Shown here piece after piece: positions 1-64,000 of a DNA stretch of 64,000 bases (position 1 is its first letter; every line of letters starts with the position of its first letter). The DNA is from Colletotrichum lupini (lineage: Eukaryota > Ascomycota > Sordariomycetes > Glomerellales > Glomerellaceae). The notes under the pieces were generated by a model. The model searched no databases. It saw only the letters and a list, made by a program, of their open reading frames with translations, and was not told the DNA's origin. A program made the translations under genes and the position numbers. The stretch spans positions 1,054,001 to 1,118,000 of the forward strand of contig NC_064678.1 in assembly GCF_023278565.1 (NCBI RefSeq). Direction: 5' to 3'.

Positions 1-1557
1 AAAGTCGTGAGAGTTGAGACGCACATTCGAAAGTGTAAGTCGTTGGAGATTGGGCCATGGTTGCGTTTGGACAAACCAGTTGAAATGCCACGGTTTTTGT
101 GGTCCGATTTCGATTGTGTCTGCATCGTGGCTGAACTCCTCCAAGTCGATCGAGATGCGCTCTAGACTGTCCGTCGCGGTAAGAACACTGAGAAGCTTCC
201 CACAACCTTCAAAGCCAGCCGCATCGTGAAACTTCGACCAGGTGACCTGGGGTCTTCTGGAAGGGCCTTCGCTGAGCAAGTATTTGCTCGTGAATTCGAA
301 GCAACGGAGCTGTTCAGTAACCCAATTGTATTCATCTATTGTCGGCTCATCCCCGACCGTCTCAAATGCAGCCCAGAAGTGCATCGGGGTGACTCGCACA
401 GCAAACCGTGTCAGGAAAACCCCGGTAGCTCCGAGAACGCCTGGGATGAATCCGAACGGCCGTCGAGCGCTCATGAGGTCATCTTCGAGTTGAGTAACCG
501 CTGTGGCTGCGTGCTCCCATCGGTGAGGAGTTATCAGGTACTGGTAAAGTTCGTCTTCGTTGACGAGGGCGTCTCCTTCAGGCGGAGTCCACTGCGGTTC
601 AAACGAATCGCTCATCTCCAGTCTCGTCGCACTCGGCATCCGCTTCATTGCAAATGACACAATATCGGAGAAGCTGTGCCACCTATCGTCGTGAAGGTGC
701 TTTTGCTCGGCCTCAAGGCGCGCGTATTTATCGTATGCTTTACCAATGAATCCTTCGTGAAATGCATTTGAAAGCTCCTCATCCCAAGGCTCGTCGTCGG
801 TGAGCCGATCCAAAAGATCGAATATCGCCTGAAGATTCTCTTTTGCGCCGTCAGACAGCATGTCCTGACGCGTCATCCCATGCGAGAGTTCCCGACGGAA
901 CAAGTTCCGGAGCTCGTGCTTCGCCAAGAGAATGAAATTCTCTTGTGCGTATGCCGCGAGTCCATCGTAGAAGCCTAGGGGAATGCGGATACAGCGCACG
1001 CCTCGTCCGATGGTCGCATGCCGGGAAATTGCATTCAGACGATCGAGGGATTTCCGTGTGACGTGGACCGTAATGGTAGGAACCAAGTAAGGGGATGCTG
1101 CTTCGCAGAGACGGCGGCAAGACAGACGAAGGGACTGGAGAGTTTCAATGTCTACTTTTCGCCTCTTGTGTGGCTGCGCCCAGGTGAAATCGTTTTCCTT
1201 TGCCGAGACGGCGTCGACGTGAGAACAGATCAGATCTAGGAGCTCGAAGGGCAAGTTGAGAAGCCTGCTGTCCGTCGGGTTGAGAATGCCGTGAACGTGT
1301 GCTCGAAGAGCAAATCCTTGTTCGATTAGGTCCGAGTAAGGGCCGAGCTCGTTTGGATTTGCCTTCTTGCGTGCTTTCCAGTCCTCCAGGCTAAGTTCTG
1401 GGTTGTGGTTGATGATTTTTTTGAAGGTCGAGTCGACCTCTATCAACCGCCGGTAAACTGCAGCGAGCTCTTGGCTTGGGTTATCGCTCGTCTCTTCCAT
1501 CTCGGTCCTATTGATGGCTCCGGAAACATTCCGCACATCAATCGTGAATGGCGCCAT
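1..1557 (-). CDS. F-box-like domain protein, 3' end outside window
   Basis: One uninterrupted minus-strand frame of 519 codons runs from an ATG at 1557 off the left edge, so the C-terminus is missing. No in-frame ATG lies directly upstream. Around residues 95-112 the segment LLNLPFELLDLICSHV matches the start of an F-box (L-P-x-E-[LI]-[LI]-x-x-[IV]). It is followed about 40 residues later by a cysteine/arginine-rich LRLSCRRLCEAASPYL segment, as in fungal F-box proteins where a short F-box precedes a long, poorly conserved region. F-box proteins usually recruit substrates to SCF ubiquitin ligases, and no substrate can be inferred here. Several shorter open frames on the plus strand are shadows of this gene. 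The call rests on this short motif and overall layout only. There are no introns in the visible part. Confidence 0.6.
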   Translation of the reverse strand, partial: MAPFTIDVRNVSGAINRTEMEETSDNPSQELAAVYRRLIEVDSTFKKIINHNPELSLEDWKARKKANPNELGPYSDLIEQGFALRAHVHGILNPTDSRLLNLPFELLDLICSHVDAVSAKENDFTWAQPHKRRKVDIETLQSLRLSCRRLCEAASPYLVPTITVHVTRKSLDRLNAISRHATIGRGVRCIRIPLGFYDGLAAYAQENFILLAKHELRNLFRRELSHGMTRQDMLSDGAKENLQAIFDLLDRLTDDEPWDEELSNAFHEGFIGKAYDKYARLEAEQKHLHDDRWHSFSDIVSFAMKRMPSATRLEMSDSFEPQWTPPEGDALVNEDELYQYLITPHRWEHAATAVTQLEDDLMSARRPFGFIPGVLGATGVFLTRFAVRVTPMHFWAAFETVGDEPTIDEYNWVTEQLRCFEFTSKYLLSEGPSRRPQVTWSKFHDAAGFEGCGKLLSVLTATDSLERISIDLEEFSHDADTIEIGPQKPWHFNWFVQTQPWPNLQRLTLSNVRLNSHDF

Positions 1558-2132
1558 TCCCAGGCATTCTACGTTACCAACGTTGCCTGCGTTGCCTGCG
1601 GATATCTACTCTTTGCCTTTGAAAGAGCGTAACGCGGGGTAGACTCACTCAGTACCCCGTGTCAAGGTTTCCGTATTTGGGGTATAGTCTCGACAACTTG
1701 GATGTCTTTGGAGTTGTGAACAAGGAACGGCAATCTGAGGCTGGGCAAGGCGGGACCACATCGCGTCTTTGACGCGTGACGTCACGTGCAATTACTATTA
1801 CTGTGCCATTTTATGAGCAAGGTTCTCGCCAAGAAGCGATGTAATGACCTCCAGAAGTCGGAAATCAAAACCGAGACTACCGAAGATGGTCAATTCACAG
1901 ATGACTACTTGGTTAAAAGAAATCTACTCAAGCGACCTTAGCGAAGAGCAGGCTGCAAGGCAGACATTGAGATCTGCAAGATAAATGGGCGATGAGAGTC
2001 GCTTTCCCGTTTACGTTGAGCATAATCGAGAACAAGCTGCAAACTTGCAGGTTCAAATCCAAGCCCATCAAGATATACAATTGATATTACACGTAGACAG
2101 TCCATCCAATACTTTGTCGCACCTATTGTTCC
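1558..2132. other. Intergenic stretch between F-box-like gene and acidic ORF
   Basis: No convincing gene. A tRNA-like B-box resemblance (GGTTCAAATCC near 2049) with short GGGC/GCCC flanks does not fold into a tRNA. The F-box-like gene reads away from this region, so it holds that gene's promoter. Confidence 0.5.
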
Positions 2133-2211
2133 TTACCTAAACCGACGCGGGTTGTATCGAATTTCCCACTCTTGTTCCTCTTTATTATAGAACGCGCCAT
2201 CGAAGTCTGAA

Positions 2212-2928
2212 TCAGAGTCGCACTCCATCCATATAAGCCTTTATGTCTCTCCAGGTTGGCCGTCCATAGACACCACGGTTCCGCCAAAAGTTCATGACTC
2301 TGAGCTCTTCGCCAGGGACATACCCGCTGGGGTTCTCTTCAAACTCCCATTCCTCAAACCCTTCGATATCGGAATATTCCATGTCACTCTCTGAGTAGTC
2401 CTCTTCATCGTCTTCTTCGTCATCCTCTTCGTCGTCCCCTTCGTCATCCCCTTCGTCAAATTCCCCGTTGGTCCCGTTAGGCCAGTCCCTGCTCACAGGG
2501 TCGCTGCTTGTCGGTGCCTTGATAACAGAAGCTGCTGACGTCAAAGGTATAGGATTTTCTCCCAAAGTGCGCCTGACGTATTGCAGGGCTAAACTCGGGT
2601 CTAGAATTTCGGGGCTAGATGGCTGGCCAGGACCCGGTTGAAAGACGCGTAACAGCTCATCGACGCTCATCTTAGTCCCGATCAGGCCATCCGTCGGCTC
2701 GTTCAGTGTGTTGACAAAGACAGCACCTCCAGGGTTGGCGCCGTTTCCCCGGACAGACCGAACTGAGTTCTCGCGGAGAAATTCGAAAACAAGACTCAGC
2801 AGTCTTTGATTTTTATACACTGATTTGGTAAAAGTATTTACAGAGAAGGTAGTAGAAGAAGGCAAGCTCTTCTCGATATCCCGATCCTCAACCTCTCCAT
2901 CCCTGAATCTCGTCAAGAGTGAGGACAT
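2212..2928 (-). CDS. Hypothetical acidic protein overlapping mannanase 3' end
   Basis: A 238-codon minus-strand frame with a genuine ATG at 2928. The middle third holds a run of Asp/Glu (about residues 155-185) followed by a Trp/aromatic-rich end with GRPTWRDIKAY. I recognise no family. Its first 41 bases overlap the last exon of the GH26 gene in another frame, and the frame is closed by a stop inside that gene's last intron, so no simple splice joins the two. After the stop at 2212 a second frame stays open and acid-rich down to a stop at 2133-2135. This could mean an indel or a missed intron near 2220. It is either a small independent gene with an uncertain 5' end or an accidental frame in a GAC/GAG-rich repeat. 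Confidence 0.4.
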   Translation of the reverse strand: MSSLLTRFRDGEVEDRDIEKSLPSSTTFSVNTFTKSVYKNQRLLSLVFEFLRENSVRSVRGNGANPGGAVFVNTLNEPTDGLIGTKMSVDELLRVFQPGPGQPSSPEILDPSLALQYVRRTLGENPIPLTSAASVIKAPTSSDPVSRDWPNGTNGEFDEGDDEGDDEEDDEEDDEEDYSESDMEYSDIEGFEEWEFEENPSGYVPGEELRVMNFWRNRGVYGRPTWRDIKAYMDGVRL

Positions 2929-4491
2929 ACTCGCTCTTGTAGATCTTTGAGTTCAAATGTTAGTACCAGAGGCCCAGCACGGCGCAGACAGGGGTTGGCA
3001 ATGCTACTCACTTTCTTCAAGTCATCGACACTGTTCCATTCGGTGTTGTTGATGAAGCCATCGCTCCAGACGCAGAAGTACAGCCAGTGGGCCTCGTAAG
3101 CCTGGAGAAGATCGGGGAAGGGAGCGCTGCCGACCTCGGTAGCCGCGATGAGCTTCTTGTCCTGTCCGAGCGTGATGAGGTCGTTATATTGAGTCGTCAT
3201 GGGCTGTGGTCATGTGAACAACGGATTCTGGGAAAGGAAAGAAAATGAAAATAAGCTTACGCCGTGGCCTTGAGCGTAGACATCCGCGCTGAGGACGTCG
3301 ACGGTATCATCGCCGGGATACCAGTCGGCAGCAACCGAGTTCCAGATCCAGACGAGGTTGTTCAGCTCATGATGGTTGGTGAGACGGTCGTAGACCAGAG
3401 CCCAGAGCTTCTTGCACGCCTCGGGGCCCTTAGCTCCCCACCAGAACCACGCTCCCTCGGCCTCGTGAAGTGGGCGCCAAAGAACGGGGACTCCGGCATC
3501 CTGGAGCTTCTTGAGCTGGACGGCGATGGCGTCGATGTCGCGGATAATGAGGGTGTAGTTGGCGTTGGTGGTGTCAGCAAGGGCAGTTGAGACATCAAAG
3601 TCGGTGGCGCGAGTGTAGAAACCGCTCCACCACTTGTTCTCCTCCGTGTCGTACAGACCAGTAGGCGCGTTCCAGTGCCAGAGCACGGAGACGATACCAC
3701 CGCGCTCGTGGTGGATGATGGCCTCCTCGACGGCAGTACCGACAGTTCCCCGCTCGACGCGGCTGGGAGAGTAGTCCATCAGGTCGACGCTGACGAGAGC
3801 GGGTGACTTGCCGATGGTCTCGTTGACCCAGTTCGCGTAGTTGAGTTCCTGCTGACCGGAGAGGATGTTCTTGCCATAGATGGAGCGAAGGTAGGTGTAC
3901 AGGGCGTTGGCATCAGCATTGGACTTCGCGTTGACGAGAGCCGTGTTGACATTGTGAGGTCCGCGGGCCTCGGTGGGCGTGAGCGTGATGGAGTCGATGA
4001 GGTACCATCCCCAGTGCGTTACAATGTCAAGCGTGTTGTTGCCCTCGTTGAGCAGCACCTGACCGGCGGAGACGTTGGCCCAGGTCTCGGTCGCGGCCAA
4101 GAGCACCTCGCTAGCGGCACCGCCATTGAGAATGACATTCGTGCGCTTCTCGCCGTAGATACCAGCGTATCTGATATTGAGGTCGAAAAGCTTCTGTCCT
4201 TCGCCCTGGCAGTCCAGGTTGATGGTGACCTTGTCGGTGACATCCTCGAAGCCAGTTACGTAGCCGGTGCCTGGGAACCACCAAAAGTCAACGAACGATG
4301 CGATCAGTATTAAATGATAACCGTGCCATACCTGTGAAGCCAGCTTGCTCCGTCGCGACGGTGGTTCCGTTGAGAACCCCATTTTCGGCCTCGTAGACCT
4401 TAGCTCCGGTGCTGCCGATGCAGTTCTGCGAATACACGCCAGCGGCAAACGCGAGGACGGCACGGAGAGAAAGCGCCGTGGATCTCGCCAT
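2888..4491 (-). CDS. Secreted CBM35-GH26 endo-1,4-beta-mannanase
   Basis: Predicted to hydrolyse beta-1,4-mannan backbones of plant hemicellulose outside the cell. Exons are 4332-4491, 3261-4270, 3012-3203 and 2888-2944, giving 472 aa; introns are 57-67 bases with GTATGG, GTAAGC and GTGAGT donors. Residues 1-21 form a signal peptide (hydrophobic core after MARSTALSLR). Residues about 25-155 resemble a CBM35 beta-sandwich, including KVYEAENGVLNG and the HWGWYLIDSITLTP end. The remainder is a GH26 barrel. E323 in WRPLHEAEG fits the acid/base and E413 in IAATEVG the nucleophile. Tryptophans line the cleft (WHWNAPTG, WFWWGAKG). The length suits fungal CBM35-GH26 enzymes and no inactivating change is visible. 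It sits in the same neighbourhood as a GH6 cellobiohydrolase, consistent with plant biomass use. Confidence 0.93.
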
Positions 4492-5262
4492 GATTTCACG
4501 GAAGATCAACGCGGGGATGTTACAAGAAAAGGAAGAGAATCGAAAAGATTGGCTGAAACGGCATCGTCCCGAGAACCTAAAGGACTGGCTTCGCCGGTGG
4601 GATATCAATGCTTGTTATAAACGAAAGTCGGGCGACTCTCCCTTCGTCCCGAACTGTCCCCCTCGTTGTGTCAATCTCGCCGTGTGCCGTAGGGGGCTCA
4701 CCGGGGAAGGGTATGGCGATCATTAAGATTCCAGGGGTGACGGAGGGTAATTTTGCGTCTCCACCATCCATCCCGTCTCTCTTGATTGAGCATGTTTGCC
4801 GGGGCCTCAAAGCATCGAACCGGGATGACGGAAGGGGGCTTGGCCTTCATGTATTTGAAGACGGAGTGTGACGCTCCGTATGCTGCAAAAAGGGAGACTG
4901 CCCCGCGACTCGGCACTTGCTTGGCTCAGATGCCAGATGGCGTCAATCCACGCAGAGTGGTCTCCATTTCCATCCTCTCGCACTCTCGCCGTCCGAAGAG
5001 TCTCTTGGGCACAATTGTTGGGCGGTTCATCCGAACTTGACGGTTCCTTATTCATGATGGGGCTTGTCGATCACGCAGCCGATGGTCCGCCGCCAAGGGT
5101 TTTACATTGACATGGTTTGGCCCGGTTCCACGATCCACTTCGGCCTCACTTAGATTCGAAAAATTTGGTGCCCTGAGTCTAGGGTCTCGATAGTATCGTG
5201 CCCCATCCACATGATCCCACTGACGAAGCCGCCGCTTCAACAACCAGCAGTTGTTCACAACT
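4492..5262. other. Mannanase upstream region
   Basis: This 770-base stretch lies upstream of the mannanase start. Several short overlapping open frames on both strands show no family resemblance or intron structure. I see no convincing gene here. Confidence 0.5.
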
Positions 5263-5322
5263 GCCCGGCTAGCTCAATCGGTAGAGCGTGAGACTCTTAA
5301 TCTCAAGGTTGTGGGTTCGACC
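5263..5322 (+). pseudogene. 3'-truncated tRNA-Lys(CTT) relic
   Basis: The sequence follows a eukaryotic tRNA-Lys from the 5' acceptor strand (GCCCGGC) through the D-arm (TAGCTCAATCGGTAGAGC), the anticodon arm with CTT at 5296-5298, and the first half of the T-arm (GTGGGTTCGA). After about 5322 it departs: the T-stem 3' strand and the 3' acceptor strand needed to pair with GCCCGGC are absent. It therefore cannot fold into a mature tRNA. The A- and B-box promoter elements remain, so it may be a broken tRNA gene or the head of a tRNA-derived SINE. Confidence 0.75.
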
Positions 5323-5600
5323 CGTAAGCTTCAATCCACGATCATCAGTATCAGCACAATAACTGACCATTACCAGCCACGTCGGGCTCAATTCCCGTCA
5401 GCGATTGACATTATCTTTTTGCCCTTCGATCAGTGATCCAAGCAGTCAAAGACTCGTGCCCCGGGTACCCTTTTGGTTGCAAACTTTAGAATCTTGAATA
5501 TCGCTCTGCTGCTAGTGAAATTGACTGCTCGTCTCGCCTAGATTATGAGTCTTATTTAAAACATGTCGGCCCCCTTTATGTTCAAAGCCAGTCCCCGAGT

Positions 5601-7397
5601 TCAAACCTTCGTACGCTTTCGCACCTCAACCTCGGCCCCGAAATTCGGTTGCACGATCATTTTGTTGATTTGGTTCGGTGGTCTCTCCATCGTCTTACCG
5701 GCACTTCCCTTCAGATGGATGTCATAGTTCATTAACAACTCAATGAATATGCACTTGATCACATAGACAGCGAAGAAGCGTCCCGGACATGCGTGCGGGC
5801 CATGCCCAAAGTTGAACGCATCTGGTCCAGTTGTCGCAGCTTGGTGCTTCATCTCACGACCTGGTTGATCTCGTAGGCGTGCGAAACGGAAACCGTCGAA
5901 CTCGCTTGGTGGTGCATTGCCAGTCTCGGCATTATACTCTGGGCTGAAGGTCTTTGTTGTGGTAGAATTACTAGGAGTTTGTGAGCCTCGCTCTGATTTT
6001 GAGTTTCACCTGGGCTCTGGCATCGAAGCCTCATGGCGTGTACGACTTACTATACAGCCCATAATGGAAAGGAGATGGCGGTTCCAGCTGGCAACTTCAT
6101 GCCATTGGAAAAGGTTTGGTCTTTGCGAAGCCTTCTGGATGTGCCGGCTTTTCCCTTAGGTGAGTTTTGGACTCAAGTTGATACTAGAATAGGAGTAACT
6201 TACCAAAGCTCAATGGACTGGTGCGCTGACTTTCCTTGATGAAGCTATCGAGCTTCTTCAACTTGCCCATAGAAGACTTTGAAAGAAACACTTGCCCATT
6301 TTCGTCTTTCTCTACACCATCTTCTTTGATGACTTCTTCGATCTCCTCACGCAGAGGCTCGATGTACTCGGGGCGGCCAAGCAAGTCGTGAAGAGCCTGA
6401 GAAACGTTAACTCGAACTTTGGACCATCCAGCATGTAATCTAGATTCATACTAATGTGGTTGTGCCGGAAGTTGTGTGAATGGCAGCAAACGAAAGCAAC
6501 ATCTGGTTGGTCCCCATTGTCTCTGGAGTCTTCTCCTCGGCAGTTAGATACTTCATCATCCACGATACGAAAGCTCCAGGAGCACCTGGTTTCGCCGGCT
6601 TTTCGTCAGGCAAGCTCTCACTTCGGAGAACTTCCTTGACTAAAGGTCGCATCTGCTCGTTTGCTTTTTGAAGCGCTCGGCGCGTATGGCGCACCTCAGG
6701 AATAAACGGGAGGACAAGAGGCCTGATCCACGGGTTCCATCGGAGGGCAGCCATACGACTTTTGCCCACATCTGTAGCGAAGGTAATCGAAGCCCTAATC
6801 CAGTCCTCCTCGCGACTCAAGGGCATGCCAACGAAGACCCGGCCAGTCATCAACCCGATCATGCGGAGAACTAGATGGTAGCTATTGAGAGTCTTCCACT
6901 CTGCCGAATTTACAATTAGCTGACTCAAGCCGAATTTAGCTTCCTCCTGAATTGGCCGGAGAACACCAGACATATTCCTTGTCAAGTCGATTCGTACGGC
7001 CTCGATTACTTCCCATCGACTCTCGCCGACGTGAGTGTAGCGGCCGAGGAAGATGTCGTAAATCTCAGCAGCGAAGGACATCTCAGAGTCTGGTGCTTGG
7101 ATAACCTCTTGGTATAGGTTCATTGGAAGCATGACCCTTGGGGGGTCGCTTGGAACCACGAACGCCGTGTCTGGATACTGTCATTCGGGTCTCGGTTAGT
7201 TGACGATTCAGTAGGAAGTACAGGAAGCCCGGCAAAATCACCTTTTGATAGCCATCCATAATAGCGGAAGACAGGCTCCGTTCATTAGGAGATCCAACGA
7301 GTGGAAGCCCGTAATTCGGCTTCATCTTCTTACGCAGTCGATCCACTGCGATGATTACAGCCGCGAGAGCGACTGGCGCCCACAGTAGCCACAACAT
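5601..7397 (-). CDS. Cytochrome P450 monooxygenase (ent-kaurene oxidase-like style)
   Basis: A haem-thiolate monooxygenase anchored in the ER by the hydrophobic N-terminus (MLWLLWAPVALAAVIIAVD). Exons are 7242-7397, 6452-7177, 6204-6396, 6051-6120 and 5601-5970, summing to 504 aa. The I-helix region carries AAIHTTSGTTT; ExxR is ESQR in exon 3; the PERF-like segment is SEFDGFRFARLR; the haem loop is FGHGPHACPGRFF with C443 as the iron ligand. The style FGHGPHACPGRFFA with LPAGTAISFPLWAV resembles fungal terpenoid or indole-diterpene P450s, but substrate and family number cannot be set. The exon 3/4 junction (intron 6121-6203) is the least certain: it drops a few residues normally found before the FSNGMKLPAG strand. 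No biosynthetic partner gene lies next to it. Confidence 0.88.
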
Positions 7398-9675
7398 ATT
7401 ATCGATGCTTCAAAGAGAACACACTGATGATGGACTTCGACGAGATCGATAAACGTCTCAAGTTTGTCTTGCGGGGCAGTCGGATCTTTGTACGCTGTAC
7501 GACCCCAGCTGAACCCTGAACGTCGCAATCTGTCACACAGTTCGAACGGACTACGGATTCCACGAACGCATTCTCCGCGTTCCCCACGTGTCTCTGGGGC
7601 CCTTCAGTCCTATCGTTTTCGCAAACCTTAGCGGTGACGTGCAATCAGGGAGTAAAAATTCGCCGACGGAGGCGGAGGAAAGCTTACTGAGGGACCCTGC
7701 TACGCAGCCGCCTAGGATCCTTCGCGTACGAAATGCTGACCGTATTCGGCAGATCGTATCAGCGCTAGAACCACTAGGGTGTCGCGAGGGCGTTAGCAAC
7801 CTCTTTCTCGCGTATAAGGAAAAAGGAACCATAGTGGCAGTGGAACCACTTCACTGTCAAATCATTTCTTAGATGAAGATAAGCTGCTGAAAAAACGCGT
7901 CTTATGTTTCATGGGATTTCCGCGTTAAGCTAGCGGTCAGATGGTTGGCTGCTGGGCTGCATATAACTCGTCGATTTGGCTGGTAGGATGCCCGCTAATA
8001 TGCTGACACCTGCAAGGATCGTCTTCTAGCTCGCGTGACAATCAACCTGGAGAGAACGAATTGGTCGGCGCCGTTGGAGGATTGAACGGATCATGGGACG
8101 CTTGCTGGCAAAACCTTGACATCAATTATCCCTCCGAAGCCATTGACATAAAACGACAATGGAGGCTTTGAAACCATCGCGAGATACAGCTGGGATGACG
8201 ACCCCCTGGTGACTGACATTCCTTCTACTCCTGATGTTTGATCAAGTGGGATGTCGTACACGTCGTTTCAAGTAGGTACTAGGACTCTATGGATTGTCAG
8301 ACACTCTACTGTAGGTAAGTACTCTTAGAGGTGAGATACTTATTGTCCCAACATAGGTAAGCGATTTGCAGTGATCCTGGTATACTAATCATCTTTTCAT
8401 AGAACAAGAAGGGTGTGTATGATCAAGACTGTCGCTTACGGAGAAAAATCTCACCAGCAATGGGTCGTCTCACGGGTGATGACTACTTGTAGGCGAAGAA
8501 GGCATAACATGTCAAAGGCATAACATGTTGAGCTCTTATGCCTTCGGTCGTATAATTTCATGCCGCAACTGAAGCACCCGAATGAAACACAGATTGAAGA
8601 TTATGAGAAGCAATAAAAGGGCGTATAAGGCCCGGTGTTGTTATGCTCTAGTTTCAAAGATTCTTGTTCGGTCTAAAGATCCTGGTTTTGCAAGATGGAG
8701 AGAGCTATTAGCAATAGAAACATCTGACAGAGTCCAAGATTCTACACATATAATCGACTCAATTCTGTTCAAATAGTCCCACGAATATGAGTGTTAGCCA
8801 CTGGCAGAATATTCGCTAGATGGTGTGAGTGAGCCCTTCCATCAACGTTGGAGACCCTGGCGCACTGAGGTAGGTAAGGTGCCATCTGATAAACTGATTA
8901 AGACAATTACAAACGAACAGCAGTAACACAATCAGAAGAGCTTCGTGTTTCTTAATAGGTAGACCACGGTATGTAACTGTCCTTAGGCCTTGTGGGTTGA
9001 CGGTTCACCAGCCCGATATCCCGAATCAAGGAGTGTTAAAAATCACGTGCATAACTCTCCATAGCCAGTAAGTATGCTTTTGAAACAATCAATTTTAGTG
9101 CTGTTGAGTTACAGGCTCACAATAGAAAGTCCAAAAGGCCAGTTGTCCAGAGGTGAGCGACCAGGTTGGTGGCTCCGAATTGGGAGTTCGGAAGAGAAGC
9201 CGTCGGTTCCAATCAAGGATCTTGGCCTAGCTCGGCAATTCGAGCATCTTGTTATTTTCCGACAAATCAGATCTTAGCCACCTGCCAGGGACGGCAGCCG
9301 GAACCCAACGATTGTTCGGCCTGCAATCTATTTCTCACATTTCACCATCGCATAATGCATCGAGTCTGGCGCTTTGCCCTGGATTGTGCGTCGATCCTTT
9401 CTCAATTAGGCTACTCGGACGGAGAACTGTGTTAACGGCCCTTTGGTAAATCATAACCGTCGCATTGTAGCGAGGCGCCTTTGGTTCCGTTCTTGACCTG
9501 GCGACATTCACTCCGGTATGGGAGAGACACTGCCGTAGCAAACGTGATCACTGGACCAGCTCTCGAGGTATAAGAAGCAGCAAGTTTGCTACACGGAGAA
9601 GATATTGCGAATGAGTTGACATCCACGCAAGCAATCCCGCCGGTCGAGTAGCTGCTCATTCAGACAATCGTCAAA
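7398..9675. other. Long gene-poor region
   Basis: About 2.3 kb with only short, unsupported open frames on both strands. A 14-base unit AAGGCATAACATGT is repeated at 8499 and 8515. The last few hundred bases are the promoter of the cellobiohydrolase. I see no gene or RNA here. Confidence 0.5.
9569..9574 (+). promoter_or_regulatory. TATA-like box of the GH6 gene
   Basis: TATAAG about 107 bases before the ATG of the cellobiohydrolase, in a position suited to a core promoter. Assigned by sequence and distance only. Confidence 0.45.
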
Positions 9676-10899
9676 ATGCATTTCGCTTCACTTCTAACTC
9701 TTCTTTCTACCCTAGGAGCAGTATCGGCATCACCTCGCTTTGGTACGAGAGGACATCACTTCCGCCGTGCAGGCACCGGCAACGACACAACAAACCCCTT
9801 CGACGGGAAGAAGCTTTACGCCAACCCAGACTGGGCCGATAAGCTTGAACAGACTCATGATGCCTTCGTCGCCAAGGGTGACACTGTAAACGCAGGCAAG
9901 GTCCGAACCATCCAAGATATCGGTACATTTGTCTGGATTGCGGACGTTTCTGGTCTAGCAAATATCGACACGGCTATCGAACGAGCCCGTGCCGTTCAGT
10001 CTAAGACGGGCGAGCAGCAAATTGTCGGTCTGGTACTCTACGACCTCCCTGACAGAGATTGCAGTGCAGGAGAGAGTGCTGGCGAGTTTAGCAGCGAGAA
10101 CAACGGGCTTGAGTTGTACAAGGAGACCTTTGTCAAGCCATACGCAGAGAAGCTGGCTGCTGCCAGTGACTTGACCTTTGCCGTTGTTCTCGAGCCGGAT
10201 TCCTTGGCGAACCTTGTAACGAACTTAGGAATCGAGTTCTGTGCCAAGGCGCAACCGGTGTACGAGGATGGTATTGCGTATGCTATTTCAAGCTTGCAGT
10301 ATGATCACGTCAATCTCTACATTGATGCTGCTCATGGTGGATGGCTAGGCTGGAACGACAACCTAGAGCCTTGTAAGTCTCGTGATTGACAAAAACTCAC
10401 TTTCCGACGACATGAGTTACTGACAATGATCATAGCCGCGAAGCTCTTCGCCAAGGTCGTCCAGAAGGCCGGCAATAACACCAAGATCCGCGGTTTCTCG
10501 ACCAACGTCTCAAACTACAACCCCTTCCACGCCAACCCCCGCGCAAACTACACAGAATGGAGCAACTCGTATGACGAGAACAACTACGCGCTATCCCTTT
10601 CTCCCTACCTGGAGGCTGAAGGTCTGCCATCCCGGTTTATCATCGACCAAGGCCGTGTCTCCAACAGCAGAGCCGAGTGGGGTGAATGGTGCAATGTCCA
10701 TCCAGCCGGGTTCGGTATGCAGCCCGGCACGCCGGTGAACAACACCCATATTGACTCCATCGTGTGGGTGAAGCCAGGTGGCGAGAGCGACGGACGCTGT
10801 GGTCTTGAGGGTGCACCTAGGGCTGGTGCTTGGTTCGATGAGTATGTACAGATGCTGGTCGAGAATGCTGACCCTTCTATCCTTCCGAGTGACGCTTAA
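9676..10899 (+). CDS. Secreted GH6 cellobiohydrolase (Cel6A-type, no CBM)
   Basis: Predicted to release cellobiose from the non-reducing ends of cellulose. Exons are 9676-10372 and 10436-10899, giving 386 aa; the 63-base intron has a GTAAGT donor. Residues 1-18 are a signal peptide (MHFASLLTLLSTLGAVSA). A possible Kex2-type RR site lies at residues 30-31. The two active-site loops are clear: YDLPDRDCS, with D128 at the place of Asp175 of Trichoderma Cel6A, and VLEPDSLAN, with D175 at the place of Asp221. Both fit inverting catalysis. The C-terminal part has the WVKPGGESDG signature and ends GAWFDEYVQMLVENADPS, as in the family. There is no N-terminal CBM1 or Ser/Thr linker, so it is a catalytic-domain-only enzyme. 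Several NxT/NxS sites suggest glycosylation. Confidence 0.95.
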
Positions 10900-11154
10900 G
10901 GAACAGTGTCCGTCTCATTTCCGATGACAACTTCGCAGTTGTGAACCGTCACCATGGGATTCCCTTCATGTTCATAGTCCATCATTAGAAGTATATAAGG
11001 CACATATTAAACCAGAAATCATGGCTCACTAAAGAGCAAAGTTGCGAACATACACCCACAGTCGAAGTTAAGATTGGATTTTAGGGACTATTGAGGTCAC
11101 TTATCACACATGACTTCACGTACCAACTCGTAAGAAGGCTTGGAATTGGAGAAG

Positions 11155-13012
11155 TCACCAGAGTTTCTTCCACCGTACCTTGACATCGCGATCCGGAGGT
11201 ACAGCAGCTGTACCAAAGTACCGCTCATCATCCACAGGGGGTCGATCAGACTTGGACCCGTCCAAATTTGTCCACTCAACAAACTCCATGTCGAACTTTG
11301 TGACAAGGATGGCGATTGTGAGAAGAATCTCTTGTTTGGCAAAGAACCGCCCCGGACACATGGATGGTCCACCACCTATGCATGATGTTGGTTTACTCTG
11401 TCATTGTGGTGACATGCCCCTCGTCATTGAAACTCAGGAAAGTCCACTTACCAAACGGGATGAACTCATTGGTCTTTCCCGCCAATACAAACTGCTTTTC
11501 GGTGGTAAGTCGATCAGTACCTTCTTCTACTTTCTTCACATGCTTTAGATGTCTTTCTGCCCAAAACTCAGAAGCAGAATGTCCTTCCTGGCTCCATATC
11601 TGCTCGTCCAAGTGCACAAAATGCGTCGGGGCCTGAATTATTGAGCCTTTCTCTAAGCGGAAGCCGTGGAGCGTGGTCGTCTCGACGACTTCTCTGGAGA
11701 GCGCAATGGAGACATGAAGACGCATGCACTCCGTATAAATAGACTGCATCAGCGGCATTGAGATGAGCTTGGATACGTTAAAGGACCGCTTCCCGGTAAC
11801 GGGATCCACATTAAGGGTCTCAAGGGCCTCGCTGCGAACTGCTTGGAACAGCTTCTGATCTCGCAAGAGCTCAATCATCGCCCAGGTGGTGATTGGTATT
11901 GTGTTCGCGTTTATTCTGACAGATTAGCATCAGTGCACCTTGTCAACACGAAGCTTTCGGACGTACCCAAAGATCGCAATCATGTAGAAACCGGCTTGAG
12001 TCTCCGGAGCCATATCTGTGTCGTGAAGCCATTTGGTCATCTTGCGAACGTAGCTTGATCCGAACGTGGGCTCCCAGATGGAATCAATCCACCGCAGAAC
12101 CGTCCCAATCAAATTCTGCAAAGGCCTTTCTCAGATACTCCTGCGTCATGCCGTTCAACTTATCGCGTTCATTTACCGGACCGCTGTTGATCCACTTTGG
12201 TAGCCCATACACAACCTGAAAAGCGATGCTATCGAAACGCCAGAACTGCTCGACGTAGTCCGGAAACATCTCCAATAACTCGGTGCCGCAGAATGACCTG
12301 ATGGCGCTCGCACACATTTCCCTCTTCAAGAATTCCAAAAGACGAACAGTCGCCCACTGGCCCACAGGCTGCTTTTCCAAAGCCTCGTTAAAGAAGTTTG
12401 TGTAAGTCTCTGCCAAATGAGCGGTGGGCTCTGCGCGTGATAGATGTTCAACGGTAATGTGATGCAAAGTGTACCAATATCGCTCCTCTTGCGGTGTGTT
12501 TTCGTAGCCGGGTGCAGGTACTCTTTGCCGCCCCGAGAGGTCGTTTGCGAACTTGTCGACATCTTTTTGGGCGGATCCTTGCAGGTTTCTCATGACCAGT
12601 AGGATGAACTTATTCGAGCTGATGCTGGTAGATGATCGAAACATGGCTTGCACACTTTCTCCCCCCTGTACAAAGTATACGCGCATTGGTCCTAGGTAGA
12701 ATTTGACGATGTTGCTGTGATTCATGGAACGGCTTACAAGCAACAAGTCAGCGACGCCTCAGCATACGGCACGACCTGCCATTTCATCTTGACGAACCTT
12801 GCACGCTCCATCAGTCTTCTGATATTCGTCATGTATTGATAGGTATTGCTGATGAAAGGCACGACCTCGGGAAGTGACGGTGGCTCATCTTGACTTGGCC
12901 GGCGGAGGCAAACCAGCAGTATTACGGGTATTAACAGTGCGATGGCAGCCGTTATAGGATGATGAGATGTCCACTCAAATATACTCAATACTTTTGAAGG
13001 CATTACGAGCAT
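11155..13012 (-). pseudogene. Cytochrome P450 with a 4-base frame break
   Basis: Exons 12798-13012, 11967-12714, 11452-11915 and 11155-11375 encode an N-terminal anchor followed by a P450 of the CYP7-like type. Features include YLGPMRVYFVQGGE, the I-helix GINANTIPITTW, ExxR as ECMR, and the haem loop FGGGPSMCPGRFF. Coding bases sum to 1648, four more than a multiple of three. The break is visible: the frame ending EFDWDGSAVD hits TGA at 12084-12086, and the next frame resumes immediately with the expected WEPTFGSS. At 12082-12089 the plus strand reads AATCAATC, a tandem 4-base duplication whose single-unit form would keep the frame. Otherwise the gene is complete. It is a recent pseudogene or an assembly error. 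The start is the ATG at 13012 or 13003; intron 12715-12797 has a weak GTTCGT donor. Confidence 0.75.
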
Positions 13013-13384
13013 GAAGAGCGTTGATTTGACTAATGGGCAGGTGTTGAGGTCGTACGTTGTGGAACGCAAACATCACGCCTCTTCTTCACGCCACCGACAG
13101 GTGCGGGGTCTATGACCATGAGATGAACCTGAGGGATTCAGCCACCAACAAAGCACCCCGGCGCTTACGTGTAGTGTACCGCATCACATGATTGAGCTCA
13201 ATTTTGTTATTGCGCTAATTAAACTGTAGGGAGATAACAATGCGAATCCTACCATAGGCATGCAGTTCGCCGGTGGGATCTCGTCTTCATGCGTCAAGTA
13301 TTGGTGAAAATTATTCTGACGTGAAACCCAAAATTCGCGACGGTGTCTTTCCAATTTGGTCAGGTCCCTCCAATTTGGCTCCGC
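13013..13384. other. Spacer between P450 and deaminase gene
   Basis: Holds the promoter of the P450 on the minus strand and the 3' end of the deaminase gene. No gene or repeat seen. Confidence 0.5.
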
Positions 13385-14970
13385 TCACTGAGTATCTCCC
13401 TCGGTGTTCAATTGCAGACTTCCCATTGAGGCCATGACATCAGATATGTCGGAAGCCTCGCTCCATTTCCCATGCAGAGTCATGCTGACGGATGACGTGA
13501 TGGAATCGTGGTTCCTGAATGTCGGCCTCACCTTTTTCTCCACGAGATTGAAGGCATCTTTGCGAATCCTCAAAAGCAACCTATCGACCATAACTTGTCG
13601 CTTCTCTTCGCCTCCGTGACCTTCGGATTGGAGTACATCAGGAACGCGCCAGCTGATATAAAGGTTCTTGTGACTGCTTCGATGCCCGACGCCAGACCGG
13701 TGCTCCTCGAAGTAGTACTCGCAGAGCCGGCAGGTTGGCTTGCTGCTGCCAATGTACATCCAATTATTGAAGAACCTGTCAGGGGAAACGCCTCCCGCTG
13801 TTTTCTCGAGGTGATTAAGCAGCAAAATCTCCGAGTGGACAATTGGATGAAAGTTGTCTTTTTGGTATTCTGTTTGAATTCTTTGGTCCAAGTGCATGAT
13901 TTGCAGGTCTTGAACGAATTCCCTAAACTTTTCGATGATGTCTTCTTTGCGGGTCATGCGACCGACAATGCCTTCGGCGGTCATACTTTTGTTCCGTCCT
14001 GGTCGCGAGAGCGGGTGACTGGATGGGTGAATCAAGATCTCGAAGTTTCGAAATATCTCAGGCCAGTTGTCTTTCGCAAGAAGGAAGAACTCGATGTCCT
14101 TACAATATGCCAGAAGACGATTAACCATATGCCGTATCTCAGGCCAGTAAGAAGAGGAGTTGCTTGTGACTCCATTCAAACGAACTCCTGTCGCTTGTTG
14201 GTCGATGTATACCCAGACCTCGGAGGCTTTCAAGTTTATCAGGTTGTGTAGAAGAACGTTGCATTTGTGAAGGTCTGTGGCATCATCTGATTAGGTCAAT
14301 CACTCCTGGATAAATGTAGTTTCGTTGATAATCAACGGTATTCAACTCACAATGAGATTGAGTGGCCATCCTGTCGTCGTGAAATTCAAGCAGTCCGAGA
14401 GTGCTTGTTAGGGATTCAATGACTGATTCAACTATCAACGTGCTATAAGTCATTTATACTTTCAAATCAGTCGTCGAACGTTCAACAGCTTGGCCTACCA
14501 TTTCGAGCATCATCGATGCAGCGTTGTATCTCTTTCTTAAGTCTGACGATGTAGGAGTTGATTCTGGGTCTGTTGAACCAGAGTACTGCGTTTAGCAAGT
14601 CCTTACGCAGCTCTGAGGTCCTTTCTGACGTTGATGCTCTGTTCAATCGCTCAAGTAGATATTGGATGTATGCCCTGACGTTCTTGAGATCATCTGCAAT
14701 TCGCTGATTCGATGCAAGATGATACTCAACATTTGTTGCCTCGGAACCGTGAAGCAACATGATTGAGGTAACGGTACCGCCCCCGTTGCCCGGGGTACTG
14801 TCGCAAACATGAGCTAGCTTGTATATGAAGGCCTGGAAGATTCTCTTCACATCTCCGCGATAGTTGAGATCATCTGGGTCGACGAATTCGGCCAGGTTTG
14901 TCATCTCATCGTTCATTGCCTTCAGAAGAACCAGGGGCTCATAAAACTTGTTGATGACTCGAGACTTCAT
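13385..14970 (-). CDS. OTT_1508-like deaminase family protein, paralogue 1
   Basis: Exons 14499-14970, 14351-14422 and 13385-14286 give 481 aa, with introns of 76 and 64 bases. The N-terminal half (FYEPLVLLKAM onwards) is helical and matches the second copy in this window. The C-terminal half carries a deaminase-fold metal site: H332-S-E334 (VHSEILL), then C367-x2-C370 in GSSKPTCRLCEYYF. That is the HxE plus PCxxC layout of nucleic acid/nucleotide deaminases, and the GSSKPTCRLC style points to the OTT_1508-like group expanded in fungi. I infer a zinc-dependent deaminase fold; substrate and role are unknown. The usual HAE is HSE here, a change outside the ligands. No signal peptide or membrane segment, so it is probably cytosolic or nuclear. 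The paralogue at 43196-44927 has the same three-exon architecture. Confidence 0.75.
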
Positions 14971-15257
14971 CGAGATAAGTCCAGCTGTAGCAGTAGTCAG
15001 CGGCGATGAGATAGACAGCTGTATGTAGCTTCAGGAAGCACATGATACGAACGTGGTGAGGTCGCAACTGGAACCATGTTGATGTGGTGATTTGAAAATT
15101 GCACCTTGAATGGCGACTGCTACATAGGGAAATCAAAGGCGCCGACGTCCTTCAGCATTGTGCTGTTGCTCCCACTAGATTCGCAAGATATACAGCTTCA
15201 AAAACGTCTGCGCAACATCACGAGACAAGTAAATGACCGTGACGACATGTAATTACG

Positions 15258-15432
15258 TTATCCCATCGACTGCTACAAGGCGACAGTACAATGGTCTCCA
15301 GCTTTTCTCTAAATTTTCTGAGATATGAATTTTTTAATTTGCGGATATAGTGGAAATAAATCGGAATAACGCCTGATTAGTTCTTCCCCCGCACTCGGAT
15401 ATACTGTCACCTTGTAGCAGTCGATGGGATAA
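15258..15432. mobile_element. 175-bp MITE with 31-bp terminal inverted repeats
   Basis: The first 31 bases (15258-15288, starting TTATCCCATCGACTGCTACA) and the last 31 (15402-15432) are inverted complements with one mismatch. Between them lie about 113 AT-rich bases without coding capacity. The TA next to TCCC at both ends fits insertion at TA as in Tc1/mariner-type MITEs. The TIR is unrelated to that of the Fot-type copies in this window, so the autonomous partner is elsewhere. Confidence 0.8.
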
Positions 15433-15922
15433 TTTGACCAAACTTATGGAAGTAGTCATCCTTAGTCGCTTTACTTCGTGCATCAGCTGCAGGAGGCCAG
15501 CCCACCATCCCGTGAAGGATTAGCTCGTCCCAACGGATTTAAGCTCAGGCTTTGTACCAGGACTTACACCCTGGACCAGGAACAGGCTTATACACTTCTT
15601 CGTCTCATTGGAGAGTTTTTCCGCGAAGCCCGAAGTTGGGCTGACATCGATAAGGTCTGAAGCAGCGATAGGCCTGAACAGCTCGAGAGCAGTGAACGTC
15701 AATTTGGTTGGGGATTCGAAATCCAGCCTACCGAAACGACTACACCCGCCCGCCGCTTCCATCTTTTTGTGAACACATGATGTGAAGGTACATATAAGTT
15801 GTCGGTTCGGACTGTCGTCAGCTAGCTTTTGATTTGTTAATCGCATTTTCCCCGTCCGGATCGCAATCGGAACCGGCGATTCCTTCGCTCGCTCAGAAAG
15901 TAACCCTTGAAAGCCTCAGACC
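15433..15922. other. Upstream region of the zinc-finger gene
   Basis: A 108-codon minus-strand frame (15520-15846, true ATG) and a plus-strand frame (15478-15660) overlap here. Neither resembles a known family, and the minus frame would start only 76 bases from the next gene. I treat the stretch as promoter and 5' leader. Confidence 0.4.
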
Positions 15923-16939
15923 ATGAGCTCCCCGACACCTCCCGAGCCGTTTGAGGAGTCGGAGAGCCCTAGTACTGTACTCACCGAGCTTTTAGGCAAT
16001 GAGGACTTGTCCACGTGGGATCCGCTAGGCTGGCCTCCGGTCGATCTGCTGATTGAGACAGATCAGATTTCAGCCCTTGTTGATACAGCCCTTCAAGACA
16101 TCAACCCCAATTTGCTCGATTGTTTTGAGATCAATCACTTGTTTCAACCTACGCACTACCCAAATTACGATGAGGATGAAGCCCATATCAACCATGCCGG
16201 GGATAGGGTCCAGATATCGGCTATGGAGACCGAGTCATCCTATAGCACTCAGCAACATTTCATGGTAGAGATTTCTGCTTCTACTGAAGACCCATCCGAC
16301 ATCTCCAATACCGACGCGAGTATCTGGGATGCTCTCCATGGACCTACTCCGATGGCTTAGTTGTCGGAATTTACACATGTTTCTGGCCTTCGCTCGTCAA
16401 GTCATGAGCCGGCTGAATTCTGTCAAGGTACCTTCGGGGAGCAATCAAGCCTGTTGTTTGTTGTTGATGGTACTGAACCCCTCCTGCTGTATTTGGGCGG
16501 GACTGAATTGACGGCTTCGTAGTATCCCACCCAGGACGTGTCTTCTGTCTCAAGCACCAAAAGTGGTATGAGGCGGGTGAAAAGTTTCGGTAGGTTTGAC
16601 CCTCTGCATGCCTTGCCAAGCCCACAAGACATCTGAACTTCCGTCAGGCGACATGAAAAACGACACCGACGACGGGTCAAATGCGGTTGCGAAAAGTGCT
16701 CCATGACATTTGCAACATCCAAGGAGCGGAACGAGCACTCTTATCGCTATCACAAGAAGTGGTCTAAAGAGAATAACATACCTGATCCGAGGCGACGTTG
16801 CCAAGTATGCCGAACAAAATTGTCAAAGGCGTCCTACATCAAGAGACATTTAAAACGATCTCCCGGCTGCAATGCAATCCTCGGAGGATTGCCCACCAAG
16901 GATCAAACTCTCATGCTGTCTGACTCCGAAAACGATTGA
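15923..16939 (+). CDS. Small C2H2 zinc-finger protein, in-frame stop or retained intron
   Basis: Best model: exons 15923-16264, 16361-16427, 16523-16565 and 16648-16939, 247 aa. The N-terminus is acidic and proline/serine-rich, like an activation region. The C-terminus has RHEKRHRRRVKC leading into CEKCSMTFATSKERNEHSYRYH (C-x2-C...H-x4-H), then a second unit starting CQVCRTKLSKASYIKRHL, typical of fungal C2H2 factors. Without intron 16265-16360 (GTAGAG donor, CTTAG acceptor, 96 bases, a multiple of three) the frame is open until TAG at 16358-16360 and continues in the same frame afterwards. So either this is a frame-neutral intron, or CAG has become TAG, a CpA to TpA change as RIP makes. It is likely a nuclear DNA-binding protein; targets are unknown. 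Confidence 0.6.
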
Positions 16940-17858
16940 TGGGTATTGATATGGAGTTTCCCTTATGGAGCTTGGACCTTCGACAAGCTGGAAAACGTAT
17001 ATCCATGTAGGGGTTTGTGTCATTCGCTTTGAAGACCACCTTGGGCCCTGGATAGGTCTGAAATTACTCAGTTCGGTTGGTCTGAGTTCCGTGCCGGATC
17101 CGAAGGCTCGGTCTCGCTAAGGTACGGACTTGAAGATTTGCATAAGTAGGTAACGCAGAAGGACCAGCAGCTCATCGTTCGCTGGGAACCAGGCAAAACA
17201 GGACAAGACTGAATAGAGGAATGATAAACACGATTGTTTCAAATAGCATGGGAGAATTCCGAGTCTTAAATCTCCAATCTGCGCGGTTGTCTTTTTGTCG
17301 AGTCAACTAAAGTAGGAAATGGCTCATTCCACAACGCCGTGACCTCGGTACCGTAGAGAGGAAAGACCACAAATGGGGACCCTCGGATCCCACGGCATGC
17401 AAGATTACTTAACAATCCTAGGGACAGTATCCGCACACCGGTATTTCGAGCCCACTATTCACCGTTGCTCCTTGCCGGCGACGACTCAGATGCAGCGGCA
17501 ACACGAAACCGAATGTAGTCAGGCTGGGACCTTGTTCTCTCATACACATTTGACCGCTACTACGTCCGGACACAAGACATAACTGATCACGAAAGTTCCA
17601 ATGGTCAAGAAGAATGAGCGAAAGCTTTCGGACCCGTCCGCATCGTCACCCTATCAACCTAAATGAGTGGTAAGTTGGAAAGTCTGTATCACCTGAGTTC
17701 TGGTATTGAGTGCATGTATAATCTGTAGCATCAACTATCAAACCATGACTCAATCTAGGCTTGAAGTTCATAGTCACGACTAGCTATCTCATCGCGGGAG
17801 GCATACGTCGACTGCTAAGCCTCAACGGATCTTCAACAACGAGCGGGATGCAGCATAC
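16940..17858. other. Gene-free stretch before element copy A
   Basis: Ordinary base composition. One 69-codon frame at 17373-17582 has no support. No gene, RNA or repeat recognised. Confidence 0.5.
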
Positions 17859-17860
17859 TA

Positions 17861-19745
17861 AGTCGACCCACCCCCTTTTGGCCACCCCCCCCTTTTAGCC
17901 ACCCTATCAAAACATAGTATCAAAACATCGCTACTAACTACACTTAATTAATTAACTATCTTCTACTATTATAATAATATAGTTATTATTCTCCCTAAGT
18001 AATTCGACCCCTACGAGTCGACTAGGACTAACTAAATAGTTACTAAAGTCTTTTTAAGCTCTTTATATATTTTAAATATTTATAAAATTAGTATTTAGAT
18101 TTATTAATATACTCTTTTTTTTATAGCTTTAATTAGTTAACTTTAGCTTTTAGAACTCGAATATAGTACTAAGATATTACTAAATAGTAGGCCTACTTGT
18201 TAAATACCTTTTTTACCTTTTTAAATAGTAATTATTAAGTATTATAATCTAAACTAAGCTTTATAAATAACTTTAACTAATTATAGAGCTCGCTAGCCTT
18301 TTTAAGTATTAACTAATTAATAATAAACGCCGCTAATACTTAATTAATAACTTTTCTAATATTATTAATTACTTACTTAGTATTTATAGTCTTTTTAGTT
18401 AGTATAACTAAGTTAAATAGGACTATTAGATTAGTAAATAGTTTAGCTATATTAGGGGGATATAGTCTAATTACTTTTTATTTACTTTATATATTTAACG
18501 ACGTTAGACTAGCTAAACGAGCTTTTTAATCGTAGTTTAAAAAGTACCGCTTTTTAACGATAGTAGAATTGTTTACTATGTCCTCCTTACTAAGCTCCTT
18601 TTTATACTTAGACTTAATAAGTCTAAAAATAGCTATATTTAATAGCTAGAGGATATAAGAAGTATATAGTAATAAGAATAGTAAGTAGACGTTATTTTTA
18701 TAGTATTCTTATATAAATTTTATTATTATATAACTCTTATAGTTATTTAGAACTAATAATCGAGGCTTATTAAGTATACTAAGCCCCCTAAGGGGGGGGG
18801 TCTTAGTTTATAATAAGAATACTATTTTTAACTACTTAAGGGTAGTTTTATTAATTATCTAGCTATTATTTATTATTATAAACTCTTAACTAGTATAAGG
18901 GTTAAGTTTAAGTAGAAATTACTACTATTATATTAACTTTTTTTTATATATAATTAATAGTTTAATAACTTAACTATTAATAAAAATATATTCGATTATA
19001 AATACTTAAGTATGCGAACTAGGCTCTTTTTTTTATATTATTATAGTCTCTATTTTATTTAAAACTAGGCTATTAAATCCCTTACCCTCTAGGATACTAG
19101 TCTTATTTATATTATACTTATTAGCCTATTTAATATTATTAATCTTTAGTATATTAAGTAATCTAAACTATAACTTAATTATATTAATAATAGCCCTATT
19201 TAGATACCTCGAATCAATAGTACGACTTCTCTAGACCTTAATTAATAAGTTCCTTTTTAAAAAAGCGTCTATTTATCTCTTCTTAAGAGGATTTATATCT
19301 TTTTAGGATTTTAAAACTTACTTAGCGAATTTTATAAGTTATTTATAAATTAGTATAATACTTAAATTATATTAAATACGAACTTACTAAGCTAGCTAGT
19401 CTTCTTATTATAAAAAAAGCTTTTAGAGGTTTATAAATACTATTACCCTTATTTAATAGCCTCTTTTATAGTTATAAAGAGTTAACTTTAAAACTCTAAA
19501 CTTAATCGAGGCCTAATTAACTAAGAGACCTTTTTTAATAGCCTTAAGAGCCTAAATAACTTTATTTTTAGTATATAAGACTATTATATATTAATAAATA
19601 AGTATATAAAAAAGAATTATATTTAGACGATTTTTATAATTATTATAGTAGTTTAAAAATCGTAGGTAGGGTTTTAATGCGGTGGCTGGGATAGAGAAAT
19701 GGGGTGGCCAAAAGGGGGGGGTGGCCAAAAGGGGGTGGGTCGACT
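17861..19745 (-). mobile_element. Fot/pogo-type Tc1-mariner element, copy A (RIP-mutated)
   Basis: 1885 bp bounded by inverted ends starting AGTCGACCCACCCCCTTTTG and flanked by TA (17859-17860 and 19746-19747), the Tc1/mariner target duplication. Each end repeats a TTTTGGCCACCCC unit twice. The interior is extremely AT-rich, and the transposase frame on the minus strand is broken by many stops. Read through the stops, a helix-turn-helix (ALKAIRRG type) and a DDE_1 end with a PLDIA-like segment near 18600-18660 can be traced, as in Fot1/pogo transposases. The mutation pattern is that of RIP, so the copy is dead but may still offer ends for trans-mobilisation. Confidence 0.88.
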
Positions 19746-20203
19746 TAGTACGCGTATTGAAGGTACTGTGCTTGAATTGGCAATTAAAGTGAAAAGACTC
19801 ATTGCAGAAAATATCCACATGCAGAGCTATGAATGGCAACTTTTCAGAATAAGGTTTGTCGATCGTGGAACAGCTTCTAGAGGAAAACATGAGGACTGAC
19901 TCGATCCATCACCTGATGCTATTTCAGGAATGGCGATCGCTTACTGCTCTTTCCTCAATTGAAGAAGCAATCATAGTTGGACTATAAATCTCCAAGCTGG
20001 CAAGACTTTCAATTTATAGTCACACGGCACGACATCACAACCTTCACGTCCTTTACTCCTTGATTGTCATTTCCGACGTCTGCTCTAAGGTAGGTTTCCA
20101 ACTTGAAGCAAAGCTGACGGAGAACTTGACCAACTTATCCTTGTCATAGAAAAGGAAGACCCTGTCTATACACTTGTCGAAATATTGCCTCCGAACCGCA
20201 GCC
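19746..20203. other. Promoter region of the cysteine-rich protein gene
   Basis: 458 bases between element copy A and the cysteine-rich gene. TATAAAT at 19983-19989 lies about 215 bases before the ATG. Short open frames here have no support. Confidence 0.5.
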
Positions 20204-20458
20204 ATGAAGTTCGCCACCATCGTCGCCGCAATCACCTTGGTTACCTCGGGCGTCCTTGCCACCCCTTCTGAGAAGAACAACCTCATGCGTCGCGACTGCT
20301 ACGACTGCCACTACAAGTCTTTCGACGCCGGCCGCTGTGATGGAAGTTGCAGCAGCTCGGAACCCGAGGGTAGCGGACAGGTCTGCCGGAAGTGCATCAG
20401 TGGATGCCCTGCTACGACCGACGCCGATCGCGGAGACACGCCCGCCGTGAGCTGCTAG
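20204..20458 (+). CDS. Small secreted cysteine-rich protein, effector candidate
   Basis: A single-exon gene of 84 aa starting at the ATG at 20204; the open frame extends upstream only through non-ATG codons. Residues 1-19 form a signal peptide (MKFATIVAAITLVTSGVLA), followed by a short pro-like stretch ending in RR at residues 29-30, a possible Kex2 site. The mature part of about 54 residues has eight cysteines arranged as CxxC, CxxxC, CxxC and two singles, enough for four disulfides. No known domain is recognised. Size, export signal and cysteine density fit a secreted effector or antimicrobial peptide; this is inference. It starts 458 bases from a RIP-mutated transposon, a setting common for fungal effector genes. 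An intron-free structure is normal for such genes. Confidence 0.75.
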   Translation: MKFATIVAAITLVTSGVLATPSEKNNLMRRDCYDCHYKSFDAGRCDGSCSSSEPEGSGQVCRKCISGCPATTDADRGDTPAVSC

Positions 20459-21053
20459 AAATGGTCAAGATGATTATTTCATGGTCTTGAGCACGAAGCG
20501 ACAGGAACATAAGGCTGAGGAGATCCGAAGAATCGTCTAAGAGTAAGACCAGCGGCAGAAAGTGTCGAAATTGTAGTATTCAATCAATCCACTGAGTACC
20601 AGTAATTAGTTGGATTCACAATGAACGAGGGATTATTTGATTACAACCCTATCTGGGACAAATCTGCGATGTTAATGCCGTGGGGCAAATCATCTACCTA
20701 CTTTAAGTGCAACGCTGGGCTGACATCTTCGTACGCCTTGACGATCAAAGCGACATCTGTCCCTGATACAGTTCCCAAATCCGATAGCAGACTGATTTTA
20801 AGCGATGCTCAGCTGTAACAAAACTTATTAGTACGAGACCTACGATACATTGAGACATGATAGATCAGCATGGCCGGCGGTCGTGAAGACATGACCCATT
20901 ACTGAGTCGAGGTTACAGTTCCTCATATTTACGGCTTGCTAGGTGACAAAATTTCGATACTAGACAAATGTGTTTGCTTATGAGAGTACTTCAAAAGATT
21001 GAGGGAACGTAAAGCGACATGTTAGCGTCAAGACCCCCTCCTCGGCTCAGGAT
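20459..21053. other. Spacer between effector candidate and STAND-like gene
   Basis: Contains 3' flanks of two convergent genes. The 65-codon frame at 20621-20818 has no support. Confidence 0.5.
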
Positions 21054-23189
21054 TCAAGCAGATGAAAATGAGCCTTGCGCAAACGATGTCATCCTGTGCT
21101 CGTTAAGTTCCAGCCCATCAGACAAAAAGCTTCCCGACAAGGAAATCTCCATGGCACCTGGAAACCACACGCGGAAATACTCGCTCCCGACTGGACTCGT
21201 CGCCATCACCTTGAATACAAGCCCGCTGTTGCGCGCATGTATGTCCTTCACTAGCATTCCTAGCCATTGCATGACCAGATACATTCCCCGGATGTGCAAC
21301 TCACTCTGCAGAAAGTTCACACCATCAATCATACAAAAAATAACTCCGGATCCCAATTGGTTTACGATATTCTCGAATACGCCCCATAGGATTTCCAGAT
21401 CATGACTTCGAATGGTTTGCAAGTCTGCCTCTGCTAGAAACCCCAACTCAATTTGATCCGATGAAGAAAGAACAATTTGTGAGATCAATGACCTTAACAA
21501 ACCAGTGGGACCAGAAAGAGCACCGTCTGGGTCGCAGTGTAGACGGCAGAAGAATGCCAGAGGGCGAGCACAATTGATGCGGGAAAGTGTCCGAGCCAGT
21601 ATGGAACACATGTAGCTCAAGGGCGAGACAACATCGGTATGTAATGCGTCAAAATCCATGCCACAAACGGTCAAGACTTGAGAGTTCATAGATTTGAACC
21701 AATCTTGAAATCTGAAGTCCTGCGTGATGGAGGTAATACGGCCTTGCTTTTGTGCGTTCAGCGATTTGCCCATGAAGGACACGAACTCCGAGTCTCGCTG
21801 TATAGCAAAGGCAGCATGTGCCTCGGCAGTCGCCAATAACCCGAATCCAAGCGCCGAAAGTAATTGTGATATCGTGACTTTGGGGATCGATAGGTGGTAG
21901 TGGTGTGTGATCTGGTGAACCTGCTGTTGACGTTGGAAATTGAGTTCTGCCCGCAAGGATTCGATCTCTTTCATCCACCCTGTTGACGTACGTCAGTTCC
22001 TAGCAATCCGACGCTGTGAAATGCGGGCCATACACTTAGACTCCTGCGCCCTGTCATGAAGGAAATTCTCGATTGATTTCAATGCCTCAAAGGACTTTTG
22101 CGCCTCTGCTTCTTGTCGTTTAGCTTCTTCGGCCCTCCTCTTCGACTCATCTCCCTGCAATTGATGAAATTTGTCAAAGGAATTGCCAAGTGTAGTTATG
22201 TCCTCGGCAACACCGTCAAACTTAAGATGAAAGGATTCTCTGACTGCATCGTCAAATTGTGTCGAAGCTTCCTCAATGCTGGTGGTAATCTTTTCTCGGA
22301 GTTCAGAACCGTAGTCGTCACCGGCGAAGATCGACTTGAGCCATGCCCTGAACCCGCCAAAGTCTAAGACAGTCCGTCAGAAGATGATCAGGATAGTAGT
22401 ACAATAGAATATTATGGTCACTTCGTCAACGTACCCTTCATGAGATCTTCAAGCCATCTGATCATCTCTTCGATCGCCACTAGGACTGCAACATACAGTG
22501 TCTCAACTGCACTTTGAAGAAGGGGGGACTTTGCGTAAAGCCGAACGTAGATCTTCGTCGCATCAATTTCTTGCGACAAGGTATCCAAGGCATTCAAAAC
22601 AATGTCGACAAGCTCGTGATGACGCTTCGCAGCCTTTGTTACATTAGAGGGCTGCGCGGAGATTCATAAGGCATATGACTTGCACTGCATATCAACTTGA
22701 GACCACCGCATAGTGTCCCTGAATAGTCTCCGCTTGGCAACAACTCTATCAAAAACTCAATGCGACGTGCAGAGGTCGTAAACAGTCGATTTCTGTAGCC
22801 GAATATGTTTCTCTGCTTCTTGTACTTATCGCAACCAGCCTTAGCTTCCACGAGGACATCCTCCCAAGAGGCTGTGTTTCGAAGTATACTTTTTGCAGCC
22901 GAGTCAGAGGATCTCAGGAGGTATCCTTCTATATATTGATCAAACTTTGCTTTCCTACCTTCAAGCCTACCCCAGATATACGTCAATTACGATAAGGTAA
23001 TTCAGATTATAGCATTACTGAACCGTTGGTACTTAGAAACTGATTGACTTACTTTTTTGAAGCTGGAGTAACTTCTCGATCCTTCACAACATCCTCCCAC
23101 GCCCATGCAGCGTCTACCGAAGATGCATGATGTCTGATCCATAGTCCATACTCCTTAGCGTCCGTCGATGCCATATTAGTGGCGGCCAT
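21054..23189 (-). CDS. DUF7708-type STAND-like protein without repeats
   Basis: Exons 23053-23189, 22684-22966, 22435-22633, 22034-22363 and 21054-21979 give 624 aa. The N-terminal third (ASWEDVLVEAK ... LLPSGDYSGTLCGGLKLI ... AAKRHHELVDIVLNAL) matches the all-helical region that precedes NACHT or related NTPase modules in fungal STAND proteins (DUF7708 type). A charged coiled-coil stretch follows (ESKRRAEEAKRQEAEAQKSF, about residues 285-305). The C-terminal third has CMIDGVNFLQ, like a Walker-B strand, and VFKVMATSP, like a sensor strand, but I see no clear P-loop and no ankyrin, WD40 or TPR repeats. Intron 22634-22683 is GC-AG with a perfect GCAAGT donor. Related proteins act in incompatibility and innate recognition; the role here is inferred. 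It may be a truncated or sensor-less member. Confidence 0.65.
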
Positions 23190-23811
23190 ATGATGTACTC
23201 TGCTCCAGCGAGCTGGTTAACAAGCGGCGATATTCAAAAATCAATGAAGTCGATAGAATGTCACTGATCAATTCAGGAAGCGCCTGGCGCGTTGAGGTAA
23301 TGTTATCTTTATTAACCTCTGGGCCTGCCAGCGTTCGTATAGGTTGTAGCCTGATTCTTCGTTTGTCGGGATGTCCTCATCCACGCATTAGGACCTAGGT
23401 GCTTACGCGTTTTCATCAAAGACTGGGCCGTACTGGTAGCAAGGCGGTCGGGTAAGTGCCTGGTTGGCTACATGATGGGGATTGCATTCGAGGAGGGTGC
23501 CAGTGGCGTCTCGGTACCACTTCTGATAGGGTTGTCCTATCAGGGTCATTATGCAGGCTTGCTTATCTACATGAAGAATGAGCTGACGCGAACGTATGCA
23601 CCCAAGGCCAAGTTGGTTCTTCTGTGTAACCTCAAGCAGGCTGAGCTATGTCTATTTGTGGTTCTCACAATACGTACTTCTGTAGCTGCACCTACATTTG
23701 AGCTGGTTGAAAATCGAGGATACTTTGCCATCCCCACTTGTTTGTCGTTCATCCAGAGAACCAAGTGTCTCACAAGTTGAGCAAGAGATCCGACACAAAG
23801 GCTGCGCAACA
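23190..23811. other. Divergent promoter region between two STAND/AAA genes
   Basis: 622 bases between the starts of two divergently transcribed genes. A 102-codon plus frame (23472-23780) and minus frames overlap without family resemblance. Treated as a shared promoter region. Confidence 0.5.
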
Positions 23812-26800
23812 ATGTCTGCTGTCGGAGAAGACCACGATGGGACTGGTGACACCATGGAGGTTTGTGCTTGCGAAATGTACAAATATTCACGCACTGACTG
23901 TTTCTTATGATTATTAGGGCATACGAGAAACAAGGCATATCGAGAGAGAGTCAAGAAGAAGCTCGATCCAAACAAACCAACAGTCGACAGTCGAAAATGT
24001 GACAGGCATCAATGTTAATGGCCCCGAACAAGTGGATGCGGAGCTGTTGAGGCCTCGAGTCAAGGAACGCATTGAATCGAGCTTAGGTTCTCTGAAGGCA
24101 ATGGAAAACCGCCTTCGAAATCTCTCTCGAAAAGTTGAATCAATCGAATCAGGAGATGAGATGGCCTCGATCGAAATGACAATGCAGCAGCATCAAGAAG
24201 ACTACAGTCGTCTCCAGGTGTCACTTGAAACCCTTCGCCCCAACATTCAGGACGAGAATGCCGACGGCAGAAGATTACAATCACCAGCAACGCGGGGCCG
24301 TTCAAGGAGAAGATCAGGGCATCCAGGCTCAGGTTCAATCCGGAGCAGCTCTTCTCAGAGTAGCCGGGGCTCAGTTTCTACGACAGACTCCTATTACCGG
24401 AGTGGAATTTGTACCCCAAAGCTCAATTATGGTCCCTGGCTGGAGATTGCAAGCGACTCCCGAGGACATGAGTATTTTGCAATCGACATTCCCTCTAATG
24501 AGCCAACAAGGGTTGAACTCCAAGCCACCAAAGATTTTCAGCGTCAACAGCATGATCTGCATCGACAAGCTATTTCTATCGTACCTGATCAGGCTCAGCT
24601 CCCTGAGAGGATTCGAGTGAACTCTAATCGTCTGATGAGATTCATTCTATCTGCAGCTGAAGAAGGCATCTCGCGGCCTATCAACTCAAAGCAATCGCTA
24701 CATATTCTGCGGCCTTTCAAAGTCCTGCTTACACTCGGGGGCAGGCTTCAAAACCTTATCAATATTCTTGAGAGTGCACGCAAACTACAGCAAGACGCAT
24801 CTGAAGAAGAATATCTTGCACAGCTCAATGATGATAGCCTCGAGACAGTCTTGGACGAACTTGTGGCAGCGGATCCGAGTCATGATCCTCCTACAGACAT
24901 CCGGGAGTTGACAGCCTATATTCTAGATCTCCGATGTTTGCAAGAATTTATGCAAAAGACACTACAACCCCAGGTCGAACGCATTACCAACATGACTGAG
25001 CCTATCAGGTTCTCTGAACTTTGGTACATCTTCCCCGAAGGCTCTTTGATTATCTCAAGAGATCACAGAGTTCTACAGAAGGTCTGGAAGGTCATGGGAC
25101 GCGGTGGCGGCCGCTGGTCGCGTTCGCGTCCCGGCTTTGAGATTCCCCTGACCAACGACTTTAATCATTTCTTCATCGAATGCTTCTGCCTTGATTTCAA
25201 CGGAGACCGGTTTGTTCCAGTTTGGCAGTCTTTCACGATTTCTGACTTCGAGGGTGTCCAGGATATCATGAACTTGCTAGTTGTCCCAATCAAAGTGGCC
25301 GAGAGAGATCAGTCGCTTTTTGACCGGGGGGCAGTCCAGGCACGTGGCAAAAAGTTCATGGAACTTGCCTCTACTGGAGCCCGGCATCGTCACTTCTCCG
25401 GAAGAAGTCTCCATCTCACGCTCAGAGGCCAAAAAGCTCGCTGCAATGGGAAGAGAAGCACCTAAAAGTGCGTTTGAACATGCAGAAAGGATCGACAGTG
25501 AAGTCATCGTCGACATGGCAAAAGCCCTCGAGGAAGTTCCGACATGGCTTACTGTCCCAGAACATCGAATGAAGGCGCCAAATACAGCTGGCGAGCTGGC
25601 GCCGGTTTTCAATAAACGGGGATCGGCTGCTCTCAGGGATACTGATACAGGCAGTCAGACATTCATCTTCTCGGAACGACGCAAATGGAGACAGTGGGAA
25701 ACTGTTATATATACACCATCTGGTGATGATCAATTGCTCTTACCCAATAGAGTATTCGCTTTCATCTTACGAAACAGAAAGTGGGGTGAGTGTAAACATG
25801 CTCCCAGAGATCATAGGTACGCAATGCTAAACCTGAACATCAAGCATGTCTCCCAATTGTCCATGATATCCGTGGAAACGACCTCCTTCTACCGATTTCA
25901 AACCCTCCGGAACCATGGGACGATCTTGAGCTACCTACCGGTCACAAAGAGCTCGTACAATCTCTAATCAGTTCACACTTTTCCCAAGACACTTCACGCA
26001 GAATGCACTTGGACCTTGTGAAGGACAAAGGCTAGCTAAACCATGTTTGAGGGGCGAATCTTTCGCTAACATATTTCTTTTCTGTATCTAGGCCGGGGGG
26101 TTATCATATTGCTACATGGCGTGCCTGGTGTGGGAAAGACTTCGACAGCCGGTGAGTTGACAGCATGATAAATTGACTGGACATTTGACCGGTACTGAGG
26201 TTGATATTTACATCTGGTTTACAGAATGCGTTGCTCAGGCCTACAACCGGCCTCTGCTACCTATTACATGCGGTAATCGCAAACTGTCCCTGAGTATTGA
26301 GGCCTTGAAAACTCACAAAACGTAACAGGTGATCTGGGCCTCGAGCCATATGAAGTTGAGTCAAAACTACAAGAGATATTTCGTCTGGCTCACGCTTGGG
26401 ATTGCGTACTACTTCTCGATGAAGCAGATATATTCCTTGCCCAGAGAACTACCACCGACATGCAACGGAATGCTCTGGTATCCGGTAAGATTTTTGAGCC
26501 ATTCAAAACATGAACGCAAGACGCGCAATTTCCAGGGAGTTTTACTCGGCTGACTAGGTCGAAGTATTTCTTCGCGTTCTAGAGTACTATGAGGGTATTC
26601 TGTTTTTGACCACCAATCGGGTTGGGACATTTGACGAAGCCTTTAAATCTCGTATCCACATGTCGCTCTATTATCCGCCACTCTCAGAGCATCAAACGGC
26701 AAGAATTTGGATTAGCCACATCAGGAAGGTGAAGGCGAACGGTGTACAGATTGATGAACAAGAAGTCCGGAAATTTGCGAAGCAAATATGGATCATCCAA

Positions 26801-27562
26801 GGACTTCCAGAGCGAGGGCCTGTTTGGAACGGGCGTCAGATTCGCAACGCTTTCCAGAGTGCTATTGCACTTGCAGGCTACCACACCCAGACGGGGCAGC
26901 AAATTCATCTGACAGTGGAGAACTTCCGTCGCGTCGGAGAGGTTTCGGATCAGTTCAGTCGGTATATCTACAAGACGAAGCTTAGTCAGACGGATGCAGA
27001 CCTCAACCGCTCTTTTGGAATTCGTCGTGACGAGTTTGGGCGTGACCCGGGCACACGGCCAGCGGCTCCCTGGGTAGACAGTCAAGTTGTTGATCCGTTC
27101 TTACCAGCCAACTCTGCTCCCCAGCCGCAGAGACCGAATGTGCAGTTTGGAGGATCGACGCAAGCGGCAGGAATTCAGGCCGTCGCGCAAGACCCTTTTC
27201 ATCAATCGGCGTACTCGGCCTCTCCTTGGCAAACAACAACGCAGCCCCATCAGCAACAGCATCAGCAACAGTCGCATCAAGGATTCCTACAACAACAGCC
27301 TTCGTCTGCGCAGATACAGGTCCCAAGCCAGCAGATGTTCCCTCCGCAGCAAGGGGTTCAGCCTCAAATACATCAACAGTCACAGCCGACGTATCCTCAA
27401 ACTGGCCTTGTGGCGGGTTCCGTCCCCAACAACTATGAACAGCAAACGCCTCGGCCATTGCCTCAACTGGCGGAGTATGGCACCACCCATCAACCAGCCT
27501 CTCATACACAGATGCCCGGCAACCCCAATTTTCAGGGCCCCACAGGTTCATCGCCATGGTAA
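23812..27562 (+). pseudogene. AAA ATPase (DUF7025-type N-terminus, Gln-rich tail) with 1-base frameshift
   Basis: Exons 23812-23859, 23918-25785, 25845-26030, 26092-26151, 26225-26272, 26329-26484 and 26565-27562. Layout: a Ser/Arg-rich coiled N-terminus, a middle part of the type found ahead of the ATPase core in fungal AAA proteins, then an AAA core with Walker A GVPGVGKTST, Walker B CVLLLDEADIFL, sensor TTNRVGTFDEAF and arginine FKSRIH. The last 150 residues are rich in Gln/Pro. Total coding length is one base over a multiple of three. Between about 25395 (frame reading GARHRHFSGRSLHLT) and 25430 (next frame, SEAKKLAAMGREAPK) the frame must move by +1, with no room for an intron. Intron 26031-26091 has a GC donor (GCTAGC). 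The gene is recently broken, or the break is a sequence error; the rest looks intact. Confidence 0.7.
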
Positions 27563-27971
27563 ATGTCTTAATCGCGCCTGATAGACTGGAAGGAGGTGGG
27601 CTGAACGTTGGACTCCGTTTGAGGGGGGACGTGTCCAGAAATGCATAGTCCGAGGATCCCGAGTGATTTCATTCATTCGCGGATATTTCAATGCCTCAAG
27701 AGCACAAGTTTCTTTAGCATTCACAAGTATCTTTCACCTATACTATACGTATTGAATCATTACATCTTGGCGTCATCCTAGCGCGTGTACCGAGTATTTT
27801 GCGGGTGACTTTGCACCATACATACCTCACATACAAGATGATGAAAACACATTCCCGCATCAAATCAAACACATAGGGGCAATCGAAACATACAATCAAT
27901 CTCAGCACGCGATCATTATCGTTTTGACTAAGGCTAAATAAGATAAGTAATATATACCCAAGATCAGCAAG
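27563..27971. other. Spacer before element copy B
   Basis: 3' flank of the AAA gene. The only frame of note (27738-27998, minus) runs into the transposon end and is not supported. Confidence 0.5.
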
Positions 27972-27973
27972 TA

Positions 27974-30377
27974 AGTCAAAGCACCCACTTTTGGGCACCC
28001 CCCCCTTTTGGGCACCCTAACAAAACATAGTATCTAAATATTAATACTAACTACAATCAATTAATTAACTACCTTCTACTACTATAATAATATAATTAAA
28101 ATTCTCCTTAGGTAATTCGACCCCTACGAGTCGATTAGGACTAATTAGATAGTTACTAAAGTCCTCCTAAGCTTTTTATACGTTCTAAATATTTACGAAC
28201 TTAGTATTTAGGTCTAAATATATAGTCTTCTTTTTTTTAGGCCTTATGCGCTTAATCCTGGCCTTAAGAACTCGAACTTAGTACTAAGATATAGCTAATT
28301 AGTAGGCCTACTCTCTAAAAGCTTTTTTTACTTTTTAAAATAGTAGTTATTAAGTATTTGTTACGAAGGTAACTTTGTTTACCTTATTATTCGCCTTATT
28401 ATCAATATTACGTAAGCAAACTATATACCATATTAATCTACGATTTCTGTAGATTATTATAGGTATTGATTATGTAAGCAATACTGCTTATATAAGCTTA
28501 CGTGAGCAATGGAAAGTACTGGAAGGTAACTGAATAATCTGGAATTTACTCGAGGCGGAATTACGTACTACGATTACGCATTCACTTACGTATACGCTTA
28601 TTAATTATATCATAATTAATAAGCAATGGAATATTCTAGTAGGAGGTTTTTATGCCTATATATAGGCGTGTATTTGCCTACCTAGACCTTTCGTTAAGCA
28701 AGCAACTTCTCATATAGTAATTCAACTATATTACTCTCTTTACTACAAAAACCTCTTTTATATACGCTTATATCCCCTATACTCATATATTCTTGCTTCT
28801 ATATGAATATTCATTTTTATATTCTTTATAAGAATATCCCGCATTACCTCGTTAAAGCTATACGTGCTAGAGTATTATTATTTAGACTAAGCTTTATAAA
28901 TAGCTTTAAGTAATCGTAGAGCTCGCTAGCCTTGTTAAAAGTTAACTAGTTAATAATAGAGGTTATTAATACTTAGTTAAGTAGTTTATTAGTATTACTA
29001 GTCGTTTACTTAGCTTCTATGCCCTTTTTAGATAGTATAACTTATATAAGTAGGATTATTAAGTTAAGAAGTGGCTTAGTTATATCAAGTAGCTATAGTT
29101 TAGTTACTTTTTACTTACTTCGTATATTTAACGACGTTAGACTAGCTAAACGAGTAAGCTAGTAGTAGCTTAAGAAGTACTGCTTTTTAATAATAATAGA
29201 ATTATTTACTATATCCTCCTTACTAAGCTCCTTTTTATATATAGACTTAATAGGCCTAAAAATAGCTATATTTAATAGCTAGAGGATATAAGAAGCGTAT
29301 AATAATAAGAATAATAAGTAGACGTTATTTTTATAATACTCTTATATAAATTCTATCGTTATATAACTCCTATACCTATTTAGTACTAATAATCGAGGCT
29401 AGTTTAGCTTATTAAGCCCCTTAATAAGGGGGGTCTTAGTTTATAATAAGAATACTTCCTTTAGTTAGTAAAGGGTAGTCTCGTCGGTTATCTAGCTATT
29501 ATCTATTATTATAAACTTCTAATTATTATAAATAGTAAGTTAAAGAGGGAACTATTACTATTAAACTAACTTTCCTTTATAAATAACTAGTAGTTTAATA
29601 GCTCTGCTATTAATAAAAATATACTTAACAATCGTTACCTAGGTACGCGAACTAGGCTTTTTTTTCGCACTACTATGGCCTCTACTATACCTAAGACTAG
29701 CCTATTAGCTCCCTTGCCCTCTATTATACTAGTCTTATTTATATTATACTTATTAGCCTATTTAATACCGCTAATTTCTAATATATTAAATAATCTAAAC
29801 TATTATTTAATTATATTAGTAATAGCTTTCTTAACGTAGCGCGAATTAATTAAACGACTTTTTTAAACCCTTATTAATAAATTCTTTTTAATAAAAGCGT
29901 TAATCTATTTCTTATTAAGTGGTTTATTATCCCCCTAGGACCTTAGAACTTGCTTAGTAAATTCCCTAACCTATTTATAGGTTAGTATAATACCTAGGTA
30001 ATACTATATATAAATCTACTAAGCTAGCTAGTTTTCTTACTATAGAAGAAGCCTCTAAAGCTCTATAAATACCCTCGCCCTCGTCTAGTAGCCTCTTTTT
30101 TAACCCTAAAGTATTATCCTAGGAACCCCGAACTTAATCGAGGCCCTTTTAATAGAGAGACCGTTTCTAATAGTATTAAGTACTTATTAGAGCTTATTTT
30201 CGGTATATAATACTATTACTTATTAATTAGTAACTGTGCTAAAAAGGAATGCATTTAGACGATTTTTGTAATTGTTATGTTGAATTGAAATAATAGGTAG
30301 GGTTTTAATGTGGTGGCTGGGAGGGATTTTTGGGGGTGCCCAAAAGGGGGGGGTGCCCAAAAGTGGGTGCTTTGACT
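27974..30377 (-). mobile_element. Fot/pogo-type element, copy B, divergent TIR, with nested insertion
   Basis: 2404 bp flanked by TA (27972-27973 and 30378-30379). The interior aligns with copies A and C through the same landmarks. Without the nested 513-bp insertion and its 5-bp duplication the length is 1886 bp, almost identical to A. Its ends differ: AGTCAAAGCACCCACTTTTG replaces AGTCGACCCACCCCCTTTTG, and both ends carry the same change, so it is a separate subfamily. It is heavily RIP-mutated, with the transposase frame on the minus strand destroyed. Confidence 0.85.
28359..28871 (+). mobile_element. Probable solo LTR nested in copy B
   Basis: About 513 bases absent from copies A, C and D at the same point. 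They are flanked by GTATT on both sides (28354-28358 and 28872-28876); a 6-base AGTATT duplication is also possible. The segment starts TGTTACGAAGG and contains a TATATATAGGCGTG promoter-like box near 28660 followed by a transcribed-leader-like stretch, as expected for U3-R-U5. The end (CTAGA or CTAG) is not the canonical CA, so LTR identity is probable, not certain. It is RIP-mutated less strongly than the host element. Confidence 0.6.
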
Positions 30378-30379
30378 TA

Positions 30380-31076
30380 GTCCATGGGCGGCAGCGCGAG
30401 ATTTGCGTACGAAGGTTTTTCCCAGCTGGGAACGCGGTCATCTGCTCAATATTGTTAATGTAGCCAGGCCTTCCACAATATCATTTATCTTATAAAATTC
30501 TACAAGAAAGCATACTTGATCAATGGCCTGAAAAGGGCGACTGTGCGAACACTCTTGAAATACGTTCGCGTATGACTGCGCGGCCTGTCGACATAGTATT
30601 TTACTAAAGAAATGAACCCTTTGAGAATGTCAAATTCCTCTGGATGATTTGTCACCTAATCTTGCCTTTCACCTCATGCCAAAGCGTTACGGGATATCCC
30701 ATCTTGGTCCTTGACCTTACCCTGCATGAGTAGCGAGATGGAAGCTGAGGTAAGATACGCGTAAAAAAGGAGAACAGGAAGCAGACCTAAATCAGTAGCT
30801 CGCGAAGCGCACTTCCAATCCATTATAAACTGTCTCATGAATCATCACAATGCAAAGATGATCTGCAGCGTGTGATCAGAGGTGGCTTTTCTCTGCGCCT
30901 TGTCAACCTAGAAGAGGCGAGCCGACATGCAGGGGGATAGGGCTCGGGCAAAGTATGCGCTTCAGCCGTATAGATGTGCGAATTATAGCACTAGGTATTC
31001 TCGTATTACGTTTGGTGGCTACTACTTGGAATCCATAACCTCAGATGGTTTTCCTTTGCTTCCTATCACTGTCTCT
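30380..31076. other. Spacer after copy B
   Basis: About 700 bases of ordinary composition with no supported frame. The plus frame at 30927-31352 runs antisense into the 7TM gene and is a shadow. Confidence 0.5.
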
Positions 31077-32679
31077 TTAGTATCTCCCCATCCTAGGCCC
31101 CTGCGGGTCAGGTGTTGCTCTCGAGATGGTATATTCCGTTGTGACGACAATCTTGTTGGGGTCAACATCAGGTTGATGGCGCCTAGCTCTCATGGATTGC
31201 CGATTGCTGTTGACGGGCTCTGCTGCAACTCCCGCAATGTTCGATCCTTGAGGCAAGTAAGGGCTCTGAGGCTTATCGGTAGAGCCAATCGAGGCTTCCT
31301 CGCCACCAGCAGTGTTCTTCTCCACACTGCTAGAGACTATGTGCTCGTCTGAGCCCCATGTAGTCTCATTAGGGATGGAGAGAGGGTGGCTTCGGGGTCC
31401 CTGCTTGCCTGGGTAGCTGCCCAAGCGGTACCCCTGGCTATCGCCCATAGCGCCGCTCTTGTTGGTACTAGCATTACGGCTCTTGTCGATAACGCTTTTG
31501 AAGAGGGGATAGACCATGGGCATGTTGGTAAGGACCACGGAAACGAAAGATTCTCGGACAGACCAGTAGCCTGATTGAGCGGGATCGGTGTCGCCAACCT
31601 GGGAAAGCAATTTGGTTAGTGACTCTCGGAACCAGCGTGGATCGGGTTCATTTACTGTAAGGATCGAGACGCAACGAAGGATACCGAACGTCATCTCAAG
31701 GAAGCCACCACTGAACATGATCATGAGAGTGACCTTCTTCCTCCAGGGAAGATGGGACTTCCACACCATCTGTGAAATGTCGAGTCAGCTCACACTTCGC
31801 TAATCTAATCAACTACGTCTCAGTTGAGAACATACCGGAAGAGGAATAGCCATGAGGTAGAAGTCTGTTACCGTGTTCTGCTGCAGTATTAGCGACCTCA
31901 TGTAGAGAAAATATGGCGTGATGGCACCTTAAGTGTAGTGAACTTACCATGGCCATGACAAAGGTAGTTTGCAATATAGAAACGGCAGGCATACACGAGT
32001 CTTTCTTTGGTTAGTTCAGTTAATCTACGATATGATGCTTGACACTTACTCCCAGGTGAAGGGTTGATCTGCCATTGATTCTGAAACGGAATGCATTTCA
32101 TGAATGCGACCAACAGACATGCAACGTAGGTTATGGGCATGATAATCATAGCCCAGAAGATGACTCGCTTCATCTTGTGAACCCCATCACTGGCAGATGT
32201 CAGCACCAAAGTGAACGATCTAGAAAAGGGTTTGCAGGTTCGCTCACGTAAGACGAGAGTAGTAAACTACCCAACAAGCCTTCAGTAACCATAGCAGAGT
32301 TGTGTATAGTAGAAGGCCAATGACATGTGTCTTGGAGCCGTTGACACGCAAGAGCCACTCTGGCGATGTTGGATCTAGAGCAGCTCGTTGGTCGTCGGTC
32401 ATGCCATTGTTGGCAAACCCTTTCCAGTACGCAACGACAAAATATGCCGCCACTGATTCCGCAGTATATACCAGCTAGTAGATGCCTTAGTCAAATGTTA
32501 GTCAACTTGGAGACGATTATGCTTACGATTGCCAGAAGCATCAGAGCATCATCCCAAGCAAACTTCCGCCACCCCAATGTAGAGGCTCGGCTGTAATATC
32601 GTAATCCGACCACGAGATAGGCAGCACCCTGCAAGCCCCAGACCTCCTGAATGAACGCATTTGCTTCGGCGGCGGACAT
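31077..32679 (-). CDS. Fungal rhodopsin-like 7TM integral membrane protein
   Basis: Exons 32527-32679, 32248-32474, 32050-32189, 31948-32000, 31836-31877 and 31077-31769, 435 aa. Seven hydrophobic helices can be placed across residues 10-280. Family landmarks of the fungal rhodopsin/PTH11-like group are present: SRLTDGVHKMKR after the third helix, CMPAVSILQTTFVMAM, NTVTDFYLMAIPLPMVW, GGFLEMTFGILRC and a late VVLTNMPMVYPLF. The C-terminal 150 residues form a polar, Ser/Gly/Pro-rich cytoplasmic tail. Members are plasma-membrane proteins often linked to surface sensing; whether this one signals through G proteins cannot be told. A cysteine-rich CFEM domain, found in some PTH11 receptors, is absent. 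The start is the first ATG of the frame; the longer frame upstream has no ATG. Confidence 0.88.
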
Positions 32680-33989
32680 TTTGTCAACAAACAATAACCT
32701 TAATGAAAAGAACCGCCTGAGGTAGAAACAGAGGAAGCATAGCCGGAACCAGCAGCTAAGTCGATGAAAGGAGATCAAGCGGGAAACACAAAGTGTAAAT
32801 AACTACCCGAGGAAGACTCTGAACAGAAACCGAATCGATGGAACTGGACTTGTAGCCCCGTGCGTCTGGCAGCTTGAATCGCTCATGTGCCCTTGCTCTT
32901 CTTTCTCCCTGAGGACCTTGTGCTTGTTCCCTGTCCGGTGCTCCTGGTTCAGTGTTCCCAATATCCAGCAAGGACCATGCCGATCGTGAGGCCATGGCAG
33001 GGGAAGGTCTCAATTAGGTGCTTATGATGAACATTTCACCTCTTCAATAGGACTGAAGGTGGTCAAGGCACGAACGGCGTCAATGTACGGACTGCTCCGT
33101 CAACCGTTTACTCTCACCCCCAAAGGATCAGGGGGTTTTCGTCACGGAGCCAGCTCCGCTTTCGATAACGACAGTGGCATAAGAGAAGTACCCCAGTTGA
33201 TTCCCACTCTGAGTACCACACGATGAGGACCAAACCGTCCGATCGAAGGTTTGCTCGGGGAACCGGAGAGCCAGCCGGGAACATTGGTCCTCCTCAGAGC
33301 AACAAGTTCAAACGTTAATCGCTCCATGCCGTTGGTCGAAGATATGACCTGTGGCGCTACGCCACCACGATTTCTGAACCAATCCATACTGGAGCTAAGT
33401 TTTAGAGAGTTCACTAATCGAGCCCCGTCAATGGAAATTCTCCATCAAAACTGGCGGACTGTGACGGAAGAATGTCATTCATCATTAGTGATGTCTTGAA
33501 CCCTGGTGGCTGGACTAGCATAGTCTTCAACATCCAATGTGGCTCCCCTGCAGTTGTCCTTGGTATATTGCATGAAACGATATACTACAAGTTCCCATGA
33601 ACTTGGAGCCGTCTTCCCGCGTTGCGCGCTTCCTGCGTCTGCAGCCGACTTCGCTTGCGGTGTAAGAAGGATATACCGCACTTCTGTTCTGTCACATTCT
33701 GTATTCCTTCGCGGGCCAATGGAACTGTAGGAATGTCAACCTCAACTTCTTGGCCGCATCGAAACCCTGTCAGGAACCCAGTCGCTCGGATGCCTGAGGT
33801 GCAGCATATCAATCCATCTTCTTTCGGAGCCCCGGTCGTAGGAGCACTGATCAACGCCTCGTAATGTCGGGAGCTATTCACCCCTTTTGTAACGCTGGGT
33901 TACCATTTGGAGTGTTTTCGCCAGAGTGTCTCCACTGTGATAATACAATGCGACGAGTCATTTCTAGTTCCAACGACGGCAATGAGTGG
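32680..33989. other. Upstream region of the 7TM gene with unresolved minus-strand frames
   Basis: Minus-strand frames at 33585-33881, 33475-33681 and 33142-33414 follow one another with overlaps and could be remnants of one gene. None starts convincingly (the first uses GTG) and I recognise no family, so I do not call a gene. The 33.1 kb end also holds the promoter of the 7TM gene. Confidence 0.4.
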
Positions 33990-33991
33990 TA

Positions 33992-35879
33992 AGTCGACCC
34001 ACCCCCTTTTGGCCACCCCCCCCTTTTGGCCACCCTATCAAAACATAGTATTAAAACATCGCTACTAACTATACTTAATTAATTAACTATCTTCTATTAC
34101 TATAATAATATAGTTATTATCTTCCCTAAGTAATTTAACCCCTATGAGTCGACTAGGACTAACTAAATAGTTATTAAAGTCCTCCTAAGCTCTTTATATA
34201 TTTTAGATATTTACGAACTTAGTATTTAAGTTTATTAATATACTTTTCTTTTTTTATAGCCTTAATTAGTTAACTTTAGCTTTTAAAACTCGAATATAGT
34301 ACTAAGATGTTACTAAATAATAGGCCTACTTATTAAATACTTTTTTTATTTTTTTAAATAGTAGTCGTTAAGTATTATAATCTAAACTAAGCTTTATAAA
34401 TAACTTTAACTAATCGCAAAGCTCGCTAGTTTTCTTAGGTATTAACTAGTTAATAATAAATATTACTAATACTTAGTTAATAGCTTTTTTAATATTACTA
34501 GTTACTTACTTAGTATTTACGGTCTTTTTAATTAGTATAATTAGGTTAAATAGGATTATTAAATTAATAAGTAGTCTAGCTATATTAGGGGGATATAGTC
34601 TAATTACTTTCTATTTACTTTATATATTTAATAATATTAGACTAGCTAAACGAGCTTTTTAATAATAGCTTAAGAAGTACCGCTTTTTAATAATAATAGA
34701 ATTATTTATTATATCCTCTTTATTAAGCTCTTTTTTATACTTAAACTTAATAAGTTTAAAAATAGCTATATCTAACGGCTAGAGGATATAAGAAGTATAT
34801 AGTAATAAGAATAGTAAGTAAATATTATTTTTATAATATTCTTATATAAATTCTATTGTTATATAACTTTTATAGCTATTTAGAATTAATAGTTAAAGCT
34901 TATTAAGTATACTAAGCCCTCTGAGGGGGGGGGGTCTTAGTTTATAATAAAAATACTATTTTTAACTACTTAAGGATAGTTTTATCAATTATCTAGCTAT
35001 TATTTATTATTATAAACTCCTAACTAGTATAAGGGTTAAGTTTAAATAGAAACTATCATTATTATACCGACTTTCCTTTATATATAACTAATAGTTTAAT
35101 AGCTTAATTATTAATAAAAATATACTTAATTATAAATACCTAAGTACGCAAACTAAGCTCTTTTTTTTATATTATTATAGTCTTTATTTTACTTAAAACT
35201 AGGCTATTAAATCCCTTACCCTTTAAAATATTAGTTTTATTTATATTATATTTATTAGCCTATTTAATATTACTAATTTTTAGTATATTAAGTAATCTAA
35301 ACTATAACTTAATTATATTAGTAATAGCCCTATTTAAATACCTCGAATTAATAATACGACTTTTTTAGACCTTAATTAATAAGTTCCTCCTTAAAAAAGC
35401 GTCTATTTATCTTTTTTTAAAAAGATTTATATCCCCCTAAAATCTTAAAACTTACTTAGCGAATTTTATAAGCTATTTATAAATTAATATAATGCTTAGA
35501 TTATACTAAATACGAACTTACTAAGCTAGCTAGTCTTTTTATTATAAAAAAAGCCTCTAGAGGTTTACGAATACTATTACCCTCGTTTAATAGCCTTTTT
35601 TATAATTATAAAGAGTTAACTTTAAAACTCCGAACTTAATTAAGGCCCGATTAACTAAGAGACCTCTTTTAATAGCCTTAAAAACCTAAATAACTTTATT
35701 TTTAATATACGAGATTATTATATATTAATAAATAAGTATATAAAAAAGAATTATATTTAGACGATTTTTATAATTATTATAATAGTTTGAAAATCGTGGG
35801 TAGGGTTTTAATACGGTAGCTGGGATAGAGAAATGGGGTGGCCAAAAGGGGGGGGTGGCCAAAAGGGGGTGGGTCGACT
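33992..35879 (-). mobile_element. Fot/pogo-type element, copy C (RIP-mutated)
   Basis: 1888 bp with the same ends as copy A (AGTCGACCCACCCCCTTTTG) and TA on both flanks (33990-33991 and 35880-35881). The interior aligns base by base with copy A but carries even more C to T and G to A change. The transposase frame on the minus strand is destroyed. Confidence 0.88.
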
Positions 35880-35881
35880 TA

Positions 35882-37450
35882 ATTAAGCTGTAAAAAGGTG
35901 GTAGTTGTGTGGATACAGACGTGGCATAGCACGAATCAAGATACTGTTTATGCGAGAATCTGCAGATAATTCTGCCCAGGGTTTGTTCTCCATTGTGGAA
36001 ACGACTGCCCAAGGGTTCGATGATCCATTTAATGGAGAGACAACATCGTCTGCCCCCGAATAAGCGTTACAATGGACTCTTAACTCGCGCAACAGTACGC
36101 CCGTCAATCTGGGCCTTGTCGCGGCAATAGTCCGACCGTTATCGAATCGCTAGAAGAGTAATCACTGACATCCTTCGATGTGCCTGTCCCATAATCTCGT
36201 TTCTGCGATGCAGAGATATCGCCTCAAAGGCTCAACCAGCCATTCAACGTAACTGCCGGTGGGATCGCCGATACGCCGCGGGCCCAGGATGCATCACCGT
36301 CCACAATTTATGGTTACCATTTGCTTTTCTTGGCCCAACAAAGGACTCACCACTAACGGGCGGGCTAGTGGGGGGGCCGTTCCGTGGTCTCCACGGGTTG
36401 CGAATCCGTCTCGCCAACGTCGGCGAGAAGCGCACATTCCTCCAGTCGCATCTAGGCTGGCCGTTGGGGACGATATCACCTGAAGCACATCGCTTAGCCA
36501 TTTCCTCGACCATGGTATTGGCAAAAAGAAATACTGCCTGGCGCAGACATGTTACCAGCCAGCTGGTGGCGAGATGAAATGTCAGATATCAATTATCCGG
36601 GGAATCCGGCATGAGCCGGGCCCTGAGACCTTTGCAGCAATGTTAGTGCAGTCAAGTTTGTCTCCCATCCAACGGTTCGGTTTGCCGTTGGAACTCGAAT
36701 GAACTCATTTATCATGTTTGCTTGCTGAGCGCTGCGTAATTTCCCCACCTAGGTAATTTGCAAAGAGACAATCTCCTTGCTCTGTTGGATTCAGGCCATG
36801 TATCATCCCGCCGGTCCTCGTCGTCGTAGTCTTGATGGATCATCAACGAGCCCCCACGTTTAACGGCGCGCCATTCCAACCGTTGGAAGAGGGCCGGCCC
36901 CATTGTCCATATGAATGGCGCACGGACAAGCATCATGCTTTTCCATTTCGGTCCTGACTCGAGCCAGAAAGGGGAACAGATCGTCCCCCTCCCATGACCC
37001 CAGGGCCCTTTCAACACCGAGCCCTTGTCGGCGGGACGTTCCCGGGCGCTGGAGTGACGAGCCCGCTGCCCAAGGTCCCACCAGCGCGCCGTTGAAGACC
37101 CCCGCAGTCTTTTTGGAGGTGGTGGTGGTAGCATCCTACTCCTCTGTCGCATCAAATCCATCGTTCGACCAACCATTGCACCCATTGGGCTGATCTGGCA
37201 GAGAGGAAGAGCTCATTAGATGGGAGTGTGGAGGTCCAGCCAAGACTGCTCATCAAGGGGTCTCTCGAAGACGAGTCAAGATGCTGACGGACCCCGCGAC
37301 TTGAGCATATGCGAACCATCCCGCTTCGTCTTGTCTTCAACGCACAGCTCACACTCTCTTGTCTTGATTCCCTCGCATTCCTACACTCCCTAAACGCCAA
37401 ACTTTAATACTCAAGTTTGTAAACGCCGTGCCGGATCAAGCCAAGCAAAC
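35882..37450. other. Gene-free region upstream of phenol monooxygenase
   Basis: About 1.57 kb of normal to GC-rich DNA. Overlapping short frames on both strands look accidental. It holds a CGG-N5-CCG site at 36598-36608 and the promoter of the downstream gene. Confidence 0.5.
36598..36608. promoter_or_regulatory. CGG-N5-CCG inverted triplet upstream of phenol monooxygenase
   Basis: CGGGGAATCCG, the layout bound by dimeric Zn2Cys6 factors, 843 bases before the ATG. This is the weakest member of the proposed set because of the distance. Confidence 0.35.
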
Positions 37451-39925
37451 ATGGCCACTCCAGAATCGAACATAGATGTGTAAGCGTCCTCACCAAAAGT
37501 ATCATCCATAAGCATGAACAACATTTCACTAACGTTACTTCTCATAGGCTCATCATCGGTGCCGGCCCTGCGGGGTAAGTTCAAACAGCGTGACATGACG
37601 CTTTCTTTTCTCTAAACCCTTGATGCCTAGCGGACTGACGAGGGTGAATGCCGGCACAGGTTGATGGCAGCCGCCTGGATGGCGCACTGCGGCGTCAACG
37701 CTCGCATTGTTGACAAGAGAAACACAAAGATCTTTTGCGGCCAGGCCGATGGACTCCAATGTCGCAGTCTGGAGATCTTTGACTCGCTTGGCTTCGCGGA
37801 TCGGGCCTGGAAGGAAGCCAATCACATGATTGAGGTATGGATGCTAAGTACCACTCTGTTACTGAATGTCTCACGCTGACTTGTTCTATCAGATTTGCAT
37901 GTGGGTATGTGACCATCATCATCACCATCATCCCAAGGCAGTTGGCAAGAACAAATACTCACAATTCGTAGAACCCGGGCAATGATGGTGTAATTCGCCG
38001 CAGCGACAGAATCCCAGACACCATTGTTGGCCTCTCGCGCTTCCAGCAAATTGTCCTCCAGCAAGGCCGCATCGAGCGTTTTTTCCTGGAGAACATCAAG
38101 AAGCACTCCAAGGATGCGATCAAGGTCGAGCGGGGGGTCCTCCCCGAGTCTCTGGAGATTGACCTGTCCAAAGTGGACGATGACGCCGCTTACCCGGTGA
38201 CTGTCAAGCTTCGGACCCTTAACGAGGAAGAGTCTACCCCTCCTCAAGCTGCCAACGCGAGCAAGATCCCTGACGGCCTGTTCCGGAGTAATTTGATCCG
38301 GGACGATGACGAGGCGGACTTGATCAAGAAGGCCCAGGATAGAGCCGGCGCGAGTGAGATTGTCCACGCCAAGTATGTCATTGGGTGTGATGGGGCCCGC
38401 AGTTGGACTCGGAGAGCTCTTGGGTTTGAGCTGGATGGAGAGGCTACTGATTTCATCTGGGGTGTCATGGACATCATTCCCATCACTGACTTCCGTGTGT
38501 TATTCCCCTAGACATTTTGACGTGGATATGAGGCTGATACCTGAAGCTACGCAGCCGATATACGCATGCGCTGTGCCATTCACTCCGCCGAGAACGGCAG
38601 TTTGATGGTCATTCCCAGAGAGAATAAGCTTGTCCGCCTCTACATCCAGTTGAAGGAGGTCGCCCCCGATGCGTCTGGAAGAGCAGACCGCTCCAAAATC
38701 ACACCCGAGCTCATCTTCGGCGCAGCGCAGAAGATTCTGAGCCCGTACAAGATTGAGTATGAGTACTGCGACTGGTGGACCGCATACCAGGTGAGTTGCC
38801 TACCGGGCGCATTTTACTATCATCATGGCCTTTGCTGATTAGTTGCAATAGATCGGCCAGAGAGTCGGTACCGAGTACGATGCCCACGGCCGTGTCTTCC
38901 TCGCCGGAGACGCTGTACACACCCACTCCCCCAAGGCCGGCCAAGGCATGAACGTCTCTATGCAAGACACATACAATCTCGGCTGGAAAGTTGCGCTGGC
39001 CGCCAAGGGTATCGCGAAGCGCGACATTTTAAATACCTACCAGAGCGAGCGACGCCGCGTTGCTCAAGACCTCATCGAGTTCGACCACCGCTTTAGCCGT
39101 CTCTTCTCCGGCCGCCCCGCCAAGGACGTTTTGGACGAGGAGGGCGTCAGCATGGAGGTCTTCAAGGATGCATTCCTCAAGGGCAACTTATTTGCGTCTG
39201 GTCTCTCTGTTGATTACGGTGCCAGTAACCTGGTCGTCAAGGCAGGCGATTCGCTGAAGCAGGGTGATGGCAGCAAGGTGCTCAAGTCTGTCGCCTCCAT
39301 TTCTGAAGAGGACTTCAAGAAGAAGCAGGCGCTGGCCACTGGTCTCCCCGTCGGTATGCGCTTCAACAGCTTCAAGGTCCTGAATCAAGCCTGCGCTCGC
39401 CCTTGGCACTTCCAGGAGATTCTCAAGGCTGACGGTCGTTTCCGCGTCGTGCTCTTTGCGGGCAACATTCTTGATCCGTCGCAAAAAGCCCGCGTAGACA
39501 ACTTCTGCGTGGCTCTCGACGCCCCCAACAACTTCCTCCGCAAGGTTACGCCTGCAAAGGCTCCTATCGATAGCGTCATTGAGGTTCTGACCATTCACTC
39601 TGCGAAGCGCACCGATACGGAACTGCTGAGAGACTTCCCCGATATCTTGCATCCTTTTAATTCGCATACTGGCTGGGACTACAATAAAGTGTACGTCGAT
39701 GACGAGAGCTACCATGAGGGCTTTGGAGATGCCTACAAGAACTATGGCGTCGACAAGCAGAGGGGTTGCGTTGTGGTTGTACGACCTGACCAGTATGTTG
39801 CGTGGATTGGTGAGCTCGAAGACTTTGATGATTTGCAAAAGTACTTTGAGGGATGTCTGGTTCTGGGCCAGCCCGCTCCCAATGGGGTGAATGGCACGAA
39901 CGGAACTTCATTGCCAGTGCGGTAA
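37451..39925 (+). CDS. FAD-dependent phenol 2-monooxygenase
   Basis: Predicted to ortho-hydroxylate phenolic rings with NADPH and O2. Exons are 37451-37479, 37548-37574, 37660-37834, 37893-37904, 37972-38494, 38555-38790 and 38852-39925; 691 aa. The FAD-binding Rossmann start is VLIIGAGPAGLMAA (GxGxxG at residues 14-19). The middle carries YVIGCDGARSWTRRALG, and the GD motif is GRVFLAGDAVHTHSPKAGQGMN. After about residue 440 comes the thioredoxin-like C-terminal domain of phenol hydroxylases. The fourth exon is only 12 bases (ICMW) and is needed to give the family's EIC-W-NPG sequence. The protein is probably cytosolic. It lies 9 kb from the quercetinase cluster, across transposon copy D, and could act on aromatic products of flavonoid breakdown; that link is inference. 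Confidence 0.92.
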
Positions 39926-41956
39926 GTTGGCTCAGAGTCGTCGACAGTTGTATTCAAGTGGCTGTTAGTAGGTCGTTTAGATAATGTATCACCAATACCT
40001 ACAAATGCCTACATCGGAGACAATAATAAGTCGTTGGTGAACAGACTACATAAACTTTTTGCTCCTGAAATTTGACCGAAAAGACCGCATTGCTCCCGTG
40101 CCCAAACAATATCATCAAATGTCAGGTTGGCTTCTGGACAGAATTTCAAACTTAGTTCGCCGTCGAAAGAATACAGGCCTCATGCTACGTCTGGGTACAA
40201 GCCATCGCATAGTGGTACCTTGCAAATTGACATGCAACTTTCAATCGGCAACAAAGCCTTTCTATGCCTACTTACAGATATCTTATGATTACTAAATTCA
40301 ATCTTATTCTTTTCCATAACTGGGAACCATCTTGAACAAATGCTACAAGAGTGACAAAAGTAAGCAGTGCCAAATTCAACAATGGCCAACATTCGGAATG
40401 TTCCGGGCCTGCTACCCGTGCGTTGGCTGATCAGCTTCAGGGGCTCTAGCTCTGTTAGCTTTGTCTCACTACAAGGCGCCGCTCCCCTCACTCTAACATT
40501 GAACCTTATAAGCTCCCCGCTGTGGGGATTATTGGGCTAATAGTGAAGAATGAAGATGTCAAACGGTACTCCAGAAGGCGTTGAACTGGGTTCAATCCTT
40601 CGTGTGTGGGCAGTGGTTTAGTTGAGCTGTTGTACAAGTCACCTCAGTTGAAAACCATGTCAGTCTACCTACCATAGGTACTCCGTAGCGAGTATCGCTC
40701 AATAACGCGCTTCGGTGATGGTCACCCAAGGAATGCTAACAGCATAGGAAGTCTCCCTGGAAAGCGGTTCTTTCACAATGTTCGTCGCAACTATGCTCCG
40801 GATTAGTACTCAAATGCTAATTCATATTGAGACTCAGACCTCTTCATGTCCCTGGTGTCATTCAAGCGCGACGCCTGCCATCCGATGGCCAAGACGGCAC
40901 TCCCCCTGTTGCAGAACGCCGCTAAAGTATCACAGACCCTTAGCCTTAATCAAAAGGACTATGCTTCGCGGGAGATGTGCGCTGCTTCCCACTCGCCCTA
41001 GAGTATCATATTGAAACAGCCTTGGTCAATTGCCTCATTTCTCATTTAAAAGAAACGCCTCGATATTGTTCGGAGAATTAGACGCCGCTTTCGACTCGAA
41101 ACAGTGGGCGATCTTCTTCTTAGTCGACCCTCATCACAAAGCTTACTCTTAAGATCGGGGGAAACTTGGAACTGGCCACAGCGCATGGATGATTCAAGCC
41201 ACCCGCACTGACCGAAATCATCACACCCTCAACTCCCAGGGGAATTCCCGTGCCTGGCCCTGGTGTAGAACTCATCCAGAGCACTTGAGGGAGCTAGGAT
41301 CTAGAGCAGTCTTGCCTCTCCCGCCGCCAGCATCACCACACGAGGCGCTTCCCGTTCAACATCCCAGCCTGGTGCCGCTTCCCGCTCCACCCCCAGGATT
41401 ACTAGCTGAATTCACTAGAATTGAGCAACATCCATCAAACAACCATGCCCCCCACTAATAGCGCAAGTATGTGCAAATGAGGAAAACGCTGCGACCTCGG
41501 TTTGTCTGAGCGCTCATTCCATGTCGACTTGGACGTTGAGTCTCGCTGAACTGCCCAGGGTCAACTTCCACATGACGCTATTTTCAGTGTTCAACCATGT
41601 CGCATTACTCTTAGCTCAGTAAGCTTACCTTTCCATCGGTGATTTGCAGTCTTCCCTGAGTGTTGACAAATGTTTATCCCACCTGGGAGTGGCAAGACAG
41701 TGGCCAGCCAGATCTGTTGATAGATGTATATAAGTCGAGAACTTCTTCCGCAAGTTATTGTCATTGCCATTCTTCTTCTCATCATCGCAACACAGCCTCA
41801 AACATTCCTTCATTCTTCTCAATTCCGAAGCAAGTCTTCCATTTTATTCTTGGCACGAAGCTCAACATTCATTTACACTCTCATTCCTTTCAACTATCTC
41901 CATCATTTTCAGATCAATATTTCAGCGACACCAAGTCATATCCACAATCTTTCAAA
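39926..41956. other. Gene-free region and promoter of the glycine-rich gene
   Basis: About 2 kb with only short unsupported frames. The last 230 bases hold the core promoter and a pyrimidine-rich leader of the next gene. Confidence 0.5.
41727..41734 (+). promoter_or_regulatory. TATA box of the glycine-rich protein gene
   Basis: TATATAAG about 223 bases upstream of the ATG, followed by a long CT-rich leader typical of strongly expressed fungal genes. Confidence 0.55.
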
Positions 41957-43063
41957 ATGAAGGGCACAGTTCTCGCAACCTTTCTCGCCGCCTTCTCGGC
42001 TGGCGCCTTAGCCCACAAAGGCGGCTATGATAGCCCTACTGAAACCACTGGTGGCCAATCCGGAGGAAAGACCGGCGGCAAATCTGGTGGCGGCGGTGGA
42101 TTCGGACTCCCTGGCTCCGGCAGCGGCAGCCGCAGCGGCAGCGGTGGTCTCAGCGGCATTCTTCCCACTGGGCTACCCATCGGAGGCGGCAGTGGAGGTG
42201 GAATTGGCGGCCTCCCAGGCGGCATTGGTGGTGGTAGCGGTGGTAGCGGTGGTCTCAGTGGCCTTCTCCCCACCGGACTGCCCATCGGAGGAAGTAGCGG
42301 AGGAGGTAGCGCAGGTGGCATTGGTGACATCCTTGGCGGTGGCAAAGGAAATGTCCTCCCTACCGGGCTTCCGATCGGCGGTGGTAGCGATGGAGAATAC
42401 GGAGGTGGTGGCAGCGGCAGTGGCAGTGGCGCCGGCGGTATTGGTGGTATCCTGCCTACTGGCCTTCTCGGTGGCGGTGGAGGAGGTCTCGGTGGTCTTC
42501 CTGGCGCCGGCGGCAGCGGCAGCGGCGGCATTGGAGGTATTCTTCCTACCGGTCTTCCCCTTGGCGGCGGAAGCGGCCTTGGAGGTCTCCCAGGTGGAAG
42601 CGGCAGTGGCAGTGGTAGCGGCGGCATTGGAGGCATTCTCCCCACCGGCCTCCCTGGTGGTGGTGAGGGCGGTATTGGCGGTCTCCTGGGAGGTGGCGGT
42701 GATAAGGGCCTCGTTCTTCCTACTGGCGGAGGCGAGGGAGGCATCGGTGGCCTTCTTGGTGGTGGAAATGGCGGCATTGGCGGTGCCCTTCCTACCGGCC
42801 TTCCTATCCCGGGTATTGGCGGCAGTGGTAGCGAAAGCGGAAGCGGAAGCGGCGGCCTCCCCATTCCCGGCATCGGAGGCAGCGGTAACGGAGGAAGTGG
42901 GGGGATCGGCGGCATCATCCCCACTGGCCTCCCCATTCCCGGAATCAGCGGCAGCGGAAGCGGCAGCTCTCCCTCCGGCTTCGAGACCCGGATCCGCACC
43001 ACCACTGACAGCGGTGATGGTTATAATGCTCCCACTGCTACCCCGGCCCCTGAGGATTGGTAA
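41957..43063 (+). CDS. Secreted glycine/serine-rich repeat protein
   Basis: An intron-free gene of 368 aa. Residues 1-19 are a signal peptide (MKGTVLATFLAAFSAGALA). Nearly all of the rest is Gly/Ser-rich low complexity, punctuated about every 20-40 residues by an ILPTGLPIGG or LPIPGIGG unit, at least nine times. The last 25 residues are different, acidic and Thr/Pro-containing. There is no GPI-anchor signal at the end and only few cysteines. Such repeats suggest a structural cell-wall, matrix or surface protein; no enzyme domain is present. I do not recognise a named family. Because of the composition, long open frames also exist in three other frames; these are shadows. The repeat units vary at codon level, so expansion is not recent. 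Confidence 0.85.
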   Translation: MKGTVLATFLAAFSAGALAHKGGYDSPTETTGGQSGGKTGGKSGGGGGFGLPGSGSGSRSGSGGLSGILPTGLPIGGGSGGGIGGLPGGIGGGSGGSGGLSGLLPTGLPIGGSSGGGSAGGIGDILGGGKGNVLPTGLPIGGGSDGEYGGGGSGSGSGAGGIGGILPTGLLGGGGGGLGGLPGAGGSGSGGIGGILPTGLPLGGGSGLGGLPGGSGSGSGSGGIGGILPTGLPGGGEGGIGGLLGGGGDKGLVLPTGGGEGGIGGLLGGGNGGIGGALPTGLPIPGIGGSGSESGSGSGGLPIPGIGGSGNGGSGGIGGIIPTGLPIPGISGSGSGSSPSGFETRIRTTTDSGDGYNAPTATPAPEDW

Positions 43064-43195
43064 TTGTTTGAGCACTTACACTAGTAGACCTAGGTAGTTA
43101 TTGATGCTTCTCAATTTGGGTTACAGCCTTTTCTGAAATACACAAGAACAAATCAACAATCTCTATGAGCTTCCGCTCCAGCCGAGGCAGTCATC

Positions 43196-44927
43196 TCAAG
43201 CCGCAATCTGAGTACGCATGGCCTCCAATGGTGCACCTCCACTTGTGTTACCGACAACTTCTTCATCTGCATCTCCAACCAGGCTGGATCCATCATCGCC
43301 ATAGTCAGCCACCTGATCCTTCTCGCTTTCGGCACGAGCGTTCAGTTGCATATCGTCCATCTGAGAGGCAGCTTCGCTCACGCTCGTGGTGTCACTGTAC
43401 GGGTAACCTGCTAAGCCCTCCGGCAGTGTGGTGAGAGTGTTCGAATCATGGTTTCTTCCATTGGGCTGCTTCTGTTCCAGTGTCCTCTTCACATCATCAT
43501 GCACGCTCTCCATAATCTTTTCAAACAATCGCTGCGTCTTGGCGTCGAGGACGCCAGAGTCCGCGCCCTCAAAGACTCCTGGGATACGCCAGTTGGGATA
43601 CAGGTTGTCGTGGGTCTTCCTCACTTGCATTCGATCGGGGTGCGCGTCAAAATAGTAGTCACAGAGCCTGCAAGTAGGTTTGCTGCTGCCAATGTACTTC
43701 CAACTGTTGAAGTAGTCCCTTGGATGCTGTAGATCTCGGCTCAACAGATAGCTGTGAACGAGTACTTCAGCATGAACACGCGGCTTGAAGGTGCGCTTGC
43801 CGATTTGCCTCTGGATGATGCTGTCAAGACCGAACTTTTGCATCTCGACGGCGTGCTGAAGGAACTCTTGTTGCTCCTCATCATCATCTGGAATCATGTT
43901 CTTGATTATGGATGCCGCGGTGATGGACATGGACTTCGTCAATGGTCTTCGAGCATCTTCGCTTGACGGAACAGCTGTGAACTTGAAGTCTTGAAAAAGC
44001 TTCGGTAGGCGCTCATGAGTGCCAATGATGGCATCTGTCGCACGGCGGAAGGAGAGCAGTCGTCCGAGATAGTGGCGCAACTCGGACCAGTATTTTGACT
44101 CGGAAATTTCTCCATCCTTGGCGTTTCTCATGATGGCCTGATCGATCTGAGTGTTCTTGATAGCCACAACTCCTTTGATGAGCTTTTCACAATCACTCAG
44201 AACTGTACTCGGCTTAGCTATGCTATGCATTCGACTGAATCATTTCACCGCACTCTCTTGATTGACCTACACTTGTCTTGAACGTTCCCAGATGTAAGAT
44301 CCCGTGGAAAGTCTGTTTTGTTCTTCAGGACCAGGAGTTCCGACTTGAGGACTATAACGCACTAAACGTCAGTTTCATAGAAGGGAATCGATTACAGACA
44401 GGTCTTTTACCTTCCGGGGCCCCCCGTCTTTCACAGTCGTCAATGCAAGCGTCCAGATATTTGCCAACATTGTTCAGGTAGATATCGAGACGTGGCAGAT
44501 TGAACAATAGTATCTTCCAAAGGACCTGCTTGGCGAGAGGCTTGGGCTTGAGACCAGTAGGATTCTTTCCCACCAAAGTAAGTAGGTCTTCGGCGAACTG
44601 CTGAGTCTCAGACAGCTCATCGGCGTCTCTGTGATTAGAACCGAAGACGTACTCTGGGCCGTCTTCTCCCTCGAGGACGGTGAATGAAGTGACTGTCTGA
44701 CCGCCACGTTCATTGTCGCATGCCTGGGCCAACTTTTCTACAAACGAGCGGAAGACCTGGACCTGACTGGCAAGGGAATCGTTCTCTACCTTCGGAGTAC
44801 CGTTAAAGACGTCTTGACCGGCACGACAAGCTACTTGTAAAGCCTGCTCAAGAACGATGGGTTCGTAGAAGAGTTGGCACTGGTCTACGCCAGCGGGCTG
44901 TACCTCGGGAGTGGCTTGTTGGTTCAT
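43196..44927 (-). CDS. OTT_1508-like deaminase family protein, paralogue 2
   Basis: Exons 44411-44927, 44273-44351 and 43196-44222 give 540 aa. The start is the ATG at 44927; further upstream the frame has no ATG. The metal site is H349-A-E351 (RVHAEVLVHSYL) and C383-x2-C386 in YIGSSKPTCRLCDYYF, the HxE plus CxxC pattern of deaminase-fold enzymes. The N-terminal region (FYEPIVL ... ERGGQTVTSFTVLEG) aligns with paralogue 1, and both genes have the same three-exon plan. Compared with paralogue 1 it has an acidic linker (DDDEEQQEF) and a longer polar tail. The second intron is 38 or 50 bases depending on acceptor; I prefer 50. Function is unknown: deamination of a nucleotide or nucleic acid is suggested by the fold only. 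No export signal is seen. Confidence 0.75.
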
Positions 44928-46390
44928 TGTTGCGACGGTCTTCAAGTAAGACGAGTAGCTTAGGGAAATAGGACTGACAAGATCTAATCGAATTGTCCGG
45001 AAGAGATCAGTGTGCTGATGGATGAAAGATAGTTTCGAAATATACGACCGAAGTGGTCGAGAATCCGGGCCTTTTATATCTTGGACACGCCTCTATTCAC
45101 GATTTTATCATCACGGGCATGTCCAATCATTGAAGAATTAGTACACACCAACGAGAAAGGAATATACCCCCGACATGTCAACATTTTTCTACTTTCACTG
45201 ACGCAGCACCAACATCGATTCCATGAACATCTACATGCTTCGTGATATCGCATGATGCTGTTGGAAGGACACTCAGATTATCCAATCGCGTGTAAGCCCC
45301 AAAATCAGGTCAGTGGCTACTAGTCCTGAGAGCCTGCCTGAGCCCCCTGCTACAGCAGAGCCACGCCCATTTCACGACCCGAGGTAATGAGGCGGTCGAA
45401 CTTGGGTCGCCACGCAGGAGTATCCGCAGTGACAGGCTCAACATCATTACCACTGACCAGAGAAACCATTCGCTTATTCCTGCATTAGCGTGAAGTTCAA
45501 ATGTGAGGTTTGGCTATCCACACCTGGCTTAAGGACAGATATGGGCATATACTAAATGCAGAGAGATTCAGATGTCTATCTCCAACACCTGGCAAGGCTT
45601 CGAAACACCGGTATTGTACTATGTACATGGTATTGGCATGGACCTACAAATAAGAAAAAAAAAGTTCACTACCGGTGTGGCTACATCTCTCGGTGCTCAT
45701 GCTGGAAGTCGAACTCGGAGCCTGTCGTCGAGTAGGCTGTGCTGATTGAGTGTTGACCTTCTCTCCCCTCTCCAGCCAGAGTTTGATCGGAGGAACCAAC
45801 CTAGGAATGCGCCTGCTGTGCTGATGAAAAGAACTCAGTTGATATGGTCTATATGGGGTCGTTTTCACGGTAAACCCAGTTAACCTTGAACCAAATACAC
45901 ATACATGGCGTCACGGGATGATTCACCGAATCTGGCGCGACTCAAATGCAGATTGGCAGGCAGCCGGCAGGCAGCCGATGTCAACTGTCGTCATTGACAG
46001 TTCGCCGCATATGTCGGCAGATCTTGGGCCATCCAACATGAGATATGACACCGAGAAATGCCAGAAAGTCTCCCCTGCTTCTTAACCTGCATCTGCACGA
46101 ATTACAGTATGTCCCACTCACACAAGCTGAGAAACGATGAAACCCTCGTCGGTCGGCCTCCCGCGTCGTGGAGGGGTTGAGTTCCGACCTATAAGATTTT
46201 CGAAATATTTTACAATACTATAGCTTACTATTCAATTAGGATCAATGAAGATTTCGAGAAAGGTACTGCTGAATATGCCAAGCCGTCGGGTGAAACGAGG
46301 CTATGTTACAATGAGTAGGATGGGACGGATTGGAATAATGTCTTGAATGGTATGGACAAGACCAGTACAGTAGGTCGCTAACATTTCAAT
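44928..46390. other. Gene-free region between deaminase paralogue 2 and copy D
   Basis: Holds the paralogue 2 promoter, with TATAAAA on the minus strand at 45072-45078 about 145 bases from the ATG. The rest shows only short unsupported frames. Confidence 0.5.
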
Positions 46391-46392
46391 TA

Positions 46393-48262
46393 AGTCGACC
46401 CACCCCCTTTTGGCCACCCCATTTCTCCATCCCAGCCACCGCATTAAAACCCTACCTACGATTTTTAAACTACCATAATAATTACAAAAATCGTCCAAAT
46501 GCAATTCTTTTTTATATACTTATTTATCGATATATAATAGTCTCGTATACCGAAAATGAAGTTATTTAGGCTCTTAAGGCTATTAGAAGAGGTCTCTTAG
46601 TTAATCGGGCCTTAATTAAGTTCGGAGTTCTAAGGTCAACTCTTCGTAACCGTAAGAGAGGCTACTAGACGAGGGTAATAGTATTCGTAGACCTCTAAAG
46701 GCTTCTTCTATAATAAGAAGACTAGCTAGCCTAGTAAGTTCGTATTTAGCATAATCTAGGCGTTATACTAACTTACGAATAACTTATAAAATTCGCTAAG
46801 CAAGTTCTAAGATCCTAGGGGGATATAAATCCTTTTAAAAAGAAATAGATAGACGCTTTCTTAAGGAGGAACTTATTAATTAAGGTCTAGAGAAGTCGTA
46901 CTATCGATTCGAGGCGTCTAAATAGGGCTATTACTAATATAATTAAGTTATAGTTTAGATTACTTAATATACTAGAGATTAGCGATATTAAATAGGCTAA
47001 TAGGTATAATATAAATAAGACTAGTATCCTAGAGGGCAAGGGATTTAATAGCCTAGTTTTAAGTAAGGTAGAGACTATAGTAGTACGAAAAAAAGAGCCT
47101 AGTTTGCGTGCTTAGGTGTTTATAATCGAGTGTATTTTTACTAATAGTCGAGCTATTAAACTACTAGTTATATATAAGGGAAAGTCGGTATAGTAGTAGT
47201 AGTTTCTACTTAAACTTAACCCTTATATTAGTTAGGAGTTTATAGTAATAGATAATAGCTAGACGACTAATAAGACTGCTCTTAAGTAGTTAAAAATAGT
47301 ATTCTTATTATAGACTAAGACCCCCCTCCTTAGGGGGCTTAGTATACTTAATAAGCCTTAACTATTAGTTCTAAATAGCTATAGGAGTTATACGACGATA
47401 GAATTTATATAGGAATACTATAAAAATAACGTCTACTTATTGTTCTTATTATTATATACTTCTTATATCCTCTAGCCGTTAGATATAGCTATCTTTAGAC
47501 CTATTAAGTCTAAGTATAAGAAGGAGCTTAGTAAGGAGGACATAGTAAATAATTCTATTATCGTTAAAAAGCGGTACTTTTTAAGTTATTATTAAAAAGC
47601 TCGTTTAGCTAGTCTAACGTCGTTAAATATATAAAGTAGGTAGAAAGTAACTGGACTATATCCCCCTAATATAGCCAGACTACTTACTAATCTAATAGTC
47701 CTACCTAACCTAGTTATACTAACTAAAAAGACCGCAGATACTAGGTAAGTAACTAGTAATATTAGAAAAGCTATTAACTAGGTATTAGCGGCGTTTATTA
47801 TTAACTAGTTAATACCTAGGAAGGCTAGCGAGCTCTACGATTAGTTAAAGTTATTTATAGAGCTTAGTCTAGACTATAATACTTAACGACTATTATTTAA
47901 AAAAGTAAAAAAGGTATTTAGCGAGCAGGCCTACTATTTAATAACATCTTAGTACTATATTCGAGTTCTAGAAGCTAAAGTTAACTAATTAAGGCCGCGG
48001 AAAAAGAAGAGTATATTAATAGACCTAAATACTAGGTTTGCGAATATCTAGGATATATAGAGAGCTTAGGAGGACTTTAGTAACCGTCTAGTTAGTCCTA
48101 GTCGACTCGCAGGGGTCGAATTACCTAGGGAGAATAATAACTATATTATTATAGCAATAGAAGATAGTTAATTAATTAAGTGTAGTTGGTGGCGATGTTT
48201 TGATACTATGTTTTGATGGGGTGGCCAAAAGGGGGGGGTGGCCAAAAGGGGGTGGGTCGACT
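46393..48262 (+). mobile_element. Fot/pogo-type element, copy D, inverted relative to A-C
   Basis: 1870 bp flanked by TA (46391-46392 and 48263-48264), with transposase orientation plus. This copy is the least mutated. Read through stops, it shows a helix-turn-helix start (ALKAIRRGLLVNRALIKFGV near 46570-46630), then RSTLRNRKRG, a TTIEFI segment and LFLLLYTSYILQPLDIAIF near 47430-47500, which match psq-type HTH plus DDE_1 of Fot1/pogo transposases. Its left terminus has only one TTTTGGCCACCCC unit where the corresponding ends of A and C have two. Confidence 0.88.
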
Positions 48263-48436
48263 TAGTACTTATGAGGGTGATCATGTGTATTCCAAGATTA
48301 TATAAACACAGGGTATTCCAATGTAAGTCACACTTGCAGTTGTCGAAGGTGCGTAACAAGTACATAGGGTAACGTTCATAAGTCATTTTCCTAAGTCTCC
48401 CAACTGTAAGTATTGGAAGCACATTCATCTAGCTAA

Positions 48437-49540
48437 TTACAATGATTCTACCACAACACCCAATGCCGCACCGGCTTCCTTGATCTTCTCCTCCTGCCAA
48501 GCAGCACTCTCCTCCGGTAAGACGAAACTTGAGAAGGCCTCGCCAGCATTTTGAATGAGAGTCTCGATACCCGGGCCGTTCGTGAAGACGGTGGATCTCA
48601 CAAACCGAGAGCCGTACTCCAATGTGAACGCTTGTCCTGCAGAGACCAGGAGGGTCTGGCCCTCCCGGACCTCTGTCCATGAGCCAGACTCCTTGAGCTT
48701 GACTCTCAGGAGACCCTCCTGGACACAGAAGCAGTGGTCCACCTCCGGGAACGTCAACCACCGAGCAAGCGGGGACTTCTCATATAGCTTGGAAGACTCG
48801 AGGCTGGTGATGGCGAACTTGCCGCTGCACTGGGAGGCATTGATGAAGGGTCTGGAAAGCACACCACCCAGGATGTATCTGGGGCCGGTGTTGGCGCGGA
48901 GGAAGTACGGCTCCAAGGGGCCGGGGAGAACATTTTCTGACTCTTGCCAGTCTGCGACTTCAGGAGGGGTGTAGTTGCGCTCAAAGTTTACGTCGAACCG
49001 ATCCTTTGCGGCCATGACCTTGGGAATCAACAGGCTCTTCAGGTCACGGTTGTCATTTTCTGGCACAATGATACCCTCATACTGCTCCGCGACGTAGCGG
49101 AAGAAATCAACCCAGTCACCCGGTGCAACCAGCCCGAGGGTTTCTGTGTGAGGCCCGAGAAGCTCGGGGTTGTGAACAACTTTCTGTCATCGAATTAGCT
49201 GCGAACGCCACGAGTGCGCAGTGTTGGCGAGACTTACAGGGGGAACATAGGCGAAGTCGCCAGGACCCATGATTCTGCACTTGTCGCCGTTCCATAGCTT
49301 CAGGTATCCCTTGGTCACTAGGAAGACGTCGTGCGCCTCGGCGTGCCAGTGGAAGCCAGGCGCATCAGAGAGGACGGCACCGCTTGAGAAGACGGCGATG
49401 CCACCGTTGGTCTGTTTTGACGAGGCCAAAATTCTGAAGACACCCTTGCTACCGGGGATCGTGACGCGCTCACCCTCGAGCTGGTCGATAATGTAGCTCG
49501 TCCTGGCATCAGGAGGGGTGGAGAGAACGGGAATGCTCAT
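48437..49540 (-). CDS. Quercetin 2,3-dioxygenase (bicupin)
   Basis: Predicted to cleave the flavonol C-ring to a depside and CO, using a cupin-bound metal (copper in fungal enzymes). Exons are 49238-49540 and 48437-49183, 349 aa. The start is the ATG at 49540; upstream codons lack ATG. The N-terminal cupin has GFHWHAEAHDVFLVTKG: the HxH pair is kept, but the usual fourth-ligand Glu of the G(x5)HxH(x3-4)E(x6)G motif is Asp. The later ligand His lies in VPPKVVHNPEL just after the intron. The C-terminal cupin contains DHCFCVQEG. No signal peptide is visible, unlike the secreted Aspergillus enzyme, so it probably acts inside the cell. It is divergent from an alpha/beta-hydrolase, and the shared promoter has two CGG-N5-CCG sites. 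Confidence 0.9.
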
Positions 49541-49882
49541 GATGGGCAAAGTGATTGTGGGATTGTCCAATCAACGAAGAGAGAATGAAAGATGCTGGGT
49601 AAGAGAATGTGAGTGGGGGCGTTTGTCAAGGGTCTAGATCTCTGGATCGTGGACACACAAGTTGGAGACTTTGGAGTTGTTGAGGGGGTTTGCTGAAGAT
49701 GGGCTCTCTTCACGTTCCGGGGATGCAAGCGGCGCCAGTCCAGCCTTTTACAGAGCTTCGCTTCCCCGCATTCTAACTCTACTTCGAGTTCGACGGGAAA
49801 CTATTTGACGCCGCCCACCGGGACCACACGTTTTGCTGCCCCTCGTAAAGGCCCCCCAGTTCGGCTCGTCAGTGCGGGAGTT

Positions 49883-49893
49883 CGGATATCCCG
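49883..49893. promoter_or_regulatory. CGG-N5-CCG site 1 in divergent promoter
   Basis: CGGATATCCCG; inverted CGG triplets spaced by five bases, 343 bases from the quercetinase ATG and 354 from the esterase ATG. Proposed binding site of a Zn2Cys6 dimer. Confidence 0.5.
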
Positions 49894-49925
49894 GGAACAG
49901 ATCCGGAACAGCCCCGATACAGTAG

Positions 49926-49936
49926 CGGAATTTCCG
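49926..49936. promoter_or_regulatory. CGG-N5-CCG site 2 in divergent promoter
   Basis: CGGAATTTCCG inside the longer near-palindrome AGCGGAATTTCCGCT, 33 bases after site 1. Confidence 0.55.
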
Positions 49937-50246
49937 CTGTTTCGAACAATCGTCAATGGGCGTAGCCAACGTTCACGTCGCCACGCGGTCTCCGCCGCCC
50001 GGAAGCCCGGCTCGGTGGGAGATTCTAGCGAGCCTCGTGGGCCGCGTCTCCAGTTTGCTTCCCATTGTTAAGCTATCTAGGTTGTCCCCCGCCACATCAT
50101 TACCCCGGACTTTCTTTGATTGCACTTTCTGCGTCTCTCTAATTATCACTGCCGCTGTCACTGCTGCTGTCACTCCTGAGGTCACGGCCACTGAGACAAA
50201 GCCACCTTACCAGCCAAGAACACGACAAACCAACAACTTTTTCGTC

Positions 50247-51372
50247 ATGGCAAGCCCAGCCTCTTTCCGTGCAGTCTACAAGACCATAGGGTCACAAGAG
50301 ATCGATGTGGATGTCTATGCCCCGCCGCTTGGGGAAACCAACAAGGCAAAATGTCCGGTTGGTATGTATACTCACAACCCTTGCATGGCGGGCCACACCA
50401 AAGGTCCAATGGAGTCACTTCGGATTAACAGTCGTGTGTCTAGTCATCAATATCCACGGAGGCGCATTCCATCTCGGCTCCTCCAAGATGGTCAACAAGG
50501 ACCAAGTAGCTGACTGCCTTAGCAGAGGCTGGATTGTCATAGCCCCTAATCACCGTCTGTGCCCTCAAGTCACGCTTCTGGATGGGCCGATGAGAGATTG
50601 TCGTGACCTCCTGGGATGGGTGTATGATGGTGGTCTTCAGAAGGCCCTTGACGCTAATGCTGATGGATCATATGCCGTTGACACTGACCATGTCTTTGCA
50701 TTTGGGACGTCGTCTGGCGGCACTCTATCCCTTGCCTTGGTAAGTTCATGCAACTTAGTGTCTGCAAGTCATTACAGTTACCAGATTCGTCCATGCTAAC
50801 CCATGGTCACTTTACAGGGCTTTGGAGTTGACCGCCCCGTTGCTGGTATTTATGACATGTACGGGCCTAGCAACTTCACCCACGCGTTCTGGGAGAAACC
50901 ATTGCCGCACGTAGCAGCAAAATTGCCCAAAGGTCTCACACAGGAATTCTTGAACAAAGTCTTTGACGAAGACCCAGTGCCAATTCTTGGAGGAGTGTCA
51001 CTGGAAGGTCAGGCGCCAGGGCCGCCCAACTTTGATGACCCGAGACAGGCGTTTGCGATGACACAAATAGCCACCGGCAATGTCATGAACACCATTGTTC
51101 CTGACAAGAACTGGGATGCGGTCGACCCCATCAGAAACATCACTCCGTCTTTCCCGCCGACCTTCATCGTGCATGGACAGGCGGATACTATGGTGCCCCT
51201 TGAGCTTAGCCAAGATTTGATCAAGGTGCTGAAGGAAAAGGGGGTCAAATCTGAATTGAGGGAAATTCCGGGCGAGGAACATACGTTTGCCGCCAAGATG
51301 AAGGTGGGATCCCAAACTTGGAATCTTCAGAGAGAAGGCTTTGACTTTTTGGAGAGCTTGGTCAAAAAGTGA
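50247..51372 (+). CDS. Alpha/beta-hydrolase (HSL/carboxylesterase type)
   Basis: Exons 50247-50361, 50432-50739 and 50818-51372 give 325 aa. The oxyanion-hole motif is NIHGGAFHLGS (HGG at 47-49). The nucleophile elbow is FGTSSGG with Ser132 in GxSxG. The likely acid is the Asp of HGQADTMVP and the base is the His of GEEHTF near the end. No signal peptide is present. This is the layout of the HSL-like (fold-3) esterases. Its position back to back with the quercetinase suggests it hydrolyses the depside ester made by that enzyme, giving protocatechuate-type and phloroglucinol-carboxylate products; this substrate is inferred from context only. Other small esters are equally possible. Confidence 0.87.
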
Positions 51373-51816
51373 GCCAGGGGCAAGAAGGAGTTAGTTTAGC
51401 GGAAGCTAAGGTGGTCAATATGAAATGGACTCATCTGGCTCAAAAACTAACTACGTGAAAATTGCAAATTCGATTGAGAAATGTGGTTGGCTGCGCCAAG
51501 TGAGACTTACAGCTTCCTTTGAGCCGTAAATCATCCAAACTGTCAGTCATCGAGTTCATGCATGAAGTTCAGACTATACGAAACTCAATCGTGAATTCGG
51601 ATGATCCGTACGTGTGTCTGTAGTTGTAGTGTGTCTCGGTCGAATTGACAGCGGGTAGTAAACAACGCAAAACCTGACACGCAAATCCAATACTCGACCA
51701 AGAAGAGAAATACTATGGATAACATAGTGCATCAGCTGCACACTTACGTGTCAAGCGTGACAGAAACCTAAGCCACCCACTCTTTCATGTGCCGGTCAAA
51801 ACGAGTTAGCACCATC

Positions 51817-51827
51817 CGGGGTCCCCG
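51817..51827. promoter_or_regulatory. CGG-N5-CCG site 1 in transporter promoter
   Basis: CGGGGTCCCCG, 393 bases before the end of the promoter region upstream of the transporter ATG. Confidence 0.5.
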
Positions 51828-51863
51828 CCACCCTAAAGTGTTGAAGAAAGTCTGGGGTGCAGC

Positions 51864-51874
51864 CGGGAACTCCG
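51864..51874. promoter_or_regulatory. CGG-N5-CCG site 2 in transporter promoter
   Basis: CGGGAACTCCG, 37 bases after site 1, giving a paired arrangement like that in the quercetinase/esterase promoter. Confidence 0.5.
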
Positions 51875-52219
51875 ACCCTTGCCCGGTTCGATCCCGGTTC
51901 CAGCGTTCGCCAGGAGTCCTCAGTGCAACTGCAAAGTCGGTCAAAGTTTGATATAACCCTCCGAGCCTACTTTATCCATCAGCCCATCTGCGTTCTGGCA
52001 TCGACTGACAGACATCCCATCCCATCAACATCCTCAAATCGGCAATCCGAGTCACCGACATCCCGTCTTTGACAACTTCAGACCTCTTTGCCACCCCTGC
52101 CGCTGTGCATTACGCTGGAACGTAGGCACATCTCCGAACCAGACTCCGGGTCGGCGTAACTCCATCGCCGACAGAAGCAACCCAGCAACGATCAACCGGT
52201 CGTAGAGTTCTAATTCACA

Positions 52220-53986
52220 ATGGACTCATCACCTACTTCGCCTCGCGATGACATTCGCAAAAGCGATGTTATAATCGACAAGGTCGACGTTCAGCACAAT
52301 GAGGAGGCTTTGCGTGAGGCTGATCGCCACATGAGCCTCATGAAATGTCTTTGGGACAACCCAAGGGTGTTGCTGTGGACTATTTACGCCAACTGTAAGT
52401 AATTGTTCTTGATGGAAAACTTGTCAACTTAACTAACTCTGGGAATTCAGTTGGCTCAACTTTGATTGGTTTCGAAAACTTGGCACTCTCAGTATGCTTG
52501 GCCATGCCGGCATTCCAGTAAGCCCCTCAAACCCCTGAAGACTACAACGAGTAATCACAAACTAACTACTGTGTTTCTTTAGGATGACCTTTGCATCTGA
52601 AGTCAATGGAACACTCATTATTCCCGCCTACTGGCAATCTGCTTGGAGTGCGATGTACAATGTCATGATGTTGTTTGGTTCTCTCTTCGCCGGTTACATG
52701 CAAGATTGGTTCGGTCGTCGCTCCGTCTTCGCTTTGGCATCAATCATCGCCTCTGCCGGCATTGCCATCAGCTACGTCTCCGTGACACCACCGGAATTCC
52801 TGGGCGGCAAGATTGTCACTGGATTTGCTGTCGGTCTCTTGACTTCTACCACGCAAACCTATGTTTCCGAGATTGCACCCCTACCCGTTAGAGGCATTTG
52901 CTTGTCTATCAACACCATCATGCTCGTAAGTCTTATCAACATCCTGCAATAAGTATAACCTGAGGAACATAACTCTAACCAAAACGCAAACAGAACCTTG
53001 GCATGCTCAGTGCCATCGCTGCCAGCTTCTCCCGCGTTGCTATTATGGACAAGGCCGCCTTCCGTGTCGTCTTCGCTGCCGCATGGACATTCCCCGGCCT
53101 TATCCTCCTCGGTCTCCCCTTCGTTCCCGAATCGCCCACCTGGTTGGTCTTCAAGAACAAGCACGACGCTGCCCGCAAGGCCCTCGAGAGGCTTTCCGGC
53201 CCGAACGAAGATATCGATGCGCGCCTTGGCCAGATCATCGACAACGTCGAGACCGAACGTCGCCTGCAGATGGAGGCCGCTTCCTACCTAGACTGCTTCA
53301 AGGGCACCAACTGGAGACGCACGCGCATCATCCTCATCTGCTTCTACATCCCCCAGGTTGCCGGTGCCGTGCTGTCCTCCAACGCCCCTTACTTCCTCAA
53401 CCAGACTGGCCTCTCTAGCAAGACTGTCCTCCTGCTCGTCCAGGTCGGTATCGCGGCTGGTGTCGTCTCTGCCATCGTCAACTCCATCATGATGGGCAGA
53501 CTCCGCCACCGCCCACTTCTGTTCTTTGGCGTCTCTATCTGCGTGGCCATGTATTTTACCATGGGTGTCGCTGCCGCATTCCCCAAGACAAACGCCTCGC
53601 TCTTGACGATTGGAGTCTCGCTTGTATTCACCTCCATCTCCTACGGACCCGCAGTGGGTGCCTCCATGGCCGTGGCCGGTGAGGTCTCCGCTTCAAAGCT
53701 CCGCGCCAAGTCGCTTGGTATCGGCTTCGCCTTCTCCTCCATCGTGTCCACCATTTGGACCATCATCCTGCCGTACCTCTTCAACCAGGACGAGCTCAAC
53801 ATGGGCGGTCACATTGGGTGGATCTTCTTTGTCATGGGCATTCTCATGTTGGTGGTTCTCTACTTTGATGTTCCGGGCACCAAGGGACGCACGTTTGAGG
53901 AGTTGGATATCATGTTTGAGCAGGGCATCTCGGCGCGCAAGTTTGAAAGCCACAAGCTCAACCTGGGTCCTATGGACACCAAGTGA
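52220..53986 (+). CDS. MFS sugar-porter family transporter
   Basis: Exons 52220-52394, 52451-52517, 52583-52925 and 52994-53986, 525 aa. A polar N-terminus of about 45 residues precedes twelve hydrophobic segments. Family landmarks are MTFASEVNGTLIIPAYWQSAW at the start of the transport core, the loop motif GYMQDWFGRR, PVRGICLSINT, PESPTWLVFKNK, the central loop ending NWRRTRIILI, and the late VPGTKGRTFEELD that closes sugar porters (PETKG type). It resembles fungal maltose/alpha-glucoside and general hexoside permeases, so it may import flavonoid glycosides or sugars released from them. It is transcribed in the same direction as the esterase, 847 bases downstream. The substrate is inference. 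A copia element has inserted 132 bases beyond the stop. Confidence 0.92.
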
Positions 53987-54118
53987 GTTGTATGTGTGTC
54001 CGCGGCCCGCGGGATGTTACCAACAGACGCGTGTGTGTGCGTTTAGTTATGGGCCCTATCTCCTGTTTTGGGACGACTTTTGTTTTGAGTATCGAAAACT
54101 GTTTTGGTAGAGAACTGG

Positions 54119-54179
54119 TGTTACGAGATATGGATGTGGTTAATGCTGCCTACATTGAGTGGGCCCGCTTTTTGTGACA
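54119..54179 (+). repeat. Left 61-bp LTR
   Basis: Matches 61091-61151 at 60 of 61 positions. The single difference is T54122 against C61094 in a TGTYACG context, a CpA to TpA change of the RIP type. Confidence 0.85.
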
Positions 54180-54189
54180 GTTATGAGCC
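54180..54189 (+). promoter_or_regulatory. Primer-binding site complementary to tRNA-Met anticodon loop
   Basis: GTTATGAGCC begins at the base after the left LTR. Its complement GGCTCATAAC includes the CAT anticodon, so priming by a cleaved half-tRNA is implied, as known for Drosophila copia. Confidence 0.65.
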
Positions 54190-57100
54190 TAGCTCTTAGT
54201 TAAAACCCCATACCACGATAACGTACTTATTAACACGATTCCTACGATCTCTTTAAAATAACCGACTTATTCGTACCTACTTTAGCCTAAGCTAAACTAA
54301 CTAACTATAATAATTAAATTAAATAGTTTAACGTACTTTGCGCTATAAGTAAGGGTATCGGGGTTTAAAAGTACGTCGACCTAAATACTCTAAATTCTAA
54401 TATATTCCTCGACCCCTCTATAGTGCTTACTTCGCCCTTAGAATTTAAATAATTAATTATAACCCGTAATAAAAAAGAACTACGAGCCTACTAAGCCCGT
54501 TATAAAGTATTTAAAAACGACTAAAGAAACTAAGAAATCCTCTATTAATAGCTTCTAAATATAACTCTTAATACGAACCTTTTAACTTTTTTAAATATAA
54601 GTAACCTATAGAACTAAGCCGGGTTTCTTTTTATAAAGCTAGCTATACTACTTACTTTACGTAAATAAATCTATCCTTATACCATACTTATAAAAAGGAT
54701 CTATATACTTAAGAATATTTAAAAATAATAAGAGCTCGATACTAAATATAAGTAACTTATAGCTTACGAACGTAATATTATTAATACGTATATTAAAGTC
54801 CTCGCTTAGTAATTAGTAAAATTAATTAACGCTATACTATATAAATACGTATTTTAAAAAGTTATTAAGAACGGCGCTAAGTTTAATATATAGCGAATTA
54901 TTAAGTATTTAAAATAGGAATTTATGCCCCCCGAACTAGTAGTAAGGAATGCGGTTCGAGAGGAATATTAATAAGCTCTTAATAAAGCGAGGACTAGAAT
55001 TAACCCCTAATATTAGTATAAAGAGTAATAGTTTACTTACCTCCGAACTAAAACGTATAATATTTTAAAAATTAATAAAGAGATCGCCGTACTTAACTTC
55101 TTAATTATAATTAAGTCTAAACTTAACCCTATATAGGGCTAACGTATATATAAAACCTTTAGCAAATTAATAGCCTTCGGAACGCACATAAGGACCCTCG
55201 AGGAGATTACGTATATATTTAGCTTAGTAACCTAGGACGTATATACTAAACGACCTTTAGGTTAAAAAAGGGCTTACTCTACTTTTACTAAACGCTCTAA
55301 CTTAGTTAACGATATAAATAATAAGGGTAACATTATATACCCTTATAATCGCGCACACCCGTAGCACCCTATAGTATATTAAAAATTAAAATAAGTATTT
55401 ATAAGCCGAAACGTTAGTAAGTTATTAATACGAATACTAAGGAGCTATATAGAAAAAGTCCTCGCCGCTATTAAATTAAGTAAGTAAAAATTACTCTATA
55501 ATAAGCTTAAAAAAGCTAATTAACTAAAGAACGATAGAACCCCTAAAAAACCTAGGTTTCTAAAAAGATCCTCTAACTAACTTATAACGAGCTTATTAAT
55601 AAACTAGGACGAGGGCTACGTAGTCGCTATACTTATAAAGAGTTAGGACTTAAAAATAAACGCAATTTTTAGCACCCCTATAAGTAGCGCTTACCCCCTT
55701 TTTTAGAGCACGGTAATAAATAGCTATAGAGTAATATATTTAATTAATAACAAGAGCCTACTTAAACCCGAGAGTTACGTATTATTAAGTAATAAAGACT
55801 ACGTTAAATTAAGAACTATTATATTACTTATTATTATATGCGGCACTCGTATTATAAAGGGTATTTTAAATAGACCTAAAGGAAAGGGAACCTACGATCT
55901 AAAGCTCTAGAACGTCGCTTATATTAAGGGATTTTATATTAATATAGTCTTAGAAACTTTACTAAATAAAAGCGTACTCTAGTATTACGGTTTAAATTAT
56001 ACTTTATAATAAAAAACGCTTTATAAGAGTATTATTAAAAAGTAGCTTATTTAAAAGAATAATCTAATCTTCTTTAAATATAAGCTTTTCTAATCCTATC
56101 CTTTTTTTATAAACCTTAAGCGTATCCTATAGAGCCTAGCTAGTATTATACTACTAGTTAGCTATAGAAAATTCCGTTACTTATATTAATATACTTATAA
56201 GAGGTTTAATAGCGCGCTCCTCTAGTACCTTAAAATAGGTTATCTTAGACCTAATGCTTTTTATTAATTATTATATAAGACTCGAGGTATACGTATTAAA
56301 CCTCTATTATAAGTTAAGTATAAAGTATATATATTATCTAAAGCTAAGATAGTAGTCTTAAGAGGACTACCCTTAAAAAAAGCCTTATAGCTATAGTACC
56401 GTATATACTAAGATCTCTTCTATTTCGAACTATTTTTTAATCAATAATAATATATATTTATAGCTTCTGATAAATATAGTAAGTAGCTTAGGGGGTTCTT
56501 TTTAAGGATAAAAATAGAGGAGGAAGTGCTTTTTATACTATAGAGCCTCGAGGTAGTAATTTATTATTAAAAAAGGACTCTAATTTACTTCTTTAAAAAT
56601 AATAATAAGACCGCTCTCTTAACTATAAACGTTAAATACGAATATAAAACGTAATATAGCGAGCTAAGAATTAGAATAGAACTTCTATTTTTATATATAA
56701 AAGAACCCGTAAGTAATGTTAAAAAAGTAAGTTAACTTATAATTATTAAAGCTCGTAAGATATACCTTTTTATAAACCTCTTTATAAATCTATAGGACGA
56801 AATAGTACTAATAATAATCTTTATTTATAATATTACCCTACGGGAGGCTAATAAAGGAGATTTACTTATTATAATAAAAATTAATTAGTAAAAATAGTAT
56901 TAACGCTAATAATAAACGGGTTACTAAGTATAAGATTCTAAACTAATTACCCTATATCTTAGTAGCCTCTATATATATAGTTACTAAGTATACCCTTTTT
57001 ATAAGGATCGTAAGAGGGGTATATATTAAAAGGAGTTTAAAGTACTTCCCTACGAGTATATAAAATACTTAGTTAAATATATACTAAAAACGCATAACCT

Positions 57101-60100
57101 ATATAGGGTCTAAGTACCCGCCCTTAAGTAGGTATTTATTATAAAAAATATTAAGTTTAATAAAGAAGTTTTTTATAATCCTATATACGAGGAATAAGCT
57201 ATCGTAAGCGAGTAAGTAAATCTAATAATCTAAGAAATATAAGAACTTTTTAATACTAATAATACGTTAGTTCGAGCACTCGGGGAAGTAGATCTAGACT
57301 TTAAAAATACTAATACTTAAAATAACTCTATAGTTAAGGATAGTATTACTATTAAATTTTTAACTATTTAGGACGCTAAGTAATAAATAGACGTACTTTA
57401 AAGTGCGGTAAATAAGGCTAAAGAGGCTAATATAGTCTTATTATTATTATTAACCCCTAAAATAACCCCCTTGCGCAAGCTCGGGGGTAGGGGTAAGGAA
57501 GGGGATATAATAACTAGGTTATAAACGGCTTTATATAGTCCATAGTCCTCCTTATAAGCGCTTATATATATTATAAAGGTTCTTAAGCCTTTAATTCTTA
57601 ATAGCTCTTAATAAAACGCTAAAGTACGCAGTAAACGAGGTACTAATTATAAAGAAGTAATTCTTAATACTAAAGTTAATATTAGTAAGGAACCCTTATA
57701 ATAAACCTCTATTATTATATAAGAATAGAGCTTATAAAAACTGCCTTATTAAGTACTAAGTAAAGCTCCGTTAGGTCCTAGACGTTTAAACCGGGCCTAT
57801 AGACCTCTATAACGCTTCGATAATAACATTTTCGTAACGCTCTTATATTTAAATATAGGAGATAATAATTACTATAACCGTCTCTAGGACTACTTTTTCT
57901 CTATTTTTATACTTAATTAATAAAAAGCTATAGAGGAAAGTAGTATAGGATATATAATACTTTATTAAGTAATAAAAAGAGTAGTTTATAGGACTTACTT
58001 AGAGCGCTCTAGAGGAGTTTAAAAACCACGACTTATTAAAATTAACTTCTAGAGCTTACTAAAGAAGTTTAGTAATATTAAATATCTCTTATTATAATTA
58101 TAAAAGTTACTTAGGGATACTATAAACGTAAAAATAAAAAAGCTAAGGGATATTAGTATATAAGAAGAGGTCGACTATAATTTTAAATAAGGGATCTTAC
58201 TTTTATTAAAGTAGGTATATATTTATAAATACGACGTTAATAACGAGGTTAGTAAGGTAAAAGTATGTATATATATAAGAGGGGACATATAACTACTTAA
58301 CCCTTTATAAAATACGTACGCTTTAACGCTCGCTACAAAGGCCTTTAGGCTTATAATAATAATAGCTACTTAATTCGACCTTAAAATAGACTAATATAAT
58401 ACTATTAATATATTCCTTAACGCGCTTCTTAAGAGCGAGAAGCTAGTAATTATTAAACTCCTAGAGGGACATAAGGTTATTAATAAAATAAATAAACTCT
58501 AACGCGCTCTATATAGCCTCCGAAACTTATTAATTCTCTAGTTCTAAACTTTTACTTCTATACTTTATAATATAAATATAATATATAATTATAAAGAGAT
58601 CTATATTTACTAAACCGTAAATAAGAAGGTAATACTAGTATTCTACGTTAATAATTTTATTATTCTATATTATTAAGATAATTAAAAGGCGGCTTAGGGG
58701 ATCGTTAACGGTATAAAAAAATATATTAACTTTAAAGAAAATAGACTAATTAATTACTTCTTTAGAGTGCGGATTTTATAAAACCGTACTACTTATAAAG
58801 TTTATTTTATTTACGACGTATATATTAAGCGAGTTACTAAGCGCTTCGACTTTATAGATTTATTATATCTAGCTACTCCTCTTTTTTAAAAAGAGTTTAA
58901 ACTAAACGAGGGGTAGGTAATAAAAAAGGAAATAAAGAGTTATTAAAAAAAGGTTAGGAGTGTGCTTTATATAGCTATTATAATTAGATTAGACGTCGCT
59001 TTTACTTACTCGTAATTATTATAGTTCCTAACTAACCTAAGCATAACCTATATTAAAGTAATTGACTACTATATCCGATATCTTTATATAATAAAATATC
59101 TTATGCTCTATTACGGTAATATACTAAGTACGTAATTATTATTTCTAACTAAAAATACTAGCTTTATAAATAACGAGGTAATACGACAATTATTTTAAGA
59201 ATATATAATATTCCTTTTTAGTAGCCTAATTTAATAAAAATTAGTATACTAAGTAACGGTTACGATATTAATTACTAAAGCTAAGCTTCTTTATTTTAAG
59301 GAAACTATAAAAAAGACTATAGCTCTAAAGCGCCTTTTTAAGGATATTACCCTTAACCTAAGAAAAGTATAGTTAGTTAATTACGATAATTAGTAAATAA
59401 TTCGACTTATCGTAGGGGAAGGAGAAAGAATAGCTATTTAACTTTACTATATTAATATATAAAATATATAGCTAAGATAAGAGCATACTAAAGGTAGCTT
59501 CGAAGTTATTTATATATTAATAAAAAATATATTAATAAATAGACTTACTAAAAACTTTTTACGAGCTAAGTTCGAATATTTCCGTATACTTCTTAACTTT
59601 TATAATACGTAAGAAGCTATTATAAATAGTTAAAATAGTTAAAAATAATTAATTTAGGCTATGCTTAGAAAAACTTAATACCTAAAGGTATACGTTAAAT
59701 AGGCCTAGAATAGTAAAAAGAACTATACTTATTACGGGGGGTACCTTAGCCTCTCGGCGTTTTTTTTTATTTTTTACCACCCTTTTAAAAAGAGCTAGCC
59801 TTGTGTTTTTTAAATTTTAAAATAATATTAAATATAAACTTTTAAAATAATAAGTATATAATATACCCTTTTTAAAGGGCTTATTATCCGAACTAGTCTT
59901 ATCCTTATTTTTAAACTCCGAGGGGGGAATAGGTAAAAGCCCGTTAAAACTCTTATTATTATTATTTACTTTATTATTACCCTTATTACGGTTACTAAGG
60001 AGAGCCTCGAACTTAATAAAGTCCTCGGTATCTTAACTAATAACTTTAATATCCTTTTAACTAAGGAGAGAGAGCTTAGTAGCCGGGCCTTAGTAAGTAA

Positions 60101-60845
60101 ATAGAAGGTCGTAGGGGGGGGTAATAACTTAGAAGGGCTCGTTAGTATTATTACTTATTTAAACTCTTAGTAAATTATTTAATATATATATAAGAGGTAT
60201 TATAAAAATTGTGCGAAATTTATTATTATTTTTAAATATATTAAATATTTATATTTAAAATAAAATTAATAAACGATTTGACGGCGTAGGCGTGCGCGTA
60301 TAATAAACGGGGGTATTTATAATAATTATGAGAAGTTAAAAAGAAAAAGAAAAATAATAGCTAAGTAACGCCGCGAGAATTTAGATATACGTAAGGTAGC
60401 TAAGTAGCCTCGCCCTTAATAATTTATATACTAAAAGTAATAAAATACGCGCTATTCTAAGTTAGGATTCTATTTACTTTAAATAAAAAGATATATTTAT
60501 AATAAACGCGGTTTAAAAAACGCGTATCCCTTATGCTTAATTTTCTTTTATTTATATTTAACTAAATTAGGCCTTTATAAGGGTATTTAAAGATTCTATT
60601 TTAAGTATAATAGCTCCCTAGCGGTAGTAATTAGGGAGTATATTACGTAATAAGGATAGTAATCGTACCTTATAAAGTGCCCGTTACGTACTAAATCACG
60701 TGTCTATCTTAGATATTATATATATAGACCTTTTCTTTTTATTTATTTCCACTTTAATAATTAAGCTACTTTTACTATACTCCGTATGCCCATTACTACG
60801 TACTATAACTCGTAATAGTTATAAGCCCAGCTCCTATCTACTATT

Positions 60846-60927
60846 GCTATAATGGTTAAGTGCCGCATTATCTACAGGTCGTGTACCCCAAAAGCGAGAG
60901 GCAACCGTTCGAGTCTCCGTATAGGCA
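60846..60927 (+). other. tRNA-like segment in copia 3' region
   Basis: TGGTTAAGTG (A-box-like) and GTTCGAGTC (B-box-like) lie about 55 bases apart, bounded by GCTATA and TATAGGC which could pair. It does not fold as a standard tRNA. It may be a captured tRNA or SINE fragment. Confidence 0.35.
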
Positions 60928-60935
60928 TAGTTTTT

Positions 60936-61060
60936 CTAGCTAGTCTACTACCTGCAGGGCTAAGGCGTAGTATAAATACCAGGTTTTCTAACTAGTCTGC
61001 TACCTATGGGGCTGAGGCTGCCATCTACAGGGCTAAGGCGTAGTACAGACGTCCATTACA
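60936..61060 (+). repeat. Tandem-like repeat units near the copia 3' end
   Basis: CTAGTCTACTACCTGCAGGG and GGGCTAAGGCGTAGTA units recur in diverged form between 60936 and 61060, just upstream of the polypurine tract. Function unknown. Confidence 0.5.
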
Positions 61061-61090
61061 CGGATGACGGCTCTAGGCGTCTAGGGGGTA

Positions 61091-61151
61091 TGTCACGAGA
61101 TATGGATGTGGTTAATGCTGCCTACATTGAGTGGGCCCGCTTTTTGTGACA
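61091..61151 (+). repeat. Right 61-bp LTR
   Basis: Preceded by the purine tract at 61084-61088 and followed by the ACTGG target duplication. It ends GTGACA, the inverted complement of its TGTCAC start. Confidence 0.85.
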
Positions 61152-61156
61152 ACTGG

Positions 61157-62292
61157 AAATGAGGAAAAAAAACTCTTTAAGCGGGTCTCGCCGCAGTTGC
61201 TTCAAAAAAGTGTACTGCAATCGCTGAACATGAATCCACAATCGCTTGTTGATCAACCTTCTGTTGTGACAGTGAGTTCTGGACATCTGCACGTTTTCGG
61301 CCCTTCTCGATCGATGCAACACTGGCGGCAAAGCCGACGTAAACAAACCGGAATTCCCGGCTACGAGTGGAGATTCTGTAACCCCGCACAGAGGGGAACT
61401 CGACGTTAGTAAGCAGTAAAAAGTGAGAATAGCAGAAAGAGTTGACTCGAATTGGCCGGATAGAAGGCATGGATGGGTCAGTCTAGGGAGCAGAGAAGCA
61501 GTGAATACTGATACTCAATGTTCGTCTGATACAACCCAGGAGAAGGAGAGAGACCAAATCGAATGGAAATGGTTCATTGATAGTACGCCGAGTTATGACT
61601 TTGTCTCCCTGGACCATCGGTTCCCCCTTTTTTTGGTGCGCGACTCAGTCGCATTGCCGTCATCACAGCCCAATCCCACGTGAGGTTGCTCCTGAGTCAA
61701 CTCCATACTATCACAAAGTGACAAAGCTCTTGTTTTAATCTGTTCCAAGCTGAGAATGCTTGATTCAACAGGACCTCCCCGAAGATCGGGAGACTAGGGT
61801 GTCGGCTGACCAAGCTTACCAATAGAGACACATGTAATTTGCTTGAAGAACCTCTCCCCCAGTCTCCCTCGATCCGTCTCCCTCACCCCCAAGCCCCCTC
61901 CTCCTAGTCTCTATCCGTAGCCTCTTTGCTGCCCTCTCTCCCTGAACCTTCTCCCCGGCGTTACTACTCTACCCCACAGAACATTCCCCGCATCTGCTTG
62001 CCGTCCGTCGTAGCACTTTGTGCGGGGGTGGAGGTCGATCGTTTGGAGCGCGCGTTCCCACGTTCCTGCGGCACCGGCAGCGTTTCGGATGCGCGCGGCG
62101 AGCACAGCAGGCGGGCTGTTTTCACACCTTTTTCCTGCATAACGCATACCCAGCTTTCCCATCCACCAAAAAGATCTCCATCGACAAACGAAAGACGGCG
62201 GGTGTTCCGGTTCTGAAGTCATCGAACATCTGATTCTGGCCTGATACCTTTTTTTCTACCTCAGTCTTGTTTACTTATTTGTTCTTGGTTCA
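61157..62292. promoter_or_regulatory. Promoter region of the Zn2Cys6 regulator
   Basis: 1136 bases between the copia element and the regulator start. It holds one CGG-N5-CCG site at 61349-61359 and a long CT-rich leader (about 61850-62290). Short frames on both strands are unsupported. Confidence 0.5.
61349..61359. promoter_or_regulatory. CGG-N5-CCG site upstream of the regulator
   Basis: CGGAATTCCCG, 933 bases before the regulator ATG and 198 bases beyond the right LTR; possible autoregulation. Confidence 0.4.
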
Positions 62293-64000
62293 ATGGACGC
62301 TGCTGCTGCTGCAGAGACCCAGCGGACGACGCAGAACTCGGGGATCAAGGTCCGTCGCCCCCGGGCCGCCCGCGCATGCGATCTCTGCAGGGCGAAGAAG
62401 AACAAGTGCGATGAGTTGTATCCTTGCACCTACTGCAAGAGTAGGTTTGTCCACGACGATGATGAAATCTCTGCCGGCAAAAATGCCTCAATAGGAAGAG
62501 TTCCTAGGGCTAACCGCGGGAAACTAGATCGGAATGCCACATGTGTCTACAAAGGCCAGGATATGTCAAGGAGGCTCTACACTCCAGAGTATGCGCTCCC
62601 TTGGCAACTTAACTTTGATCTCTTTAGCTTACCTCATCGGCACCTATCAGATATGTGAGACAACTAGAAGAGCAGGTCAAGAGCCTTTCCGCAGTCGCCG
62701 AGTCCGTCAAGGCTCAGTCGGTCGATGACAATGCCTCAGTCATCGCCAACGTCCCCGAGATATCAGAGGGATTCTCCCCGGACTGCAGCCTCCGGAGACG
62801 GCCATCGCGGAGCACCGCCGCCGGCTCACCATCGAACGCCCGGTCACGGAACGCGGCCGGCCAAGAGATCTCCGGCGTCAACCGGCACACGCGGAACGTT
62901 GAGTTCTACGGCAGCTCATCCTCCGTCGCTCTCCTATCACACGTCCAACGGACAGGAGATGAACCAGTCATCTCCCCGGATCTTGACTCCGACGCCGGGA
63001 CTCTTCTTTCAAGCCTGCACAACCCGGCCTTCTCTTCGCCTTCGGCAGACCAAACACAGACGCCCGCAGCCGCCACCGAGCCGAGGTCGGCCGCGAGACC
63101 GGTGACGCATTACCCGCAGTGCCGGCACTTTCTCCAGAGCTTCTTCTCCAGCATACACTTTGTCCATCCGATTCTCGACAAGAAGATCTTCTTCGACCGG
63201 TGCGAGGAGCTGTGGTCGAAGCCGGACGTTGCGCGGGAGCCTTCCAGCTTTATTGCACTCTATTACAGCATATTGTCGCTGGGCGCACTCATTGGCGTCC
63301 GGGAAGATGAACCGATTGATGGGATTGAGAACCTGCAGTGGAGCCGGAAGTTCTTTGACGAGGCGAAGAGGCGGTGCGATCAGCTGGGGATGGTTACGGA
63401 CCTGGAAATGGTTCAATGCTATGTCTTCTTGGTGAGTCTAGGGCTTCACGACTGAGGATGCTCGACGCTGACGTTGTTGAAAGGCCAAAGTGTGCCAGAA
63501 CGAGCTGAATGCTCACTGTGAGTGCTTGAAGCTGTTGGAGACTTGTTCTGCTGTACTAACTTCTGAACAGGGGCATACATGTACGTCGGTCTTGCCGTGA
63601 GAACGGCGCTTGCGATGGGCATAAATCGAGAACCCGGACCCGACGTCAAGAAGGAACCGGCTGAGCTCAGAGCCGAGTCAAGAACGTGGTGGTAAGGATG
63701 CCGAGCAATGAGAGTCTAGAGAATTGCAGATGACTGACAAATCTGAACAGGGGTCTCTATTCATTAGAAACGTAAGAATACTAGCCGGAGTAAAAGTTCG
63801 GCTCGTGCCGAGAAGGCAGAAAGACATGCTAACTTCCCTCTCAGAGAAATGTCTTTCTCGATGGGTAGACCAGATACACTTGGCGCAGATTTATATCACA
63901 ACCGACTATTCCCTGTCATTGGCGAAGCAGACACAGAATATTCCGGCAGTCTAGAGCTGGTAGACCCACCCTCATGCGCCATCATCAAAAGTATGGTAGA
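62293..64000 (+). CDS. Zn2Cys6 transcription factor, 3' end outside window
   Basis: Exons 62293-62440, 62528-62588, 62651-63431, 63484-63517, 63571-63691, 63751-63771 and 63845 onwards. The DNA-binding motif is complete across the first intron: C-x2-C-x6-C-x5-C-x2-C-x6-C (CDLCRAKKNKCDELYPC, then CKNRNATC). It is followed by a linker and a dimerisation coiled coil (YVRQLEEQVKSLSAVAESVK). A fungal-specific transcription factor domain starts near residue 180 (FFSSIHFVHPILDKKIFFDR, then ALAMGINREPG). The protein is still open at the window end. It is nuclear by family. Its place next to the transporter, esterase and quercetinase and the inverted CGG triplets in their promoters make it the candidate pathway regulator; that is inference. 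Microexon 63751-63771 is 21 bases. Confidence 0.9.

Follow-up and report, generated by a model that had tools for sequence, protein, structure and literature searches.

Miniature LTR elements and composite insertions described previously

Weak similarity is usually the only basis for guessing on which helper a miniature LTR element depends, and how such elements keep that dependence is stated to be not known in the sections of Kojima (2024, PMC10886601) used here. Gao (2012, PMC3281118) described, in the parts compared, the TRIM element FRetro129 together with a putative copia partner, FRetro64, which carries LTRs of 76 and 90 bp and is a precedent for copia LTRs below 100 bp. The insertion analysed here lies in a 64,000-nt stretch of Colletotrichum lupini DNA, termed the window (C5:1054001-1118000; assembly of 63.4 Mb in 12 contigs), and contains parts of two elements: a miniature element, S, with a 61-bp LTR (LTR-S), and a copia, P, with a 177-bp LTR (LTR-P). 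A transporter gene nearby shows 99% identity to Colletotrichum simmondsii. As far as the compared parts of PMC3281118 go, S resembles FRetro129 in its size (∼0.3 kb), short LTRs, primer-binding site (PBS), polypurine tract (PPT) and solo LTRs, and both pairs include a copia partner whose PBS and PPT are similar and whose LTR differs. The interior of FRetro129 is, however, 96% identical to that of its partner, while the longest stretch shared by the compared pieces of S and P beyond the primer site is 13 bases. The LTR of S is 61 bp long, and composites with the partner were found for S and P; those parts of PMC3281118 make no mention of composites for FRetro129.

The template-switch complexes of Triticeae and other grasses (Sabot and Schulman 2007, PMC1950507) have, as here, three LTRs, two interiors, a single outer target-site duplication (TSD) and matching outer LTRs, and were explained by template switching. 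In those four cases the elements are closely related and the R regions are the proposed place of the switch, whereas S and P have unrelated interiors and LTRs, the exchange is mostly at the primer site, reciprocal two-LTR hybrids occur, and 20 cases were examined in one genome. The tandemly arrayed TRIMs described in the compared part of Gao (2016, PMC4717578) range from three LTRs with two interiors to five LTRs with four interiors, include inverted pairs and have one TSD, all of which finds parallels here. That part describes no partner element inside the arrays; here the S tetramer described below is a mixture of length classes, and other products contain P.

Helenus and TRIMp3, in the sections of PMC10886601 compared, are like S in being fungal TRIMs with a copia partner and a 5-bp TSD. 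For most of these fungal elements the primer reported there is a tRNA fragment from the anticodon arm, most commonly that of iMet, and the 14-nt PBS of S likewise corresponds to a tRNA anticodon arm. The Helenus LTR carries tRNA-like sequence, whereas LTR-S carries none and weak A/B-box-like motifs lie in the S interior instead; the fungal Helenus hosts in Table 1 of that paper are Basidiomycota. Drosophila Copia and Ty5, as cited in the same sections, share with S and P a primer site directed at the tRNA anticodon arm. Template-switch complexes, tandem TRIMs and copia LTRs below 100 bp are already known. Among the open-licence papers listed by full-text searches, judged by title and start of abstract, none describes composites of a TRIM and its helper joined at the primer site. 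We know of no description of Drosophila Copia or Ty5 that includes a miniature partner or a composite.

Structure of the window element and its two sources

The window element is bounded by 61-bp TG..CA direct repeats that match at 60 of 61 positions (a single C/T difference), with ACTGG on both sides. From 5′ to 3′ it consists of LTR-S, PBS, P interior, LTR-P, a second PBS, S interior and LTR-S (Table 1). The original prediction, a Ty1/copia element with 61-bp LTRs, was right about the repeats and about their being true termini: the 61-bp boundary is genuine, and no homology past the 61 bases, into the flank, was seen in other copies of LTR-S. A search for further copies gave 83 matches to a 32-base piece of LTR-S at up to three mismatches in the 63.4-Mb assembly, and none to the reversed control pattern. 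Solo LTR-S copies showed a perfect 5-bp TSD in 15 cases out of 16, the remaining one agreeing in 4/5 bases. The primer site and purine tract noted originally are present as a half-tRNA PBS and a PPT. These ends would indeed be overlooked by LTR finders that demand at least 100 bp. What had to be revised is the ownership of the repeats: the insertion is of copia type, with TSD, PBS and PPT, but the copia's own LTR is the 177-bp one. The concern over how 61 bp can hold every signal pertains to the miniature element S.

Table 1. Features of the window element (positions in the window) and the composite or hybrid insertions with both ends examined; a slash marks a junction
Feature	Position or locus	Strand	TSD	Remark
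5′ target-site duplication	54114..54118	.	ACTGG	
5′ LTR-S	54119..54179	+		LTR of miniature element S, 61 bp
Primer-binding site 1	54180..54193	+		complement of tRNA-Met nt 26-39, 13/14, one RIP-type T
P interior	54194..60640	+		copia, RIP-mutated, stops in every frame
Degenerate reverse transcriptase/RNase H region of P	58314..59369	+		tblastn; resembles intact copia of the same genome
Internal LTR-P	60641..60817	+		copia's own, 177 bp; matches both LTRs of free P
Primer-binding site 2	60818..60831	+		start of S interior, 13/14, one RIP-type A
S interior	60832..61090	+		length class 274
3′ LTR-S	61091..61151	+		61 bp
3′ target-site duplication	61152..61156	.	ACTGG	
LTR-S/P...S/LTR-S	C5, window		ACTGG	
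LTR-S/P...S/LTR-S	C1:6973257		GAAGG	
LTR-S/P...S/LTR-S	C3:5274238		TAAGA	
LTR-S/P...S/LTR-S	C3:3103057		CAATG	
LTR-S/P...S/LTR-S	C7:3646287		GAAGA	
LTR-S/P...S/LTR-S	C7:4757851		GTAGT	
LTR-S/P...S/LTR-S	C3:6191325		AATAG	internally deleted
LTR-S/P...S/LTR-S	C5:5201262		TATTT	
LTR-S/P...S/LTR-S	C1:5573107		GAATC	
Reciprocal hybrid LTR-P/S/LTR-S	L019		AAGCA	
Reciprocal hybrid LTR-P/S/LTR-S	L020		ATATA	
Reciprocal hybrid LTR-P/S/LTR-S	L031		4/5 bases	
Reciprocal hybrid LTR-S/P/LTR-P	C5:5227612		GAACC	
Reciprocal hybrid LTR-S/P/LTR-P	C2:5891584		TATTA	short repeated segment near 3′ end
LTR-P/S/LTR-S/P/LTR-P/S/LTR-S	C2		GAGTT	larger array
S tetramer			GATTT	
S/S pair			TAAAA	end to end
S/P pair	L037		CTTTG	end to end
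S, primer-site copy, inverted LTR-S			TGTTG	primer-site copy of 14 or 15 nt
P joined to inverted S	C3		AATAC	

The 14 bases of the PBS are complementary to nt 26-39 of tRNA-Met (L071), the T-loop of which resembles that of initiator tRNA. In free S copies (e.g. L038) the match to the tRNA is complete, at 14/14 positions. The matching tRNA arm was found at eight loci, every one of them tRNA-Met by ARAGORN. The stretch common to P and S at the primer site is 16 bases long; in the window the two are alike through position 54195, and the sequence downstream is P-specific. In addition to this half-tRNA primer site and the purine tract, the two elements have similar LTR ends, the first seven bases (TGTCACG) being alike, as are the last (GTGACA) where RIP has not changed them.

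The P interior of the window ends in the purine tract AGGGAGTA (60633-60640) and lacks a 781-bp 3′ segment found in other P copies (e.g. L070), while the S interior (60818-61090 including the PBS) ends in the purine tract CTAGGGGGTA (61081-61090). The interior of the window element is dead: its forward frames contain 173, 231 and 298 stops. The P part is strongly RIP-like, with a TpA/ApT ratio of 1.7 against ∼0.6 in the flanks and a GC content of 0.27.

Among 40 scored genomic copies of the first 482 bases of the element, the match began at query positions 1-10 in 16, at 56-63 in 23 and at 40 in one; most scored copies of the 5′ interior thus lack LTR-S. The one free P copy with both ends read, at C8:3466000, has a 177-bp TG..CA LTR at each end; its TSD reads GAAGA and its purine tract is similar. 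A tblastn comparison with the pol piece of an intact copia gave E-values of 2e-12 for the window, resting on one protein piece against its interior, and 2e-21 for a less mutated copy, in both cases with very small databases. The same region of the less mutated copy matched Pfam RVT_2 below the cut-off (E 0.0028), and Pfam gave no relevant match for the window pieces. By its reverse-transcriptase similarity P is classed as a copia, with weak Pfam support. The RIP-mutated P pieces yielded no integrase match with Pfam or tblastn. A genome-wide RVT_2 search found chiefly another, intact copia family plus other RIP-damaged copias, with no match inside the P of the window. The 781-bp segment may be present or absent in P: 4/40 scored matches continue uninterrupted over the join, and two of these are composites (the window and C3:5274238). 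Pairs of P interiors differ by 0-3 transversions (19 copies), and with almost no transversions a P tree cannot separate independent events.

A second copia family (G000 C1:3594023 and others) was also noted; in the one copy read in part (L105-L107), the LTRs are ∼500 bp long and the half-tRNA primer site is similar. This family is probably the source of the 29 stop-free RVT_2 matches of at least 164 bits, while P is RIP-dead. It seems to have been active recently and could be serving S at present.

Many copies of LTR-S are paired ∼260-335 bp apart, in the order LTR, primer site, short interior, purine tract, LTR. Free S is 322-396 bp long and non-coding, its longest ATG frame reaching 26-108 aa (13 copies, both strands). 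With a size below 1000 bp, two LTRs, a PBS and a PPT, S is a TRIM/SMART-type miniature element. Among 16 free copies with both ends examined, the 5-bp TSD is perfect in 15, of which three are split by later insertions, and agrees in 4/5 bases in the other one; 5 bp is also the TSD length of free P, as read at the single copy with both ends. S most likely depended on P for its mobility: their joint products and common termini, PPT and PBS point to P as the putative partner of S. Free S copies are RIP-marked to a varying degree (TpA/ApT 0.75-1.71, 16 copies).

Exact A box, B box, TATAWA and AATAAA motifs are absent from LTR-S, and so are the tRNA-derived A and B boxes that characterize the Helenus LTR. 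A tRNA gene or a SINE inside the S interior was ruled out: ARAGORN found no tRNA in six S loci or the window, and Rfam had no match in four S loci. Free S interiors contain weak Pol III A/B-box-like motifs, with an exact B box kept in 14/16, and a one-mismatch A box plus an exact B box at the usual spacing arose in 43 of 5000 first-order Markov sequences derived from one S interior. A Pol III signal in the S interior is possible but weak, and boxes downstream of the primer site should not drive full-length S RNA.

Several further observations concern S copies. One copy, L084, is shortened. An insertion of ∼1.9 kb with ∼28-bp inverted ends (C10:1965353-1967224; L041, L079) lies within an S copy, at a TA between the purine tract and the LTR, with a GC content of 0.28 over 1247 bases. 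Another element, starting TGTCACGGCAGTGGGC, breaks an S-P hybrid (L029, near 1856) and an S copy (L040, near 1622); its first seven bases are common to LTR-S and LTR-P.

Composites, hybrids and their joints across the genome

Both ends were examined in 20 composites or hybrids, and 19 of them have a perfect outer 5-bp TSD (Table 1), indicating that each integrated as a single unit. Since 40 candidates were scored in each genome DNA search, the copy numbers drawn from these searches are lower bounds. Seven further products with only one end seen or a broken 3′ side were kept apart (L013, L021, L022, L027, L029, L094 and L102). The features that define a template-switch complex, i.e. an internal LTR, two interiors, matching outer LTRs and a TSD, are all found in the window. 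Of the nine copies in its class, LTR-S/P...S/LTR-S, all have a perfect TSD and seven contain LTR-P, full in five and partial in two; the other two (C1:6973257 and C1:5573107) have LTR-S sequence in its place. Four of the nine pairs of ends, matched by position, orientation and TSD, span 15-37 kb owing to later insertions.

The composites and hybrids carry four S length classes (222, 250, 253 and 274). At least five P-S pairings were distinguished: P without the 781-bp segment with classes 274 and 253, and P with the segment with classes 222, 250 (L013, with only its 3′ end examined) and 274 (the larger C2 product). Composites were thus formed repeatedly. The S interiors of the tetramer belong to classes 253, 222, 253 and ∼200, which indicates that it was built from different templates rather than by duplication of one element. 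Four products of class 274 share a variant absent from the three free S copies of that class examined.

Of 27 junction rows, one (the P row of L022, cut two bases early) was excluded and 26 were in register: nine LTR-S to P at 5′ ends, two internal LTR-S to P, 11 LTR-P to S, one normal P and three normal S. Each of the 26 keeps its LTR type up to the primer site, and whether the interior is of P or of S is decided only past the 16 shared bases; the crossover of the 22 P-S exchanges at the primer site is not placeable within those bases. In the insertion of S with an inverted LTR-S, one base of the primer-site copy is ambiguous, and 14 nt match the tRNA.

Another six P-S joints have a different position. 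In C1:6973257 and the inverted C3 form, a 3′ stretch of P is joined to LTR-S at a microhomology; the joint of C1:5573107 lies ∼15 nt upstream of the LTR, near the purine tract; in L022 and L037, LTR end abuts LTR end; and in L021 a partial LTR-S is joined to the pol region of P. These joints suggest that end-joining, microhomology switching or later deletion made some products, the LTR/LTR joints pointing to some end-joining. A stretch from the 3′ part of P, similar to GAGTGGGCCCG of LTR-S, served as a joint twice, once direct and once inverted (L036 1471-1500 and L086 430-480). The L036 joint, at LTR-S position 39, falls in a microhomology and does not settle where the R region starts in LTR-S.

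Origin of the composites

We consider it quite likely that the window element is a composite of S and P that arose in shared particles by template switching, mostly at the primer site, and was later killed by RIP. This reading builds on the observed order of the parts, the single integration marked by the TSD, the existence of free S and P families, the reciprocal hybrids and the exchange mostly at the primer site. S and P RNAs would have been packaged together in one particle. A growing strand ending in primer-site sequence could then pair with the other element's primer site rather than with its own. Movement of plus-strand strong-stop DNA (LTR plus primer copy) to the wrong minus strand would yield two-LTR hybrids, and serial linking via the primer site of a second template would yield composites and tandem arrays. 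The integrase is proposed to have accepted such products because the termini of S and P are alike, and RIP-type mutation would have inactivated them afterwards. The window copy itself could descend from an earlier composite, the private variant of class 274 being a hint.

It is a serious though tentative possibility, and one compatible with template switching, that composites arose on a few occasions and then replicated as units, each copied whole from its 61-bp LTR. The existence of at least nine such copies and the variant shared by the 274-class products speak for it, but the P-S pairings indicate repeated formation.

An origin at the DNA level would involve recombination, at the primer site, between an integrated S and either a one-LTR P circle or a P nearby; reasoning from the map, it would give the same order of parts. 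We regard it as unlikely: homology at the joint is only ∼16 bp, two-LTR hybrids have a TSD, and the tetramer mixes classes. The matching outer TSDs (19/20) argue against post-integration recombination in particular, as recombination between neighbours should lose them (PMC1950507). Nested insertion of P into S at the border of LTR-S and PBS, followed by loss of the 5′ LTR of P, has abutting S/P forms in its favour but is highly improbable: the exact LTR loss would be required every time, no P TSD is left, and the outer TSD of L037 encloses both partners, which were therefore joined before integration. A single copia family with 61-bp LTRs of its own and the 3′ interior as its untranslated region, although consistent with the TSD, PBS, PPT and matching ends and with TSDs in 9/9 similar copies, was dropped once free P and free S came to light and is equally improbable given the internal LTR-P with a second PBS, the free P with its own LTRs and TSD, and the 23/40 scored copies of the 5′ interior that begin without LTR-S.

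In 14 copies with a 5′ LTR-S beside P (window 54119-54600 plus 13 others), RIP-type transitions reached 0.20 in the first 40 columns and 0.38-0.64 in the bins beyond; RIP appears to fade toward the repeat edge. It is a rather speculative idea that LTRs act as interchangeable heads, S regularly lending its 61-bp LTR to the helper and taking the helper's LTR via the half-tRNA primer site. The swap may give a silenced copia a cleaner promoter, as the 61-bp LTR lies at the edge and is less RIP-mutated. The varying RIP marks on free S speak against full escape from RIP. If the idea is true, S and its helper together make up a single modular system whose parts recombine.

For annotation, the locus is a warning that one insertion can carry two LTR families and that LTR length alone would misfile it. 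With most joints lying on the primer site, the template-switch model is directly testable. In this genome the parasite is physically joined to its putative helper in both directions; such joints indicate which element the helper is and hint that particles were shared.
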